NCBI RefSeq assembly: GCF_000423125.1
Contig: NZ_AUHJ01000002.1
Span: forward strand, 124,001 to 188,000
Length of the DNA: 64,000 nt
Direction: 5' to 3'
Source: Haliea salexigens DSM 19537
Lineage (GTDB): Bacteria; Pseudomonadota; Gammaproteobacteria; Pseudomonadales; Halieaceae
In this document: positions 1 through 64,000 of the stretch, piece after piece
How positions within the stretch are numbered: the first letter of the stretch is position 1
How the letters are laid out: every line of letters starts with the position of its first letter
The notes under the pieces: generated by a model
Database searches by the model: none
Seen by the model: the letters and a program-made list of their open reading frames with translations, nothing else
What the model was told of the DNA's origin: nothing
Position numbers and translations under genes: made by a program

Positions 1-435
1 GGCCATTGGCCGCGTTTTGTGCGTAATCGCTCCGAGCAGTTCGAGGCCCGCCTGGCGCTGGTGCGGGTGGAAGAGAGCCCCTCGGTGTTGCTCGCTGGCA
101 TGGCGGGCTCGCACCTGCCCATCGCTGTGGCCCATGGCGAGGGGCGCGCCGAATTCGCGCGGGCCGAGGGCGCAACGCAGTGTGACGCCGGGGGTGCTAT
201 CGCCCTGCGTTATCTGGAGAACGACCTGTCCGTGGCGCAGCGCTACCCCGCCAACCCCAATGGTTCGCCGCTGGGCATTGCGGGCCTGGCCAGTCTCGAC
301 GGGCGCGCAACGATCATGATGCCGCACCCGGAGCGGGTGTACCGGAGTGTGCAGCACTCGTGGGCACCAGCAGGTTGGGGTGAAGATGCGCCCTGGCTGC
401 GCTTGTTCCGCAACGCCCGTCACTGGGTCGGCTGA
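1..435 (+). CDS. purL: Phosphoribosylformylglycinamidine synthase, C-terminal end (partial)
   Basis: This is the last 144 codons of a gene entering from the left edge; frame 1 is open from base 1 to the TGA at 433-435. The protein makes FGAM from FGAR, ATP and glutamine in purine synthesis, in the cytoplasm. The visible part is the end of the glutamine amidotransferase domain: it opens with HWPRFVRN and ends near [11 protein letters not shown], whose His and Glu belong to the class I amidotransferase Cys-His-Glu triad. The catalytic Cys lies outside the window. The gene abuts secD after 113 bases. Identity rests on these motifs and is firm; the start is not visible. Confidence 0.93.
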
Positions 436-444
436 CGCGGCCCC

Positions 445-472
445 TTGTGACCCCCCTTTGATTCCTTATAAT
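445..472 (+). promoter_or_regulatory. Sigma-70-type promoter for secDF
   Basis: TTGTGA at 445-450 and a perfect TATAAT at 467-472 are separated by 16 bases, about 75 bases before the secD start. This suggests secDF has its own promoter here instead of reading through from yajC. Motif-based only. Confidence 0.55.
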
Positions 473-548
473 GACCGACTTTCCATTCCCGGCAAGGGTG
501 CGCGACGAGCGCACCGGCCGAGGCCCGGTCTCCTGTTAGAGCCTGATT

Positions 549-2423
549 ATGTTGAATAAGTATCCATTGTGGAAATATCTCCTGGTGCTGGCGGTGCTGG
601 CGATCGGCTTGCTCTATGCCGCACCCAACCTGTACGCGCCGGACCCGGCCCTGCAGATCACGGGGGAGAGCAGCGCCCAGATCATCGACGAGCGCACGCT
701 CAGCCGCGTCACCGGCGCGCTGGAGGAGGCCGGCATTGAGCATTTTGGCGAAGTTATTGATCCGGGCGGCCGCAACGCGCTGGTGCGCCTCGGCGATGCG
801 GAGCAGCAACTTATTGCGCAGGCGAGAGTGCAGCGCGCCCTGGGCGATGGCTTCATTGTGGCACTGAACCTGGCGCCGACCACGCCTGAATGGCTCAGCG
901 ACCTGGGCGGTCAGCCCATGAAGCTGGGTCTGGATTTGAGCGGCGGCGTGCACTTCAAGCTGGAGGTGGATGTGGATGCCGCGATGGAGCGGCGGCAGGA
1001 ATTCTACGAAACCGCCATTCGCCGCGCACTGCGTGACGAGCGGATCCGGGGCATCGTCGGGCGTGAGGGAGATTTGTCGGTCACGGCGCGCCTGCGCAGC
1101 GAAGAAGACCGCGAGAGCGCGCGTACACTCATCGCTGATAATCACCCTGAACTGCTGCTGGAGCGCGGCGGGGAAGGCGAGAGCTGGACCATCACCGCTT
1201 CCATGACCGAGCAGATGCGCACGGAAATCGCCAATTACGCGGTGTCGCAGAACCTGACCACGCTGCGCAACCGGGTCAACGAACTGGGTGTGTCGGAGCC
1301 GCTGGTACAGCGCCAGGGCCAGAGTCGCATCGTGGTGGAACTGCCCGGCATTCAGGACACCGCGGAAGCGAAGCGGATTCTGGGCACGGTGGCAAATCTG
1401 GAATTCCGGCTGGTGGCGAACCTGGATGCGCCGGAGTCGGAAAAGCAGCGCTTTGAATACCGCAGCGAAGACCGCGCCGGCTCCTTCGAGTGGCTGGAGC
1501 GCGACATCATCATTACCGGTGAGCGCGTGGCGAACGCCCAGGCCAGCTTCGACGAGAATGGCCGCCCCAACGTGCAGATCAGCCTCGATGGCGAGGGTGG
1601 CACGCTGATGTCCCGTGCCACGCGCAACAACGTCAAGCGGCGCATGGGTGTGCTGTTTATCGAACGCAAGTTCCGCACCCGCTACGAGCTGCAGGAGGAT
1701 GGCAGCGAGAAAGCCGTGCAGATCCCCTACGACGAACGCAAGTTGCTTACCGCACCGGTGATTCAGTCTGCGCTCGGCGCCCAGTTCCAGATTACCGGGC
1801 TGGACAGCCCGCTGGAGGCTTCCGAGCTGGCCCTGATGCTGCGCGCCGGGGCGCTTGCGGCGCCGATCTCCTTTGTCGAGGAGCGCACGGTGGGCCCTTC
1901 GCTGGGCGCCGAGAACATCCGCCTGGGTGTGAAGTCGGTGCAGTTCGGCCTGGCACTGGTGGTGTTGTTCATGATTCTCTATTACCGCGTGTTCGGTGTT
2001 ATTGCCGTGGTCGCCCTCGCCGCCAACCTTATATTGCTGGTGGCATTCATGTCGCTGATCGGCGCCACACTCACCTTGCCCGGCATTGCGGGTATCGTGC
2101 TCACGGTGGGTATGGCGGTGGATGCCAACGTGCTTATCTTCTCGCGAATACGTGAGGAATTGCGCGATGGGCGCTCGCCGCAGATGGCCATTCACTCGGG
2201 CTACGATGCCGCGCTGTCGACCATTCTCGACGCCAACATCACCACACTGATCGTGGCGGTTATTCTCTATGCAGTGGGCACCGGTCCGGTCAAGGGCTTT
2301 GCGGTCACGCTGTCGGTGGGCATTGTCACGTCGATGTTCACGGCCATCGTCGGTACGCGGGCGCTGGTGAACCTGTACTACGGTGGGCGCAAGGTGAGAA
2401 CCCTGTCCATCGGGGGAGTTTGA
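549..2423 (+). CDS. secD: Protein translocase subunit SecD
   Basis: SecD works with SecF in the inner membrane and uses proton motive force to help pull exported proteins through SecYEG. The 624-residue product has a first membrane helix at about residues 9-27, a large periplasmic domain opening with the conserved LGLDLSGGVHF motif (about residue 127), and five helices from about residue 455 to the end with the GMAVDANVLIFSRIREE motif that carries the conserved transmembrane Asp. Length matches the family. ATG 549 begins the expected MLNKYPLWK N-terminus; no strong ribosome-binding site is visible. It runs straight into secF. The usual upstream neighbours queA, tgt and yajC are not here. Confidence 0.97.
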   Translation: MLNKYPLWKYLLVLAVLAIGLLYAAPNLYAPDPALQITGESSAQIIDERTLSRVTGALEEAGIEHFGEVIDPGGRNALVRLGDAEQQLIAQARVQRALGDGFIVALNLAPTTPEWLSDLGGQPMKLGLDLSGGVHFKLEVDVDAAMERRQEFYETAIRRALRDERIRGIVGREGDLSVTARLRSEEDRESARTLIADNHPELLLERGGEGESWTITASMTEQMRTEIANYAVSQNLTTLRNRVNELGVSEPLVQRQGQSRIVVELPGIQDTAEAKRILGTVANLEFRLVANLDAPESEKQRFEYRSEDRAGSFEWLERDIIITGERVANAQASFDENGRPNVQISLDGEGGTLMSRATRNNVKRRMGVLFIERKFRTRYELQEDGSEKAVQIPYDERKLLTAPVIQSALGAQFQITGLDSPLEASELALMLRAGALAAPISFVEERTVGPSLGAENIRLGVKSVQFGLALVVLFMILYYRVFGVIAVVALAANLILLVAFMSLIGATLTLPGIAGIVLTVGMAVDANVLIFSRIREELRDGRSPQMAIHSGYDAALSTILDANITTLIVAVILYAVGTGPVKGFAVTLSVGIVTSMFTAIVGTRALVNLYYGGRKVRTLSIGGV

Positions 2424-2425
2424 GT

Positions 2426-3340
2426 ATGAAAGTGATCAACTTCATGGGCCAGCGCAAGCTCGCTATGGCCGTCTCCGCGGTGCTGCTGCTGACCGCGATT
2501 TTCAGTCTCTCCACGCGGCAGCTGAGCTGGGGGCTGGACTTTACCGGCGGCACCCTGGTTGAGGTGCACTACAGTGAATCTGCCGATCTGAAGGCGATCC
2601 GCTCCACCCTTGACGGTGGCGGCTATGCCGGCTCCATTGTGGTCAGCTTTGGTACCGACCGCGATGTGCTGATTCGCCTGCCCCAGGGGCATGCCGACAC
2701 CGACGGCACCGCATTGGTGCGGCTGCTGGAGGATACCTTTGAGGGGACCGTCGAATTGCGGCGCATTGAGTTTGTCGGCCCGCAGGTTGGCGACGAGCTG
2801 CGTGAGCAGGGTGGCCTCGCCATGCTCATGGCGCTGGGCATGGTCATGCTGTATATCGGTTTTCGCTTCCAGTTCAAGTTCGCTGTGGGCGCGGTGGCGG
2901 CACTGGCGCACGACGTCATCATCACGCTCGGCTTTTTTTCCATCATTGGCCTGGAGTTTGACCTCACGGTACTGGCGGCGCTGCTGGCGGTGATCGGCTA
3001 CTCGCTGAACGACACCATCGTGGTGTCGGACCGGATTCGCGAGAACTTCCGCAAGCTGCGCAAGTCCGACCCGCTGGAGGTCATCAATATTTCCCTGTCG
3101 GAAACCCTGGGGCGCACGCTGGTCACCTCGTTGACCACGCTGCTGGTGCTGGTTTGCCTGGCGCTGCTCGGCGGCGAGATGATCAAGGGTTTCGCTATCG
3201 CCCTGTTGGTGGGCGTGGTGATCGGTACCTATTCTTCGGTATACGTTGCCGCGAGTGTGCTGGTGCTGATGGGAGTGAGCAAGGAAGACCTGATGCTGCC
3301 AGTGAAGGAAGGGGCGGAACAGGACGACCTGATGCCCTAG
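2426..3340 (+). CDS. secF: Protein translocase subunit SecF
   Basis: This is the smaller partner of SecD in the proton-driven SecDF complex of the inner membrane. It has 304 residues, with an N-terminal helix, the GLDFTGGTLVEV motif at about residue 35 and a C-terminal bundle with YSLNDTIVVSDRIREN. A TTG at 2420 could start two residues earlier, but GGGGGAG at 2412-2418 is correctly spaced only for ATG 2426, so that start is chosen. It lies two bases after the secD stop and is surely co-transcribed. The operon ends at an 8-base-pair hairpin. Confidence 0.96.
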   Translation: MKVINFMGQRKLAMAVSAVLLLTAIFSLSTRQLSWGLDFTGGTLVEVHYSESADLKAIRSTLDGGGYAGSIVVSFGTDRDVLIRLPQGHADTDGTALVRLLEDTFEGTVELRRIEFVGPQVGDELREQGGLAMLMALGMVMLYIGFRFQFKFAVGAVAALAHDVIITLGFFSIIGLEFDLTVLAALLAVIGYSLNDTIVVSDRIRENFRKLRKSDPLEVINISLSETLGRTLVTSLTTLLVLVCLALLGGEMIKGFAIALLVGVVIGTYSSVYVAASVLVLMGVSKEDLMLPVKEGAEQDDLMP

Positions 3341-3353
3341 CGGTGCTCGCCTG

Positions 3354-3376
3354 CCGGGGCGTATGAAGCGCCCCGG
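3354..3376. terminator. Hairpin between convergent secF and suhB
   Basis: CCGGGGCG (3354-3361) and CGCCCCGG (3369-3376) form a perfect 8-base-pair stem with a 7-base loop, just after the secF stop. There is no long T run, so it may act as a weak or bidirectional terminator. The rest of the 110-base gap shows nothing else. Confidence 0.5.
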
Positions 3377-3450
3377 TTATGCCAGCGATCATCGACACGC
3401 GGGGTGCCCACGAGGCAGTGACAGCGGTGCTGCCGCTGACCGGTGGTTTC

Positions 3451-4248
3451 TTATTTGCCCAGCAGGGGCCTGGTCGTTTGCAGCACGGCCTTGAAGCACT
3501 TCGGATTGCCGCAGACGATGTTGCCGGACTCCAGGTAGTTATCGGAGCCATTGATATCGGCGACCAGACCACCGGCTTCCCGCACCAGCAGGGCGCCCGC
3601 CGCCATGTCCCATTGCGCCAGGCCAATTTCCCAGAACGCATCCAAACGGCCGGCGGCCACATAGGCCAGGTCCAGTGATGCTGCGCCTGCCCGGCGAATA
3701 CCCGCACACTGGCCGGCAAGCACTTCCAGGCTCTTGCTGTAGGCGCCCAGGTGCTGGTCGCAATGGTCCTTGAAGGGTATGCCTGTACCGAGTAGCGCGC
3801 CGTCCAGGGACGTGCGGCTGCTGACGCGGATGCGGCGGCCATTGAGCTGTGCGCCGCGGCCGCGGGAGGCGGTGAACTCTTCGCGGCGTACCGGGTCCAC
3901 AATGACCGCGTGTTCCAGCTTGCCACGATACAGGCAGGCGATCGACACCGCGTAGTGCGGTATGCCGCGCAGGAAATTGGTGGTGCCGTCCAGCGGGTCA
4001 ATCACCCAGCGGTATTCGGCGTTTTCGTCGCCGCTGAGGCCGCTCTCTTCACCCAGAATGGCGTGCTCGGGGTAGGCCTTGCGCAGGTGATAGATGATTT
4101 CGCGCTCGGCGTTGCGGTCCACGTCCGACACGAAGTCGTTGACGTTTTTCTCCTGCACATCAATCCGCTCGAGTTCGTCGGAGGCACGGACGATCTGTTC
4201 GCCGGCCTTGCGCGCGGCGCGCAGCGCGATTGTGACCATCGGTTGCAT
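3451..4248 (-). CDS. suhB: Inositol-1-monophosphatase SuhB
   Basis: A cytoplasmic Mg-dependent inositol monophosphatase; the gammaproteobacterial homologue also joins rRNA antitermination complexes (family knowledge). The 265 residues carry the family metal sites: GEESG near residue 67, WVIDPLDGTTNF near residue 82, and the distal AQWDMAAGALLVREAGG. ATG at 4248 gives the usual 265-267 residue length and follows CAGGAAACCGCT, a good ribosome-binding site; the frame is open 17 codons further upstream but that would add atypical sequence. It is convergent with secDF and divergent from trmJ. Confidence 0.96.
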   Translation of the reverse strand: MQPMVTIALRAARKAGEQIVRASDELERIDVQEKNVNDFVSDVDRNAEREIIYHLRKAYPEHAILGEESGLSGDENAEYRWVIDPLDGTTNFLRGIPHYAVSIACLYRGKLEHAVIVDPVRREEFTASRGRGAQLNGRRIRVSSRTSLDGALLGTGIPFKDHCDQHLGAYSKSLEVLAGQCAGIRRAGAASLDLAYVAAGRLDAFWEIGLAQWDMAAGALLVREAGGLVADINGSDNYLESGNIVCGNPKCFKAVLQTTRPLLGK

Positions 4249-4284
4249 AGCGGTTTCCTGGGAGTGCGTGTTTTGGGGCGCGCG

Positions 4285-4290
4285 ATTATA
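4285..4290 (-). promoter_or_regulatory. Candidate -10 box for suhB
   Basis: Read on the minus strand this is a perfect TATAAT, 37 bases before the suhB start. No convincing -35 hexamer sits at 16-18 bases, so only the -10 element is claimed. Confidence 0.35.
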
Positions 4291-4373
4291 ACAGCACATC
4301 AGGGCCTGATCCTACCGGCAATCTGCTACACTTGCGCGCTTTTACAGGCAGCGCGTGTGCGCATGATTGGGCC

Positions 4374-5156
4374 ATGAATCTCGACAACATTCGTATCGTG
4401 CTGGTGAACACGTCGCATCCGGGCAACATCGGCGGTGTGGCCCGGGCGATGAAAAACATGGGGCTTTCGCGGTTAGTGCTGGTAGAGCCGCGCCAGTACC
4501 CGGATGAGCAGGCCACCTGGCGGGCAGCCGGTGCGCTGGACGTGCTGGAAGCGGCGGTGGTGTACCCAACACTGGATGAAGCCATTGCCGACTGCCAGTT
4601 CGTGGTGGGCACCAGCGCCCGTGAACGGCGCATACCCTGGCCTTTGCTGGACCCCCGGCGTTGTGCCGAGCAGGTTGCGGCTCGCGCGGGCGACGAGCAG
4701 GTTGCGTTGCTGTTCGGGCGTGAGGACCGTGGGCTGACCAACGACGAGCTGCAGCGCTGCAACCTGCACCTGCACATTCCGTCTGATCCGGCCTACAGCT
4801 CGCTGAACCTGGCGATGGCGGTGCAGATTGTCTGCTACGAACTGCGCATGCTGCACCTGGCAGGCAGCCTGCCCGCGGTCGCCGAGGACCAGTGGGACGC
4901 CCCGTTCAGTACCGCGCAAAACATGGAGCGCTTCTACGAGCACCTGGAAGAAACGCTGGTGGGTATCGGTTTCCTCGACCCCGCCGCACCCCGGCAGTTG
5001 ATGGTGCGCCTGCGGCGGCTGTACGGACGCGTGCGGCTGGACGAAATGGAGCTGAACATCCTCCGCGGCATCCTCACCGAGACCCAGAAATACCTGCCTG
5101 ATGCCGGCAGCGACCCCGGGCGCAGTGGCACGGACGGCGCCGCGGACAAAAGTTGA
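4374..5156 (+). CDS. trmJ: tRNA (cytidine/uridine-2'-O-)-methyltransferase TrmJ
   Basis: TrmJ methylates the ribose 2'-OH of the pyrimidine at anticodon-loop position 32 of certain tRNAs, using S-adenosylmethionine. The 260-residue product has a SPOUT domain: [22 protein letters not shown] near the N-terminus, [15 protein letters not shown] and [18 protein letters not shown] forming the knot. The C-terminal part is the usual helical extension with low-complexity end. A TTG at 4332 would lengthen the protein by 14 residues, but ATG 4374 matches the family start [20 protein letters not shown] in position. Its stop codon lies inside the iscR promoter/operator. In Pseudomonas cysE lies between trmJ and iscR; here it is absent. 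Confidence 0.95.
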
Positions 5157-5181
5157 TCAATTTGGTGGGTTATTGCATACT
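5149..5181 (+). promoter_or_regulatory. iscR promoter with type 1 IscR box
   Basis: TTGATC (5153-5158), 17 bases, CATACT (5176-5181) form a sigma-70-type promoter. The 25 bases at 5149-5173 match the type 1 IscR box consensus ATASYYGACTRWWWYAGTCRRSTAT at 19 positions by hand alignment and cover the -35 box. That arrangement fits autorepression by cluster-loaded IscR. Confidence 0.6.
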
Positions 5182-5208
5182 CGGCGCTTTACGCTATCGG
5201 GTATGGTC

Positions 5209-5688
5209 ATGCGGCTGACAACCAAGGGACGCTATGCAGTGACGGCAATGCTGGATCTGGCTCTCCACGGACAGCAGGGGCCGGTAAGCCTCGCGGAAAT
5301 TTCCGGCCGCCAGGCGATCTCACTTTCGTATCTGGAACAGTTGTTCGCGCGCCTGCGCCGGCGCGACCTGGTGAGTAGTGTGCGCGGCCCGGGCGGCGGC
5401 TATCGGCTGGGCCGTGAAAGTGAAGCGATTTATGTCGCGCAGATCATCGATGCGGTCGATGAGGCCGTCGACGCCACCGGCTGTGGCGGCAAGGCCGACT
5501 GCCAGCAGGGCGAGGTCTGCCTCACGCATCACCTGTGGCAGGACCTGAGCGACCAGATTCACGGCTTCCTCAGCCAGATCAGCCTGGCGACCCTGGTGGA
5601 GCGCCGCGAAGTGCGCCACATTTCCTCCCGGCAGGACGCCCGCGCGCGCGTGAACCCGGAGAGCCTGGTCGCCCTGCGGGAACTGTAA
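5209..5688 (+). CDS. iscR: Iron-sulfur cluster regulator IscR
   Basis: An Rrf2-family winged-helix repressor/activator that senses iron-sulfur status by carrying a [2Fe-2S] cluster. The 159 residues begin [20 protein letters not shown], the standard start; ATG 5203 two codons earlier is possible. Cluster ligands are complete and at E. coli numbering: C92, C98, C104 and H107. The N-terminal winged helix includes [14 protein letters not shown] and the wing [10 protein letters not shown]. It is the first gene of a shortened isc operon, with iscS 19 bases downstream, and an IscR box overlaps its own promoter, so autoregulation looks intact. Confidence 0.97.
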
Positions 5689-5707
5689 TCCCGGCGTTGG
5701 CCCCTGG

Positions 5708-6865
5708 ATGACCATGCAAGCACCTCTTTACTTCGATTATCTTGCCTCGACCCCGGTAGACCCGCGGGTTGCCGAGGCGATGGCTGGCTGCCTGACCCTG
5801 GAAGGCAATTTCGGTAATCCCGCTTCGCGCTCCCATGTTTACGGTTGGCGTGCCGAACAGGCGGTGGAGCAGGCACGGCGCGATCTCGCGGACCTGATCC
5901 ACGCCGACCCGCGCGAGCTGGTATGGACGTCCGGTGCCACCGAGTCGGACAACCTGGCTATCAAGGGGGCTGCCGCACTGGCCGCCGACCGCCGTCATCT
6001 GGTGACCTCCCGCATTGAGCACAAGGCGGTGATTGACACCTGTGCCTGGCTGGAGCAACAGGGCTGGGAGGTGACCTGGCTGACGCCGGGGCCGGATGGC
6101 TTGACCAGCCCGGAGAGCGTGGCCGCTGCGGTGCGCCCCGACACGCTCATGGTAAGCATCATGCACGCCAACAATGAGCTGGGCACTGTCAACGACATCG
6201 CCGCCATCGGCGCCTGCGTGCGCGAGAACGGGGCGTTGTTTCATGTCGATGCGGCGCAGAGTGTGGGCAAAATCCCCCTCGATATGCGACAGCTGCCGGT
6301 TGATCTGCTGTCTATGTCGGCGCATAAATTCTATGGCCCCAAGGGCATCGGCGCGCTGTATGTCCGGCGCCAGCCAAGGGTGCAACTGCAGGCCCAGATC
6401 CACGGCGGCGGGCACGAGCGGGGCATGCGCTCAGGTACCCTGGCGACACATCAGATCGTCGGCATGGGCGAAGCGGCGCGCCTGGCCGCCGCCGAGCTGG
6501 CGGCGGAGAGCGAGCGTCTGCTTGCGCTGCGCGAGCGCCTGTGGCGCGGTGTGGCAGCCATTGGCGGCGTGCTGCTGAACGGCCACCCTGAGCGGCGCCT
6601 GCCGGGTGCCCTCAGCGTGAGTGTGGAGGGCGTGGAGGGTGAAACCCTGTTGATGGCCCTGCGCGAACTGGCGTTGTCCAGCGGCTCCGCCTGCAATTCC
6701 GAGAGCGTGGAGCCCTCCTACGTATTGCGTGCTATCGGTGTGCCGGATTCCCTGGCGCACAGCACCCTGCGCCTGTGCTGTGGCCGGTTTACCACCGGGG
6801 AGGATGTCGACCACGCCATCGCCCACCTGCAGGACGTTATCGGTCGCCTGCGTCAGCGCGTTTAG
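5708..6865 (+). CDS. iscS: Cysteine desulfurase IscS, lacking the C-terminal tail
   Basis: A PLP enzyme that takes sulfur from cysteine to form a protein persulfide for iron-sulfur clusters and tRNA thiolation. It has 385 residues. K207 in [10 protein letters not shown] is the PLP lysine and C329 in [10 protein letters not shown] is the mobile-loop cysteine; [12 protein letters not shown] and the phosphate-binding region are also present. E. coli IscS (404 residues) continues about 20 residues past the GRLR motif; this protein stops at GRLRQRV, so the tail linked to IscU binding is missing. iscU, iscA, hscBA and fdx do not follow; ndk does. ATG 5708 is used, but ATG 5714 aligns better with E. 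coli MKLPIYLDY. Confidence 0.93.
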
Positions 6866-6868
6866 CGC

Positions 6869-6897
6869 GTGAAACCGGGCCGTAAAGCCCGTATAAT
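6869..6897 (+). promoter_or_regulatory. Promoter for ndk
   Basis: GTGAAA (6869-6874) and a perfect TATAAT (6892-6897) are spaced by 17 bases, 66 bases before ndk. This implies ndk and downstream genes are not wholly dependent on the isc promoter. Confidence 0.55.
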
Positions 6898-6962
6898 TGC
6901 GCGGTTTTCACCTTGGGGCCCGCTGCCCCGAATCATTTTCTGGAATCTTTGGAGAAAGTCAG

Positions 6963-7391
6963 ATGGCTGTTGAGCGTACCTTGTCTATCGTGAAGCCCGA
7001 TGCTGTGGCAAAAAACGTAATTGGGCAGATTTATTCACGGTTCGAGTCCGCGGGCCTGCGCGTGGTTGCGGCAAAAATGCTGCGCCTGAGCGATGCCGTT
7101 GCCGGTGGTTTCTACGCCGAGCACAGCGAGCGTCCTTTCTTCCCCGCGCTGATCGAGTTCATGACCTCCGGCCCGGTCATGGTGCAGGTGCTGGAAGGCG
7201 AGAACGCCATTGCCCGCAACCGGGAGTTGATGGGTGCCACCAACCCGAAAGATGCGGACGCGGGCACCATTCGTGCCGACTTCGCCGAGTCCATCGATGC
7301 CAACGCCGTGCACGGTTCTGACTCCCCGGCAGCAGCCGAGCGGGAAATTGCCTATTTCTTCGCCGCCAGCGACCTCTGCGGTCGCGGCTGA
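6963..7391 (+). CDS. ndk: Nucleoside diphosphate kinase
   Basis: Transfers the gamma-phosphate of ATP to other nucleoside diphosphates through a phospho-histidine, in the cytoplasm. At 142 residues it is the normal length. The N-terminus [18 protein letters not shown] and the active-site motif NAVHGSDS (catalytic His at about residue 118) are intact. ATG 6963 follows GGAGAAAG at 6951-6958. It has its own promoter and sits where Pseudomonas also has ndk, at the end of the isc operon, but here directly after iscS. Confidence 0.97.
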
Positions 7392-7415
7392 GAACAGGCT
7401 GCAGGCCGGCTCATC

Positions 7416-8564
7416 ATGAACGCCACCGTTATCGCCTCGTCTGACGCCCCCGGCAGGGTCAACCTGCTGGGCATGACGCAGTTGCAGCTGGAGCAATTCT
7501 TCCTTGATCTGGGGGAGAAGAAGTTCCGCGCGCAGCAGGTGATGAAATGGATACATCACGCGGGTGTTATCGACATCGAGGCGATGTCGAACCTGGGCAA
7601 GGCGCTGCGCGAAAAGCTGCAGCGGGTGGCCGAGGTGCGCCCGCCGGAGATTGTCAGCCAGCTGGATTCGGCCGACGGCACCCGTAAATGGGCGATTCGG
7701 GTGGGCGGTGGTGGCCTGGTAGAAGCCGTGCTGATTCCCGAAGGGGGCCGCGCCACGCTCTGTGTTTCGTCGCAGGTGGGTTGCAGCCTTGACTGCAGCT
7801 TCTGCTCCACGGGCAAGCAGGGCTTCGAGCGAGACCTCACCGCGGCAGAAATCATCGGCCAGGTATGGCTGGCCATAAAGTCCTACGATGCATTCCAGGC
7901 TGGCAACCGCCGCGTGGTCACCAATGTGGTCATGATGGGTATGGGCGAGCCCCTGCTGAATTTCGACAACGTGGTGGCGTCGATGGACCTGATGATGTCG
8001 GACCTCGGTTACGGTATCTCCAAGCGTCGCGTCACCCTGAGCACCTCTGGTGTGGTGCCGGCGCTGGACCGTCTGGCCAAAGTCAGCGAGGCGTCCCTGG
8101 CGATCTCTTTGCATGCCCCCAATGATGCGCTGCGCAACCAGCTGGTGCCCATCAATCGCAAGTACCCGATAGCAGAGCTGCTGCGCAGCGCGCGCGACTA
8201 TATCGACGCGCAGGCCGACAGCAAACGCGTGGTGACTGTCGAGTACACCCTGATTGCCGGGGTCAACGACCAGCTCGAGCATGCGCGCGAATTGGCCCTG
8301 TTGCTGGCGGACTTCCCCTGCAAGGTCAATCTGATTCCCTTCAACAGCTTCCCCCAGTCGGATTATCAGCGCCCCAGCGGTAACGCGGTGTCGCGATTCT
8401 GGCAGGTGTTGGTAGATGCTGGGTACATTGTTACGGTGCGCACTACCCGTGGCGATGATATTGCAGCGGCCTGCGGCCAGTTGGTCGGGCAGGTTGTGGA
8501 TCGCACCCGGCGCAGCGAGCGCTACCGGGCGGCCGGACAGGCCGCGGAGGTTGAAGCACGATGA
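7416..8564 (+). CDS. rlmN: Dual-specificity 23S rRNA/tRNA adenine-C2 methyltransferase RlmN
   Basis: A radical SAM enzyme that methylates C2 of A2503 in 23S rRNA and A37 of some tRNAs. The 382 residues include the cluster motif C123-x3-C127-x2-C130 in the [18 protein letters not shown] stretch, [14 protein letters not shown] for SAM binding, and a C-terminal [14 protein letters not shown] carrying the second catalytic cysteine. The enzyme needs a [4Fe-4S] cluster, so some cluster assembly system must work in this cell. The gene overlaps pilW by four bases. Confidence 0.96.
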
Positions 8565-9355
8565 CAACGTTACCCCGGCGGGCCACCCGTCCGCTGCGCT
8601 TCACCTGGCTGCTGGCCGCATTGCTGCTTACCGGTTGTGTCACCACCACAGACAGCGTGTACACCAATCCGCCTTCCCCGGAAGACGCGCTGGAACGCCG
8701 GGTATCGCTGGCGCGCCAGTACATCGGCGAGCGCGATTGGGAGAATGCCAAGCGCAACCTGTCCCAGGCGGTGAAAATCGATGACCGCAATGCGGAGGTC
8801 TACGAGGCGTTTGCGCTGGTTTACCAGAGCACCGGCGAGAAGGAGCTGGCAGAGGAGAGCTTCGAAAAAGCCATTCGCCTGCAGCGCGATTTTTCCCGTG
8901 CGCGCAACAACTATGCCGCCTTCCTGTTTTCCGAGCAGCGCTATGCGGATGCCGAGAAGCAGCTGGATTATGTGGTAAAAGACACACTGTACAGCGCCCG
9001 GCCGCTGGCATTCGTGAACCTCGGCCTGTGCCAGTTGCAGCTGGGCAAGCGTCTGCAGGCGGAGGAATCCTTCAGTCGCGCCCTGTCGATGGATCGCGTC
9101 AACACGATTGCCTTACTGGAACTGGCGATTCTGAAGTACGAAGACGGCGACTATCGCGCTGCGGAACGTTACTACGGCACCTATCGCACGGCGGTGCGGC
9201 CACAAAGCCCGCGCGGCTTCTGGCTGGGCGTACGTCTTGCACGGGCCACGGGCGACAAAGACGGCGAAAGCAGCTATGCACTCGCCTTGAGCAGCCTGTA
9301 CCCGCAGTCTCCCGAATTCCAGGAATACCAGCGGACGCTGAACAGTGGGCAGTAA
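8561..9355 (+). CDS. pilW: Type IV pilus biogenesis lipoprotein PilW/PilF
   Basis: An outer membrane lipoprotein that helps the PilQ secretin assemble in type IV pilus systems. The 264 residues begin with a basic N-terminus and a signal peptide ending in a lipobox, LLLTGC (Cys about residue 26), followed by tetratricopeptide repeats over about residues 45-240. Position between rlmN and the rodZ-like gene is the same as in Pseudomonas (pilF). The start ATG overlaps the rlmN stop. Presence suggests type IV pili, though no other pilus gene is in this window. Confidence 0.92.
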
Positions 9356-9776
9356 GGAAACGCTCGAGCCAGCCCCCGTAGTACTGGCGCCCGGCGCACT
9401 GTTGCAGGCGGCGCGGCAGGCTCGCGGCTGGACGCCCGCCGAGGTCGCGGATCGCCTGCACTGGCTGCCGGAGGTTGTAGGCCTGCTGGAGCGGGATGCC
9501 TACGACCGCCTGCGCCGTCCTGCCTTTGCCCGTGGCTATATCGGCGCCTACGCGCGCCTGTTGGGCCTGAACGAAACGGACGTGCTCGCCGGCTTTGATC
9601 TGCACAGCCCCGATGCGGTGGCGCGCTCCGCAGGCCAGTGTCCGCGTCGGCTGCGCCCCCTGCAGCGCACCGGCGTGGGCATTGTTATTGGCCTCGCGGT
9701 GCTGGCGCTCCTGATTCTGGGTTTGTGGTGGACGCAGGTCGGCCACGCCGCCACCCATCACCTGTCTGGAGGATAA
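9345..9776 (+). CDS. rodZ: Short RodZ-like helix-turn-helix membrane protein
   Basis: RodZ links MreB to the cell-wall elongation machinery in the inner membrane. The product has 143 residues: an N-terminal HTH_25-type domain (about 15-75, with the [13 protein letters not shown] helix typical of RodZ) and one membrane helix (about 108-131), then only some ten residues. The usual periplasmic domain is missing, so the protein is less than half the normal length. There is no frameshift relic: ispG starts five bases after the stop. GTG 9345 overlaps the pilW stop. The position between pilW and ispG supports RodZ orthology. Confidence 0.8.
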
Positions 9777-9780
9777 GCCC

Positions 9781-10908
9781 ATGCACAAGCCTTCTCCCAT
9801 TACCCGTCGCGTCAGCCGCCAGATCATGGTCGGCTCTGTGCCGGTGGGCGGTGATGCACCGATCAGTGTGCAGAGCATGACCAACACGGAAACCTGCGAC
9901 GTCGACGCAACGGTGGCGCAGATTGTGGCGATTCAGGATGCCGGTGCAGACATCGTGCGCGTGTCGGTGCCGAGTATGGACGCCGCGGAAGCCTTTCGCG
10001 CTATCCGCGCCCGGGTCGATGTCCCGCTGGTGGCGGACATCCACTTTGATCACAAGATTGCGCTGAAAGTCGCGGAGTACGGTGTTGATTGCCTGCGTAT
10101 CAACCCGGGCAACATCGGCAGCGACAAGAAAGTCCGAGCGGTCATCGACTGCGCCCGCGACAAAGGCATACCGATTCGTATCGGCGTCAACGCCGGGTCA
10201 CTGGGCAAGGAACTGCAGCGCAAATACGGCGAGCCCACGGCCGAAGCGCTGGTTGAGTCCGCGTTGCATCACGTGGACATACTCGACCGCTTCAACTACC
10301 CGGACTTCAAGGTCAGCGTGAAGGCCTCGGAGGTGTTTATGGCGGTGGCTGCCTACCGCCTGCTGGCAAAGCAGATCGATCAGCCGCTGCACCTGGGTAT
10401 CACCGAAGCCGGTGGATTGCGCGGTGGCACCGTGAAATCGGCGGTGGGCCTGGGCATGCTGTTGATGGACGGTATCGGCGACACCATCCGGGTGTCACTG
10501 GCCGCAGACCCGGTGGAAGAGGTCAAGGTCGGTTTTGAGATACTGAAAAGCCTCAAGCTGCGCGCCAATGGCATCAACTTCATTGCCTGCCCCAGCTGTT
10601 CGCGGCAGAACTTTGATGTCATCGCCACCATGAATACGCTGGAGCAGCGTCTGGAAGATATTCGCACGCCGATGGATGTGGCCGTGATCGGCTGTATCGT
10701 CAACGGGCCGGGTGAGGCGCGCGAGGCGGATGTGGGCCTCACCGGCGCCAGCCCCAGTAACCTGATTTATGTCGACGGCAAGCCGGATCACAAGGTCAGC
10801 AACCTGGACTTTGTGGACCATCTGGAGCAGGTCATTCGCCAGCGGGCCGCCTCTCTGGAAACCCAGCGGGCCGCCGCCGATGCGCAGTTGATCGCGCGAT
10901 CCAAATAA
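9781..10908 (+). CDS. ispG: 4-hydroxy-3-methylbut-2-en-1-yl diphosphate synthase IspG
   Basis: Converts MEcPP to HMBPP in the MEP isoprenoid pathway; it needs a [4Fe-4S] cluster. The 375 residues are typical. Cluster cysteines are visible in [14 protein letters not shown] and [14 protein letters not shown] near the C-terminus. The N-terminus reads [20 protein letters not shown]. It is the fourth gene of the ndk-to-der run and follows the rodZ-like gene after four bases. A short alanine-rich tail follows the last conserved helix. Confidence 0.97.
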
Positions 10909-10927
10909 TGAATTTGCAGGAGCACAG

Positions 10928-12226
10928 GTGACAACGATTCGAGCCATCCGGGGGATGAACGACATTCTCCCGGATGAAACTGACCGCTGGCAGTATCTTG
11001 AGCGTACCGTGGCAGAGGTGCTGGCGAGCTATGGTTACGGTGAAATCCGTATGCCCATCGTCGAGCAGACGGCGCTGTTTCGCCGCTCTATCGGCGAAGT
11101 GACGGACATCGTCGAGAAGGAAATGTACAGCTTCGACGACCGCAATGGTGAAAGCCTCACCCTGCGGCCCGAAGGCACTGCCGGCTGTGTGCGCGCGGCA
11201 ATTCAGAACAGCCTGTTGGGCACGGTCCAGCGGCTCTGGTATAGCGGCCCCATGTTTCGTTACGAGCGCCCGCAAAAGGGGCGCCAGCGGCAGTTCCACC
11301 AGATTGGAGCGGAAGTGTTCGGTGTGCCAACGCCGGACATCGACGCCGAGCTGATTCTTATGACCGCGCGCCTCTGGCGTGCCCTGGGCATCAATGAGCA
11401 CGTGGAGTTGCAGCTGAACTCCATCGGCAGCAGCGCCGATCGCCAGGCGTTTCGCGCGGCGCTGGTGAGCTATCTGTCCGAGCATCAGGCGGATCTGGAT
11501 GAAGACAGCCAGCGCAGGCTGCTGACCAACCCGTTGCGCATTCTGGATAGCAAGCACCCGGGTACCCGCGCCCTGCTGCAGCAGGCCCCGGTACTGACGG
11601 ACTACCTGGACGATGAATCGAAGGCGGATTTCGCCCGCGTGTGCGAACTTCTGGATGCGGCGTCTGTCTCCTATGTCGTCAATCCCTCGCTGGTGCGCGG
11701 GCTGGACTACTACAACAGGACAGTGTTCGAATGGGTGACTGACAGGCTGGGTGCGCAGGGCACCGTGTGTGCCGGCGGTCGCTACGATGGCTTGGTACAG
11801 CAACTCGGTGGCAAGCCCGTCCCCGGCATCGGTTTTGCCATGGGCAAGGAGCGTCTGGTGCTGCTGCTGGAAGCCCTGGAGGCGTTGCCGGCAGCCCTGC
11901 CTGCGGCTGACGTGTACGTGGTCAACTCCGGGGGACGCGCGGAAATCGCGGCGTTTGCTGCACTCGAGAGCCTGCGCAGTGCGCTGCCCGGGCTGCGCAT
12001 CGTGCAGCATACTGGCGGTGGCAGTTTCCGCAGCCAACTGAAAAAAGCCGACAAGAGCGGTGCCCGCTGGGCGCTGATCTGGGGCGACGATGAAGTGGCC
12101 GCTGCCACGGTCACCGTCAAGCCGCTGCGCGAGCAGGGCGAAGAGCAGGCGACGCTGCCCCTGGCAGATGTGCCCGCGTTCCTCTTGCGCAGTCGTACCC
12201 CCGACACCACAACGGAAGGAAGCTAG
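10928..12226 (+). CDS. hisS: Histidyl-tRNA synthetase
   Basis: Class II aminoacyl-tRNA synthetase that charges tRNA-His. The 432 residues begin (GTG) [17 protein letters not shown], the usual opening. Motif 2 is seen around [24 protein letters not shown], the histidine-specific [13 protein letters not shown] follows at about residue 258, and the C-terminal anticodon-binding domain ends the protein. AGGAGCACAG upstream serves the GTG start. Three bases separate it from the next gene. Confidence 0.97.
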
Positions 12227-12229
12227 ATC

Positions 12230-12904
12230 GTGGAACAATATCGTACAGAAGAAGAACAGGTAGAAGCACTGCGGCGCTGGTGGGACGAGAATGGCCGCTC
12301 CACCCTGGTCGCGATTGTGCTGGTGCTGGCGGGGACCTTCGCCTGGCAGGGCTGGCAGCGTTACGACGCGCAGCGTACGGCGAGTGCATCGGACCTGTAT
12401 CAGCAAATGCTGGAGGCTGCCGCGCTGGCGCAGGAGGGTGCGGCGACGGCGGCACCGGTGTCGCAGCTGGCCACACAGCTGCGCAGGGACTTCGCCGGCA
12501 CCAGCTATGCCCAGTTTGCGGCGCTGCACCAGGCGCGCGTCGCGGTAATCGCCGGGGATCTTGAGGCTGCCGAAGCGGATTTGCGCTGGGTGTTGGGCAA
12601 GGCTGATGGTGGCAGTGAGACCGCGCTGGTCGCGCAGTTGCGCCTGGCCCGGGTGGTTGCGGCGCAGGGCAATGTGGAGCAGGCGCTGGCACTGCTGGCG
12701 CCGGAAGCAATGGGCAAGCACCAGGCCGCTGCCGCTATGGCGCGGGGCGATGTGCTTGCCGGGGCCGGGCGTGCGGAAGAGGCGCTCGCCGCCTACCGCG
12801 AAGCGCAGGCGCTGGTGCAGACCTATCCCGCGCAGCTCAACCTGGAAACCCTGGCCGCCAAGCTGCAAAGCCTGGCCGCCGCTACGGCAGGGGATGACGC
12901 ATGA
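12230..12904 (+). CDS. yfgM: YfgM-like ancillary SecYEG translocon subunit
   Basis: An inner-membrane protein with a periplasmic TPR domain; in E. coli YfgM associates with SecYEG and PpiD. The 224 residues start (GTG) MEQYRTEEEQVEALRRWWDENG, have one helix at about 24-42 and then an alanine-rich helical repeat region. The N-terminal YRTEEEQVEALRRWW signature and position between hisS and bamB identify it. It overlaps bamB by four bases. Confidence 0.9.
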   Translation: MEQYRTEEEQVEALRRWWDENGRSTLVAIVLVLAGTFAWQGWQRYDAQRTASASDLYQQMLEAAALAQEGAATAAPVSQLATQLRRDFAGTSYAQFAALHQARVAVIAGDLEAAEADLRWVLGKADGGSETALVAQLRLARVVAAQGNVEQALALLAPEAMGKHQAAAAMARGDVLAGAGRAEEALAAYREAQALVQTYPAQLNLETLAAKLQSLAAATAGDDA

Positions 12905-14085
12905 GGGTTGCCGTAACACGCTGGAGTGTCTTGCTGCTTTGTATGCTGGCGCTGGGAGGCTGCAGCACTATCAAAGGCTGGTTCGAGATTGACGATGACG
13001 AAGATCCGCGCCAGCCCGTGGAGCTGGAAAAATTCGAACAAACGGTAAAAGCCAAGCGGCTCTGGTCCACCGGCGTGGGTGATGGGCAGGGCGACGGACT
13101 GTACCGAATCGAGCCGGTAATCGGTGACGGGCGCATTTATGCGGCGTCTGCCGATGGCGAAGTGAAGGCGCTGGACGTTACCAATGGTAGGCGCGTGTGG
13201 GATGCGGACCTGGAGCTGCCGGTTTCCGGCGGCGTGGGCCTGTACGAAAACAGCCTTTTTCTCGGGGCCAGCGACGGCTTTGTCATTCGCCTCGACGCCA
13301 GCAACGGTGACCTGGTCTGGCGCGCAGCGGTGACCGGCGAAGTGCTGGCCCCACCGCAGGGCAACGGCAAGGTGGTGGTTGCGCAGACCTACGACGGCAA
13401 GTTGCACGGCCTGGATTTCGCCACCGGTGAGCGGCTGTGGACGTACGACAGCAACATGCCGGTGCTGACCATTCGCGGCACCAGCACGCCCATTCTGCAG
13501 GGCAACCGCGTTATCGCCGGTTTCTCCAATGGCCGCGTAGTCGGCTTCGAGGCGGCGACCGGTGCGGTGGAGTGGGAGGCCCGGGTAGCCATTCCGCAGG
13601 GCCGTTCGGAGATCGAACGTATTGTCGATGTGGACGGTAGCATGGCGCTGCTCGGCAACGAGCTGTTTGCCTCCAGTTACCAGGGCTTTGTGGTGTCCAT
13701 CGACATCAACACCGGGCGCAAGCTCTGGGAGCGCCCGGTTTCCTCGGTGTCCGGTGTTTCACAGGGGTTTGGCAACGTCTACGCCTCGGATGAAGACGGC
13801 ACGGTCATAGCCTTCCTGCGCACCGGCCAGGGCCAGCGCTGGACCCAGGATGCGCTGGGCTGGCGCGGGCTCGGCCGGCCAGTACCGGTGAGCAGTTACC
13901 TGGCCGTGGCGGACTTCGAAGGCTACGTGCATCTGCTGTCCCAGGTGGATGGCAGTTTTGTGGGTCGCTTCCGGCCCGACAGCGATGGCGTGCGCGCCGA
14001 CATGCTGAGTGACGGCAACGTGCTCTACGTGTTCGGTAACAGCGGCGATCTGCAAGCTTACGAACTCAGCTCCACCTCCAGGTAA
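12901..14085 (+). CDS. bamB: Outer membrane assembly lipoprotein BamB
   Basis: A lipoprotein of the BAM complex that helps insert beta-barrel proteins in the outer membrane. The 394-residue product has a signal peptide with lipobox LGGC (Cys about residue 21) followed by an eight-bladed beta-propeller of repeats with Trp near blade ends (for example [42 protein letters not shown]). ATG overlaps the yfgM stop. Typical length and context. Confidence 0.96.
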
Positions 14086-14090
14086 CCACG

Positions 14091-15506
14091 ATGATTCCCG
14101 TAATTGCCCTGGTCGGCCGTCCCAATGTGGGCAAGTCGACCCTGTTCAACCAGCTCACCCGCAGCCGCGATGCGCTGGTCGCCGACCTTGCCGGGCTCAC
14201 ACGGGATCGCAAATATGGTGAGGCACGCATTGGTTCACGGCCTTTCATGGTCATCGACACCGGGGGTATCAGCGGCGATGAAATGGGCATCGAGGCGCAA
14301 ATGGCCGGGCAGTCCCTGCTCGCCATTGAGGAATCCGACGCGGTGCTGTTCCTGGTTGATGCGCGGGAAGGCCTGAACCCGGCGGACCAGGCATTGGCCC
14401 GCCACCTGCGCCAGCGCAACAAGGCCTTCCACGTTATCGTCAACAAGATCGACGGTCTCAATGAGGACGTTGTGCTGGGTGACTTCTACGCCCTGGGTGT
14501 AGAGCAACTGCATGGCATTGCGGCGTCCCATGGCCGCGGTGTGCGTCAGATGATCGATGACGTGCTCGCCACGTTCCCGGAGGATACTGAAGAAGACGCG
14601 GCCGAGGTGGATCGTCGCGACAGCATTCGTGTCGCCATTGTCGGGCGGCCCAACGTGGGCAAGTCGACACTGGTCAATCGCTTGCTGGGGGAAGAGCGCG
14701 TGGTCGTTTACGACCAGCCGGGCACCACCCGCGACAGCGTGTATATCGATTACGAGCGTGATGGCCAGCGCTACACGCTTATCGACACGGCGGGCGTGCG
14801 GCGGCGCAAGAATGTGCGTGAGACGGTAGAGAAGTTCTCCATCGTCAAAACCCTCAAGGCGATTGATGACGCGCACGTGGTATTGCTGGTCATGGATGCG
14901 CACGAGGGCATTGTCGATCAGGACCTGCACCTGCTCGGTCACTGTATCGAGGCGGGCCGCGGCCTGGTGTTGACGGTGAACAAGTGGGACGGTATCGAAA
15001 CCCACCAGCGGGACTGGATTCGCAATGAGCTCAGCCGGCGGCTGATATTTGCCGACTACGCCGATACCCATTTCATTTCTGCGCTGCATGGCACGGGGGT
15101 GGGGCACCTGTACAAGTCCATCCTCGGTGCGCACAGCTCGGCCACGCGCAAGCTGAACACCAATCAGCTGACACGCATTCTTGAAGGGGCCGTGTTTGAC
15201 CATGCGCCACCGATGGTGAACGGTCGTCGCATCAAGCTGCGCTACGCCCACCCGGGTGGGCAGAACCCTCCGCTGATCGTGATACACGGCAACCAGACCG
15301 GTAGTGTGCCCAACAGTTACCAGCGCTACCTGGAAAAGGTGTTTCGTCGCGAGCTCAAGCTGAGCGGCACGCCCGTGCGCATTGAATTTCGCACCGGTGA
15401 CAACCCGTTTGCGGACAAGCGCAACCAGCTTACGCAGCGTCAGGTGCAGCGCAAGCGGCGCCTGATGGCCCACGTGAAAAAGAACGAGAAGAAGAAAAAA
15501 CGCTGA
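14091..15506 (+). CDS. der: Ribosome-associated GTPase Der (EngA)
   Basis: Essential GTPase needed for 50S ribosome maturation. The 471 residues hold two GTPase domains, each with a P-loop ([12 protein letters not shown] near residue 9 and [12 protein letters not shown] near residue 185), DTGG/DTAG G3 motifs and NKID/NKWD G4 motifs, then a KH-like domain and a basic Lys-rich tail (KKNEKKKKR). It closes the conserved ispG-hisS-yfgM-bamB-der run. Confidence 0.98.
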
Positions 15507-15516
15507 CGCGGATGCC

Positions 15517-15894
15517 ATGGGTAAACCGGATCTGGACAACCGTGCGACCATAGAAGGATTTGTCGACCGGTTCTATGCCCGGGTGCTTGCCGACCCCCGG
15601 CTTGCCCCCATTTTCCTTGACGTGGCGCAGATTGACCTAGACGTGCACTTGCCGCACATCAAGGACTACTGGTGCAAGCTGCTGCTCGGCGAGCAGCGCT
15701 ATCGCCGCCACACCATGGCCATTCACCGCCGCCTGCATGCCAGGCAGCCGCTGCAGGCCGATGACTTCCAGCGCTGGCTGGCGTTATTTATTGCCACGGT
15801 GGATGCGGGTTATGCAGGGCCCCGTGCGCAGCGTGCCAAGCGTGTGGCGGCAGCCATCGCCGGTAATATGCAGCAGGGGCTCGATCCGGGCTGA
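15517..15894 (+). CDS. Group III truncated haemoglobin
   Basis: A small globin of 125 residues. The motif RRHTMAIHRRLHARQPL carries the likely proximal His (F8) in the form typical of group III truncated haemoglobins, and LPHIKDYWCKLL provides the distal-helix region. Function in this organism is unknown; relatives are linked to oxygen or NO chemistry. ATG 15517 lies 10 bases after the der stop, so it may be co-transcribed. A 12-base palindrome, GAACCCGGGTTC (15893-15904), overlaps its stop and may end the transcript. The class assignment is from sequence pattern and length only. Confidence 0.82.
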   Translation: MGKPDLDNRATIEGFVDRFYARVLADPRLAPIFLDVAQIDLDVHLPHIKDYWCKLLLGEQRYRRHTMAIHRRLHARQPLQADDFQRWLALFIATVDAGYAGPRAQRAKRVAAAIAGNMQQGLDPG

Positions 15895-15912
15895 ACCCGG
15901 GTTCGGGCAGAC

Positions 15913-15952
15913 TTGCGGTTTCCGGATTTGGTGTTATAGTTATGTATAACAC
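15913..15952 (+). promoter_or_regulatory. Promoter with palindromic operator for the GIN/GntR/ABC operon
   Basis: TTGCGG (15913-15918) and TATAGT (15935-15940), spaced by 16 bases, form a promoter. GTGTTATA (15931-15938), a 6-base spacer and TATAACAC (15945-15952) form a perfect inverted repeat lying across the -10 box and the likely start site. The position fits a repressor site for the YtrA-type GntR protein encoded in the same operon. Confidence 0.6.
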
Positions 15953-15973
15953 TATAGCATTGAGGCGAAAGCC

Positions 15974-16846
15974 ATGTTCACCCTGACTCCTGCTCGCTAC
16001 CCCCGGCTGCATGCGTTGACCGCTCTGTGCAGGCCCAGCGCGGTGTTCAGCTTTTGCCTGCTGCTGGTTGCGCCGGCGCTGGTCAGTGCCGGGCAGGACC
16101 CGGACGTGCTGCGGGTCACCGGGTTCGATGTCCGCAACGTGGAAGTACAGGGTGGCGTTGATGTGGAGATCAGTCAGGGCGCCACCGCCGAGTTGCTGTT
16201 GCGGGGTAGCCCTGCCAGCTTGAGCCCCGAGCCTTTTCATGTGCGCGGTCAAACGCTGGTGCTGGGGGCAGCGGCGGGCAGCGGGAAGAGCGCGGGTGGT
16301 GTCGCGTTCAAACTGACCCTGCCGACACTGGATTCACTGCTGATCAGCGGGTCCGGCGATGTCTTTGTGCGCCCGTTGGAGGTTGCCAACTTTTCGTTGC
16401 GTGTGAATGGCAGCGGGGACGCGCATCTTTTTGCCCTGCACGCTGACACGGCGCGGATTGACATGCGTGGTGCGGGCGACGTACAGGTCGCTGAGCTCTC
16501 AGTGCAGGAGCTGCATCTGCGTTTGTCCGGTGCCGGCGACATTCAACTGGGGTCAGTGCAAACCGAATCATTGCAGGCGGTTCTCAATGGCGCGGGAGAT
16601 ATCGCGGTAGCCGATGCGGGGCGCAGCGCGGCGCTAGCCGTCACCGTGGTAGGCTCCGGCGATGTCAATTTCGCCGCGTTGGTGATGGACGAGGCGAACG
16701 TCACTGTGGTCGGGTCGGGCAGCGTGCGGCTGGGGCCCAGCGTGCGGCTGCAGGCCACCATCATGGGGAGCGGCGACATCACCTATGTCGGTGAGCCGGA
16801 AATTGACCAGAACGTGATTGGCTCCGGCCAGCTGCAGCAGGATTGA
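15974..16846 (+). CDS. Head-GIN domain (DUF2807) exported beta-repeat protein
   Basis: A 290-residue exported protein of unknown function. The N-terminus has a long signal peptide (hydrophobic core about 26-40) ending near VSAGQ. The rest is a regular beta-helix-like repeat with turns GSGD or GAGD spaced about 19-22 residues apart (around LISGSGDV, VNGSGDA, MRGAGDV, LSGAGDI, LNGAGDI, VVGSGDV, VVGSGSV, IMGSGDI), the mark of head-GIN/DUF2807 proteins. It heads an operon with a GntR regulator and an ABC transporter, directly under the palindromic operator. GAGGCGAAAG precedes ATG 15974. It may sense or respond to envelope stress, but that is inference. Confidence 0.85.
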   Translation: MFTLTPARYPRLHALTALCRPSAVFSFCLLLVAPALVSAGQDPDVLRVTGFDVRNVEVQGGVDVEISQGATAELLLRGSPASLSPEPFHVRGQTLVLGAAAGSGKSAGGVAFKLTLPTLDSLLISGSGDVFVRPLEVANFSLRVNGSGDAHLFALHADTARIDMRGAGDVQVAELSVQELHLRLSGAGDIQLGSVQTESLQAVLNGAGDIAVADAGRSAALAVTVVGSGDVNFAALVMDEANVTVVGSGSVRLGPSVRLQATIMGSGDITYVGEPEIDQNVIGSGQLQQD

Positions 16847-16850
16847 GCCG

Positions 16851-17216
16851 GTGCAGTGGCACGACGAGCAGCCCATCTACCGACAACTGCGCGACCTCGT
16901 TGTGGAGCGCATCCTGGACGGCTCGTTCGTGGAGGGCGAGGCCGTGCCGTCCGTGCGACAGGTGGCGAGCGACTATCGCATCAATCACCTCACGGTGGGC
17001 AAGGCCTACCAGGAGCTCGTGGAAACGGGCCTTTTGGAAAAGCGCCGTGGGCTGGGGATGTACGTGACCGTCGGCGCCCGGGCGGCACTGACCGCCGATG
17101 AGCAGGCACGCTTTTTCGCCAGGGAGTTGCCGGCATTTGTCGAGCGGGTGCGCAACCTGGGATTGGATGTTGAGCAGGTGGCCACGCGCCTGCTGCAAGA
17201 AGGAGAGGGGAAATGA
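16851..17216 (+). CDS. YtrA-type GntR family transcriptional regulator
   Basis: A 121-residue GntR protein with a winged helix (about 10-75: PIYRQLRDLVVERILDG, then PSVRQVASDYRINHLTVGKAYQELVETGLLEKRRGLG) and only a short C-terminal helix region (80-121), as in the YtrA subfamily, which usually represses a linked ABC transporter operon. GTG 16851 is preferred over an upstream TTG because the product then begins MQWHDEQPIYRQ, the family start, and AGGA lies 8 bases upstream. It overlaps the ABC ATPase gene by four bases. Likely binds the palindrome at 15931-15952. Confidence 0.88.
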   Translation: MQWHDEQPIYRQLRDLVVERILDGSFVEGEAVPSVRQVASDYRINHLTVGKAYQELVETGLLEKRRGLGMYVTVGARAALTADEQARFFARELPAFVERVRNLGLDVEQVATRLLQEGEGK

Positions 17217-18076
17217 GGAGTGTTGTAGAGGCCCGGGGGCTGCAGCGCCGGTTCGGCCAGCAGCAGGCGCTCGCCGGGGTCGACCTGCAGTTGGAGGCGG
17301 GTTCGGTGCTGGGTTTGATCGGGCCCAATGGCGCAGGGAAAACAACACTGCTGCGCTCGCTGTTGGGGCTCACCCGCTGCGAGGGCGAGCTGACGGTGCT
17401 AGGGGTGGACCCGCGGCGAGATCACGCGAGGCTGATGCAGGACGCCTGTTTTATCGCCGACACCGCAGTCCTGCCGCGCTGGATGCGGGTGGATGAACTG
17501 TTGGATTACACCGACGGTGTTCACTCACGCTTCAACCGGGCGCATGCCGTACGCCTGCTGGCGGGCACGGAGGTCGGTCTGCGGCGGCGTATCGGTGAAC
17601 TCTCCAAGGGCATGACCGTGCAGCTGCACCTGGCGTTGGTCATGGCCATTGATGCACGGTTGTTGATTCTCGATGAGCCCACGCTGGGCCTGGATATCCT
17701 TTTCCGCAAACAGTTTTTCGAACAACTGCTGAACGATTACTTCGACGAGGAGCGCACCATCATCATCTCCACCCATCAGGTGGAGGAGGTGGAGAATATT
17801 CTTACCCACGTTATGTTCATGAACCGTGGGCGCGGTTTGCTCTGCGACTCCATGCTGGCATTGGAAGAGCGCTACGTGGAATTGCGTGCGGTCGGCGAGG
17901 CTGCTACCCGGGCGGCAGGTATCCCGCATCTTGGCCAGCGGCCTTTACTCGGCGGCAAGGCGCTCATTTATGAGGATGTGAACAGGGACTTGCTCGCGCC
18001 GTTGGGTGATTTGCGCACGCCGGCGCTGGCGGACCTGTTTGTGGCGAAGGTGGCTGAGGACAATGGGCATGAGTGA
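17213..18076 (+). CDS. ABC transporter ATP-binding protein
   Basis: Cytoplasmic ATPase of an ABC-2-type exporter, 287 residues. Walker A is GPNGAGKTT (about residue 40), the signature is ELSKGMTVQLHLAL instead of LSGGQ, Walker B is LLILDEPTLGLD, and the switch His is in IISTHQVEEVE. The LSKGM signature is usual for YtrB-like ATPases. It is translationally coupled to the GntR gene upstream and the permease downstream. Substrate unknown. Confidence 0.9.
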   Translation: MRSVVEARGLQRRFGQQQALAGVDLQLEAGSVLGLIGPNGAGKTTLLRSLLGLTRCEGELTVLGVDPRRDHARLMQDACFIADTAVLPRWMRVDELLDYTDGVHSRFNRAHAVRLLAGTEVGLRRRIGELSKGMTVQLHLALVMAIDARLLILDEPTLGLDILFRKQFFEQLLNDYFDEERTIIISTHQVEEVENILTHVMFMNRGRGLLCDSMLALEERYVELRAVGEAATRAAGIPHLGQRPLLGGKALIYEDVNRDLLAPLGDLRTPALADLFVAKVAEDNGHE

Positions 18077-19184
18077 TAGCAAAAGCCAACGCTGGTTCTC
18101 ACTGGTGCAGCGCGAACTGCGCGAATACCGGGTTTCACTGGTCTGGACGCCGCTGGCGACTGCGGCACTGCTCTCGCTGTTGATGTTGGCAGGGCTGTTT
18201 GTCGCCAATCAGTTCAGTTATCTCGGCGAGGTTGTGCTCGATGCGATCACCCAGACGCCGGATACCGACGGCTTGAACCTGAATGTGCAGGTGTCTATCG
18301 ACGAGAACGGCAATCGGGTAACGGAAATTGTCACGCAGAGCACGGAGGCCAACCCCTCTGCCGCTGAACCGCTGCGCCGCGACTATCAAGTCGCGCCGGC
18401 ACCGGAGCTGGCGGACGAGCACTTCTGGCAGTTTTCCTCCGACTGGCGCTTCAACCCGGCCGCCCCCGGTGATGCGGCAGGTGACGCGCCTGACCCACCG
18501 TCCGACCCGATAGCCAGCCTGCATCCACTGCTCTACGGTATTCACGCCATCATGCTGCTGGTGCTGCTGCTGGTCACTGTGAACTATCTGCAGGGCTGCC
18601 TGTTTGTCGACCGCAAAGACCGCAGCATCCTGTTCTGGAAATCCATGCCGGTATCGGCCTGGGACGAGGTGCTGGCCAAGCTGTCGGTGGCATTGCTGGT
18701 GGCGCCCGCGCTGTTCATTGTGGCCTCCGTGCTGACGCAGTGGGCCATGTTGCTGGTCGCGCTGGTACTCTCCTCCCGGGTGCAGGTGGATGCGCTGGGC
18801 GTGGTGCTGGCGAACGTGCAGATCGGGCGTCTGTTGCTGGATCAGGTGCTCGGCTGGCTGGCCAGCGCGCTCTGGGTGCTGCCGCTCTATGCCTGGATCA
18901 TGCTCGCCTCTGCCGGGGCGCGCCGTTCACCCGCACTGCTCGCCGCAACCCCTCTGGTGGTACTGGCCTTGCTCGAGGCGGTCCTGCTGGGCTCGCAGTT
19001 CTTTGTCGAAACGGTCTGGGCGCGTGTGCCCGCACTGGCGCCCGAGGGTGCCAGTGGCGGGTATTTCCTGCGAATTTTGCCCTGGCAGGGTGGCGGGTTG
19101 CTCGCCGTGGTTGCCGGCCTGCTGGTTGCCGGCCTGTTGCTGTGGGCCTGTGTGTGGCTGCGTCGCAACCGCTGGGAGTTGTGA
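18069..19184 (+). CDS. ABC-2 type membrane protein (permease)
   Basis: Membrane partner of the preceding ATPase, 371 residues. One helix at about 27-49 is followed by a large extracytoplasmic loop (about 50-150, polar, Pro-rich) and then five or so helices between about 155 and 365, an ABC-2 exporter layout. The VDRKDRSILFWKSMPVS segment in the first cytoplasmic loop is common in this family. ATG 18069 is chosen because GAGGA at 18056-18060 is 8 bases upstream; ATG 18063 is too close. Last gene of the operon. Substrate unknown. Confidence 0.85.
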   Translation: MSDSKSQRWFSLVQRELREYRVSLVWTPLATAALLSLLMLAGLFVANQFSYLGEVVLDAITQTPDTDGLNLNVQVSIDENGNRVTEIVTQSTEANPSAAEPLRRDYQVAPAPELADEHFWQFSSDWRFNPAAPGDAAGDAPDPPSDPIASLHPLLYGIHAIMLLVLLLVTVNYLQGCLFVDRKDRSILFWKSMPVSAWDEVLAKLSVALLVAPALFIVASVLTQWAMLLVALVLSSRVQVDALGVVLANVQIGRLLLDQVLGWLASALWVLPLYAWIMLASAGARRSPALLAATPLVVLALLEAVLLGSQFFVETVWARVPALAPEGASGGYFLRILPWQGGGLLAVVAGLLVAGLLLWACVWLRRNRWEL

Positions 19185-19200
19185 TCATGGTGCACTACGA

Positions 19201-19215
19201 ATTCATGCAATGAAT
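19201..19215. repeat. Inverted repeat upstream of aceA
   Basis: ATTCAT (19201-19206), a 3-base spacer and ATGAAT (19210-19215) form a perfect dyad in the AT-rich 118-base gap before isocitrate lyase. A weak TTCAAT...TAAGAT pair (19238-19266) could be the promoter. It could be an operator for aceA; there is no other support. Confidence 0.3.
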
Positions 19216-19302
19216 AGTAAAAATACTTTCTATTTATTTCAATTATGGGTGGCTGATGGCTAAGATGCGCTGCATACCCACTTCGCAAGACAGAGGCCAG
19301 CC

Positions 19303-20901
19303 ATGTCAGACTACCTGAAAGACGTTGAATCCTTCGCTGCACTGCGCGCCGCGCAGGGTGGCACCTGGGACAATATTCACCCCGAGTACGCCGCGCGCAT
19401 GAAGCACCAGAACCGCTTCCGCACCGGCCTGGACATTGCGCGCTACACGGCGGGCATCATGCGTCGCGACATGGCCGAGTACGATGCCGACAGCAGCCAG
19501 TACACGCAATCGCTGGGTTGCTGGCATGGCTTTATCGGTCAGCAGAAGCTGATTGCCATCAAGAAGCACCACGGCACTACCAACAAGCGCTACCTGTACC
19601 TGTCCGGCTGGATGATTGCTGCGCTGCGCAGTGAATTCGGGCCGCTGCCCGACCAGTCCATGCACGAGAAGACGTCTGTGCCGGCGCTGATTGAAGAGCT
19701 CTACACCTTCCTGCGCCAGGCAGATGCGCGCGAGCTCGGTCACCTCTACCACGACCTCGACGCGGCGCGTGCCGCCGGTGACGAGGTGCGGGAAAAGGCA
19801 CTGGTACAGGCCATCGACAACTACGAAACACACGTGGTACCGATCATCGCCGACATCGACGCGGGCTTCGGTAACGAAGAGGCCACCTACCTGCTGGCCA
19901 AGCGGATGATCGAGGCGGGCGCTTGTGCCATCCAGATCGAAAACCAGGTGTCCGATGCCAAGCAGTGTGGACACCAGGACGGCAAGGTGACGGTGCCCCA
20001 CGAAGACTTCCTCGCCAAGATCAACGCCGTGCGTTACGCCTTCCTCGAACTGGGTGTCGACGACGGTGTCATCGTGGCCCGCACCGACTCACTGGGTGCT
20101 GGCCTCACGCAGAAAATCCCTGTGTCTCGCGACCCGGGCGACCTCGCACACAAGTACAACGCCTTCCTGCAAACGGACGTTGTAGAGAGTGCCGAAGACG
20201 TGCGTGAAGGCGACGTCATCATCAAGCAGGACGGCAAGCTGGTGCGTCCGGTGCGCCTGCCCAATGGCCTCTACCGTTTCAAGGACGGCACCGGCGAGGC
20301 ACGCTGCATACTCGACTGCATCACCAGCCTGCAAAGTGGCGCTGACCTGCTCTGGATCGAGACGGAAAAGCCGCACGTGGGCCAGATCGGTGCCATGGTG
20401 GACGAGATCCGCAAGGTCATCCCCAACGCCAAGCTGGTGTACAACAACTCTCCGTCCTTCAACTGGACGCTGAACTTCCGCCAGCAGGTGTTCGATGCCT
20501 GGACTACCGAGGGCAAGGATGTGTCGGCTTACCAGCGCGACAAACTGATGAGCGCCGAATACGACGCCACGGACCTGGGCCAGGAAGCGGATCGCCGCAT
20601 CCAGACCTTCCAGGCAGACGCGGCGCGTGAAGCGGGGATTTTCCACCACCTCATCACGCTGCCCACCTACCACACGGCGGCGCTGTCTACCGACAACCTG
20701 GCCAAGGGGTACTTCGGAGAAGAGGGCATGCTGGCCTACGTGGAGGGTGTACAGCGCAAGGAAATCCGCCAGGGCATCGCCTGCGTCAAGCACCAGGACA
20801 TGGCCGGCTCCAACATGGGTGACGACCACAAGGAGTATTTTGCCGGTGAAGCCGCGCTCAAGGCCGGTGGCAAAGACAACACCATGAACCAGTTCGGCTG
20901 A
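19303..20901 (+). CDS. aceA: Isocitrate lyase (long form)
   Basis: Cleaves isocitrate to glyoxylate and succinate, the first step of the glyoxylate shunt for growth on acetate and fatty acids. At 532 residues it belongs to the long class found in Pseudomonas, not the 434-residue E. coli type. The metal/substrate motif IADIDAGFGNEEATYLLAKRM and the catalytic SDAKQCGHQDGK (Cys at about residue 222) are clear, as is IVARTDSLGAGL. GAGGCCAGCC precedes ATG 19303. It stands alone, with its own upstream AT-rich region; malate synthase is not in the window. Confidence 0.96.
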   Translation: MSDYLKDVESFAALRAAQGGTWDNIHPEYAARMKHQNRFRTGLDIARYTAGIMRRDMAEYDADSSQYTQSLGCWHGFIGQQKLIAIKKHHGTTNKRYLYLSGWMIAALRSEFGPLPDQSMHEKTSVPALIEELYTFLRQADARELGHLYHDLDAARAAGDEVREKALVQAIDNYETHVVPIIADIDAGFGNEEATYLLAKRMIEAGACAIQIENQVSDAKQCGHQDGKVTVPHEDFLAKINAVRYAFLELGVDDGVIVARTDSLGAGLTQKIPVSRDPGDLAHKYNAFLQTDVVESAEDVREGDVIIKQDGKLVRPVRLPNGLYRFKDGTGEARCILDCITSLQSGADLLWIETEKPHVGQIGAMVDEIRKVIPNAKLVYNNSPSFNWTLNFRQQVFDAWTTEGKDVSAYQRDKLMSAEYDATDLGQEADRRIQTFQADAAREAGIFHHLITLPTYHTAALSTDNLAKGYFGEEGMLAYVEGVQRKEIRQGIACVKHQDMAGSNMGDDHKEYFAGEAALKAGGKDNTMNQFG

Positions 20902-20919
20902 GCGTAGGGCCGAACACAC

Positions 20920-22125
20920 TCACGACCCGAAAGGGTCGTCCACGGAGCGGGCCGGCTGGGTAAACCAGCGCGGCCCGTTTTCCGTCATGTAGAAGTGGTC
21001 TTCAAGGCGCACGCCAAACGCACCCGGCACACAGATCATCGGCTCATTGCTGAAGCACATGCCGGGCGCCAGCGGCGTGCTGTTGTCGCGCACCAGGTAG
21101 GGCCACTCGTGAATGTCCAGGCCGATGCCGTGGCCGGTACGGTGCGGCAGGCCGGGTAGCTGGTAGTCCGGGCTGAGGCCACCTGCGGCCAGTACAGCGC
21201 GTGCGGCGTCATCCACACTGCCGCAACTGGCACCAATCTGCGCCGCCTCGAAGGCCGCCTGTTGCGCGGCTTTTTCCAGGTTCCAGATCTCACGCTGTTG
21301 CGTGTTGGGTTCACCCAGCACGTAGCTGCGCGTGATATCGGAAATATAGCCGTGCAGCTGGCAGCCGGTGTCGATCAACACCATATCGCCCTCGTCCAGT
21401 GCCTTGGGCTGTGCAACACCGTGCGGGAACGCGCTGTCCGGACCAAACAGCACAATGCAGAAATACGAACCGGCGGGTGCCCCCACACGCTTGTGCGCCT
21501 CGTGGATGAACGCGGTCACCTCGGCGGTGGTAATGCCCGGGCGCAGGATGCGTGCCACCGCGCGGTGCACCTCCAGTGTCATATCCTTGGCGCGCTGCAT
21601 CAGGGCCAGCTCCGCCGCTGATTTCTGCATGCGACAGCCGGCGGTAATCGGCGTGGCACTTTGCACGCGGCACTGCGGTGCAGCCTGTTGCAGGCCATCG
21701 ACGATGAAGAACGGTGCGGATTCATCTACGCCCAGCGTAGTGACGTGCATGTCTTCCAGCAGCTGTGCACAGAGCCGGTAGGGGCTTTCATGCTCTTCCC
21801 AGCAGTGCACCTCACCCGCCACCCGCAGAAAGCCCTGCAGCGTGCCCAGCTCAAAGGCCGGCGCGATATACCGCGGCTCGCCCTGCGCCGGAATCAAGGC
21901 CCCCACCATGCGCTCGCTGGGCGACCAGCGCGTACCGGTGAAATACAGCAGGTTGGTGCCGGCATTCAGGTACAGGGCATCCAGCCCGGCAGCCTGCATC
22001 AGCTGTTGCGCCCGCTGCAGCCGCGCCGCAAACTCCGCGTTGCCGATGGGTTCTGCGCCGGCGCTCATATCCTGTAGCCGGGCGAGTTCAGTGGCGGTGT
22101 CTGAGCCGCCGATACCTCGAGTCAT
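20920..22125 (-). CDS. M24 family aminopeptidase P-like protein (Xaa-Pro peptidase)
   Basis: A cytoplasmic metallopeptidase of the aminopeptidase P/prolidase type, 401 residues. An N-terminal creatinase-like domain (about 25-165) precedes the pita-bread catalytic domain. All five metal ligands can be placed: Asp in VLIDTGCQLHG, Asp in ISDITRSYV, His in RTGHGIGLD, Glu in CFSNEPMI and Glu in VRLEDHFYM. GAGGAG lies just before ATG 22125. It is convergent with aceA and divergent from an HxlR-type regulator gene. The exact substrate (Xaa-Pro peptides or dipeptides) cannot be told. Confidence 0.9.
   Translation of the reverse strand: MTRGIGGSDTATELARLQDMSAGAEPIGNAEFAARLQRAQQLMQAAGLDALYLNAGTNLLYFTGTRWSPSERMVGALIPAQGEPRYIAPAFELGTLQGFLRVAGEVHCWEEHESPYRLCAQLLEDMHVTTLGVDESAPFFIVDGLQQAAPQCRVQSATPITAGCRMQKSAAELALMQRAKDMTLEVHRAVARILRPGITTAEVTAFIHEAHKRVGAPAGSYFCIVLFGPDSAFPHGVAQPKALDEGDMVLIDTGCQLHGYISDITRSYVLGEPNTQQREIWNLEKAAQQAAFEAAQIGASCGSVDDAARAVLAAGGLSPDYQLPGLPHRTGHGIGLDIHEWPYLVRDNSTPLAPGMCFSNEPMICVPGAFGVRLEDHFYMTENGPRWFTQPARSVDDPFGS
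20922..20939. terminator. Hairpin between convergent aceA and M24 peptidase gene
   Basis: ACGACCC and GGGTCGT with a GAAA loop form a perfect 7-base-pair stem. It lies 20 bases past the aceA stop and over the last codons of the convergent peptidase gene. No T run follows, so terminator action is probable but not certain. Confidence 0.45.
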
Positions 22126-22216
22126 GGTGTCTCCTCATTGGCGTGAGCGGGGTGGTCGTTTATGCTCACCGCAATGGGTGGGATCATAACTGCAGGGCAT
22201 GCAGGGGGAAAGGGCG

Positions 22217-22750
22217 ATGCGTTGGACCGAGATTGATCAGCAGTTGTGCTCCGTGGCGCGCGCGCTGTCGGTGGTGGGTGAGCGCTGGACACTGCTTATC
22301 CTGCGCGATGCCTTCCTGGGTACGCGGCGCTTCGAGCAGTTTCAGCACAACCTCGGCATCACGCGGCATCGGCTCTCCGAGCGCCTCAGCAAACTGGTGG
22401 AACAGGGGGTACTGGTGAAGGTGCCCTATAACGAGCGGCCCCTGCGTCACGAGTACCGTCTTACGCGCAAGGGGCTGGGCCTGTATCCGGTTCTCATGAG
22501 CCTCGCCCGCTGGGGCGACGACTGGATGACAGGAGAGGAGGGCGTTACCCTGCAGTACGTGCACCGCAGTTGCGGCAAGGTCACTCGGCCGTTGCTGGCC
22601 TGCAGTGAGTGTGGTGAACCGCTGCGCCCCGAGGGTGTGATGCCGCAGCCCGGCCCCTCGTTGCAGGTGATTGCCGATGATCTTGCGAAGGAGGGGCGCC
22701 GCAATGTGCCGATTCCCGAGCTGATCGGTCGTTCGCGGCCGCAGGAGTGA
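22217..22750 (+). CDS. HxlR-family transcriptional regulator with Cys cluster
   Basis: A 177-residue winged-helix regulator. The HxlR core (about 8-95) shows CSVARALSVVGERWTLLILRDAFLG and the GITRHRLSERLSKLVEQGVL recognition helix. The C-terminal part is longer than a bare HxlR domain and holds C at RSCGKV and a CSECG pair, a possible zinc ribbon. ATG 22217 has a strong GGGGGAAAG ahead of it; ATG 22199 is possible. Divergent from the M24 peptidase gene and 128 bases before a TonB-dependent receptor, either of which may be its target. Effector unknown. Confidence 0.85.
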   Translation: MRWTEIDQQLCSVARALSVVGERWTLLILRDAFLGTRRFEQFQHNLGITRHRLSERLSKLVEQGVLVKVPYNERPLRHEYRLTRKGLGLYPVLMSLARWGDDWMTGEEGVTLQYVHRSCGKVTRPLLACSECGEPLRPEGVMPQPGPSLQVIADDLAKEGRRNVPIPELIGRSRPQE

Positions 22751-22878
22751 AACAGCTTGCGTGGAAGCGCTGAACCTCAAAGTAGATTCGGTGAAATTGT
22801 AACATTTCTGTTTGCTTCAACTTTCGGGGTAAGCAGCTAGACTCTTGGCATACCCATAAAAACAGAAGGACGCTTGCC

Positions 22879-25230
22879 ATGACCCCTTTCCGCAAAACAC
22901 TGCTCGCCGCCGCTATCGTCGCTGCACTGCCCGTAACCGCGTTCGCTCAGCTGGAGGAAGTGGTGGTGACAGCGACCAAACGCGAGGTTTCGGCGCAGGA
23001 CCTCCCGTTTTCCATTAACGCCCAGTCTGAGGCTGACATCCGCCGTCTGGGTGCAACCACGCTGGAGGACCTTTCGCGCAATGTGGCGGGTTTGGCAATC
23101 CAGAACCTCGGCCCGGGCCAGAGCCAGGTGTCCATTCGTGGCGTATCGGCAGGCCAGGTGGTTCGCGACCAGCCGGGGGTTAAGGAGCAGGTGGGGGTTT
23201 ACCTCGACGAGACAGTGATCTCGCTGTCGCTGTTCACGCCCGATCTCGATCTGTACGACTTGAACCGTGTGGAGACCCTGCGCGGCCCGCAGGGCACCCT
23301 GTTCGGTTCGGGCTCTGTGGGTGGGACCATTCGTTTTATCACCAACCAGCCTGATTTTGAAACACTTGAAGGGTCTGTCGAAGCCAACCTGAATACCATA
23401 GAAGACGGTGATATGGGTGGCCACTTCAAAGGCATGATCAATATCCCCATGAATGATCGCGCCGCTTTGCGCGTCGTTGGCTATGGCACAGAGTATGGCG
23501 GCTGGGTAGATGCCCTGCGTGAAGGCGGGGGCATCAGCGAAGACGTTAACAGCGGCGGGCGCTATGGCGGCCGTATAGCGCTTGCTCTGCAGCCTACAGA
23601 CAACCTCACCATCACACCACGCGTGGTTTTCCAGAAAATTGAAACCGACGGTTTCAACCGCGAAGAGGTGTACAACCTGTTTGCCAACCCTTACACCACT
23701 ACCCGTCCACCCGTGCAACTCGCCGAGCGTCAGCAGTACCTCCGTCTTGATGAGGCGTTCGAAGACGAGACGATGATCGCTGATCTGGTGGTCAACTGGA
23801 GCCTGGACGCGGTCGACGTGACCTATGCCGGTAGCTACGTCGATCGCGAGATTCTCGCCAGCCGCGATGCCAGTGCGCTCTCTGGCTCGGTGTCGGTTGA
23901 TCTCGGGTTTCCCGAGTCGGCGGTGCTGCTGCCTTCGAATCTGCGCGATACCACCGATTTGCAGCAAACGACTCACGAATTGCGTTTCGCGTCCAATAGC
24001 GATGGCGCCTTCAATTGGGTGTTCGGCGGTTTCTATTCCGACGTCGAGCGTACCTATGCGCAGCGCCTGCCGACGCCGGGGTACGACGTGGTGACCGACC
24101 AGGTGCTGGGCGCGGGCACAGCGGAGGCTGTCAGCAACGGCTATGGGCCGGATTCACCCTACAATTCCGATTTGCCCTATGATATTGAGCAAACCGCGCT
24201 GTTTGGTGAGGTCAGCTACGATGTCACCGAGCGCTTGAACGTCACGCTGGGCGGGCGCTACTACGATTTTGAGGAGGAGCGTCGTTTCACCACGGGGGGG
24301 CTGTTCTCCAATGGTGACGACCAGGTCGACTCCACATCATCGGATGGCTTCAATCCGCGCCTGCTCGTCAGCTACGATGTCAGCGACGATATGACCGTTA
24401 ACGCCCAGGCCTCGCAGGGTTTTCGCCTCGGTGGCGTCAATGACCCGCTCAACGTACCGCTGTGCGATGCGGGTGACCTGCAAACCTTCGGCAACTTTCA
24501 GTCCTATGAAGATGAAACACTCTGGAACTACGAGTTGGGCTTCAAGAGCGAGTTCGAACGGGTGCGCTTCAACGCGGCCATCTTCTATACCGACATCGAG
24601 GACTTGCAGGTAACCCTGGACGCCGGTTCCTGTTCGTCGCGGATCAGCTTCAACGTGCCCGAGGCGCACACCCTGGGTGTCGAATGGGAGCTGGTGGCCT
24701 ACCCATCGGAGCTGCTGATGCTGACGCTGTCCGGTAGCGTGCTGGAGGCCGAATTCGATTCCACCGTGGTCGACAGCGAAGGCAACGTGCTGGGCGGTGT
24801 GGAGGACGGCAACAGGTTGGCTTCGGTGCCTGAATTCCAGGTTTCCGCCTCTGCAACCTATACCTTCCCGGTTGATGCCTTCGGTTCCGATGAGATGTAT
24901 GTATCCGCTGTGCTGCAGCATGTCGGTGATCGCTTCACCCAACCCAGCGACCAGGTTGAAGGGGCGGGGAACTTTGTTTCCGGCCTGCCCTTCGGCGGCG
25001 CGACGGGCAACGAGGTTACCGCGGTGGACCTTGAATTGGATGCTTACGAGCAGCTGAACCTGAGTGCGGGTATCATCTGGAGCACGTTTGAAGCGGTGGT
25101 GTATGTAAATAACGTTACCGACGAAAATGCCCAGCTCTCGTTCGATCGCGAGCGTGGTGGTCGCGCACGTCTCGCTTTCCGCAACAACCAGCCTCGTACC
25201 GTGGGTATCACACTGCGCAAGTTCTTCTAA
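22879..25230 (+). CDS. TonB-dependent outer membrane receptor
   Basis: A 783-residue gated outer membrane barrel for energised uptake. Signal peptide of about 23 residues ending AFA-Q, then a TonB-box-like LEEVVVTATKRE, a plug domain (about 40-155, with VSIRGVSAG and RVETLRGPQGTLFGSGSVGGTIRF) and a 22-strand-type barrel ending in a C-terminal Phe, LRKFF. AAGGA precedes ATG 22879. The substrate cannot be deduced; nothing marks it as a siderophore receptor, and this plug style is common in marine bacteria for many substrates. A 9-base-pair hairpin follows the gene. Confidence 0.93.
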   Translation: MTPFRKTLLAAAIVAALPVTAFAQLEEVVVTATKREVSAQDLPFSINAQSEADIRRLGATTLEDLSRNVAGLAIQNLGPGQSQVSIRGVSAGQVVRDQPGVKEQVGVYLDETVISLSLFTPDLDLYDLNRVETLRGPQGTLFGSGSVGGTIRFITNQPDFETLEGSVEANLNTIEDGDMGGHFKGMINIPMNDRAALRVVGYGTEYGGWVDALREGGGISEDVNSGGRYGGRIALALQPTDNLTITPRVVFQKIETDGFNREEVYNLFANPYTTTRPPVQLAERQQYLRLDEAFEDETMIADLVVNWSLDAVDVTYAGSYVDREILASRDASALSGSVSVDLGFPESAVLLPSNLRDTTDLQQTTHELRFASNSDGAFNWVFGGFYSDVERTYAQRLPTPGYDVVTDQVLGAGTAEAVSNGYGPDSPYNSDLPYDIEQTALFGEVSYDVTERLNVTLGGRYYDFEEERRFTTGGLFSNGDDQVDSTSSDGFNPRLLVSYDVSDDMTVNAQASQGFRLGGVNDPLNVPLCDAGDLQTFGNFQSYEDETLWNYELGFKSEFERVRFNAAIFYTDIEDLQVTLDAGSCSSRISFNVPEAHTLGVEWELVAYPSELLMLTLSGSVLEAEFDSTVVDSEGNVLGGVEDGNRLASVPEFQVSASATYTFPVDAFGSDEMYVSAVLQHVGDRFTQPSDQVEGAGNFVSGLPFGGATGNEVTAVDLELDAYEQLNLSAGIIWSTFEAVVYVNNVTDENAQLSFDRERGGRARLAFRNNQPRTVGITLRKFF

Positions 25231-25240
25231 GGTCGACAGC

Positions 25241-25262
25241 GGTGCCTCGGTAACGAGGCGCC
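25241..25262 (+). terminator. Hairpin after the TonB-dependent receptor gene
   Basis: GGTGCCTCG (25241-25249), GTAA, CGAGGCGCC (25254-25262): a 9-base-pair stem with one G-T pair, 11 bases after the stop codon. It lacks a T run but is well placed to end the transcript. Confidence 0.45.
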
Positions 25263-25349
25263 GCCACCTCGATGCCCCGGACGGAGCATTGCGCCGGCTC
25301 ACGGGATAGTGTCTCCTTATCCGCAGGATTCCGTGTTTAAGGATGGTGG

Positions 25350-26473
<1,124 letters not shown>

Positions 26474-26477
<4 letters not shown>

Positions 26478-26968
26478 TCGGCCAACGCCACACTGGCGTC
26501 AGGGGCCATCGCGGCTTGCAGGTGTTCCAGGCGGCTGAGTAATGCCCGGTTGGATGCCTGAATCGCCTCTACCTGCGTGATCAGCTGTTGTTGCGTGTCT
26601 TCCAGTGCATACAGAGCGGGCAGGGTGCTCGCGGGCTCGGCGCGCGGCGCCGGCACCTCGGTGTGTATGGGGGGCTCAGTGGCCGCCACTATTGGCTGGG
26701 ACGACTCTGCTGCCGGTGGCGCTTTGGGTTCCGTGGCCAGAAAACCGTGGCCTGCCGCCGCGGTTGTCACCAGCAACGCACCGAACAGCGTCCAGGTCAT
26801 CCAGCTGCGCACGGCGGGTCGTGCAGCGCTGCCGGTTGCGGGGCGCCGCAGCGAGCGTGCGGTTTTACCTGCGGGGGCAGGGCGGCGCAGGTCGCTGCGC
26901 AGCCAGAGGTTGCCGTTTGTGGACGGGGCCTCCGGGGCATTGCGGCGCCGCGCTAGACGCTGATGCAT
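26474..26968 (-). CDS. Small membrane protein of unknown function
   Basis: A 164-residue protein I do not recognise. Residues 1-54 are basic and rich in Arg, Pro and Ala; one membrane helix lies at about 56-78 ([22 protein letters not shown]); a Pro/Ala linker follows, then a probable coiled coil at about 118-155 ([30 protein letters not shown]). The start overlaps the end of the upstream GGDEF gene by 16 bases, so the two are likely co-transcribed and perhaps coupled. Its TAG stop shares bases with the TAG stop of the convergent SPOR gene. Coding is supported by the overlap and plausible architecture, not by homology. Confidence 0.65.
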
Positions 26969-27882
26969 ACCCGCCCCCGGCCCTGTGCCTTCGCGTGGTA
27001 CAGGTGTGTGTCGGCGCGCTGCATCAATGCTTTGTCGTCATCACCGGGGAGCAGGTCGGCCACGCCGATACTCAGGCGCGGCAGCACCCCACCGGCGCGG
27101 GTGGAGAGCCCCACGGTGACGTGCTCTACCGTCTCGCGTATTTTGCGTGCTACGTCTGCTGCGCCACTGAGCCCTGTGCGTGGCAGCAGGATGGCGAACT
27201 CGTCCCCGCCGAGGCGAAACAGGAGGTCTGATTCGCGCACACAGCCGCGAAACGACTCGGCCAGGCGACACAGCACTTCGTCTCCTACGAGGTGACCAAG
27301 CTGGTCGTTGATGTCCTTGAAGTGGTCGATGTCGATAATCATCAACGACAGCGCACTGCCATGGCGCTTGGCCAGCAGGAGCTCGTGGCTCAGGCGCTCG
27401 TCCATTGCCCGGCGATTCAACAGCCCGGTGAGCCCATCGTGCAGGGCCGTAACCTGGGCGTGGGCCAGCTGTTGCGCAAGGCGCACTGCGCGCGCCAGGC
27501 CGCCAAGGGCGCGCTCCAGCAGCGTTAATTCGGCTTCGCTGAAGCGCTGGCGACGTGACAGGGTCACTGCGCCGAGTGTTTTTCCGTCGATATCCAGTTG
27601 GTAGAGTGCGCGGTGGTGGCGCTGCTCACCGAAGATGAGCTCCTGCTGATCGCCAGCGGCGGTAAACCCCAGGCTGTCGGCGAGCCCGCAGCGGCTGGCC
27701 CAGCGGTGAAAGCGCTCCAGCAAGACGTTCTGGTCTGCTTCACCGATCAGGGTATCGAACAGCCCCAGCATCTGTTCGGCGGCCTCGATGTCCGCCATCG
27801 GCGCGGCCAGAGGCGTGGCGGGAGACGTCGCCAGGTTGGCGGCGCGGTCGCTGACAAGGGTGAACGGCGATCTGTCGGTCAT
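26953..27882 (-). CDS. Diguanylate cyclase, GAF-like plus GGDEF domain
   Basis: Makes the second messenger cyclic di-GMP from two GTP. With the chosen start it has 309 residues: a GAF-like region (about 25-145) and a GGDEF domain (about 146-309) with DGLTGLLNRR, DIDHFKDIND and an intact RLGGDEF. The RESD five residues before GGDEF is an intact inhibitory I-site. ATG 27909 is in frame, but the sigma-54 promoter would place the transcript start near base 27911, leaving no room for a ribosome site, so ATG 27882 is preferred. It shares strand with flgA-flgM-flgN and has a flagellar-type promoter, suggesting a role in the motility/biofilm switch. Confidence 0.9.
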   Translation of the reverse strand: MTDRSPFTLVSDRAANLATSPATPLAAPMADIEAAEQMLGLFDTLIGEADQNVLLERFHRWASRCGLADSLGFTAAGDQQELIFGEQRHHRALYQLDIDGKTLGAVTLSRRQRFSEAELTLLERALGGLARAVRLAQQLAHAQVTALHDGLTGLLNRRAMDERLSHELLLAKRHGSALSLMIIDIDHFKDINDQLGHLVGDEVLCRLAESFRGCVRESDLLFRLGGDEFAILLPRTGLSGAADVARKIRETVEHVTVGLSTRAGGVLPRLSIGVADLLPGDDDKALMQRADTHLYHAKAQGRGRVCISV

Positions 27883-27921
27883 GGCGTCAATGCTCGAGTG
27901 AAGGTCCATCGAGCAGGTATA

Positions 27922-27937
27922 AGCAATTGCCGTGCCA
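27922..27937 (-). promoter_or_regulatory. Near-consensus sigma-54 promoter for the GGDEF gene
   Basis: Read on the minus strand, TGGCAC (27937-27932), five bases, TTGCT (27926-27922) match the -24/-12 consensus at every position. Transcription would start at about 27911. The rest of the gap to flgN holds a 6-base-pair dyad, CCGGCA/TGCCGG at 28051-28068, and nothing else seen. Confidence 0.7.
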
Positions 27938-28108
27938 ATAATTACTTATCGGATTTTGCAGGGATTTGCGTATTTTTTGCCTAATTTGGCGTGTTTTCGG
28001 CGAATAAAGTGCAGGCCGTGACATGCCATAGAGTGCCGTTTACGTGGCGACCGGCAAGAAGGTGCCGGCCAGGCAGTCAAATAATTGACGTTATTGGGGG
28101 TGTTCGGC

Positions 28109-28666
28109 TCAGGCTTTACCCAGGCTTTGACTGTCTCTGGTGCTGTCTGCCCCGCCGGTACCCGAGTACAACCGCGGATCGCCGTCTTGCTGGCGCAATA
28201 CACGCAGGGCACTGCGGGTGTGCTCTGCCAGCCGGTCTATCAGCAGGCCGTTGGCCGCGTTGAGCTCGGTGCACTGCTCGCCAAGTGCAATCAGGCGCGC
28301 CTGCAAGCCGCGATTTTCCGTACTGTTGTCGAGCTCGGCGATCTGGCGCGAGAGAGAGCCCTCAGCGCGGCGTGATGAAGAGCCCTCAGCGCGGCCTAGT
28401 GAAGAGCCTTCAGCGTGGCTTGGTAAGGAGCCCTCAGCGCGGCTTAGTGAAGAGCCCTCAGCCGACTCGGCTGCCGCAGTGGGCCGTTGCTGCTGCAGAC
28501 TGGAAAGCGCGTGGATTGCCGCATCCTTCGCCCGGGCGGCGCTTTCTATCTGTTGCGCATCGGCGCCGCGCAGCGCCTGCTGCTCGGCTTCAAGGTGGGT
28601 AAGTACGTTTTCCAGCGCCGTGATTTCGGCGCGCAGCGCCTGCGCCAGCTGTTCACCGGCGGTCAC
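28109..28666 (-). CDS. flgN: Flagellar export chaperone FlgN, with repeat insertion
   Basis: FlgN is the cytoplasmic chaperone for the hook-filament junction proteins FlgK and FlgL. The 185 residues are longer than the usual 140-155. Helical parts at 1-60 and 108-150 look like FlgN, but residues 69-107 are five tandem copies of an 8-residue unit of the type AEGSSLSR. These sit in the middle of the helical protein and would form a loop. GTG 28666 starts two bases after the flgM stop, as flgM-flgN are usually paired. The call rests mainly on position and helical pattern. Confidence 0.8.
   Translation of the reverse strand: MTAGEQLAQALRAEITALENVLTHLEAEQQALRGADAQQIESAARAKDAAIHALSSLQQQRPTAAAESAEGSSLSRAEGSLPSHAEGSSLGRAEGSSSRRAEGSLSRQIAELDNSTENRGLQARLIALGEQCTELNAANGLLIDRLAEHTRSALRVLRQQDGDPRLYSGTGGADSTRDSQSLGKA
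28346..28462 (-). repeat. Tandem 24-base repeats inside flgN
   Basis: Five imperfect in-frame copies of about 24 bases encode AEGSSLSR, AEGSLPSH, AEGSSLGR, AEGSSSRR and AEGSLSR. Copy number probably varies between strains. Confidence 0.9.
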
Positions 28667-28668
28667 GG

Positions 28669-28980
28669 TCAGGACAGGTCCTGCTCGGCCTGCAGCAGGT
28701 TGTTCACGATGCGCTCCAGGTCGACTTTGTAGCTGCCGTCGCTGATGGCGGCGCGCAGTTGTTCCACGCGTTCCATGTTGGCATCGGGCACGTCGGCCAA
28801 CTGGTTTTCCAGCTGCAGCATGTCTGTTGCCATGCGTGTGATGGTCACCGCGTCGGCTTCAACAACAGGCTTGCTGCTGCTGGCAGCACCGCTGCGTCCA
28901 GCTTGTTCCACGCCGCCCGTGCGCGCATCACCGCCGGCGCGCGACGGTTTGATGTTGGCATTGTTGTCGATTGGGTCCAT
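28669..28980 (-). CDS. flgM: Anti-sigma-28 factor FlgM
   Basis: FlgM binds and inhibits the flagellar sigma factor FliA until the hook is complete, then is exported. The 103 residues start MDPIDNNANI; the N-terminal half is disordered and rich in Gly/Ser, and the C-terminal half has the helical sigma-binding region (about 45-100, with LQLENQLADV, RVEQLRAAISDGSYKVDLERIVNNLLQAEQ) typical of the family. A sigma-28-type promoter lies upstream, giving the expected feedback loop. flgN follows after two bases. Confidence 0.93.
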   Translation of the reverse strand: MDPIDNNANIKPSRAGGDARTGGVEQAGRSGAASSSKPVVEADAVTITRMATDMLQLENQLADVPDANMERVEQLRAAISDGSYKVDLERIVNNLLQAEQDLS

Positions 28981-29033
28981 GGCAGTGTCACACAGTCAGT
29001 GAATGGCGGGCACTCGCGGGTGCCTTGATAGGT

Positions 29034-29060
29034 ATAGCGGCAGCAGCGCAGAAAAGTTTA
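29034..29060 (-). promoter_or_regulatory. Sigma-28 (FliA) promoter for flgM
   Basis: On the minus strand TAAA (29060-29057), 15 bases, GCCGCTAT (29041-29034) match the FliA consensus TAAA-N15-GCCGATAA with two mismatches in the -10 element. Start site near 29026, about 46 bases before flgM. Confidence 0.6.
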
Positions 29061-29083
29061 GCACAAGCGTGATCTCGTCGCGC

Positions 29084-29806
29084 TCACGGGATGTGCACGC
29101 TGCCATCGGCGCTGACGATGCCTTCCACTCGCCGGCCGGACGCCAGATTGGTGACCAGCAGGCGGTCTCCCGCGGCGGCATTGGCCATGGCGCGGCCCTG
29201 CATGGTCACTTGCAGGCCCTCACTGCCGGCGATCAGTGTCACCGTCTGCCCCCGGGCGATCAACTGGGGCGGTCGCAACTGGCTGTGCCGCAGGGTGGAG
29301 CCGGCGCTTGCCGGGCGGACCAATTCGAGGCCGATCGCCTGTTGCGGGTCCAGGATCACGGCGTCGGTGGCGTTGGTAATGGTGCGTTCCACCAGGATGA
29401 GGTCGCGCTCGCTAATCACCGTGCCGCGGGGCAGGTTGTCGGTGAGTACCGGCAGCGTGGCGCGGGTGCTGACGTCCAGGCGCACATACAGGGTCCAGGC
29501 GCTGGGCTGGGCGCAGCGCACGCCCACACTTACCGGGCCCAGCACGCTGGCGTTGGGGCTACTGAACGTTTCCAGTGGCTCGCTGCAGGCCTGCAGTCGC
29601 AGGCGTGAGTCCAGCGGCCGCGCGGTGATTTCCAGGTCGCGGTAGCCCTGTGCCTGGGCGGCATCGGTGGCCGCGCGGGTGGCAGCCGCCACGACGTCTT
29701 CGAGTGGGTGCAGGGTTTCGGCACGCGCAGCGGCGTTGCCGAGCAGGGCGGGCATGGCCATGGCTGCAAGCAGAAGAAACGCAGTGGCGCGCCGGAAAAT
29801 TGACAT
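29084..29806 (-). CDS. flgA: Flagellar basal body P-ring chaperone FlgA
   Basis: A periplasmic protein that assists FlgI polymerisation into the P ring. The 240 residues have a signal peptide (about 1-29, cut near ARA-E) and an SAF-type C-terminal domain with LPRGTVISERDLILVERT, and the ending RRVEGIVSADGSVHIP. CGGAGA precedes ATG 29806. It is divergent from flgB and upstream of flgM on the same strand; a sigma-54-type promoter lies 35 bases ahead of the start. Confidence 0.95.
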   Translation of the reverse strand: MSIFRRATAFLLLAAMAMPALLGNAAARAETLHPLEDVVAAATRAATDAAQAQGYRDLEITARPLDSRLRLQACSEPLETFSSPNASVLGPVSVGVRCAQPSAWTLYVRLDVSTRATLPVLTDNLPRGTVISERDLILVERTITNATDAVILDPQQAIGLELVRPASAGSTLRHSQLRPPQLIARGQTVTLIAGSEGLQVTMQGRAMANAAAGDRLLVTNLASGRRVEGIVSADGSVHIP

Positions 29807-29840
29807 GATGTCTCCGAAAAGTACGGTCGGTGAGATTCAA

Positions 29841-29856
29841 AGCAGGAACCATGCCA
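29841..29856 (-). promoter_or_regulatory. Sigma-54 promoter for flgA
   Basis: On the minus strand TGGCAT (29856-29851), GGTTC, CTGCT (29845-29841), close to TGGCAC-N5-TTGCW. The core differs little from the flgB element, sharing the GGTTCCTG string. Confidence 0.55.
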
Positions 29857-29887
29857 CTTGCTGGCGGCGACACGCGGAACGCGGAGG

Positions 29888-29904
29888 GCGGCAATTCTTG
29901 CCGC
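29888..29904. promoter_or_regulatory. Dyad between the flgA and flgB promoters
   Basis: GCGGCAA (29888-29894), TTC, TTGCCGC (29898-29904) form a perfect inverted repeat, with a third half-site copy GCGGCAAG from 29909. It lies upstream of both sigma-54 elements and could be a shared enhancer-binding-protein site. The rest of the roughly 250-base flgA/flgB gap holds only the two promoters. Confidence 0.4.
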
Positions 29905-29989
29905 TCAGGCGGCAAGGGGGCTGTCGGAACCGCTTCAGTGACGCTCGGGAAATACCATAACATATTGTTTTTGTTGGCTATTTATCAGT

Positions 29990-30005
29990 TGGCACGGTTC
30001 CTGAT
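29990..30005 (+). promoter_or_regulatory. Sigma-54 promoter for the flgB operon
   Basis: TGGCAC (29990-29995), GGTTC, CTGAT (30001-30005). The -24 element is perfect; the -12 element has T and G but lacks the usual C after G. It lies about 50 bases before flgB. Confidence 0.5.
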
Positions 30006-30056
30006 AGGTATCTCCTGCACATGTAGTACGCACAGGGCACAGAGGAGCAATTGAGC

Positions 30057-30446
30057 ATGAGTTTTACCGACCGGGTATTTGGCGTGAGTGGGCAGGCGAT
30101 GGCCCTGCGCTCACAGCGGCTGGAGCTGATTGCGGCGAACCTGGCAAACCAGGATACGCCTGGCTATAAGGCCCGTGACATCGATTTTGCCGCGGCCATG
30201 CAGGCGGCAACGACAGGCGGGCTGCGCCGCACCCATGCCCGCCATCTCGATGCCAACGGCGGCATGAACGGCGCGGACCAGCCCCTGCTGTATCGGGTGC
30301 CGAACCAGCCCTCACTGGACGGCAACACCGTGGATGCGCAGCGCGAGCACGCCGAGTTCATGGATAACGCCATCCGCTACCAGGCCAGCCTGACCATTCT
30401 GGACAGCCGCATCAAGTCCACCCAGCGCGCAATCCGGGGCGAATAA
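30057..30446 (+). CDS. flgB: Flagellar basal-body rod protein FlgB
   Basis: A proximal rod subunit of the flagellar basal body, exported by the flagellar type III system. The 129 residues begin MSFTDRVFGVSGQAMALRSQRLELIAANLANQDTPGYKARD, the typical FlgB/FlgC N-terminal helix with the rod motif, and end with a helical segment. ATG 30057 is chosen over TTG 30051 because AGAGGAG at 30041-30047 is 9 bases upstream. First gene of the long flgBCDEFGHIJKL run under the sigma-54 element. Confidence 0.95.
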   Translation: MSFTDRVFGVSGQAMALRSQRLELIAANLANQDTPGYKARDIDFAAAMQAATTGGLRRTHARHLDANGGMNGADQPLLYRVPNQPSLDGNTVDAQREHAEFMDNAIRYQASLTILDSRIKSTQRAIRGE

Positions 30447-30448
30447 GC

Positions 30449-30868
30449 ATGAGCCTGTTCAACATCATGGCGGTATCCGCCTCGGCGCTCGAAGCACAAA
30501 GCGTGCGGCTCAACACCATCTCCAGCAACCTGGCCAACTCCCAGGTGGTCAGCAGCACACCGGAAGGGGCCTACCAGGCGCGCTACCCGGTTTTCCAGAC
30601 CATGCTGCAGGACAGCTTTGGCGGTAGTGATGGTGAGGCTGCTGGTGTGCGTGTTGCCGAGATCTACCAGTCGCAGTTGCCGCCGCGGCAGGAGTTCTCG
30701 CCTTCGCACCCGCTGGCCAATGAAGAGGGCTACATCTACCGCTCGAATATCAACCCGGTGGATGAAATGGCCAATATGATTTCCGCCTCACGCTCCTACC
30801 AGAGCAGCATCGAGGCCATGAACACGGCCAAGCAACTGATCCAGCGCACCATCACGCTGGGCCGATAA
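30449..30868 (+). CDS. flgC: Flagellar basal-body rod protein FlgC
   Basis: Proximal rod subunit, 139 residues. It starts MSLFNIMAVSASALEAQSVRLNTISSNLANSQ and ends with the conserved NPVDEMANMISASRSYQSSIEAMNTAKQLIQRTITLGR type helix. Begins two bases after flgB. Confidence 0.96.
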   Translation: MSLFNIMAVSASALEAQSVRLNTISSNLANSQVVSSTPEGAYQARYPVFQTMLQDSFGGSDGEAAGVRVAEIYQSQLPPRQEFSPSHPLANEEGYIYRSNINPVDEMANMISASRSYQSSIEAMNTAKQLIQRTITLGR

Positions 30869-30886
30869 TCACAGAGGATTGCACAG

Positions 30887-31594
30887 ATGAGCACGCTTGC
30901 CGGCATTAACGAACTGTTTCCACAGCCAGAAGCGACCCAGCGCCAGAGCAGCTCGGTCGAGGATATGGGCTCCGAGGAATTCCTCACACTGATGGTGGCG
31001 CAGCTGAAGAACCAGGATCCGACCAAGCCGCTGGACAACATGGACTTCATGGGCCAGCTGGCGCAGTTTGGCACCGTATCCGGCATTCAGGACCTGAACA
31101 GCGGTTTCGGCGGGCTGGCATCGGCAATGACTGGCAGCCAGGCGCTGCAGGCGGCCAACCTGGTGGGCCGCGATGTGGTGACGGAAGGCAATGTGGGCCT
31201 GTTGCGGGAAGTCGCCGCAAGCGGTGAAGGCGAAGATGCCGAGCCCGCGCTGGCTCTCGATGCCACGGTCGCCTTCGACGGCAGTGCCACATCGGCAACG
31301 CTGTTTGTGCAGGATATGAGTGGTCGGCTGGTGTACAGCGCCGCTCTGCCGCCCGGCGTGGATTCCGACTTTCGGGTGCAGTGGGATGGCCGCGATGGCA
31401 GTGGCGAGCAGTTGGAGGCGGGCCAGTATCGCGTCTCCGTGGAAGCGCTGATAGGTGGTGTGTCTACCACCGTGCCGGTGTACGCCCACCAGCGCGTGGA
31501 GTCCGTGGCGATTGCCGCCGGTTCCGGCGATGTTGCCCTTAATCTGGGCAATGGCCAAACCGTGGGCATGAGCGCGGTCAAGAGCATTTTATAA
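30887..31594 (+). CDS. flgD: Flagellar hook assembly scaffold FlgD
   Basis: Hook cap protein that helps hook subunits polymerise and is then discarded. The 235 residues have the conserved N-terminal part (MGSEEFLTLMVAQLKNQDPTKPLDN at about 25-50) and a C-terminal FlgD Ig-like/Tudor region with VQWDGRDGSGEQLEAGQYRVSVEA. 18 bases separate it from flgC. Confidence 0.95.
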   Translation: MSTLAGINELFPQPEATQRQSSSVEDMGSEEFLTLMVAQLKNQDPTKPLDNMDFMGQLAQFGTVSGIQDLNSGFGGLASAMTGSQALQAANLVGRDVVTEGNVGLLREVAASGEGEDAEPALALDATVAFDGSATSATLFVQDMSGRLVYSAALPPGVDSDFRVQWDGRDGSGEQLEAGQYRVSVEALIGGVSTTVPVYAHQRVESVAIAAGSGDVALNLGNGQTVGMSAVKSIL

Positions 31595-31650
31595 CGGTGT
31601 GCACCCGGTGGGGTGCGCGCCAGACAGTGTGTTGAGCCAGGAGAAAGACA

Positions 31651-32916
31651 ATGGCCTTTGCTACAGCAATTTCGGGCATTAACGCTGCAAGTGCAGACCT
31701 CAATGTCATCAGTAACAACATCGCCAATGCCTCAACGGTGGGCTACAAGACATCCCGTGCGGAATTCGCGGACGTCTTTGCCACCAGCCTGCTCGGCGCC
31801 GGGGGCAATGCCATCGGCAAGGGCGTGAGCCTGTCGGCGGTGACACAGGAGTTCGGCCAGGGCAACATCAGCTTCACCGATAACGCCCTGGACCTGGCCA
31901 TCAGCGGTGGCGGTTTCTACCAGTTGAGTGTGGACGGCGCGCTGCAGTACACCCGTGCGGGTAACTTCAAGGTGGATCGCGAGGGCTTCGTGGTGAGCAA
32001 TGCGGGCTCGCGCCTGCAGGGCTTTCAGGTGAACGCCGCGGGCGACGTGACCGGCCAGCTGGGTGACATTCAGATCGACACCTCCCTGCTGGACCCGAAC
32101 CCGACCGGGCTGGTGGACCTCACCTCCAACCTGGATTCGCGTGAAGTGCCACCTACAGTGCCCTTTGGCGGCCCGTTTGATGCTTTTGCCGCGCCACCAA
32201 CGGCACCGGATCCAAGCTCTTTCAACGCCACCACGTCCACCACGGTGTACGACGGCCTGGGTAACCCGCATGTACTGAGCCTCTACTTCGTCAAGACCGC
32301 CACACCCAACGAGTGGGAGGTTCACTCTTTGGTCGACGGGGTGACAACGTCCGGCCCGGATACACTGACCTTCCAGTCCAATGGTCAGTTCGATCCACTG
32401 ACCCTGCCGGTGGAAGTGAGTATCACCGGCTGGCAGCCGCTGAACTCGGCGGGCGTGGGCACGGGTGCCGACCCGCAGGACATCACCGTATCGCTCTCTG
32501 ATACCACGCAGTTCGGTACGCCATTCGCGGTGAGCAGCGTGGTTCAGGACGGCTTCTCCGCCGGCCAGCTGCGCGGGCTGGAGATTGACTCCACGGGTAT
32601 CGCTTTTGCCCGCTTCACCAACGGCGAGTCGCGCGCACTCGCGCAGATTGCCCTGGCCAACTTCAATAACCCCAACGGCCTGCAGCCCATTGGCGACACC
32701 AACTGGGTGGAAACTTTCGCTTCCGGGCCCTCGAATGTGGGAGCACCGGGTACCTCCGGGCTCGGGGTAATCCAGTCGGCGGCGCTGGAGGAATCCAACG
32801 TGGAAATTACCGCGCAGCTGGTGGACCTGATCATTGCCCAGCGCAACTTCCAGGCCAATGCGCAGGTGATTCAGGCGGAAGACGCGGTCACCCAGACCGT
32901 GATCAACCTGCGTTAA
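31651..32916 (+). CDS. flgE: Flagellar hook protein FlgE
   Basis: The main hook subunit, 421 residues. N-terminal MAFATAISGINAASADLNVISNNIANASTVGYKTSRAEFADVF and C-terminal ALEESNVEITAQLVDLIIAQRNFQANAQVIQAEDAVTQTVINLR are the conserved rod/hook ends. The middle carries the FlgE D2-type domain. GGAGAAAGAC precedes ATG 31651; the 56-base gap from flgD shows nothing else. Confidence 0.96.
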   Translation: MAFATAISGINAASADLNVISNNIANASTVGYKTSRAEFADVFATSLLGAGGNAIGKGVSLSAVTQEFGQGNISFTDNALDLAISGGGFYQLSVDGALQYTRAGNFKVDREGFVVSNAGSRLQGFQVNAAGDVTGQLGDIQIDTSLLDPNPTGLVDLTSNLDSREVPPTVPFGGPFDAFAAPPTAPDPSSFNATTSTTVYDGLGNPHVLSLYFVKTATPNEWEVHSLVDGVTTSGPDTLTFQSNGQFDPLTLPVEVSITGWQPLNSAGVGTGADPQDITVSLSDTTQFGTPFAVSSVVQDGFSAGQLRGLEIDSTGIAFARFTNGESRALAQIALANFNNPNGLQPIGDTNWVETFASGPSNVGAPGTSGLGVIQSAALEESNVEITAQLVDLIIAQRNFQANAQVIQAEDAVTQTVINLR

Positions 32917-32935
32917 GCCACGCCGAGCCTGACTG

Positions 32936-33676
32936 ATGGACCACTTCGTCTACATCGCCGCCTCCGGTGCCCAGGAAATGATGCTGGCGCAGGCCGCCAA
33001 CAGCCACAACCTGGCCAATGCCTCAACGCCCGGCTTCAAGGCCGACATGGTGAGTGCGGAAAGCCGCTACCTCGACGGTGTGGGCGCCGACAGCCGCGTG
33101 TACACCATCGAGAAGCGCAAGGGTACGGACCTGGCACCGGGCAGCCTCGAGCAAACCGGGCGTGACCTGGACGTGGCCATTGTCGGCGAGGGCTGGATGG
33201 CGGTACAGGCACCGGATGGCACCGAGGCGCTCACCCGGCGCGGTGACCTGCGGGTGGACGCGTTCGGTCAATTGCTCAACGGCGCGGGGCAGCCGGTACT
33301 CGGCGAGCGCGGGCCCATAGCACTGCCCCCCTTCAGCTCGCTGACCGTCGGCGCCGACGGCACGGTGTCCATTGTGCCACTGGGCGAGCAGATCAATGCG
33401 GTGGCCGTGCTCGACCGCATCAAGCTGGTGAACCCGCCGGCGGAGCAAATCGACAAAGGCGCGGACGGGCTGCTGCGCCTGGATGACGGGCTGGCCTCCG
33501 AACCCGCCGCGGACGTGCGGCTGGCCTCGGGCATGCTGGAATCCAGCAACGTCAACCCGGTGTCGGCGATGGTCCAGATGATCGAGCTGTCCCGGCAATA
33601 TGAAATGCATGTGCGCATGATGTCCACCGCCGAAGAGCTGGACACAGCGTCAACTCAATTAATGCGACTCGAATAA
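32936..33676 (+). CDS. flgF: Flagellar basal-body rod protein FlgF
   Basis: Proximal rod protein, 246 residues. N-terminal MDHFVYIAASGAQEMMLAQAANSHNLANASTPGFKAD and C-terminal SGMLESSNVNPVSAMVQMIELSRQYEMHVRMM are typical. It precedes flgG by 12 bases, as usual. Confidence 0.95.
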   Translation: MDHFVYIAASGAQEMMLAQAANSHNLANASTPGFKADMVSAESRYLDGVGADSRVYTIEKRKGTDLAPGSLEQTGRDLDVAIVGEGWMAVQAPDGTEALTRRGDLRVDAFGQLLNGAGQPVLGERGPIALPPFSSLTVGADGTVSIVPLGEQINAVAVLDRIKLVNPPAEQIDKGADGLLRLDDGLASEPAADVRLASGMLESSNVNPVSAMVQMIELSRQYEMHVRMMSTAEELDTASTQLMRLE

Positions 33677-33688
33677 GGAATTCAGGCC

Positions 33689-34474
33689 ATGTCACAGTCA
33701 CTGTGGATTTCCAAGACCGGCCTAGACGCGCAGCAGACGCGCATGTCGACCATTGCCAACAACCTGGCTAACGTCGGCACCACCGGTTTCAAGCGCAGCC
33801 GCGCCATCTTCGAAGACCTGGTGTACCAGAATGTGCGTCAGGTCGGCGCCCAGTCGTCGCAGGACACGCTGCTGCCCTCGGGCCTGCAGATCGGTACCGG
33901 CACCCGGGTGGTGGCTACGGAGAAGCTCTTTACCCAGGGCAACCTGACCAAAACCGACAACTCACTGGACCTGGCCATTCAGGGTCGCGGCTTTTTCGAG
34001 ATCCTGCTGCCGGACGGCACCCAGGGCTACACCCGCGACGGCTCCCTGCAAATCAACGACCAGGGCATTGTGGTGACTTCCGCCGGCTACCAGCTGCAAC
34101 CGCCGATCACCATCCCCCAGAACGCCACCTCCATCAGCATTGGTGGCGACGGCACGGTCTCGGTGACGGTGCCGGGCAGTGCCGCGGTGAGTCAGGTGGG
34201 CAACATCCAGCTGACGGATTTTATCAACCCTGCCGGCCTGCAGGCCCGCGGCGAAAACCTGCTGGTGGAATCCGGCGCCAGCGGTGCGCCGCAGCCTGGC
34301 AATCCGGGTATCAACGGCCTGGGCACGGTGGTGCAGGGCTATGTGGAAAGCTCCAACGTCAATGTGGTGGAAGAGTTGGTGAACATGATTGAAACCCAGC
34401 GCGCCTACGAGATGAACTCCAAGGCCATCTCCACCGCTGACCAGATGCTCCAGTTCGTCTCCAACAACCTGTAA
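33689..34474 (+). CDS. flgG: Flagellar distal rod protein FlgG
   Basis: Distal rod subunit, 261 residues, the normal length. It starts [48 protein letters not shown] and ends with [39 protein letters not shown]; both are hallmark sequences. GGAATTCAGGCC precedes the ATG. Confidence 0.97.
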
Positions 34475-34483
34475 GAGGTGACT

Positions 34484-35170
34484 GTGTACGCTTCCTTCAA
34501 GTGTGTGCTGCTGGCAGCTGCCCTGTGGGCCCTGGCCGGCTGTGGCGGGGTGCCCGAGAAGAGCCACGAGCTGTATGGCCCGGTGGACCCGATAGACTAC
34601 TCGCAGCTGCCGCAACCCCCCGGCAATGGCGGTGTGTTCCTGCCCTCCAGTGGCCTGGCGCTGTTCACCGATACCCGCGCGGTGCAGGTAGGGGATATTG
34701 TCAGCGTGGTGTTGGTGGAAGCCACGACCGGCAGCAAGAGCAGCGACACCGAGCTGGATAAGAGCAGTGAAATCAACCTCACCAGCCCCACCGTGTTCGG
34801 TCAGCCGGTGACCGTGAATGGTCGCTATAACCTGGGCGTGGACATCAACGGTGCCAGCGCTTTCTCCGGGGAAGCGGCGCTGGGTCAGAGCAATAGCCTG
34901 CGCGGCGCCATCGCGGTGCAGGTGGCGCAGGTGTTGCCGAACGGGAACCTGTATATCCAGGGCGAGAAGTGGATCAATATCAACCAGGGCGATGAGTACA
35001 TTCGCCTGCGCGGCATTATCCGCCCCGAAGACCTGAGCCCGACCAACACCATTTCCTCTACCCTGATTGCCGACGCGCGCATTTCCTATAGCGGCACCGG
35101 CGTCAGCCAGGAAACCAACACGCCCGGGTGGCTCACCCGGTTCTTTATGAGCCCCCTGGTTCCTTTCTGA
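34484..35170 (+). CDS. flgH: Flagellar L-ring protein FlgH
   Basis: Outer-membrane lipoprotein forming the L ring around the rod. The 228 residues have a lipobox, ALAGC, at about residue 20, and the conserved SGLALFTDTRAVQVGDIVSVVLVEATTGSK and the ending NTISSTLIADARISYSGTGVSQETNTPGWLTRFFMSPLVPF. GTG 34484 is preferred: AAGAGG (34473-34478) is 5 bases upstream, while the in-frame GTG 34478 overlaps it. Follows flgG. Confidence 0.95.
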   Translation: MYASFKCVLLAAALWALAGCGGVPEKSHELYGPVDPIDYSQLPQPPGNGGVFLPSSGLALFTDTRAVQVGDIVSVVLVEATTGSKSSDTELDKSSEINLTSPTVFGQPVTVNGRYNLGVDINGASAFSGEAALGQSNSLRGAIAVQVAQVLPNGNLYIQGEKWININQGDEYIRLRGIIRPEDLSPTNTISSTLIADARISYSGTGVSQETNTPGWLTRFFMSPLVPF

Positions 35171-35179
35171 GGCACGCTG

Positions 35180-36295
35180 ATGCTAACGCTACTCTGGACT
35201 CGTCTTTCTCCGCTGTTGCTCGCGCTGCTGCTGTCCACGTCCGCCAGCGCCGAGCGCATCAAGGATATCGCCAGCGTCAACGGCGTGCGCAGCAACCAGC
35301 TGATCGGTTACGGCCTGGTGGTGGGCCTGGACGGCAGTGGCGACCAGACCATTCAGGCGCCGTTTACCATCCAGAGCCTGAAAAGCATGCTGGCGGAACT
35401 GGGGGTGAATATTCCGGCCAATGTGAACCCACAGCTGACCAACGTGGCGGCAGTGATGGTGCACGCTGACCTGCCGGCCTTTGCCAAGCCGGGGCAGACC
35501 ATTGACGTGACGGTGTCGTCACTGGGCAACGCCAAAAGCCTGCGCGGCGGCACCTTGCTGATGACGCCCCTGAAAGCGGTGAATGGCGAGACCTACGCCC
35601 TCGCGCAGGGCTCCCTGCTGGTCAGCGGCTTCGGTGCGGAAGGCGCGGATGGCTCGCGGGTGACGGTGAACGCCACCAGCTCCGGTCGTATACCCAACGG
35701 TGCCACCGTCGAGCGTACGGTCGACAGCCCCTTTGCCACCGCGCCCACGCTGATCATGAACCTGAATTCCGCGGACTTCACCACCGCCCAGCGCGTGGCC
35801 GGGTCCATCAATGCGGCGTTGGGCGTGGGTACCGCACAGCCGCTGGACGCCGTGTCGATTGAGGTGCAGGCACCCACCGACCAGGCGGATCGGGTGGCGT
35901 TCCTGTCGATTGTGGAGAACCTGCAGGTCGACCCGGCCGCGGCGCCCGCCCGGGTGGTGGTCAACTCGCGCAGCGGCACGATTGTAATTGGCAGCGAGGT
36001 GCGGGTGGAGACAGCCGCTGTGGCGCACGGCAATCTGGTGGTCACGGTGTCGGAAGACATCGGCGTGAGCCAGCCGGGTGCGTTCTCGCGCGTGGGTGAA
36101 ACGGTGGTCGCACCGGACTCGGAAGTGGCCGCGGAACAGGAGGATGCGCGCATGTTCCTGCTGGATGCCGGTATCACGTTGCAGGAACTGGTAACGGCGG
36201 TGAACCGTGTGGGCGCCGCCCCGGGTGACCTCATCGCGATTCTGGAAGCACTGCAGCAGGCAGGTGCCCTGCGTGCCCAGTTGATTGTGATCTAG
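35180..36295 (+). CDS. flgI: Flagellar P-ring protein FlgI
   Basis: Periplasmic P-ring subunit, 371 residues. Signal peptide about 1-24 (cut near SASA-E), then [33 protein letters not shown], the family opening. FlgA chaperones it. Nine bases after flgH. Confidence 0.97.
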
Positions 36296-36304
36296 GCGCT
36301 CATC

Positions 36305-37345
36305 ATGCAGGCGGCACAGGCTTCCCTCTACCACGACTTCAGCGGCCTCGCTGCCCTGCGCCGCGATGCCCGCAACGATGCGGCATCCGCGGTGGAGCCG
36401 GTGGCGCGGCAGTTCGAAGCGATTTTCGTGCAGCAGATGCTGAAATCCATGCGCGATGCCACGCCCGAAGGCGGGCTGTTCAACAGCAGCCAGCTGAAGA
36501 GCTGGCAGCAGATGTTCGACCAGCAGCTGTCGGTGGACCTTGCGGATCACGGCGGCCTGGGTTTGGCCCAGGTGCTGGTGGAGCAGCTGCAGGCGGCGGG
36601 CGCGGTAAGTGACGCTGCGGAATCCGGGGGCACGCAGGCTGTGGTGCCGCCGCAGGGTGGTCAGCAGGGCCTGGCGCTGCCGACGGGCCGCTACAACAGC
36701 ACACCGGCTGCCAGCGCGGCGCTCGCTGCCGAACCTGCTTCTACCCACGTGTCACGGCCGCAGCCATCCCCGGCGCAGCCGCCACTGGCCGCTGCCGGCG
36801 GGCCGCCCGCCGCACCGAAGCCGCCGGAAGATTTCGTGCGCGAACTGTGGCCCCTGGCCAAGCCCGCGGCGGCGGAGCTGGGTGTGGACCCGGCGGTGCT
36901 GATTGCGCAGGCGGCGCTGGAGACGGGTTGGGGCCAGCGCGCGCTGCCCGCTGCCGCCGGTAGCAGCCACAACCTGTTCAATATCAAGGCCGGGCGCGGC
37001 TGGCAGGGGCCTGTGACCAGTGTGCAAACCGTAGAGTACGACGGGGCGGCGGCCCGCCTTGAGCGCGCGGCCTTTCGCGTGTACGACTCCCCGGCGGATT
37101 CCTTTGCCGATTATGTCGACCTGATTCGCAGTGCCCCCCGCTACCAGGACGCGCTGGCCAGCGCCGCCGAGCCCGAGGCCTACCTGCGTGAACTGCAGGC
37201 CGCAGGCTATGCCACCGACCCGGCCTATGCGGACAAAATCCTGGCGATCCTGCAGCGCGGCACCGTGGCAGACACCGTGGCGGAGCTAAAGAATTCCGCG
37301 CAGCTGCCGCCAACACAATCTGACATGCGGCCTGAGGCCGCTTGA
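36305..37345 (+). CDS. flgJ: Flagellar rod cap and peptidoglycan hydrolase FlgJ
   Basis: Two-part protein of 346 residues. The N-terminal rod-capping domain (about 15-100, VARQFEAIFVQQMLKSMRDATPEGGLFNS) is joined by a Pro/Ala-rich linker (about 110-175) to a C-terminal glucosaminidase domain (about 180-330, FVRELWPLAKPAAAELGVDPAVLIAQAALETGWGQ, with the catalytic Glu in ALETGWG). It drills the peptidoglycan layer for the rod. Long form, as in gammaproteobacteria. Confidence 0.95.
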   Translation: MQAAQASLYHDFSGLAALRRDARNDAASAVEPVARQFEAIFVQQMLKSMRDATPEGGLFNSSQLKSWQQMFDQQLSVDLADHGGLGLAQVLVEQLQAAGAVSDAAESGGTQAVVPPQGGQQGLALPTGRYNSTPAASAALAAEPASTHVSRPQPSPAQPPLAAAGGPPAAPKPPEDFVRELWPLAKPAAAELGVDPAVLIAQAALETGWGQRALPAAAGSSHNLFNIKAGRGWQGPVTSVQTVEYDGAAARLERAAFRVYDSPADSFADYVDLIRSAPRYQDALASAAEPEAYLRELQAAGYATDPAYADKILAILQRGTVADTVAELKNSAQLPPTQSDMRPEAA

Positions 37346-37364
37346 ACCCTGACCGAGGCTCACC

Positions 37365-39281
37365 GTGGCAGATCTGCTGAACATTGGGACTTCTGCGCTG
37401 CTGTCACTGCAGCGGGCGCTGTCGACGACCGGCCAGAATATCGCCAACGTGAATACCGCTGGCTACAGCCGGCAGCGGGTGGATTTTGCCACGCTGCCGC
37501 CCGAGGCGACCGGTGCGGGATTCCTGGGCACCGGGGTCAAGGTGGACTCCATCACCCGCAGTTACGACCAGTTTCTTGCCCAGGACGTACGCAGTCGCAG
37601 CTCCTCCAGCGCCGGATTCAGCACCCTGAGCGGCCTGACTTCCCGCATCGACAACCTGCTGGCGGATCCTTCCGTGGGTATTGCCCCCGGCATTGAGGGC
37701 TTCTTCGGCGCCCTGCAGGATGTGGCGAACAACCCGGGTTCCATTCCCGAGCGCAAGGTGCTGTTGGGCGAGGCCAGTGAGCTGGCGGGGCGCTTTCAGG
37801 CCCTGGACACCCAGCTGCGCAGCCTCAACAGTGAAGTCAGCCAGCGCATCACCACTACGGTGAAGGACATCAATGCCCTGGCCAGCAACATTGCCTCTCT
37901 CAACGAGCAGGTAGTGCGCGCCACCACGGCCACCGGCGGCCAGCCACCAAACGACCTATTGGACGCGCGTGACCAGGCCATCAACCGCCTCGCGGAAAAA
38001 GTGGGTGTCACCACCGTCACGCAGGAAGACGGCGCCGTCAACGTGCTGGTGGGCAATGGCCAGGCGCTGGTGGTAGGCTTTACCGCCAGTGAGCTGCAGA
38101 CCTTTCGCGACCCCTTCGACGCCACGCGGGTGAATGTGGGTATCGCCGGCCTCGCCTCCAGCACCGACATTGGCCGCTTCCTCACGGGCGGTGAGTTGGG
38201 GGCGGCGCTGTCGTTCCGCGGCGGTGTGCTGGATAGCACCCGCAATGAGCTCGGCCTGCTGGCGGCCGGCATTGCAGCCACCTTCAACGAACAGCACAGC
38301 CGCGGCATGGACCTGAATGGCCAGCTCGGCGGCAACTTTTTCCGCCCGCTGGAGCCCGCCGTTGCCGCTTCCTCTGGCAACACCGGTGCGGCCACCGTCA
38401 GCGCCAGCCTGGGTGACGTGAGCGCGCTCACCGGCGCCGACTACCGCATCAGTTTTGATGGCGCCCAGTGGACCCTGCGCAACGAGCAGACCGGCGCCAG
38501 CCAGACCGGTGCCGGCCCCACATTTACCGTGGACGGTGTCGACATTGCCATCAGCGGCACACCAGCGGCGGGTGACAGCTTCCTCATCCAGCCTGTGGGC
38601 CAGGGCGCCAACCTGTTCGCGCTGGAAATCACCAACGCGGCTGATTTCGCCGCCGCCAGCCCCGTGCGCAGCAGTGCCGGTAGCGCGAACCTCGGCGACG
38701 CCAACCTGTCGGCGGTGTCCGTGGATGATGCCGCCGGCCTGCCGCTGGGCGGTGCCATCACGCTGACCTTCAACCCGGATGCGCTGGGCGTGGGCGTGCC
38801 TGGCTACGATGTGGCCGGTAGTGCCGGTGGCCCCATTGCCTACAACCCGGCCACTGACAGCGGCGGCATCGCCGTGACCCTCGGCGGCTTGAGCTTCGAG
38901 CTGGGCGGCACGCCCGCCGCTGGCGACACGCTGACTATCGCCAACAACACCGATGGCAGCGGCGACAACCGCAATGCGCTGGCCCTCGGCGCCCTGCAAA
39001 CCGCGCAAACCCTGGATAGCGGCACCGCCAGCTATCAGGACAGCTATGCCGGCCTGGTGGCGGATGTCGCCGTGAGCAGCCGGCAGGCCAGCGCCGCCGC
39101 CGATGCCGAGTCGACGCTGCTGCAGCAGGCGATTTCCGCCCGCGACAGTGTGCAGGGGGTCAACCTGGATGAAGAAGCCGCAGACCTGTTGCGCTTCCAG
39201 CAGGCCTATCAGGCCGCAGCGCAGGTGATTTCCGTGGCGGACACCGTGTTCCAGACCCTGCTCAACGCCACGCGTCGCTAA
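37365..39281 (+). CDS. flgK: Flagellar hook-associated protein 1 FlgK
   Basis: Hook-filament junction protein, 638 residues. GTG start, then MADLLNIGTSALLSLQRALSTTGQNIANVNTAGYSRQRVDF; the C-terminus has VQGVNLDEEAADLLRFQQAYQAAAQVISVADTVFQTLLNATRR. The middle is a Gly/Asn/Asp-rich variable domain. FlgN is its chaperone. Nineteen bases from flgJ. Confidence 0.96.
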   Translation: MADLLNIGTSALLSLQRALSTTGQNIANVNTAGYSRQRVDFATLPPEATGAGFLGTGVKVDSITRSYDQFLAQDVRSRSSSSAGFSTLSGLTSRIDNLLADPSVGIAPGIEGFFGALQDVANNPGSIPERKVLLGEASELAGRFQALDTQLRSLNSEVSQRITTTVKDINALASNIASLNEQVVRATTATGGQPPNDLLDARDQAINRLAEKVGVTTVTQEDGAVNVLVGNGQALVVGFTASELQTFRDPFDATRVNVGIAGLASSTDIGRFLTGGELGAALSFRGGVLDSTRNELGLLAAGIAATFNEQHSRGMDLNGQLGGNFFRPLEPAVAASSGNTGAATVSASLGDVSALTGADYRISFDGAQWTLRNEQTGASQTGAGPTFTVDGVDIAISGTPAAGDSFLIQPVGQGANLFALEITNAADFAAASPVRSSAGSANLGDANLSAVSVDDAAGLPLGGAITLTFNPDALGVGVPGYDVAGSAGGPIAYNPATDSGGIAVTLGGLSFELGGTPAAGDTLTIANNTDGSGDNRNALALGALQTAQTLDSGTASYQDSYAGLVADVAVSSRQASAAADAESTLLQQAISARDSVQGVNLDEEAADLLRFQQAYQAAAQVISVADTVFQTLLNATRR

Positions 39282-39295
39282 CTCCGGAGCTCCCC

Positions 39296-40498
39296 ATGCG
39301 CCTGTCAACCGCCCAGATTTTCCAGCAGGGAATCAGCAACATCCTGAACCAGCAGGCACAGCTGCAGAAAACCCAGCAGCAGCTGGCCAGCGGCCTGCGG
39401 GTGACCACTCCGGCGGACGACCCCATTGCCGCCGTGCAGATTCTGGACCTGACTGAAGATCTGTCCCAGCTCGACCAGTTTCAGCGTAACGGCAACCTCG
39501 CCGAGGGGCAGATTGCCCTGGCCGACACCGTGCTGCAGGACGTGACAGACGTGCTGCAGCGCGTGCGCGAACTCACCGTGCAGGCCAACAACGCCACCCA
39601 GACCCCGGAAACCCGCCGCGCCATTGCCACGGAAATGGAAGGGCGCCTGGATGAGCTGGTCAGCCTGGCCAACACCCGCGATGCCAATGGCGAGTTCGTG
39701 TTTGCCGGCTTTCAGGCCCAGACCCAGCCCTTCAGCCGCAGCGGTGGGGATGTGGTGTACAACGGCGATGAAGGGCAGCGCTTCCTGCAGGTGGCACCCA
39801 ACACACAACTGGCGGTGCGTGATTCCGGTCGCGCCGTGTTCATGGATATCCCCGCCGGCAACGGCAGCTTCGACATTCGCGCTACTGCGGGCAACGCCGG
39901 CACCGCGGTGGTGGACGCCAGCAGTGCGGCGGCTAACTATCAGCGCGATGCCTATACCATCACCTTCAGTCAGGCGACGCCGGCCGACCCTGTCACCTTC
40001 GAAGTGACCGACAGCAGTGCGGCGGTGGTGGCCAGCGGCCCCTACGAATCCGGCGCGAGCATCGCCTTCAACGGTGCCAGCGTGACCTTTGAGGGCACCC
40101 CGGCGGACGGCGACAGCTTCACGGTGCCCGCCGCACCGCGCCAGGATGTGTTCAGCAGCGTGCAGAACATTATCGACAGCCTGAAGTCCTCCACTACCGG
40201 CCCGGCGGCGTCGGCGGCGGTGAATAACGCGGTGGCCAGCGGCCTGGGCAACCTCGACCAGGCCCTGGGCCGCATGCTGGAGCAGCAGGCGGACCTTGGC
40301 GTGCGTCTGAACCGCATAGACAGCCTGCGGGAAAGCAATGATGCCTTCACCCTGCAGCTGCAGGAAACCTTGTCGGAAGTGCGCGACCTGGACGTCACCG
40401 AGGCCATCAGCCGGCTGAACCTGCAGCTGGTGGCCCTGCAGGTAGCCCAGCAGAGCTATGTGCGCATTCAGGGCCTGTCCCTGTTCAATTTCCTGTAG
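39296..40498 (+). CDS. flgL: Flagellar hook-associated protein 3 FlgL
   Basis: Second junction protein, 400 residues. N-terminal MRLSTAQIFQQGISNILNQQAQLQKTQQQLASGLRVTTPADDPIAA and C-terminal SRLNLQLVALQVAQQSYVRIQGLSLFNFL are flagellin-like ends typical of FlgL. Last gene of the flgB-L run; no strong terminator is seen before the fliC promoter. Confidence 0.95.
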   Translation: MRLSTAQIFQQGISNILNQQAQLQKTQQQLASGLRVTTPADDPIAAVQILDLTEDLSQLDQFQRNGNLAEGQIALADTVLQDVTDVLQRVRELTVQANNATQTPETRRAIATEMEGRLDELVSLANTRDANGEFVFAGFQAQTQPFSRSGGDVVYNGDEGQRFLQVAPNTQLAVRDSGRAVFMDIPAGNGSFDIRATAGNAGTAVVDASSAAANYQRDAYTITFSQATPADPVTFEVTDSSAAVVASGPYESGASIAFNGASVTFEGTPADGDSFTVPAAPRQDVFSSVQNIIDSLKSSTTGPAASAAVNNAVASGLGNLDQALGRMLEQQADLGVRLNRIDSLRESNDAFTLQLQETLSEVRDLDVTEAISRLNLQLVALQVAQQSYVRIQGLSLFNFL

Positions 40499-40520
40499 TA
40501 AAAAAACCTGACACTTGCCC

Positions 40521-40547
40521 TAAAGTTCCTTCAAAACCGTCCGCTAA
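40521..40547 (+). promoter_or_regulatory. Sigma-28 (FliA) promoter for fliC
   Basis: TAAA (40521-40524), 15 bases, TCCGCTAA (40540-40547) match TAAA-N15-GCCGATAA with two mismatches. The TAAAGTT start of the -35 element is exact. About 95 bases before the flagellin start, giving a long leader. Confidence 0.65.
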
Positions 40548-40557
40548 CTCTTTTGAG

Positions 40558-40575
40558 CGGGGAGTTCTCTCCCCG
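40558..40575 (+). promoter_or_regulatory. Stem-loop in the fliC leader
   Basis: CGGGGAG (40558-40564), TTCT, CTCCCCG (40569-40575) form a perfect 7-base-pair stem near the 5' end of the predicted fliC message. Not a terminator in shape (no T run). It could protect the message from decay or be a regulatory site. Confidence 0.45.
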
Positions 40576-40643
40576 GGCCGATGGACGGTGACCAGCGACG
40601 ACTCCACAGGGGAAGCCGGCGCGAAACGAGAAGGAATGAAACC

Positions 40644-42536
40644 ATGCCTCAGATTATCAATACCAATATTCCCTCGCTGACTGCTCAGCGTAACCTCAAC
40701 AGCTCCCAGAACGATGTGGCCACCTCGCTGCAGCGTTTGTCCTCCGGCCTGCGTATCAACAGTGCCAAGGACGATGCCGCTGGCCTGGCCATCTCCGAGC
40801 GTTTTACCACGCAGATCCGCGGCCTGAACCAGGCAATCCGTAACGCCAACGACGGTATCTCCCTGGCGCAGACGGCTGAAGGCGCGCTGGGCGAGGTCTC
40901 CTCCAACCTGCAGCGTATCCGCGAACTGGCGGTACAGTCTGCCAACGCCACCAACTCCGATTCCGACCGCGCGGCACTGAACCAGGAAGTGCAGCAGCGC
41001 CTGGCGGAAATCGACCGCGTTGCCAGCCAGACCTCCTTCAACGGCCGCAACGTGCTCGACGGCAGCTTCGGTAGCGCCCTGTTCCAGGTGGGTGCCAATG
41101 TGGGCGAGACGATTGGTCTGAACCTGAGCACCAGCATCCGTACAGCGGATGTGGGCGCCGTGGCAACGGCGACTTCGGTCGATCTGGATACGTTGATTGC
41201 CGAAGGAACTACCGCAGTAACGGGTTCAGCTGCCACCTACACGTTCGACGCGACGAACCTGATCGGTGACTACAGCACGGTGCCTGCAGTGGCGGGCACG
41301 GACACGGTCGATTTCTCTACCGGCACGGTAAACGCCGCCGATGAGGTCGTCGTAAACGGCGTCACCTTCACTTTTGCCGACTCCGCGGGAGCGAGCACGG
41401 TTGACTCTGCGACTGACGTGACGGTTAACGTTGACTTCGGTGGCGGTGCAACCCAACAAGATGCTGTTGACGCCTTCGTCGCTGCCTTTTCACTCGCGGT
41501 TACTGACGCCGGCACCGTCGGCACGGGTACAGCACTGAGTGGCCTTAGTGCAACCAACGCAGGTGGCACGTCGCTGACAGCGACTATCGCGGATACCGCA
41601 GCTGGCTTGGCGGCTACCGTAGGCCGGACAGTGACAGCGACAGATGCGACAGTAACGCAGGATGTTACCGGGTCTGATGCCGATACTTCTGCAAACAATA
41701 CCTTTACCGTCACCGATCCGGAAAGCAACGTGCTGACGGTCACGCTCGACAGCAACATCACGTCAGCTGGTGATCTGATCACCGCTATTCAGGGTCAGAC
41801 TGGCTACGGTGCCGCCACGTTTACGGTTGCCGCCGGTACGGGTAGTGAGGTCGTCTTTACAGATGCTTCCAATGCTGCCGGTAGCTTCGCCATTGGTGGT
41901 GCCGATGCAGCGCTGGTAACGGACGAACTGGTCGCCAGTGAAGCCGGTGTCGCCGATGTTGCCGGTACCCCCGCAACATCGCTGACTCTTGCCGCGAGTG
42001 AGCTGACCTTCCAGTTTGGCGATGCAGACCCCCTCGCGGTTGCGGCGGGCACCTACTCCGATGTGCAGTCCTTTGTTAACGCCGTCAACGTCGCGCTTGC
42101 GGGCAACGCCTCAGCGTCCGTGGACGACAACAACGTGCTGACCATCACTTCGGGTGAAGACATCGAGGTTGCCGGTGCGCAAGCCGGTACAGTGTTTACG
42201 GCAACCTCGGCCACCGCGGCGGGTAGCCTGGATGACGTAAGCGTACTGACGGTTGCAGACGCGAACTCGACCATCCAACGCATTGATTCGGCACTGACGT
42301 CTGCCGCCGACCTGCGTAGCACCTTTGGTGCCATCCAGAACCGCCTGGAGTCCACCATCTCCAACCTGAGCACGACCACGGAAAACCTGAGTGCATCCCG
42401 CAGCCGTATCCTGGACGCCGATTTCGCGGCGGAAACGGCGGCTCTGGCACGCGCCCAGATTCTCCAGCAGGCGGGTATCTCCGTACTGGCGCAGGCTAAC
42501 GCCCAGCCCCAGAACGTGCTGGCCCTGCTGCAGTAA
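40644..42536 (+). CDS. fliC: Flagellin FliC
   Basis: Filament subunit, 630 residues. ATG 40644 gives [22 protein letters not shown], and AAGGAATGAAACC precedes it. The N-terminal D0/D1 region (about 1-170, with [21 protein letters not shown], the conserved D1 segment) and the C-terminal D1/D0 region (about 550-630, [23 protein letters not shown] to the end) are typical. Between them about 370 residues form a long variable domain rich in Ala, Thr, Val, Asp and Gly, with no cysteine. The gene is larger than the 490-residue P. aeruginosa b-type flagellin. Only one flagellin gene is in the window. A sigma-28 promoter is present. Confidence 0.96.
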
Positions 42537-42576
42537 GCGGCAATACGAACGCCGTGATGAAGAAATCCGGCCGCGG

Positions 42577-42605
42577 GGGCGAGGGAGTTGACTCTCTCGC
42601 CCTTT
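42577..42605 (+). terminator. Terminator after fliC
   Basis: An 11-base-pair stem with one G-T pair (42577-42587 with 42592-42602), loop TTGA, followed by TTT. Strong hairpin, short T run, 40 bases after the fliC stop. Confidence 0.65.
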
Positions 42606-42651
42606 GCGGTTCGGGGGCTTCCCCGGCAGTTGTGGTGAAGAGGTAGAGATT

Positions 42652-43053
42652 ATGGCTAATCCGGTGGCGCCATCACCTCCAGTAGTATCACTTCCGGTGG
42701 CTGCGAAGTCCGCCTCGCAAGCTGTTGAGCGGCAAGAGCCGGTCGCAGGCGGCAAGGCTGTTCCCGCTGTTGCCGCCCGGGAGACGTCATCCTCGCCCCC
42801 TGCGGACCTTGCGCAGGCAACCCAGGATATTTCCGCCTACATTCAGACAGTGAACCGGTCGTTGCAAATCTCCGTGGAACAAGATCTCGGTACAACGGTC
42901 ATTACTGTGATTGACAAGGCAACGGAAGAGGTTGTGCGGCAGATTCCTTCGGAAGAAATCCTTTCCCTGGCCCGCTTCCTGTCCCAGCAGCAGGAAGAAC
43001 TGGGTGGGTCTGGCATGCCGGTGAAAGGCTTGTTGATGGACAGTGAGGGGTGA
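42652..43053 (+). CDS. flaG: Flagellar protein FlaG
   Basis: Small cytoplasmic/exported flagellar protein of 133 residues; in other polar-flagellated bacteria FlaG affects filament length. The N-terminal half (about 1-50) is low-complexity (Pro, Ala, Ser); the C-terminal FlaG domain includes LQISVEQDLGTTVITVIDKATEEVVRQIPSEEILSLARFL. ATG 42652 is chosen over upstream in-frame codons because it begins at the family length after GAGGTAGAG. Sits between fliC and fliD, as in Pseudomonas. Confidence 0.92.
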   Translation: MANPVAPSPPVVSLPVAAKSASQAVERQEPVAGGKAVPAVAARETSSSPPADLAQATQDISAYIQTVNRSLQISVEQDLGTTVITVIDKATEEVVRQIPSEEILSLARFLSQQQEELGGSGMPVKGLLMDSEG

Positions 43054-43075
43054 TCCCGCTCGCGGGGAGTTTTTT
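43054..43075 (+). terminator. Rho-independent terminator after flaG
   Basis: CCCG (43055-43058) pairs with CGGG (43063-43066) around a CTCG loop, with a possible T-G pair outside, followed at 43070-43075 by TTTTTT. Placed directly at the flaG stop and abutting the fliD sigma-54 element. Confidence 0.6.
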
Positions 43076-43090
43076 GGCATTATTTTTGCT
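43075..43090 (+). promoter_or_regulatory. Sigma-54 promoter for fliD
   Basis: TGGCAT (43075-43080), TATTT, TTGCT (43086-43090): one mismatch to TGGCAC-N5-TTGCW. The start site would be about 43101, 38 bases before fliD. Confidence 0.7.
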
Positions 43091-43138
43091 TTATTAGTAC
43101 ATCAGCACAGACGTGCAGGTGGAGACGAGAGGTTGTAA

Positions 43139-44602
43139 ATGGTATCAGTGACAGGCGTTGGCTCTGGCCTTGATATCGAGTCGCTGGTGAGTCAGCTGTT
43201 GACGGCGGAACGCGCGCCCGCTGAAACGCGGCTGGCGAGACGCGAAGCAACGCTGACCAGCGAGCTTTCTGCGTTCGGCACCTTGAAGGGTTTGCTGGCA
43301 GGTTTGCAGGGCCGCGCGAGCGCCTTGAAAAATGTGTCCACGTTTTCCCAACGCTCGGCGCAAAGCTCCAACGCCGAAGCCGTAGGGGTTTCTGCGGCGG
43401 CCAATTCGGCGGTCGGCACCTACTCGTTGGCGGTCAGCGCCAGGGCCAGCGCGCAGACACTGGCCTCCGGCTCGTTCGCCGCGAAAGACAGCGCAATCGG
43501 CGAGGGCACGCTCAATATTCGTTTCGGCTCCATTGCCGCGACGCCGGTTGACCCGGGTCCGCAGACGGTGACAAGTTTCAGTGAAAACACTGAACGCACC
43601 GGTGCGAGCATCACCATCGATAGCAGCAACAACACTCTGGAAGGTGTGCGGGACGCCATTAACGATGCGGACATCGGTATTAGCGCATCCGTGGTGAAAG
43701 ACGGCGAGAGCTTTCGCCTGCTTCTGACCGGGCCGGACACCGGTGCGGCCAACGGCATTGAAATCTCTGTAGACGACCAGGGAGATACAAACGACCTGGA
43801 CGCGCAGGGTTTGTCGCGACTGGCGTTTAACACGGATGCTGCGAATCTTACCCAAACGCGCGCCGCAGAAGACGCGCAATTCACGCTGAACGGCCTGGCC
43901 CTCAGCAGCGCCAGCAATACGGTCACGGATGTTATTGAGGGCGTGACATTAACGCTGGGCGCGGTCACCGAACAGGATGCGACCATTACTGTCAGTGAAA
44001 ACCGCGCCGCCGTGCGTTCCTCGGTCGAGCAACTGGTGACGGCCTACAACAGCTTTATTACCAGTGCGGCAAGCCTGACTCGCTATGATCCTGCGACGCA
44101 GCTGGCCGGCCCACTGCAAGGTGATTCCGGCACCCGGGCGATCATCAGCCAAGTGCGCTCGGCGCTGACGGCAAGCATTCAGGGTGCAGATGGCCCCTAC
44201 GGCTCACTGGCGGAACTGGGTATTACGACGGGTGACGATGGTACGCTGTCAATCGATAGCGAACGGCTCGATGACGTGCTGGCGGATGGGCTGGGGAATT
44301 TCGGCGACCTGTTCAGCCGGACTGAGGGCAACGGTATAGCCCAGCGGCTGGATACTCTGCTGGGCGGGTTCCTTGGCAGCACAGGCCTCATTGAGTCGCG
44401 TGAGGATGGGCTGGAAACCCGAATCGAGTTCATCAACACGGACCGTGAAGACCTGAACCAGCGCCTGGAAACACTGGAGGCGCGCTACCGTGCCCAGTTC
44501 AACGCGCTCGACGGCCTGCTGGCACAGCTCAATAGCACGGGTTCATTTGTGGCAGAGCAGCTGGCCAACATTCCGTTGCCCAGCGACCGTTTCTCTAACT
44601 AA
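43139..44602 (+). CDS. fliD: Flagellar filament cap protein FliD
   Basis: Caps the filament tip and helps insert flagellin. The 487 residues begin MVSVTGVGSGLDIESLVSQLLTAERAPAETRL and end with a coiled region RLETLEARYRAQFNALDGLLAQLNSTGSFVAEQLANIPLPS, both typical of FliD. ATG 43139 follows GACGAGAGG. Co-transcribed with fliS. Confidence 0.96.
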   Translation: MVSVTGVGSGLDIESLVSQLLTAERAPAETRLARREATLTSELSAFGTLKGLLAGLQGRASALKNVSTFSQRSAQSSNAEAVGVSAAANSAVGTYSLAVSARASAQTLASGSFAAKDSAIGEGTLNIRFGSIAATPVDPGPQTVTSFSENTERTGASITIDSSNNTLEGVRDAINDADIGISASVVKDGESFRLLLTGPDTGAANGIEISVDDQGDTNDLDAQGLSRLAFNTDAANLTQTRAAEDAQFTLNGLALSSASNTVTDVIEGVTLTLGAVTEQDATITVSENRAAVRSSVEQLVTAYNSFITSAASLTRYDPATQLAGPLQGDSGTRAIISQVRSALTASIQGADGPYGSLAELGITTGDDGTLSIDSERLDDVLADGLGNFGDLFSRTEGNGIAQRLDTLLGGFLGSTGLIESREDGLETRIEFINTDREDLNQRLETLEARYRAQFNALDGLLAQLNSTGSFVAEQLANIPLPSDRFSN

Positions 44603-44622
44603 CAACCGACAGGTACTGCGAC

Positions 44623-45024
44623 ATGAATTCCAGACAAGCGCTGAACGCTTACAGCAAAGTGGGCGTGCAGAGCGGCGTAACCGACGCCTCGCCACACCAG
44701 TTGATCAGCATGTTGATTGCCGGCGCGCAGGACCGCATCGCAGAAGCGCGAGGTGCCATGGAGCGCCAGCAGGTCGCCCGCCAAGGGGAGCTTGTGGGCA
44801 AGGCGATCAGTATTGTCGACAACCTGCGCGTGAGCCTGGATCACAACAAGGGTGGAGAGCTGGCCGGGAACTTGGGAGACCTCTACGACTATATGCAGCG
44901 GCGCCTGGTGGAAGCCAATGCAACCTCCGACCCCGCTATCCTGGCAGAAGTGCACGGCCTTCTGGGTACGGTGCGTGAGGGTTGGGAAGCGATTCCGGCC
45001 GAGTTTCGTCACTCCGCCACATGA
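44623..45024 (+). CDS. fliS: Flagellin export chaperone FliS
   Basis: Cytoplasmic chaperone for flagellin, 133 residues, all helical. MNSRQALNAYSKVGVQSGVTDASPHQLISMLIAGAQDRIAEARGAMERQ and the later DYMQRRLVEANATSDPAILAEVHGLLGTVREGWE match the family. Its stop overlaps the next start. Confidence 0.95.
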   Translation: MNSRQALNAYSKVGVQSGVTDASPHQLISMLIAGAQDRIAEARGAMERQQVARQGELVGKAISIVDNLRVSLDHNKGGELAGNLGDLYDYMQRRLVEANATSDPAILAEVHGLLGTVREGWEAIPAEFRHSAT

Positions 45025-45398
45025 TTGTGAACTTCCCCACGGATCGTGCCCGTAACGCTGAGCCCGATACCGATATGGCACTGCCCCAGTACCAGCGCCT
45101 GGCCCGGGTCCTGACCCTGACCCAGGACATGGTCGCCCTCGCCGAAGCGGGCGACTGGGATGCCGTGGCCGCCCGCGAGCAGGACCGCCGCGACGATCTG
45201 GCGCGCTGTTTCAAAGAGGCCGTTTCCACCGAGCACGCGGAACTGGTCGCCGAAGCACTGGCGGCCATCCTCCATCTCAACGAAGAAATGATGGCCCACC
45301 TGAGCAAGGCGCGCGATGCGGTATTGCAGCAGGGTGTCGCACAGGTGCGCACGCGCTCGGCGATCGGCCACTATGAGCGGGTGAAGTCACAACCCTGA
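45021..45398 (+). CDS. fliT: FliT-like flagellar protein
   Basis: A 125-residue mostly helical protein. Position directly after fliS with a 4-base overlap, and the helical pattern (LARVLTLTQDMVALAEAGDWDAVAAREQDRRDDLARCF) suit FliT, the chaperone for FliD that in some bacteria also restrains the flagellar master regulator. Called FleP or fliS' by position in Pseudomonas. Identity from context and pattern; no signature motif. Confidence 0.7.
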   Translation: MIVNFPTDRARNAEPDTDMALPQYQRLARVLTLTQDMVALAEAGDWDAVAAREQDRRDDLARCFKEAVSTEHAELVAEALAAILHLNEEMMAHLSKARDAVLQQGVAQVRTRSAIGHYERVKSQP

Positions 45399-45470
45399 CC
45401 CAAGCCTTCGGCAGGGGCGTTCCGTCCCCCGCACCCTGTGTTATCGTAATGCTTTTGCGGAGCATTGGGC

Positions 45471-46034
45471 ATGAGCAGCAAGAACGCCGGCAACGGCCTT
45501 GTCTATAGCGATAACATAGCGCTGTCCTGGAAGCCCGTTGACTACGAGCCGGAGCAGACCCACCTGGCCATGGTCAACGCGTCCAACGAGAGTTTCCTGC
45601 GTGCCGTGTCTGCGGTGGGCGATGGGCTCAATACCAAGGACGACACGGACGCGCCGCCCGGCATTCAGCAGGACATTGCCCGGCTCGACCTGAAGCTGAA
45701 CCTGGTGCTCGATCTGGTCAGCGCGCTGGTGTACCACGAGCTGGATATCCCGCCGGTGAGCGCGGTGCAGGTGTCTGCCGAGCAGGTAAGCTGGAAAGGC
45801 GAGGGCCCCCCGGCGGGCGCACGCATTTTTCTGGAACTGTATATTCAACGCGGCTTGCCCAAACCACTGTGTTGCTATGGTGAAGTCATCAGCAGCCCGG
45901 AAGAATTGGCGGCCGGTAGCAACACGGTGCGCTTCGTTGGCCTGGCGGGCGCCGCCCGGGTGTGGCTGGAAAAGCTCATCTTCCGTCATCACCGCCGTGA
46001 GGTCGCCTACCGCCGTGCCCATAGCGGGGATTAA
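45471..46034 (+). CDS. PilZ-like protein between fliT and fleQ
   Basis: A 187-residue cytoplasmic protein. The second half resembles a PilZ beta barrel (VSAEQVSWKGEGPPAGARIFLELYIQ, PLCCYGEVI, VRFVGLAGAARVWLEKLIFRHHRREVAYRR), but the canonical cyclic-di-GMP motifs RxxxR and DxSxxG are not clear, so it may not bind the ligand. The first half (about 1-95) is mostly helical. ATG 45471 follows GCGGAG. Position inside the flagellar cluster suggests a motility role. The PilZ assignment is tentative. Confidence 0.6.
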   Translation: MSSKNAGNGLVYSDNIALSWKPVDYEPEQTHLAMVNASNESFLRAVSAVGDGLNTKDDTDAPPGIQQDIARLDLKLNLVLDLVSALVYHELDIPPVSAVQVSAEQVSWKGEGPPAGARIFLELYIQRGLPKPLCCYGEVISSPEELAAGSNTVRFVGLAGAARVWLEKLIFRHHRREVAYRRAHSGD

Positions 46035-46048
46035 TCGCGCTTTTCGCC

Positions 46049-46062
46049 GTCAATAAGTTGAC
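46049..46062 (+). promoter_or_regulatory. FleQ-type box upstream of fleQ
   Basis: GTCAATAAGTTGAC differs by one base from the P. aeruginosa FleQ consensus GTCAATAAATTGAC. It overlaps TTGACA (46058-46063), a possible -35 hexamer. It lies about 70 bases before fleQ, suggesting autoregulation. Confidence 0.6.
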
Positions 46063-46130
46063 AGGTCATCCTCGGCTGCGCAGACTCTGCGCCGTTGGCT
46101 GTTCTTCATTTTCCCTGTCTAACTGGATTC

Positions 46131-47240
46131 ATGCAGTTGTCACAGTACCCTGACAATTCGACCCCTATCGTCGGCCCCAGTGCGGCCATGCATGCGATTC
46201 GCCGGCTGGTGGCGCAGGTGGCGGGCAGTGATGCCACGGTCCTCATTCTGGGTGAATCCGGTACTGGCAAGGAAGTGGTTGCCCGCGGCATTCATAGCGC
46301 CTCGCCGCGCGCCCAGGGGCCGTTTGTGCCGGTGAACTGCGGTGCCATTCCGGCGGAGCTGCTGGAGTCCGAGTTGTTCGGGCATGAAAAGGGCGCATTC
46401 ACCGGCGCCATCAGCACCCGTCGTGGCCGTTTTGAACTGGCAGCGGGCGGCACACTGTTTCTGGATGAGATCGGCGACATGCCACTGCCCATGCAGGTGA
46501 AGCTGCTGCGGGTATTGCAGGAGCGCTGTTTTGAACGGGTGGGCAGTGCCAGTTCGCAGCCCACCGACGTGCGGGTGATTGCCGCCACCCACCAGGATCT
46601 TGAGCAGCGCGTTGAGGATGGCCGTTTCCGCGCCGACCTCTACTACCGCCTCAATGTGTTTCCGATTGACGTGCCGGCGTTGCGGGCCCGGCCGGAAGAT
46701 GTGCCGGTGCTGGTGCAGCACTTTCTGGCCCAGTTGGCGCGTGAACAGCGTGACAGCGTGGCGATTGCGGCGGATGCCATGGCTGCCCTGCAGCAGTACG
46801 CGTGGCCGGGCAATGTGCGTGAACTGAACAATCTGGTGGAGCGTTTGGCCATCCTGTTTCCCGGTGCTGAGGTGGGTTTTGCCGACCTGCCGCCGAAGTT
46901 CTGCGAAGGCTTCGACCCCACTCAACCGCCCCCGGCGCCCGCGCATATTGTCGAGGGTGAAGCGCCGGACAACGGCGAGCCTCGTGCGCCGGCCCCTGGT
47001 GTGTCCCGCGAAGTGCCGGTAGCCGCCTCACAGGCTGAAACCCTGAAACTGGGCCCGGACGGCCTGGACCTCAAGCAGCACCTTGCGGACACCGAGCGCA
47101 CCCTGCTGCTGCAGGCGCTGGAGCGTAGTGGCTGGGTGGTTGCGCGCGCGGCGCAGTTGCTCGGCTTGCAGCGCACCACCCTGGTGGAGAAGATGCGCAA
47201 GTTTGAATTGCAGCGCGATTCGGTGCCGTCAGATTCCTGA
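46131..47240 (+). CDS. fleQ: Sigma-54-dependent flagellar master regulator FleQ, without N-terminal domain
   Basis: Activates early flagellar genes with sigma-54. The product has 369 residues, against about 490 for P. aeruginosa FleQ. It starts close to the AAA+ domain: Walker A GESGTGKE (41-48), sigma-54-contact loop GAFTGA (88-93), Walker B LFLDEIGD (109-116), and a C-terminal Fis-type helix-turn-helix ([21 protein letters not shown]). The REC-like N-terminal FleQ domain is absent, with no relic in the 96 bases upstream. The arm motif written LFRS in P. aeruginosa is NSTP here. A TTG at 46095 would add 12 unrelated residues; ATG 46131 is preferred. An autoregulatory FleQ-type box precedes the gene. 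Confidence 0.92.
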
Positions 47241-47306
47241 CGCCGACCGCTGGCAGGCCTTCCGGTTTTATTTCTAAGCTGTTGAAAAATCAATGAATTA
47301 CACTTT

Positions 47307-47322
47307 GGGCATGGCTCTTGCT
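47307..47322 (+). promoter_or_regulatory. Sigma-54 promoter for fleS-fleR
   Basis: GGGCAT (47307-47312), GGCTC, TTGCT (47318-47322): the -24 GG and the whole -12 element are right. It sits 44 bases before the fleS start, in the 125-base fleQ/fleS gap, as expected if FleQ drives fleSR. Confidence 0.6.
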
Positions 47323-47365
47323 TTCACTGCCGCAATGGCGTGATAGCGCTCGGTGGAACTCGATC

Positions 47366-48499
47366 ATGCAGCAGGCAGTACCCCTCGAAAAACACGACCT
47401 GGAAGCGGCTTTTCGCAGTCTTGCCGAGGTCTCACATCAACTGGATGCCTCCTACCGCGACCTCGAATCGCGGGTAGCGCGCCTCAACGAGGAGCTCGCG
47501 GCGTCGCGCTCGGCGCGGCTGGATGAGTTGGCCGAGAAGGAGCGTCTGCTGGAGCGGCTGGCATCCCTGATGGCCATGCTGCCGGGCGGTGTCTTACTGA
47601 TTGACGAGCGCCAGCAGGTGCGGGACGCCAACCCGGAAGCGGTGGCGCTGTTTGGCGAGCCGCTGCTGGGGGAGGACTGGCCCGCCGTGCAGGCGCGCAT
47701 ACGCGAGCGCGAGCCGGAGCGGCATCTCTCGCTGCACAGCCGCCATCTGGCGCAGCAGGGCGAAACGCTGGTGCTGGTGACCGACACCACCGAACTGCAC
47801 GACCTGCAAGCGCAGGTGGGCCGCGAACAGCGCCTGAGCGCGTTGGGTGAAATGGCGGCGCGGCTGGCGCACCAGATTCGCACGCCTCTGTCGTCCACCA
47901 CGCTGTATCTGGCGCAACTGCGCCGGCCGGACCTCGCGGTAGCGCAGCGGGAACGTATTTGCGACCGGCTCGCCGAGCGCTTGGTGCATATGGAAGGCTT
48001 GATAGAAAGCATGCTGGGTTTTGTGCGCGGTGCGCCCCCACGCACGGAGCTGATCTGCCTGCAGGACGTACTCGGTGACTTTCAGGCGCATGTGCAGGCG
48101 CGGCTGCAGGCCGCCGGCGCCACGCTGTCGGTGACGCCGGTGGATCGCACTCTGGCCCTGCGCGGTGATCGCGACGCACTGGCCGGCGCGCTCGCCAATC
48201 TGGTGGTGAATGCTATTGAGGCCGGCGGTGCGGCGGTCCATGTGGATGTATGGGCGGGCGCCCTGAATCGCGAGCGCATGCTGTTGCGGGTACGGGACAA
48301 TGGCCCCGGCGTGGCACAGGAGCTGCGCGAACGTATTTTCGACCCCTTCTTCACCACCCGTTCCACCGGCACCGGCCTGGGCCTGGCGGTGGTGGCGCGC
48401 ACGGTGAACGAGTTGGGGGGCGAGATCCGCCTGGGCGACAGTCCGCAGGGTGGCGCCGAATTCATTCTGGAATTTCCGGTCGCAGAAGGAGAGGGTTGA
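47366..48499 (+). CDS. fleS: Flagellar two-component sensor kinase FleS (FlrB)
   Basis: A cytoplasmic histidine kinase that phosphorylates FleR to switch on middle flagellar genes. The 377 residues have a coiled N-terminus, a PAS-like region (about 58-150, with GGVLLIDERQQVRDANPEAVALFG), an H box LAHQIRTPLSS (His at about residue 170), and an ATPase domain with N box LVVNAIEAGG and G boxes RDNGPGV and TGTGLGLAVV. No membrane helix. ATG 47366 is used; no strong ribosome site is visible and an in-frame TTG at 47318 lies inside the promoter. Confidence 0.92.
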   Translation: MQQAVPLEKHDLEAAFRSLAEVSHQLDASYRDLESRVARLNEELAASRSARLDELAEKERLLERLASLMAMLPGGVLLIDERQQVRDANPEAVALFGEPLLGEDWPAVQARIREREPERHLSLHSRHLAQQGETLVLVTDTTELHDLQAQVGREQRLSALGEMAARLAHQIRTPLSSTTLYLAQLRRPDLAVAQRERICDRLAERLVHMEGLIESMLGFVRGAPPRTELICLQDVLGDFQAHVQARLQAAGATLSVTPVDRTLALRGDRDALAGALANLVVNAIEAGGAAVHVDVWAGALNRERMLLRVRDNGPGVAQELRERIFDPFFTTRSTGTGLGLAVVARTVNELGGEIRLGDSPQGGAEFILEFPVAEGEG

Positions 48500-48501
48500 C
48501 T

Positions 48502-49872
<1,371 letters not shown>

Positions 49873-49885
49873 GAGAGGACAGGCT

Positions 49886-50197
49886 ATGAGCGAAATGGCA
49901 ATCAACCAGGTGCTGGCACAGATGCGCAGCATGGCCGCGGAGGCGGGCAGCGAATCTGCCGCGGCTGCCGGCGGTGCCGATTTTTCCAGCTTCATGAAAC
50001 AGTCCATCGACGACGTCAACCAGGCGATGCAGAGTTCCCGCGAGATGGCCACGGCCTTCGAGGCGGGTGACCCGGGTGTGTCGCTGGCGGAGTTGATGGT
50101 GACGGCGCAGAAAGCCAGCCTGGAATTCCAGGCGCTGAGCGAGGTGCGCAACAAATTGCTCACCGCCTACCGCGAAGTCATGAGTATGCAGGTCTGA
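49886..50197 (+). CDS. fliE: Flagellar hook-basal body protein FliE
   Basis: Joins the MS ring to the rod; exported first. The 103 residues start MSEMAINQVLAQMRSMAAEAG and end QKASLEFQALSEVRNKLLTAYREVMSMQV, the conserved FliE end. ATG 49886 follows GAGAGGACAGG. It lies 13 bases after fleR; no sigma-54 element was seen in the fleR end, so its promoter is unclear. Confidence 0.96.
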   Translation: MSEMAINQVLAQMRSMAAEAGSESAAAAGGADFSSFMKQSIDDVNQAMQSSREMATAFEAGDPGVSLAELMVTAQKASLEFQALSEVRNKLLTAYREVMSMQV

Positions 50198-50239
50198 GCC
50201 CTGCTGGTTTATCATGTGCCCTGAGGAGTGAGTTGATCC

Positions 50240-51901
50240 ATGGCAGAGAATAGCGGCGGACTAGTCGCGCGTTTCAACGGTTACAGTCGGCAGCCCATTT
50301 CCCGCCAGCTGGCGTTGCTGGTGGGGCTGGCGGCCAGCATTGCGTTGGGCATTGGCCTGGTGCAATGGGTGTTGACGCCCGAATACAAGCCCCTGTTCGG
50401 CAGCATGGCCGCCGAGGACACCACAGCGGCCATGTCCACGCTGGATGCCAACGGCATCGACTACCGGCTCGACAATCGCACCGGCATGGTCACCGTGGCC
50501 TCCGACCAGGTGCACCGTGCGCGGCTCTTGCTGGCAACCGAGGGCTTCCCGCGCTCCGGCGACATCGGCTTCGACAAGATTTATCAGGAGCAGGAGATTG
50601 GCGTCAGCAGCTTTATGGAGCAGGCGCGTTATCACCGTTCCCTGGAACAGGAGCTGTCTCGCACCATCAGCGCTCTGGATGGTGTGCGCGGTGCCCGTGT
50701 GCACCTGGCCATGGCCAAACAGAGCGCTTTCCTGCGCCAGCGAGAGCAGCCGGCCGCCTCGGTCGTGTTGCACCTGTACGGTGGCCAGGTGCTGTCTGAC
50801 CGGCAGTTGGCGGGCATCGTGCACCTGGTGTCCGCCAGTGTGCCCAACCTGCAACCGGAGTCCGTCTCCGTGGTTGACCAGCAGGGCCGGCTGTTGTCGA
50901 CGCAGGGCAACCCCGATGATTTCGGCTACAGCAAGGAACAGTTCCAGATGGCACAGCAGCTGGAGCAGCGCTACAGCCAGCGGATCGTCGATATTCTGGA
51001 GCCCATTCTGGGGCCCGGGCGTGTGCACGCGCAGGTGTCGGCGGACATAGACTTCACCCGCATCGAGCGCACCAGCGAGGTGTACGCGCCGGATACGGTA
51101 TTGCGCAGCGAGCAAACCTCGGAGGAGATGACCACCCGGATGCTGGAGGGCGGTGTGCCGGGTACGCTGGCCAACCAGCCACCGGAAGACCCGGACGTGC
51201 TGGCCCAACCGCCAGAGGCCGGGCTGGTGGAGAACACGGCGCCAACGCGGTCTACTCGCCGCGAAACGCGCAACTATGAAATGGACAAGACCATCAGCCA
51301 CATTCGCGAAACGCCGGGTACGCTGCAAAAGCTGTCCATAGCGCTGGTCCTGGACCACGTGGAAACCACCGCCGAGGACGGCTCGGTGGAACGGGCGCCG
51401 CTGGCACCGGAGCGGGTGGACGAGATTACCCGCCTGGCGCGGGAGGCCGTTGGCTTCAGCGAAGAACGCGGTGATACCGTGAGTGTGATCAATGCGTCCT
51501 TCGTGGAGCCGCCCGCCCTGGAAGCGCCACCGGAGCCTTCGCTGCTCGAGGAAGACTGGCTGTGGCGTGTGCTGAAAGGCCTGGGCGTGGCGGCTGGGTT
51601 GGCGGCGCTGCTGTTCTTCGTGCTGCGCCCCCTGATGCAGTTTTCAGTGGCGCCGGTGCCGGCGGCAATCGGTCCCTCGGGGCAGCGGGCCCTGGGCAAC
51701 GACGGCTACGGTGATGCGGGATATGCCCAGGGTGGTGGTGAACTGATGAGCGACGACCAGGTGACACTGGCCGGCGACCGACGCGGCCTGCCTGGCAACA
51801 CCGGGTACCAGCAGCAATTACAAATGGCGCGCAATGTGGCCGAGGGCGAGCCGGCGCGGGCGGCACATGTGATGAAACAGTGGGTGGCGGGCGATGGCTG
51901 A
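50240..51901 (+). CDS. fliF: Flagellar MS-ring protein FliF
   Basis: Inner-membrane ring that starts flagellar assembly. The 553 residues have helices at about 27-49 and 445-465 (VLKGLGVAAGLAALLFFVLRPL), with the ring-building periplasmic domain between them. The last residues carry the FliG-binding tail (QMARNVAEGEPARAAHVMKQWVAGDG). Overlaps fliG by 8 bases. Confidence 0.96.
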   Translation: MAENSGGLVARFNGYSRQPISRQLALLVGLAASIALGIGLVQWVLTPEYKPLFGSMAAEDTTAAMSTLDANGIDYRLDNRTGMVTVASDQVHRARLLLATEGFPRSGDIGFDKIYQEQEIGVSSFMEQARYHRSLEQELSRTISALDGVRGARVHLAMAKQSAFLRQREQPAASVVLHLYGGQVLSDRQLAGIVHLVSASVPNLQPESVSVVDQQGRLLSTQGNPDDFGYSKEQFQMAQQLEQRYSQRIVDILEPILGPGRVHAQVSADIDFTRIERTSEVYAPDTVLRSEQTSEEMTTRMLEGGVPGTLANQPPEDPDVLAQPPEAGLVENTAPTRSTRRETRNYEMDKTISHIRETPGTLQKLSIALVLDHVETTAEDGSVERAPLAPERVDEITRLAREAVGFSEERGDTVSVINASFVEPPALEAPPEPSLLEEDWLWRVLKGLGVAAGLAALLFFVLRPLMQFSVAPVPAAIGPSGQRALGNDGYGDAGYAQGGGELMSDDQVTLAGDRRGLPGNTGYQQQLQMARNVAEGEPARAAHVMKQWVAGDG

Positions 51902-52907
51902 TGCCGCAGGAGCAGGTTTGAGCGGCGCGCAGCGCGCGGCGGTATTCCTGTTGGGGGTGGGCGAGGAGTCGGCCACCGCCATCATGCGCCACATGGAGCC
52001 GCGTGAAGTGCAGCGCATTGGCGAGGCCATGGCCTCCCTGTCGTCTATCTCCAATGAGCAGGTGGAGGCGGTGCTGGCGGCGTTCCACGAAGACGCCAGT
52101 GCGCTGAACCCGCTGGGGCTGGGTGCCTCGGAATTTACCCGGCGTGTGCTGACCAACGCCCTCGGGGAAAGCAAGGCGCGCTCCATGCTGGCGAAAGTGA
52201 TGCCGGGCAAGCAGCAGACCTCCGGCATTGAAGCGCTGAAGTGGATGGACCCGGGTGCGGTGGCAGAGCTGCTGGAGGACGAGCACCCGCAAATCATTGC
52301 CATTGTGCTGGCCTCGCTGGACGAGGATCAGTCGGCTCAGGTGCTGGTCAATATCCCCGAGCCCGTGCGCAGCGAGGCGCTGCTGCGCGTGGCGCGCTTG
52401 CAGGTGATTGATCCGGCGGCGATGGAAGAGCTGGATAAAGTGCTGGAAAAGCAGCTGGGCAAGGTACGCAAGACGCCGCCGCGCTCAGTCAACGGCATGA
52501 CCAGTGCGGCGGCCATTCTCAACAACATCAAGGCGGATATCGAGTCCGAGTTGCTCGGCTCGCTCAAGGAGGCCGATGCCGACCTCGGTGAGAAAGTGAG
52601 TGAACTGATGTTCGTGTTTGACAACCTCACGGAGCTGGATGACCGCGGCATGCAGCGCCTGATTCGGGAAATCGCGGTCGACAGCCTGGTGATTGCCCTG
52701 AAAGGCGTTGATGACCAGCTGCAGGACAAGTTTTTCAACAACATGTCGTCGCGCGCTGCGGATATGCTGCGTGAGGACCTCGAGGCCAAGGGCCCGGTCA
52801 AGCTGGCGGAAGTAGAGGCCGCGCAGAAGGAAATTCTCGCCGTGGCGAGCCGCCTGTCAGATGAGGGCGAGATCACCCTGGGCAAAGGGGGCGACGATTT
52901 TGTCTGA
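51894..52907 (+). CDS. fliG: Flagellar motor switch protein FliG
   Basis: Rotor protein that contacts the stator. The 337 residues show the N-terminal FliF-binding part (LSGAQRAAVFLLGVGEESATAIMRHMEPREVQ), the middle EHPQIIAIVLASL motif and the C-terminal torque helix VIALKGVDDQLQDKFFNNMSSRAADMLREDLE with its charged residues. No motA/motB is in the window. Confidence 0.97.
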   Translation: MADAAGAGLSGAQRAAVFLLGVGEESATAIMRHMEPREVQRIGEAMASLSSISNEQVEAVLAAFHEDASALNPLGLGASEFTRRVLTNALGESKARSMLAKVMPGKQQTSGIEALKWMDPGAVAELLEDEHPQIIAIVLASLDEDQSAQVLVNIPEPVRSEALLRVARLQVIDPAAMEELDKVLEKQLGKVRKTPPRSVNGMTSAAAILNNIKADIESELLGSLKEADADLGEKVSELMFVFDNLTELDDRGMQRLIREIAVDSLVIALKGVDDQLQDKFFNNMSSRAADMLREDLEAKGPVKLAEVEAAQKEILAVASRLSDEGEITLGKGGDDFV

Positions 52908-53499
52908 CGCTGGTCGCCCGCGCAGCTGGCAACCGCCACCGCTGCGGGACGCGGCGCCTGCAGCGGCGGCGCCGCCGGACACCGCGGCGATCGCCGAGCG
53001 CGCGCGTGCCGAGGGCTATGCCGCGGGTCATGCCGAGGGACTGGCCGCGGGGCGAGCCAAAGCCGAAGCCACGGCAAATGAACTGGCAGCCCTGCTGCAG
53101 AGCATGGCAACGCCATTTCGCCAGCAGGAATCCGGTTTGCTGCGCGAACTCTCCGAGCTGGTGGTACGGGTGGCGACCGCGGTGGTCGGGCGCGAACTGG
53201 AAACCTCGTCGGGCACCGTCGATGCGGTGCTGGCCGAGGCGTTGGAACTGCTTGAAGCGGTGGAGGGGCCGGTTGACGTGCATCTGCATCCCGCTGATGC
53301 TGCGCTGGTGCGTGAGTGGCTGGCGGACAACCTGCCCAAGCTGGCGGTCACCTTGCATACGGATGCGGCCCTGCTGCGCGGCGGTTGCCGCGTGGCCACC
53401 GCGGAAAGTTACGTCGACGCCTCCACTGAGCGCCGTCTCGACGATGTGGTGCGCGCGCTGCGCGAGAGTCGCGGCGCAGTCGGCGGAGCGGAGTCTTGA
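52900..53499 (+). CDS. fliH: Flagellar export ATPase regulator FliH
   Basis: Binds and holds the FliI ATPase at the export gate. The 199 residues have an N-terminal Pro/Ala-rich part, the GxxxG-type repeat region (AEGYAAGHAEGLAAGRAKAEA, about 38-60) and a C-terminal domain ending with RRLDDVVRALRESRG. TTG 52900 is taken as start (product opens MSDAGRPRSW) because AAGGGGG lies 8 bases upstream; it overlaps fliG by 8 bases. An ATG at 52861 would overlap more and lacks a ribosome site. Confidence 0.88.
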   Translation: MSDAGRPRSWQPPPLRDAAPAAAAPPDTAAIAERARAEGYAAGHAEGLAAGRAKAEATANELAALLQSMATPFRQQESGLLRELSELVVRVATAVVGRELETSSGTVDAVLAEALELLEAVEGPVDVHLHPADAALVREWLADNLPKLAVTLHTDAALLRGGCRVATAESYVDASTERRLDDVVRALRESRGAVGGAES

Positions 53500-54866
53500 G
53501 CGCGACAGAACAGCTGGGTGTTGAACGGGCGGCTCGCCTGCGGCAGCAGATCAGCAGCCTCGGAGCACGGGTGCAGGCCAACACGCCGATCCGCGAAGGT
53601 CGGTTGGTGCGCATGGTCGGTACGCGGCTGGAGGTGGCCGGGTGTACCGGCGCAGTGGGCAGCCGCTGCAGTATCCAGGCGGAGGAAGAGCGCAGCGTGG
53701 AGGCCGAGGTTGTGGGGTTCTCCGAAGGGCGCCTGATTCTCATGCCGGAGGGCAATCTGCACGGCGTGATGCTCGGTGCACGGGTGCGCCCGCTGGGCTT
53801 CAGCCACCGTGTCGGGGTAGACGAGCATCTGCTGGGCCGGGTGATCAATGGTGCCGGGCATCTGCTGGATGGCGGCCCCACCGTGATGTTTCGCGACTAC
53901 GCGCCCCTGCGCGGCCCCTCCATCAACCCCCTGGCGCGCGGTTCGGTGCGCGAACCCCTGGACGTGGGTGTACAGGCGATCAATGCCCTGGCGACCATCG
54001 GCCGTGGGCAGCGCCTCGGCCTGTTCGCGGGGAGCGGCGTCGGCAAGAGCACCCTGCTGGGCATGATGACACGACACACCGCGGCCGATGTGATTGTGGT
54101 GGGGCTGGTCGGTGAGCGTGGACGTGAGGTCCGCGAGTTCGTGGATGAAATTCTGGGGCCGGAAGGGCTGAGCCGTGCCGTAGTGGTGGCGACCCCCGCC
54201 GACGATCCACCGCTGATGCGGGTGCACGGCGCCTGGCGGGCCACGGCCATTGCCGAACATTTCCGCCGCCAGGGCAAGAACGTCCTGTTATTGCTGGACT
54301 CCCTGACCCGCTTTGCCCAGGCCCAGCGTGAGATCGGCCTCGCCGCCGGTGAGCCGCCGGTGGCCAAGGGTTATCCGCCATCGGTGTTCTCGCTGCTGCC
54401 GGCGCTGGTTGAGCGCGCGGGCAACACGCAGGAGGGTTCGATCACCGCCATCTATACCGTGCTGGTGGAGGGTGATGACCTGGCCGATCCGATCGCCGAT
54501 TCCGCGCGCGCCATTCTCGATGGCCACATCGTGCTCTCGCGCCAGCTGGCGGACTCGGGACTGTTTCCGGCGTTTGATATCGAAGCGTCCATCAGCCGCT
54601 CCATGGTCAACGTGGTGGACCCCGCCCAGCTGCAGCTGGCACGCCAGCTCAAGGAGTTGTATGCTGTGTGGCGGGAGAATCGCGACCTGATAACCATCGG
54701 TGCCTACGAGCGGGGCACCGACCCGGCCATCGACAGGGCGCTGAGCGCGATTGGCCCACTGCGAGCGCTGATAAGCCAACCCTGGAACGAGAAACGGGAT
54801 ATGCAACACAGCCTCAACGCCATGCTTGAAACCGCCCGTGCCGCCGGCCTCGGAGGCCAGTCATGA
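53496..54866 (+). CDS. fliI: Flagellum-specific ATPase FliI
   Basis: Powers unfolding and entry of flagellar proteins into the export gate; F1-beta-like. The 456 residues have Walker A GLFAGSGVGKSTLLG (about residue 180) and Walker B VLLLLDSLTRFAQAQREIGLAAGEPP. TTG start 53496 overlaps the fliH stop. A 4-base overlap joins it to fliJ. Confidence 0.96.
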   Translation: MSATEQLGVERAARLRQQISSLGARVQANTPIREGRLVRMVGTRLEVAGCTGAVGSRCSIQAEEERSVEAEVVGFSEGRLILMPEGNLHGVMLGARVRPLGFSHRVGVDEHLLGRVINGAGHLLDGGPTVMFRDYAPLRGPSINPLARGSVREPLDVGVQAINALATIGRGQRLGLFAGSGVGKSTLLGMMTRHTAADVIVVGLVGERGREVREFVDEILGPEGLSRAVVVATPADDPPLMRVHGAWRATAIAEHFRRQGKNVLLLLDSLTRFAQAQREIGLAAGEPPVAKGYPPSVFSLLPALVERAGNTQEGSITAIYTVLVEGDDLADPIADSARAILDGHIVLSRQLADSGLFPAFDIEASISRSMVNVVDPAQLQLARQLKELYAVWRENRDLITIGAYERGTDPAIDRALSAIGPLRALISQPWNEKRDMQHSLNAMLETARAAGLGGQS

Positions 54867-55327
54867 GCGCGGTAGACAAGCTCGACAAGGTCGTTACCGT
54901 GGCCCGCGCTGATCAGGCCGGCGCGGCGCGCAACCTGCAGGAACAGCAGGCCCACCACAGCCGCAATAACGACCAGCTCAACCAGTTGCAGCGCTTTGCC
55001 GACGAATACGAGCAGCAACTGCGCGACATGTCGGCCTCCGGAATGGCGGCCGCGCAGCTGCAGGACTACCGCCAGTTTCTTTCCAATCTGAACGATGCTA
55101 TTCGCCTGCAACTGAGCACGGTCGCCGAGAGCACCGAGAAGCTCCAGCAACAGCGCGACGACTGGATGCAGAAGTCCTTGCAGACCTCCACCCTGGAAGA
55201 CTTCGTCGCGCGTCGACGCATCGTCGCCAAAGACCACGCCGAACGCCTGGAACAGCGCGCTGTTGACGAGCGCTTCAACGCCGGTTTTGTGCCACCCGGG
55301 CAAGAACCGCCGGGTACTGGCACGTAA
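54863..55327 (+). CDS. fliJ: Flagellar export protein FliJ
   Basis: A coiled-coil stalk of the export apparatus, 154 residues. High Gln, Glu, Arg and Leu over the whole length (NNDQLNQLQRFADEYEQQLRDM) fit FliJ. Position after fliI supports it. A 34-base gap to fliK shows nothing else. Confidence 0.9.
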   Translation: MSAVDKLDKVVTVARADQAGAARNLQEQQAHHSRNNDQLNQLQRFADEYEQQLRDMSASGMAAAQLQDYRQFLSNLNDAIRLQLSTVAESTEKLQQQRDDWMQKSLQTSTLEDFVARRRIVAKDHAERLEQRAVDERFNAGFVPPGQEPPGTGT

Positions 55328-55361
55328 ATTGCTTTTTCTCCCCTGACACGGGAGACCCACC

Positions 55362-56729
55362 ATGATTACGGTACTGCAAACTCTGCCTGTCGCCAGCTCG
55401 GACGCCAACGTTGCGCCCGGGAATACGGCGCAGGACGGGGCTGAAAATGGATTTTCGCAGTTGTTTGCCGCCGCGAGAGCAGGCGCTTCCGACCGGCCGG
55501 CCGGCGGCGGCAATACCTCGCGCGATGGCAAGGGCGGCAATGCGGCGTCGTCCGGCGGCAGTGGTTTGCCGCCGGCGTCGGGCAATACCCCGGGCGTTGC
55601 AGGGGGCGAGGCTGGTTCGGGCGTCTGGCAACCCTTCACGCTTGCTCTCGAGGGGCTTGCTGAACCCGCCCCGGATGCTGCGGCCGCTGCTGCGGATGCG
55701 GCGCTACCCAGCCCCCTGACCGTCTCGACGGAAGCAGCGGCAGCTGAAAGCGTTGTGGGCGCCTCCCCGGTGACACCGCTAACGCTCGCCGAGACAACAG
55801 CCGGCGCGGTTGCCAATTCCCTGGCCCTGCCTGATACCGGGGTACTTACCACCGGCGTAGCGGCCACCGGCAGTGCGAGGCTGACAGGGGAAACGGCTGC
55901 CGGTGCTCTGCCAGTGACCTCCGGTGAGTTCGCTGAAGGGCCCGCCAAGGCCGGACAAGCCACCTTGCAAGCAGGTGCTCCATCAGCTGGGCAAGCTGCT
56001 GCGCAAGCGGCCACCGCACGTGCGGAGGCACTGACGGCCGCAGAACCAACCGCGGCCAGCACGGAGGAAGCCGGCATGCTGGCGGCCGCCGAGCGCCTGC
56101 GTGGCGAGGAAGCCACTGCCCTGCAGGCGGCGCGCCAGCGCGCACCGGAGGGTGGCCTTGAACCGCTGCGTGCGGCATTGGCTGCGGGAGGTGGCGAGTC
56201 CGCGCCCCCCACGACAGCGCTGAGCGCTACCCAGGGCGCCAACGCCACGGCGGACACGTCCGCCCCCACGGCGCCACGCACACCCGCGCACCTGGCCATG
56301 ACCCATGCGCCACAGGACGCCGAATTCGCCGGCGAACTGGCCAACCGCCTGCAGGTCTTTGCCCGCAACGGGGGCCACGAGGCGACGCTACAGCTGCATC
56401 CGGCGGATCTGGGCCGTTTGCAGGTCTCCATCACCACCGAGGGTGACCAGGCCCGCGTGGTGTTTGTGGCGGATTCCGCAGCCGCTCGGGATGCCATCGA
56501 ACAGTCCATGCCGCGGCTGCGTGAAATGCTCGCCCAGAGCGGCCTGCAACTCTCCCACAGCGACGTTTCCGGCCAGTTCCAGGGCGGTGCCGACAGCCAG
56601 CGTGATGCCCCCGGCCTGCCGCGCACGGCAGGTACGGACGGCCTGGCTGACGGAGCCGTGCCCGGCACGGCCGAACCCGGCGCTGCGCTCGCGTCCACCG
56701 GCGTTCGTCTGGTCGACTACTACATTTAA
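55362..56729 (+). CDS. fliK: Flagellar hook-length control protein FliK
   Basis: Molecular ruler that switches export from hook to filament. The 455 residues have a very Ala/Gly/Thr-rich, low-complexity N-terminal half (about 1-320) and a C-terminal FliK domain (about 320-420, FARNGGHEATLQLHPADLGRLQVSITTEGDQARVVFVADSAAARDAIEQSMPRLREML). GGGAGACCCACC precedes the ATG. The N-terminal region is poorly conserved in all bacteria. Confidence 0.93.
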   Translation: MITVLQTLPVASSDANVAPGNTAQDGAENGFSQLFAAARAGASDRPAGGGNTSRDGKGGNAASSGGSGLPPASGNTPGVAGGEAGSGVWQPFTLALEGLAEPAPDAAAAAADAALPSPLTVSTEAAAAESVVGASPVTPLTLAETTAGAVANSLALPDTGVLTTGVAATGSARLTGETAAGALPVTSGEFAEGPAKAGQATLQAGAPSAGQAAAQAATARAEALTAAEPTAASTEEAGMLAAAERLRGEEATALQAARQRAPEGGLEPLRAALAAGGGESAPPTTALSATQGANATADTSAPTAPRTPAHLAMTHAPQDAEFAGELANRLQVFARNGGHEATLQLHPADLGRLQVSITTEGDQARVVFVADSAAARDAIEQSMPRLREMLAQSGLQLSHSDVSGQFQGGADSQRDAPGLPRTAGTDGLADGAVPGTAEPGAALASTGVRLVDYYI

Positions 56730-56761
56730 CTTCCCCCGATTTTCAGTCTAGTATGCCTGCA

Positions 56762-56777
56762 GGCTGCCCCGGCAGCC
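56762..56777 (+). terminator. Hairpin after fliK
   Basis: GGCTGC (56762-56767), CCCG, GCAGCC (56772-56777) form a 6-base-pair stem about 30 bases after the fliK stop. No T run; tentative. Except for the promoter ahead of fliL, the rest of the 212-base gap holds nothing else I can assign. Confidence 0.35.
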
Positions 56778-56860
56778 ACGCGGGCGCGGGGTGTCAAAAT
56801 ACTGGCACTCGCCGCACACTCTGCGCCTTAACATTCTGTATCTAATAGATTTTTTTATTC

Positions 56861-56876
56861 TGGTATAGCTTTTGCT
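56861..56876 (+). promoter_or_regulatory. Sigma-54-like promoter for fliL
   Basis: TGGTAT (56861-56866), AGCTT, TTGCT (56872-56876): -24 GG and a perfect -12 element, with two mismatches in the -24 element. It is 65 bases before fliL and could drive the fliL-flhA run. Confidence 0.5.
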
Positions 56877-56941
56877 TTCAGGGATGTTGCTGACATTTGG
56901 CGGCATTCGGCAGGGCTGCCGGTCAGTTGCGAGGAGCAAGC

Positions 56942-57475
56942 ATGGCTGCAAAAGACGATCTCAATCTCGGCAAGGGTAATGGCGCGGACGATGCCGGCAA
57001 GGCATCCGGTGGTGGCAAGGGCAAACTGATCGCCATCATCGCGGTGGTTGTGGTGTTGCTCGGTGGTGGTGCCGGGGCAGCCTTCATGCTGCTGGGTAGC
57101 AATGACGAGGCCGCCGCCGATGTGGCCGGTGCCGAGCCCGCGGCACCCAAGGAAGAGGAGCGCGAAGCGGTCTACATGCCGCTGGAGAAATTTCTGGTCA
57201 ACTTCGACCACAAGGGCGGCATGCGCTATATCCAGACCGACATTCAGCTGATGGCCTATGCACCGGAAGTGCTGGAAAAAGCCCAGCGCAACACGCCCGC
57301 CGTGCGCAATCGCCTGATCATGTTGCTCAGCGACCAGGATTTCGACGCGTTACGCACGGTAGAAGGCAAGGAGGCACTGCGTCAGGACGTGTTGAACGCC
57401 GTGAATGAAGTGCTCAAGATGTCCGGCCCGGATTCAGTGCAGGACGTTTATTTCACCTCCTTTGTGCTGCAGTAG
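56942..57475 (+). CDS. fliL: Flagellar basal body protein FliL
   Basis: Inner-membrane protein near the stator-rotor interface. The 177 residues have a Gly/Lys-rich N-terminus, one membrane helix at about 28-51 (LIAIIAVVVVLLGGGAGAAFMLL) and a periplasmic domain ending DSVQDVYFTSFVLQ. ATG 56942 follows GAGGAGCAAGC. Seven bases separate it from fliM. Confidence 0.94.
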   Translation: MAAKDDLNLGKGNGADDAGKASGGGKGKLIAIIAVVVVLLGGGAGAAFMLLGSNDEAAADVAGAEPAAPKEEEREAVYMPLEKFLVNFDHKGGMRYIQTDIQLMAYAPEVLEKAQRNTPAVRNRLIMLLSDQDFDALRTVEGKEALRQDVLNAVNEVLKMSGPDSVQDVYFTSFVLQ

Positions 57476-57482
57476 GTAGCGT

Positions 57483-58454
57483 ATGGCTGGCAGCGATCTG
57501 CTTTCGGAAGGCGAACTGGATGCACTGACTGGCGACGGCACCGCAGCGAGCGGTGGCTATCGTGCCTTCGACTTCACCGCCCGCGAGCAATCGCTGCTCA
57601 ACCAGCTGACGCTGCTGCCACCGCTGCAGGAGCGACACGCCGAACAACTGGCACACGGCCTTGAGGACGTGTTCAGTAGTGAGTTCGAGGTAAGCGCTGC
57701 GGGATTGCGCGTGCTCGCCTGTGAAGAAGTACTGGTATCCCTGGCGGAAAGCGTGGCGGTCACCACGCTCGATTTGCCGCCGCTGGCGGGGCATTGCCAT
57801 GTGGTGTGCCCCGCACCGTTATTGTCTCAGTTGGTCAATGATTATTTCGGCGGAGTCCGTGGCGACAGCGTTGCCAACGTGCAGCGCGCCACGCTCACGC
57901 CCAGTGAACTGCGGCTGGCGGAACGTGTGGCCGAGCAGGTGGTTGCTGCGCTGGTGGCCGCCTGGGCCGACAAGTTGCCGCTGGAACCTGGCCCGCTCCT
58001 CACCGTCCCGCATGTCGACGCCATTGCGTCGCTGCCGCGCGCCGACAAGCTGGTGCAGATGGTGTTTGCAGTGAGCTTGAACGAGCTGACATCCGAGGTG
58101 GCCCTGTTGTTGCCGTTTGCGGCGCTGGAGCCCTGGAAACAGCGCTTCAGTGCGCCGCGCAAGTCTGCCACCGAGGAAGTCGGGCAGGGTTGGGGGCCGC
58201 ATCTGCGGCGCGAACTGCCCGCGGTCAAGGTGGATGTGGCCGTGATGCTTGCCAGCCGCGAGCTGACTCTGGGTGAAGTACTGAGTCTGAAGGTGGGCTC
58301 GGTGATCGACCTGGCCGTGCCGGATGAAGTCGACCTCTGCGTGGAAGGCGTGCGCCTGGCCAGTGGACGCTATGGCGCCTACGAGGGCCAAAAGGCCATA
58401 AAGATCACAGGTTTTGTCGGCCCCGACGGGCCGACGGGCAAAAGCACAGGATAG
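57483..58454 (+). CDS. fliM: Flagellar motor switch protein FliM
   Basis: C-ring protein that receives phospho-CheY. The 323 residues include the N-terminal CheY-binding motif SEGELDALTGD (about 8-18), the middle CheC-like domain, and a C-terminal SpoA domain (VKVDVAVMLASRELTLGEVLSLKVGSVIDLAVPDEVDL). Length is usual. Four bases after it fliN begins. Confidence 0.95.
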   Translation: MAGSDLLSEGELDALTGDGTAASGGYRAFDFTAREQSLLNQLTLLPPLQERHAEQLAHGLEDVFSSEFEVSAAGLRVLACEEVLVSLAESVAVTTLDLPPLAGHCHVVCPAPLLSQLVNDYFGGVRGDSVANVQRATLTPSELRLAERVAEQVVAALVAAWADKLPLEPGPLLTVPHVDAIASLPRADKLVQMVFAVSLNELTSEVALLLPFAALEPWKQRFSAPRKSATEEVGQGWGPHLRRELPAVKVDVAVMLASRELTLGEVLSLKVGSVIDLAVPDEVDLCVEGVRLASGRYGAYEGQKAIKITGFVGPDGPTGKSTG

Positions 58455-58458
58455 AAGC

Positions 58459-58809
58459 ATGAGCGAACAGGACGAACAGGGCACGGGCGAACCGTCAGGC
58501 GAGGCACTGCAACAGCTTTCGCCGGGCGCAGCCGGGGGCACGGGTGGCGAGATCAACTTTGATCTGCTACTCGATGTACCGGTGACGTTGTCGGTGGAAA
58601 TTGGGCGCACGCGGATGTCCATCAAGGACCTGCTGGCGTTGAATCAGGGGGCGTTAGTGGAACTGGACCGCGAGGTCAATGCACCGCTGGACCTGATGGT
58701 CAACGGCACACTGATCGCGCGTGGCGAAGTGGTAGAACTGGAAGGACGCTTCGGCCTGCGCCTGATTGACGTGGTCAGCCCCTCCGAACGACTGAAGAAA
58801 GTCCGGTGA
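58459..58809 (+). CDS. fliN: Flagellar motor switch protein FliN
   Basis: C-ring protein, 116 residues, with a short acidic N-terminus and a SpoA domain INFDLLLDVPVTLSVEIGRTRMSIKDLLALNQGALVELDREVNAPLDLMVNGTLIARGEVVELEGRFGLRLIDVVS. ATG 58459 is 4 bases after the fliM stop. Overlaps fliO by 4 bases. Confidence 0.96.
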   Translation: MSEQDEQGTGEPSGEALQQLSPGAAGGTGGEINFDLLLDVPVTLSVEIGRTRMSIKDLLALNQGALVELDREVNAPLDLMVNGTLIARGEVVELEGRFGLRLIDVVSPSERLKKVR

Positions 58810-59159
58810 AAAGTCCGGAACTGTTCAGCGCAGGTTATCTGGTGCAGGTGCTTGGCTCACTGCTGCTGGTATTTTGCTGCATTCTCGGCATGCTCTACCT
58901 GATGCGTCGCTTCAGCCGCGGCGGCAGCGGCAGCAGCGCGCGGCTGGCGGTGTTGGCCAGCGCCAGTGTGGGCAGCCGCGAGCGTGTGGTGCTGTTGCGC
59001 GCCGGTGAGGAACAGATTCTGCTCGGTGTGGCCCCCGGCAGTGTGAGAACACTGCATGTGTTTGCGGAGCCGGTGATCGTCGAAGCCGCCAGCACACCCC
59101 AGCGCCCCGACTTCGCCACCATCCTCAACAGCGTCAACCCGCTTGGGCCACGCAAATGA
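58806..59159 (+). CDS. fliO: Flagellar export protein FliO
   Basis: A small membrane protein that helps FliP assemble. The 117 residues (GTG start) have one helix at about 12-34 (VQVLGSLLLVFCCILGMLYLMRR) and a short domain with SVGSRERVVLLRAGEEQILLGVAPGSVRTLH. Overlaps both neighbours by 4 bases. Confidence 0.93.
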   Translation: MKSPELFSAGYLVQVLGSLLLVFCCILGMLYLMRRFSRGGSGSSARLAVLASASVGSRERVVLLRAGEEQILLGVAPGSVRTLHVFAEPVIVEAASTPQRPDFATILNSVNPLGPRK

Positions 59160-59917
59160 GCGCGCCGCTGCGTACCGCTTGCGCGGCGCTGGCTGTGTTG
59201 CTGGGCGTGCTGCTGCTGCCGGGCCTGGCGCAGGCCCAGGCGAGCATTCCGCTGGTGTCGGTCAACCCCACGCCGGGGGGTGGCAGCAACTACTCCATGA
59301 ACATCCAGATCCTGCTGCTGATGACGGTGCTCACGCTGTTGCCGGCGGCGCTGATCACCATGACCTCGTTCACCCGGATTCTCATCGTGCTGGCCATTCT
59401 GCGCCAGGCGCTGGGCACGGCGCAGACGCCTTCCAACCAGATCATTCTCGGCCTCGCCCTGTTTCTCAGCCTGTTCATCATGGCGCCGGTATTCGATGTG
59501 GCCTACCAGAATGCCCTGTTGCCCTACATGAACGAGACCATCGACTTCGACCAGGCGCTGGCGGCGGCGCGAGGCCCGTTCCGTGAGTTCATGTTCGGCC
59601 AGACGCGCGAAAACGACCTGATGTTGTTTGCCGAGCTGGGAGGCTACGGGCCCTTCCAGACGCCGGATGATGTGCCGATGGTGGTGTTGTTGCCCTCGTT
59701 TCTGACCAGCGAATTGAAAACCGCCTTCCAGATCGGTTTCCTGCTGTTTGTGCCGTTTTTGATCATCGACCTGGTGGTGGCCTCCGTGCTGATGTCAATG
59801 GGTATGCTGATGCTGTCGCCGATGCTGGTATCGCTGCCCTTTAAACTCATGCTGTTTGTGCTGATCGACGGCTGGACGCTGGTGGCGTCCACCCTGGTCA
59901 ACAGTTTCGTGGTGTAG
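59156..59917 (+). CDS. fliP: Flagellar export gate protein FliP
   Basis: Core of the export gate. The 253 residues have a cleavable signal peptide (about 1-26, ending near LAQAQA), then helices with the hallmarks TSFTRILIVLAILRQALGTAQTPSNQIILGLALFLSLFIMAPV and LVVASVLMSMGMLMLSPMLVSLPFKLMLFVLIDGW. ATG overlaps the fliO stop. Confidence 0.97.
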   Translation: MSAPLRTACAALAVLLGVLLLPGLAQAQASIPLVSVNPTPGGGSNYSMNIQILLLMTVLTLLPAALITMTSFTRILIVLAILRQALGTAQTPSNQIILGLALFLSLFIMAPVFDVAYQNALLPYMNETIDFDQALAAARGPFREFMFGQTRENDLMLFAELGGYGPFQTPDDVPMVVLLPSFLTSELKTAFQIGFLLFVPFLIIDLVVASVLMSMGMLMLSPMLVSLPFKLMLFVLIDGWTLVASTLVNSFVV

Positions 59918-59925
59918 GAGGCGCT

Positions 59926-60195
59926 GTGTCCCCGGAAACAGTACTGGATGTCGGCATGGATGCGTTGTGGCTGGCGGTGCTGCTGGCGGCGCCGCTGCTC
60001 TTGTCTGCCCTCGCGGTGGGCCTGCTGATCGGTATTTTCCAGGCGGCGACACAAATCCAGGAAATGACTCTGAGCTTCATTCCCAAACTGATCGCGCTGG
60101 TGGTGGCGCTGTTTGTCGCCGGTCCCTGGATGCTGCAGGTGGCCATCACCTTTACCCAGCGCCTTTACACCGAGATCCCGGGGATGTTGGGGTGA
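59926..60195 (+). CDS. fliQ: Flagellar export gate protein FliQ
   Basis: Two-helix gate protein, 89 residues, (GTG) MSPETVLDVGMDALWLAVLLAAPLLLSALAVGLLIGIFQAATQIQEMTLSFIPKLIALVVALFVAGPWML. Overlaps fliR by 4 bases. Confidence 0.95.
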   Translation: MSPETVLDVGMDALWLAVLLAAPLLLSALAVGLLIGIFQAATQIQEMTLSFIPKLIALVVALFVAGPWMLQVAITFTQRLYTEIPGMLG

Positions 60196-60968
60196 GTGGC
60201 CTGCCGCTCGATATCGATCAGGTGCTGGCCGCCATGCAGCTCTACTACTGGCCGTTCCTGCGTGTGTCAGCACTCATGCTGGTGGCACCGATATTCAGCG
60301 CCGCCAATGTCACCGTGCGTGTACGCGTGCTTTTGGCAGTATTGATAGCCGCGCTGGTGGCACCGCTGATGCCGGTGGCGCCCGTGACAGATCCGCTCAG
60401 CGGTGCGGGAATTCTGCTTGCCGCGCGAGAGGTGGCGATTGGTGCCGCCATGGGTTTCGTGATGCAAATGGTATTTGCCTCGGTGGTGGTGGCGGGGGAG
60501 ACCCTGGCCATGAGCATGGGCCTGGGTTTTGCCATGTCGGTTGACCCACAGAACGGCGTACAGGTGCCGGTGGTCAGCCAGTTTAATACTATCCTCTCCA
60601 TTCTGCTGTTTCTGGCGATCGACGGTCACCTGTTACTGCTCTCGGCGTTCGGCGACAGCCTGGTGCTGTTGCCGCCCGGGCAGCCGGGATTTGACCCCGG
60701 TACCTTTGCCAACCTGGCGGGATTGGGTGGTGGCATTTTCGCCAGCGCGCTGGTGCTCGCGTTGCCGGCGCTGACCGCCGTGCTGATGACCAATATAGCG
60801 CTGGGTGTGATCACTCGAGCCGCGCCGCAGTTGAATATCTTCGCGGTCGGCTTTCCAGTCACCATTCTGGTCGGCTTCACTTTTCTACTGCTCGGTATGC
60901 CGGCATTTATCGCGGCCATGCGCCGTTTTCTGGAAGCCGGCATTGAACAGACGCTGATGGTGTTCTGA
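60192..60968 (+). CDS. fliR: Flagellar export gate protein FliR
   Basis: Gate protein that completes the FliPQR complex; 258 residues with about six helices. (GTG 60192) MSGLPLDIDQVLAAMQLYYWPFLRVSALMLVAPIFSAANV is the normal start. Overlaps fliQ and flhB by a few bases. Confidence 0.95.
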   Translation: MSGLPLDIDQVLAAMQLYYWPFLRVSALMLVAPIFSAANVTVRVRVLLAVLIAALVAPLMPVAPVTDPLSGAGILLAAREVAIGAAMGFVMQMVFASVVVAGETLAMSMGLGFAMSVDPQNGVQVPVVSQFNTILSILLFLAIDGHLLLLSAFGDSLVLLPPGQPGFDPGTFANLAGLGGGIFASALVLALPALTAVLMTNIALGVITRAAPQLNIFAVGFPVTILVGFTFLLLGMPAFIAAMRRFLEAGIEQTLMVF

Positions 60969-62125
60969 TGGCAGACGAGCAGCAGTCCGGTCAGGAGCGC
61001 ACAGAAGAACCCACCGAGCGCCGCAAACAGGAAGCGCGGCGCAAGGGGCAGGTGCCGCGCTCCAAGGAACTCAACACGACCATCACGCTACTGGCCGCCG
61101 CCGCCAGCCTGTTGACCCTCGGCCCGGCCATGGTGGACGGCCTGTTTCGCTTGGCCGCGGAGGCGTTTGCGGCAGACCGGGAGCTGGCGTTCAACGCGGT
61201 GCACCTGCCGGTACACTTCATGCACATGATGTCCTCAGCGGTAGTGTTGCTGGCGCCTTTCCTGCTCGTGTCGCTGGTGGCCGCCTTCGCCGGGCCGCTG
61301 TTGATGGGGGGCTGGGCGTTCTCCGCTGAATCGATGACCTTCAGCTTCGACAAGATCAACCCGGTCAAGGGGCTGGCGCGCGTGTTCTCGCTCAAGGGCC
61401 TGTTGGAACTGGCCAAGGCGCTGATCAAGTTCCTGCTCATTCTGGCGGTGACCTTTGCCCTGTTCGGCCTGCTGCAGCGGGACATCCTCCAGCTCAGCAG
61501 CCTGTCGCCCGGTGCTGCCAGCCAGTCGACGGCGGCCCTGCTGGCCTGGAGCCTGCTGCTGCTTAGCGCCTCCATGGCACTGATTGCCCTGTTCGACGTG
61601 CCCTTCGAACTGTGGGACTTCCACCGCAAGTTGCGTATGACGCGGCAGGAAATACGCGACGAGATGAAAGAGACCGACGGTCGGCCCGAGATCAAGCAGC
61701 GCATCCGCACGCTGCAGCGCGAGGTCTCCCAGCGGCGCATGATGGCCGATGTGCCCACCGCCGATGTGGTCATCACCAACCCTACGCACTACGCAGTCGC
61801 CATTGCCTACAGTGCCGAGGGCAGCGGCGCACCGCGGGTGGTGGCCAAGGGGCGCGACCTGATCGCGCTGCACATCCGCAGCGTGGCCGGTGCGCACCAG
61901 GTGCCGATGTACGAAGCGCCCCTGTTGGCGCGGGCACTGTATGCCTCCACGGACATCGGAGCGGAAATCCCGCGCGGGCTGTATCTGGCTGTGGCCCGAG
62001 TGCTGGCCTACCTGTTCCAGTTGCGTCGCGCGGGGCCCACGGACTACGTACCACGCCCCACGGCACTGGAAATTCCCCCGGAGTATGAAGACCTGATGAA
62101 CGAGGATGCCACCGATGGCGAATGA
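60968..62125 (+). CDS. flhB: Flagellar export switch protein FlhB
   Basis: Export substrate-specificity switch, 385 residues. Four helices (about 30-215) are followed by a cytoplasmic domain with the self-cleaving NPTH motif (Asn271-Pro272) in VVITNPTHYAVAIAYS. A basic N-terminus (EERTEEPTERRKQEARRKGQVPRSKEL) is typical. Overlaps flhA. Confidence 0.97.
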   Translation: MADEQQSGQERTEEPTERRKQEARRKGQVPRSKELNTTITLLAAAASLLTLGPAMVDGLFRLAAEAFAADRELAFNAVHLPVHFMHMMSSAVVLLAPFLLVSLVAAFAGPLLMGGWAFSAESMTFSFDKINPVKGLARVFSLKGLLELAKALIKFLLILAVTFALFGLLQRDILQLSSLSPGAASQSTAALLAWSLLLLSASMALIALFDVPFELWDFHRKLRMTRQEIRDEMKETDGRPEIKQRIRTLQREVSQRRMMADVPTADVVITNPTHYAVAIAYSAEGSGAPRVVAKGRDLIALHIRSVAGAHQVPMYEAPLLARALYASTDIGAEIPRGLYLAVARVLAYLFQLRRAGPTDYVPRPTALEIPPEYEDLMNEDATDGE

Positions 62126-64000
62126 CAACGCCGCCGCAGTAGCGCCGGGCGCCCCGGGGTTGTCCTGGCAGACTGTACTGACTGGTGCCGGCACGCCAAT
62201 TGTGCTGATGCTGATGCTGGTGATGATCGTATTACCGCTGGCGCCGTTGGTACTCGACCTGTTGTTCACCTTCAATATCGCCCTGGCAATTATTGTGCTG
62301 ATGGCCGCGGTGTATTCCTCGCGACCGCTGGATTTCGCGTCCTTCCCCACGGTGCTGTTGATTGCGACCCTGTTGCGCTTGGGCCTGAACGTGGCATCCA
62401 CCCGGGTGGTTCTGCTTGAAGGGCACACCGGTACCGCCGCTGCGGGCCGGGTGATTGAAGCCTTCGGTGAATTCGTGGTGGGCGGCAGCTACGCGGTGGG
62501 TCTGGTGCTGTTTACCATTCTCGTGGTCATCAACTTCGTGGTGGTGACCAAGGGTGCAGGGCGGATTTCGGAAGTCACCGCGCGCTTTACCCTGGACGCC
62601 ATGCCCGGCAAGCAGATGGCGATTGACGCCGACCTGAATGCCGGCCTGATCAGTCAGGACGAGGCCCTGCGCCGTCGCGAGGAAGTGTCGCAGGAGGCCG
62701 ATTTCTACGGGGCCATGGACGGTGCCAGCAAGTTCGTGCGCGGCGACGCCATAGCCGGCATTCTCATTCTGCTGATCAACGTGCTCGGCGGTATCGCCAT
62801 TGGCATGCTGCAGCACAACCTGAGTGCCACGGATGCGGCGCAGAACTACACCCTGCTGACCATTGGCGATGGCCTGGTGGCGCAAATTCCCTCCATGCTG
62901 CTCTCCACGGCGGCGGCGATCATCGTCACCCGCGTGTCCAGCGCCCAGGACATGGGGGCCGAGGTGACACTGCAGCTCACCTCCAACCCGCGTATTCTCT
63001 TTGTGGCCGCGGGTATTATCGGCCTCATCGGTTTCGTGCCAGGCATGCCCGGCGTGGTCTTCGTACCGATCGCCGCATTGCTGGGTGTCATGGGCTATCT
63101 GCGCTGGCAGTCACAGCAGGTGGGCGCAGTGGAACCTGAGCCGGTGCGACCCGAGCGCAGCCCGGAAAATACGGAGCTTAGCTGGGATGACGTGGCCGAG
63201 GTGGATGAAATCGGCCTGGAGGTGGGCTACCGGCTCATTTCCCTGGTTGATCGCAACCAGGGTGGTGATCTGCTCAGTCGTATCAAGGGCGTGCGTAAAA
63301 AGCTGTCTCAAGAGCTGGGTTTCCTGGTGCATTCCGTGCACATACGCGACAACCTCGACCTGTCTCCCAATGCCTACCGCATCAGCCTGCACGACGTGGT
63401 GGTGGGGGAGGGCGAGGTATTTCCCGGCCGTGAGCTGGCCATCAACCCGGGGCAGACGTTTGGCGACCTCGAGGGTGTGGCCACGCGCGACCCGACATTC
63501 GGTCTGGATGCCGTGTGGATCGATCCGGGCCAGCGCGGCGACGCCCAGACCAAGGGCTATACCGTGGTCGACAGCAGCACCGTTATCGCCACCCACCTGA
63601 GCCAGCTGCTGAAGAACCACGCACGCGAGCTGATTGGCCAGGACGGCGTGCAGCAGCTGCTGGACAAACTGGCCCGCTCCTCGCCCAAGCTGGTGGAAAA
63701 CCTGGTACCGAGTGCCATGTCGCTGGGCGAGATGACGCGGGTATTGCAGAACCTGCTGGAGGAGGGGATTCCGGTGCGTGATATGCGCACAATCGCCGAA
63801 GCTTTGGCGGATCAGTCGGGCAAGGGTCAGGATTCTGACGCTTTGACCGCTAAAGTCCGCATTGCCCTGGGCCCCTCCATCTTCCAGAACATCAATGGCA
63901 CCGCGGATGAGATGTCGGTGATGGCGCTGGACTCGAAACTGGAACAGATCTTGCTGGGTTCTATTCATCAAGGTGCGGGCGGGCTTGAGCCGTCCCTGCT
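62115..64000 (+). CDS. flhA: Flagellar export gate protein FlhA, 3' end cut by window
   Basis: Large export gate protein that captures chaperone-substrate complexes. 628 codons are visible; the full protein is usually about 690-700 residues. ATG 62115 overlaps the end of flhB by 11 bases. About eight helices precede residue 340 (from PIVLMLMLVMIVLPLAPLVLDLLFTFNIALAIIVLMAAVYSSRPLDFASFPTVLLIATLLRLGLNVASTR); the cytoplasmic domain follows, with DAMPGKQMAIDADLNAGLI in the loop before it. The frame stays open to base 64000. Confidence 0.95.
   Translation, partial: MANDNAAAVAPGAPGLSWQTVLTGAGTPIVLMLMLVMIVLPLAPLVLDLLFTFNIALAIIVLMAAVYSSRPLDFASFPTVLLIATLLRLGLNVASTRVVLLEGHTGTAAAGRVIEAFGEFVVGGSYAVGLVLFTILVVINFVVVTKGAGRISEVTARFTLDAMPGKQMAIDADLNAGLISQDEALRRREEVSQEADFYGAMDGASKFVRGDAIAGILILLINVLGGIAIGMLQHNLSATDAAQNYTLLTIGDGLVAQIPSMLLSTAAAIIVTRVSSAQDMGAEVTLQLTSNPRILFVAAGIIGLIGFVPGMPGVVFVPIAALLGVMGYLRWQSQQVGAVEPEPVRPERSPENTELSWDDVAEVDEIGLEVGYRLISLVDRNQGGDLLSRIKGVRKKLSQELGFLVHSVHIRDNLDLSPNAYRISLHDVVVGEGEVFPGRELAINPGQTFGDLEGVATRDPTFGLDAVWIDPGQRGDAQTKGYTVVDSSTVIATHLSQLLKNHARELIGQDGVQQLLDKLARSSPKLVENLVPSAMSLGEMTRVLQNLLEEGIPVRDMRTIAEALADQSGKGQDSDALTAKVRIALGPSIFQNINGTADEMSVMALDSKLEQILLGSIHQGAGGLEPSL

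Follow-up and report, generated by a model that had tools for sequence, protein, structure and literature searches.

The window analysed here, a 64,000-nucleotide stretch of the Haliea salexigens DSM 19537 genome, carries a run of genes on the minus strand: flgA (29084-29806), flgM (28669-28980) and flgN (28109-28666), all three assigned by Pfam, and, after a gap of about 200 bases, a diguanylate cyclase gene (26953..27882, 309 aa) and a small single-pass membrane-protein gene (26474..26968, 164 aa). A SPOR-domain protein gene with a long Glu-Pro repeat (25350-26477, plus strand) converges on this run, an arrangement shared by the Haliea relatives examined. FlgN itself has a tandem AEGS-type repeat (about 28360-28470, minus strand), and the matching FlgN of H. 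alexandrii is about 24 codons shorter. The bacterial signal c-di-GMP tells cells to stop swimming, and many bacteria have dozens of GGDEF proteins, of which few can be assigned a purpose.

We examined the domains of the cyclase. It matched PF00990 with an E value of 2.6e-47 (161 bits, compared to a curated score of 23.8) and reads RESD-LLFRL-GGDEF, with the inhibitory I-site RESD (27226..27237, minus strand) five residues ahead of the intact catalytic motif GGDEF (27196..27210, minus strand). The closest named record is that of Haliea alexandrii, the cyclase of which is 97% identical. The Haliea protein is predicted to synthesise c-di-GMP by analogy with PA3177 of Pseudomonas aeruginosa, its probable counterpart, for which synthesis has been published. 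The N-terminal domain (residues 33-147; 27442..27786, minus strand) was characterised by AlphaFold2 (pLDDT 83.3 for the whole cyclase and 90.0 for the domain alone) and by fold matching against the PDB, where most of the best 50 matches (Z 12.6 to 10.4) were GAF domains, including KdpD (4y2f; Z 12.4, rmsd 2.2, 110 residues aligned). Since the domain has 115 residues, compared to 147-196 in several GAF targets, it is, on the predicted model, a reduced GAF domain at most, perhaps serving less as a ligand pocket than as a surface for dimer or partner contacts. The cyclase reached no Pfam GAF model above its curated score (GAF_2, 14.8 bits vs 28.6), and two PDB sequence matches of the domain (E 0.014 and 0.017) were to engineered proteins and were taken as chance.

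A profile of this N-terminal domain (A1, 11 sequences) was used to define the family. It matched 15 of 120 genomes in the Halieaceae, 113 of 293 in the order and 151 of 377 in the class, mostly in single copy (two matches in 6/113 and 2/151, respectively, and one in the rest). Of 16 named genomes, four gave matches (Haliea alexandrii, Saccharospirillum, Methylomonas and, weakly, Colwellia), and none was found in the two Marinobacterium, Halomonas, Kangiella, Guyparkeria, Duganella, Trinickia, Malikia, Comamonas, Undibacterium, Pseudothauera and Nitrosomonas genomes of the same set. For comparisons beyond Halieaceae, 60 wider members were picked by hand, about one per family and better scores first, with L199 and L200 representing Halieaceae; the arrangement RxxD-5-GG[DE]EF is present in 56 of these 60. 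Six genomes of genus g70 have two profile matches each. In one of them a stand-alone second N-terminal domain, without GGDEF, lies directly 3' of the cyclase (L213:5868-6290).

The membrane-protein gene starts at ATG 26968 and overlaps the 3' end of the cyclase gene by 16 nt. Its product has the N-terminal motif NLWLRSDL and gave no match in Pfam or NCBIfam. The initial annotation had described a GGDEF gene with intact GGDEF and I-site and an overlapping membrane gene beside flgN, which the Pfam matches and the overlap bear out. It had also called the second product a membrane coiled-coil protein of unassigned type; one hydrophobic stretch was computed, in agreement with this, while the coiled-coil character of the C-terminus is an assessment by eye. 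A sequence search found the membrane gene in 6 of 58 genomes, all of them Haliea, but the reading of the gene as a Haliea orphan was dropped because a like-placed overlapping gene was found past the cyclase stop in genus g14. In total, an overlapping homologue or like-placed gene is present in 10 of the 15 Halieaceae carriers, including one interrupted by Ns (G063). In nine of the 15, the frame with the 16-base overlap encodes N[LR]WL[RS]xxL close to the N-terminus and then a hydrophobic stretch, where the motif was read by eye, the hydrophobic stretch was computed for six, and one of the nine frames runs off its contig. A 71-aa frame with NLWLRRDL in G037 has no hydrophobic stretch and was left uncounted. 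The overlapping partner is hence conserved in two Halieaceae genera, and the fixed 16-base overlap suggests coupled translation. The membrane protein would probably anchor the cyclase at the membrane or adjust its activity there.

The flagellar neighbourhood is similarly kept within the family Halieaceae, with flgM-flgN directly preceding the cyclase in 13 of the 15 carriers (the exceptions are G003 and G084). We inspected eight loci of wider members: in six of them the cyclase lies by yciK-like and ubiG/mupP-like genes, or by rluB- and scpAB-like genes (names assigned by reading), and none of the eight has flagellar neighbours, so the flagellar place is probably Halieaceae-specific. Taken with the membrane partner, the position beside flgMN looks, from these gene orders, like a feature of the Halieaceae.

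Upstream of the cyclase lies TTGGCACGGCAATTGCT (27922..27938, minus strand), which agrees with the sigma-54 consensus in 13 of 13 scored letters. It had been named the best sigma-54 match in the window; the consensus was upheld, and the first place is shared with an equal box, CTGGCACGTAAATTGCT, before fliK (55317-55333, plus strand). Perfect TGGCACN5TTGCW sites number 14 genome-wide, and in three of them a G follows TGGCAC (the cyclase box, the site at 55318(+) in the window and C9:175175). As base frequencies predict about one TGGCACGN4TTGCW per genome by chance, the sequence of the box by itself proves little, and it is conservation that carries the proof. For the wider members, the region scanned ran from 250 bases ahead of the first possible start codon to 130 bases past it. 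A box scoring at least 11 was found in 12 of the 13 Halieaceae relatives with upstream sequence, a set that does not include L051, which starts at a contig end; the one miss is G084 (L047). Among the 60 wider members, 39 scored at least 11, compared to 5 of 411 other genes of the same loci taken as controls. At a score of at least 10 the figures are 54/60 and 30/411, by which a chance motif was ruled out; the remaining members are L201, L210, L220, L222, L229 and L247, four of which score 9. The -24/-12 element, with its proper spacing and its conservation in relatives, is on this sequence evidence a sigma-54-type promoter, and we infer that it is used in Haliea. That the cyclase is instead co-transcribed from flgAMN or expressed from an unrelated promoter, the box being accidental, would agree with the chance expectation of about one such box per genome and with the position of flgAMN and the cyclase on one strand with only the short gap between them. 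This is very improbable in view of the retention of the box, at near-constant spacing, in 12 of the 13 Halieaceae relatives and 54 of the 60 wider members, and the family keeps the box even though the eight wider loci have no flagellar neighbours.

The position of the box also bears on the start codon. The open frame has an alternative start at ATG 27909, which would give 318 aa, and this was considered as the start of the gene. It was ruled out by conservation and box spacing: relatives align from MTDRSPF, MKDSAPF or MKKVIPF, which corresponds to ATG 27882, and the box-to-ATG distance, 56 nt for ATG 27882, has a median of 55 in wider members, with 37 of 55 falling between 45 and 65 (the distance was computable for 55 of 58). 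The earlier placement of the box 27-40 bases before the cyclase gene mixes the two starts, since it lies 13-28 bases 5' of ATG 27909 or 40-55 bases 5' of ATG 27882. Transcription from about 27911 (minus strand), as estimated from the -12 element, would give a leader of about 29 bases with ATG 27882, and ATG 27909 is unlikely because such a transcript would have almost no leader.

Farther upstream, 138 bases clear of the box, lies the palindrome GTCAAATAATTGAC (28076..28089). A perfect GTCA-N6-TGAC is present 138-152 nt before the box in all six Haliea species with the cyclase gene. Published FleQ boxes, in the accessible parts of the respective papers, are GTCAAT-NN-ATTGAC (PMC10723142), from which the Haliea palindrome differs in one of 12 letters, and GTCaNTAAAtTGAC and GTCAaAAAAtTGAC (PMC8125075). 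The window holds eight perfect GTCA-N6-TGAC sites, so a single palindrome is weak evidence without conservation. We therefore give the counts for 58 wider members, those with a box score of at least 9 and enough upstream sequence (L201 and L220 were dropped): all eight letters are present in 11 of the 58 (0.1 in shuffles, 6 of 399 control windows) and seven or eight in 27 (2.4 in shuffles, 42 of 399 control windows), with the other 31 scoring below 7. The palindrome was first noticed by eye, and the enrichment test was devised afterwards, before the comparison with the published FleQ boxes. Other perfect copies in the window lie at 46049, directly before a fleQ-like gene, at 47228, preceding a weaker sigma-54-like site (47306) ahead of a fleS-like gene, and at 63826.

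Between palindrome and box, AT tracts are phased at 10-11 bp (27939..28028). In 11 Halieaceae loci the summed phasing statistic is 170.5, compared to -0.3 +/- 18.8 in shuffles, none of 300 of which reached it, and in 56 members outside Halieaceae the mean z is 0.76; this periodicity test was devised after the pattern had been seen. The phased repeats had been considered as the binding site of the activator, a reading weakened by the palindrome found farther upstream, and they are kept as a possible bend.

We then examined whether the cyclase occurs together with flagella, using FlhA as the marker. Among 377 Gammaproteobacteria, FlhA is present in 144 of the 151 cyclase carriers and in 69 of the 226 non-carriers (both 144, cyclase only 7, FlhA only 69, neither 157), an odds ratio of 46.8 with a Fisher p of 1.2e-40, ignoring relatedness. 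Two of the seven carriers with no FlhA match, G426 (L225) and G654 (L233), still have the box. In the genus Haliea, the cyclase is found in 6/6 genomes with FlhA and in 0/2 without, and FlhA is present in 13 of the 15 Halieaceae carriers, the others being G054 (88% complete) and G084. The latter, a 99% complete Halieaceae genome (L047, L289), keeps the cyclase with neither an FlhA match nor a sigma-54 box and is a naturally occurring exception consistent with the link to flagella, because box and flagellum are absent together. The cyclase is nevertheless optional for flagellates, since 40 of 53 Halieaceae and 69 of 213 class genomes with FlhA lack it. FlhD marks another flagellar hierarchy; strong FlhD matches (E < 1e-30) occur in 7 of the 377 genomes, none with the cyclase, and matches above the cut-off occur in 11, of which the weak ones in G593 and G703 do carry it. 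Exclusion of the cyclase by FlhD was dropped as resting on too few genomes.

PA3177 of P. aeruginosa is probably the Pseudomonas member of the family, with L207 as its putative equivalent. The neighbourhood of L207 agrees with what we take to be the PA3177 synteny, and we presume the P. putida counterpart to be PP_1761, a name that did not occur in the main text of two FleQ-target papers. L207 (308 aa, 34.8 kDa, GGEEF) is of similar size to PA3177, described in the accessible text as soluble, 34.4 kDa and GGEEF (PMC5702645), a comparison by size, GGEEF and presumed neighbourhood. Unlike the Haliea locus, L207 has no flagellar neighbours, and no membrane partner was seen. FleQ binding at this one probable family member is already in print: the accessible part of PMC9927353 gives at least two AIDmut-Seq sites and one ChIP-seq peak at the PA3177 (PA14_23130) promoter. 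PA3177 is included in the ChIP-seq comparison of that study, in which half of the newly found FleQ promoters failed a gel shift. RpoN is not mentioned in PMC5702645 (term count 0), and sigma-54 control of PA3177 is not stated in the partly accessible literature searched.

With moderate confidence, we propose that the Haliea gene encodes a flagellar-regulon diguanylate cyclase driven by a FleQ-type activator and sigma-54, with a membrane partner in Halieaceae. A candidate activator is encoded in the window by a FleQ-like gene (46131-47240, plus strand), the product of which has the AAA+ and HTH parts, with 67% identity to residues 142-387 of full FleQ, and lacks the N-terminal FleQ domain and linker. 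In the carrier G001, the gene directly downstream of the cyclase is a putative full-length FleQ-like gene. A different activator, such as FleR or a stress regulator, could work through the same sigma-54 promoter, in which case the cyclase would respond to late flagellar assembly or to stress instead of to the head of the flagellar hierarchy. In favour of this, fleR lies in the window (48250-49872), and a FleQ query gave 14 matches in the genome, mostly to other sigma-54 activators; in addition, PA3177 was reported to rise 26-fold under hypochlorite (accessible text of PMC5702645). We consider it unlikely, however, as the palindrome, which is enriched ahead of the genes of the family, fits the FleQ box in print, and as FleQ has been found at the PA3177 promoter.

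Under the proposed FleQ-type control, the activator would bind the palindrome and, perhaps aided by a bend in the AT-rich stretch, contact sigma-54 RNA polymerase at the box. This would switch on a short operon of the reduced-GAF GGDEF cyclase and, in Halieaceae, the overlapping single-pass protein that probably holds or tunes it at the membrane. Cyclase output, limited by the I-site, would thereby be tied to flagellum building, so that flagellated cells would have their own source of c-di-GMP. Because the flagellar-type promoter is kept in many relatives, cells that are building flagella probably make, at the same time, a source of the stop signal. In organisms whose FleQ senses c-di-GMP, such as Pseudomonas, the cyclase product would in turn damp FleQ/sigma-54 transcription. 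In Haliea, the FleQ-like activator, the membrane tethering and the feedback are all parts that we infer, and feedback on the FleQ-like protein may fail because its N-terminal domain and linker are absent.

The initial annotation had suggested a flagellar-regulon source of c-di-GMP, possibly acting as a brake on motility. The first part is supported by the box, the palindrome, the co-occurrence with FlhA, the flgMN synteny and FleQ at PA3177; the brake, against which stand the normal swimming of PA3177 mutants and the missing N-terminal part of the Haliea FleQ-like protein, is possible. PA3177 is also cited as having a role in biofilm drug tolerance. A PA3177 transposon mutant swims normally, with unchanged motility and biofilm (accessible text of PMC5702645), and deletions in three strains left swimming, swarming, twitching and biofilm unchanged (PMC10411656). 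These results, the tolerance role and a membrane partner that would favour local cyclase action are all consistent with a cyclase that belongs to the flagellar regulon, feeds a local pool used in sensing surfaces, in attachment or in placing flagella, and hardly affects swimming speed or flagellar transcription. This alternative is plausible, if somewhat short of an even chance. In E. coli, c-di-GMP rose 26.1-fold with PA3177, and overexpression of PA3177, in opposition to a purely local pool, reduced swimming by 61% (accessible text of PMC5702645); c-di-GMP also inhibits FleQ in Pseudomonas, according to the available part of PMC10723142. More broadly, FleQ and sigma-54 hierarchies might commonly include a dedicated cyclase as a widespread negative feedback, which in Halieaceae would take the form of a membrane-tethered two-gene module in flgAMN. 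We put this forward only tentatively, since about half of the wider members have no good palindrome.

Were the proposal true, building a flagellum would also build the source of the signal that shuts down flagellar transcription. One mostly single-copy GGDEF family is tied here to flagella by promoter, palindrome and co-occurrence, which makes it testable whether flagellar transcription itself sets c-di-GMP. It would also supply a regulatory context for PA3177, studied for its hypochlorite response and for biofilm drug tolerance, and the two-gene form offers a simple marine system for localising a soluble cyclase through a separate membrane partner. The literature searched, mostly without subscription papers and available in part, holds no statement on sigma-54 control or class-wide conservation of the family, and the Halieaceae two-gene form was not found in it.

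FleQ control of a cyclase is itself already known from the precedent of GcbA of Pseudomonas putida, a cyclase gene under FleQ that responds to c-di-GMP (cited in the accessible part of PMC8125075); GcbA is a different protein from the Haliea cyclase and is likened to it by FleQ control alone. In Vibrio cholerae, CdgA, CdgL and CdgO are likewise cyclases that connect the state of the flagellum with c-di-GMP, and no sigma-54 control of them was seen in the available text of PMC7098655. These proteins are predicted to contain transmembrane domains themselves, whereas in Haliea a second gene encodes the membrane part. The E. coli cyclase genes yeaJ and yhjK, likened here by description, have predicted sigma-54 promoters (PMC3162934, accessible part).
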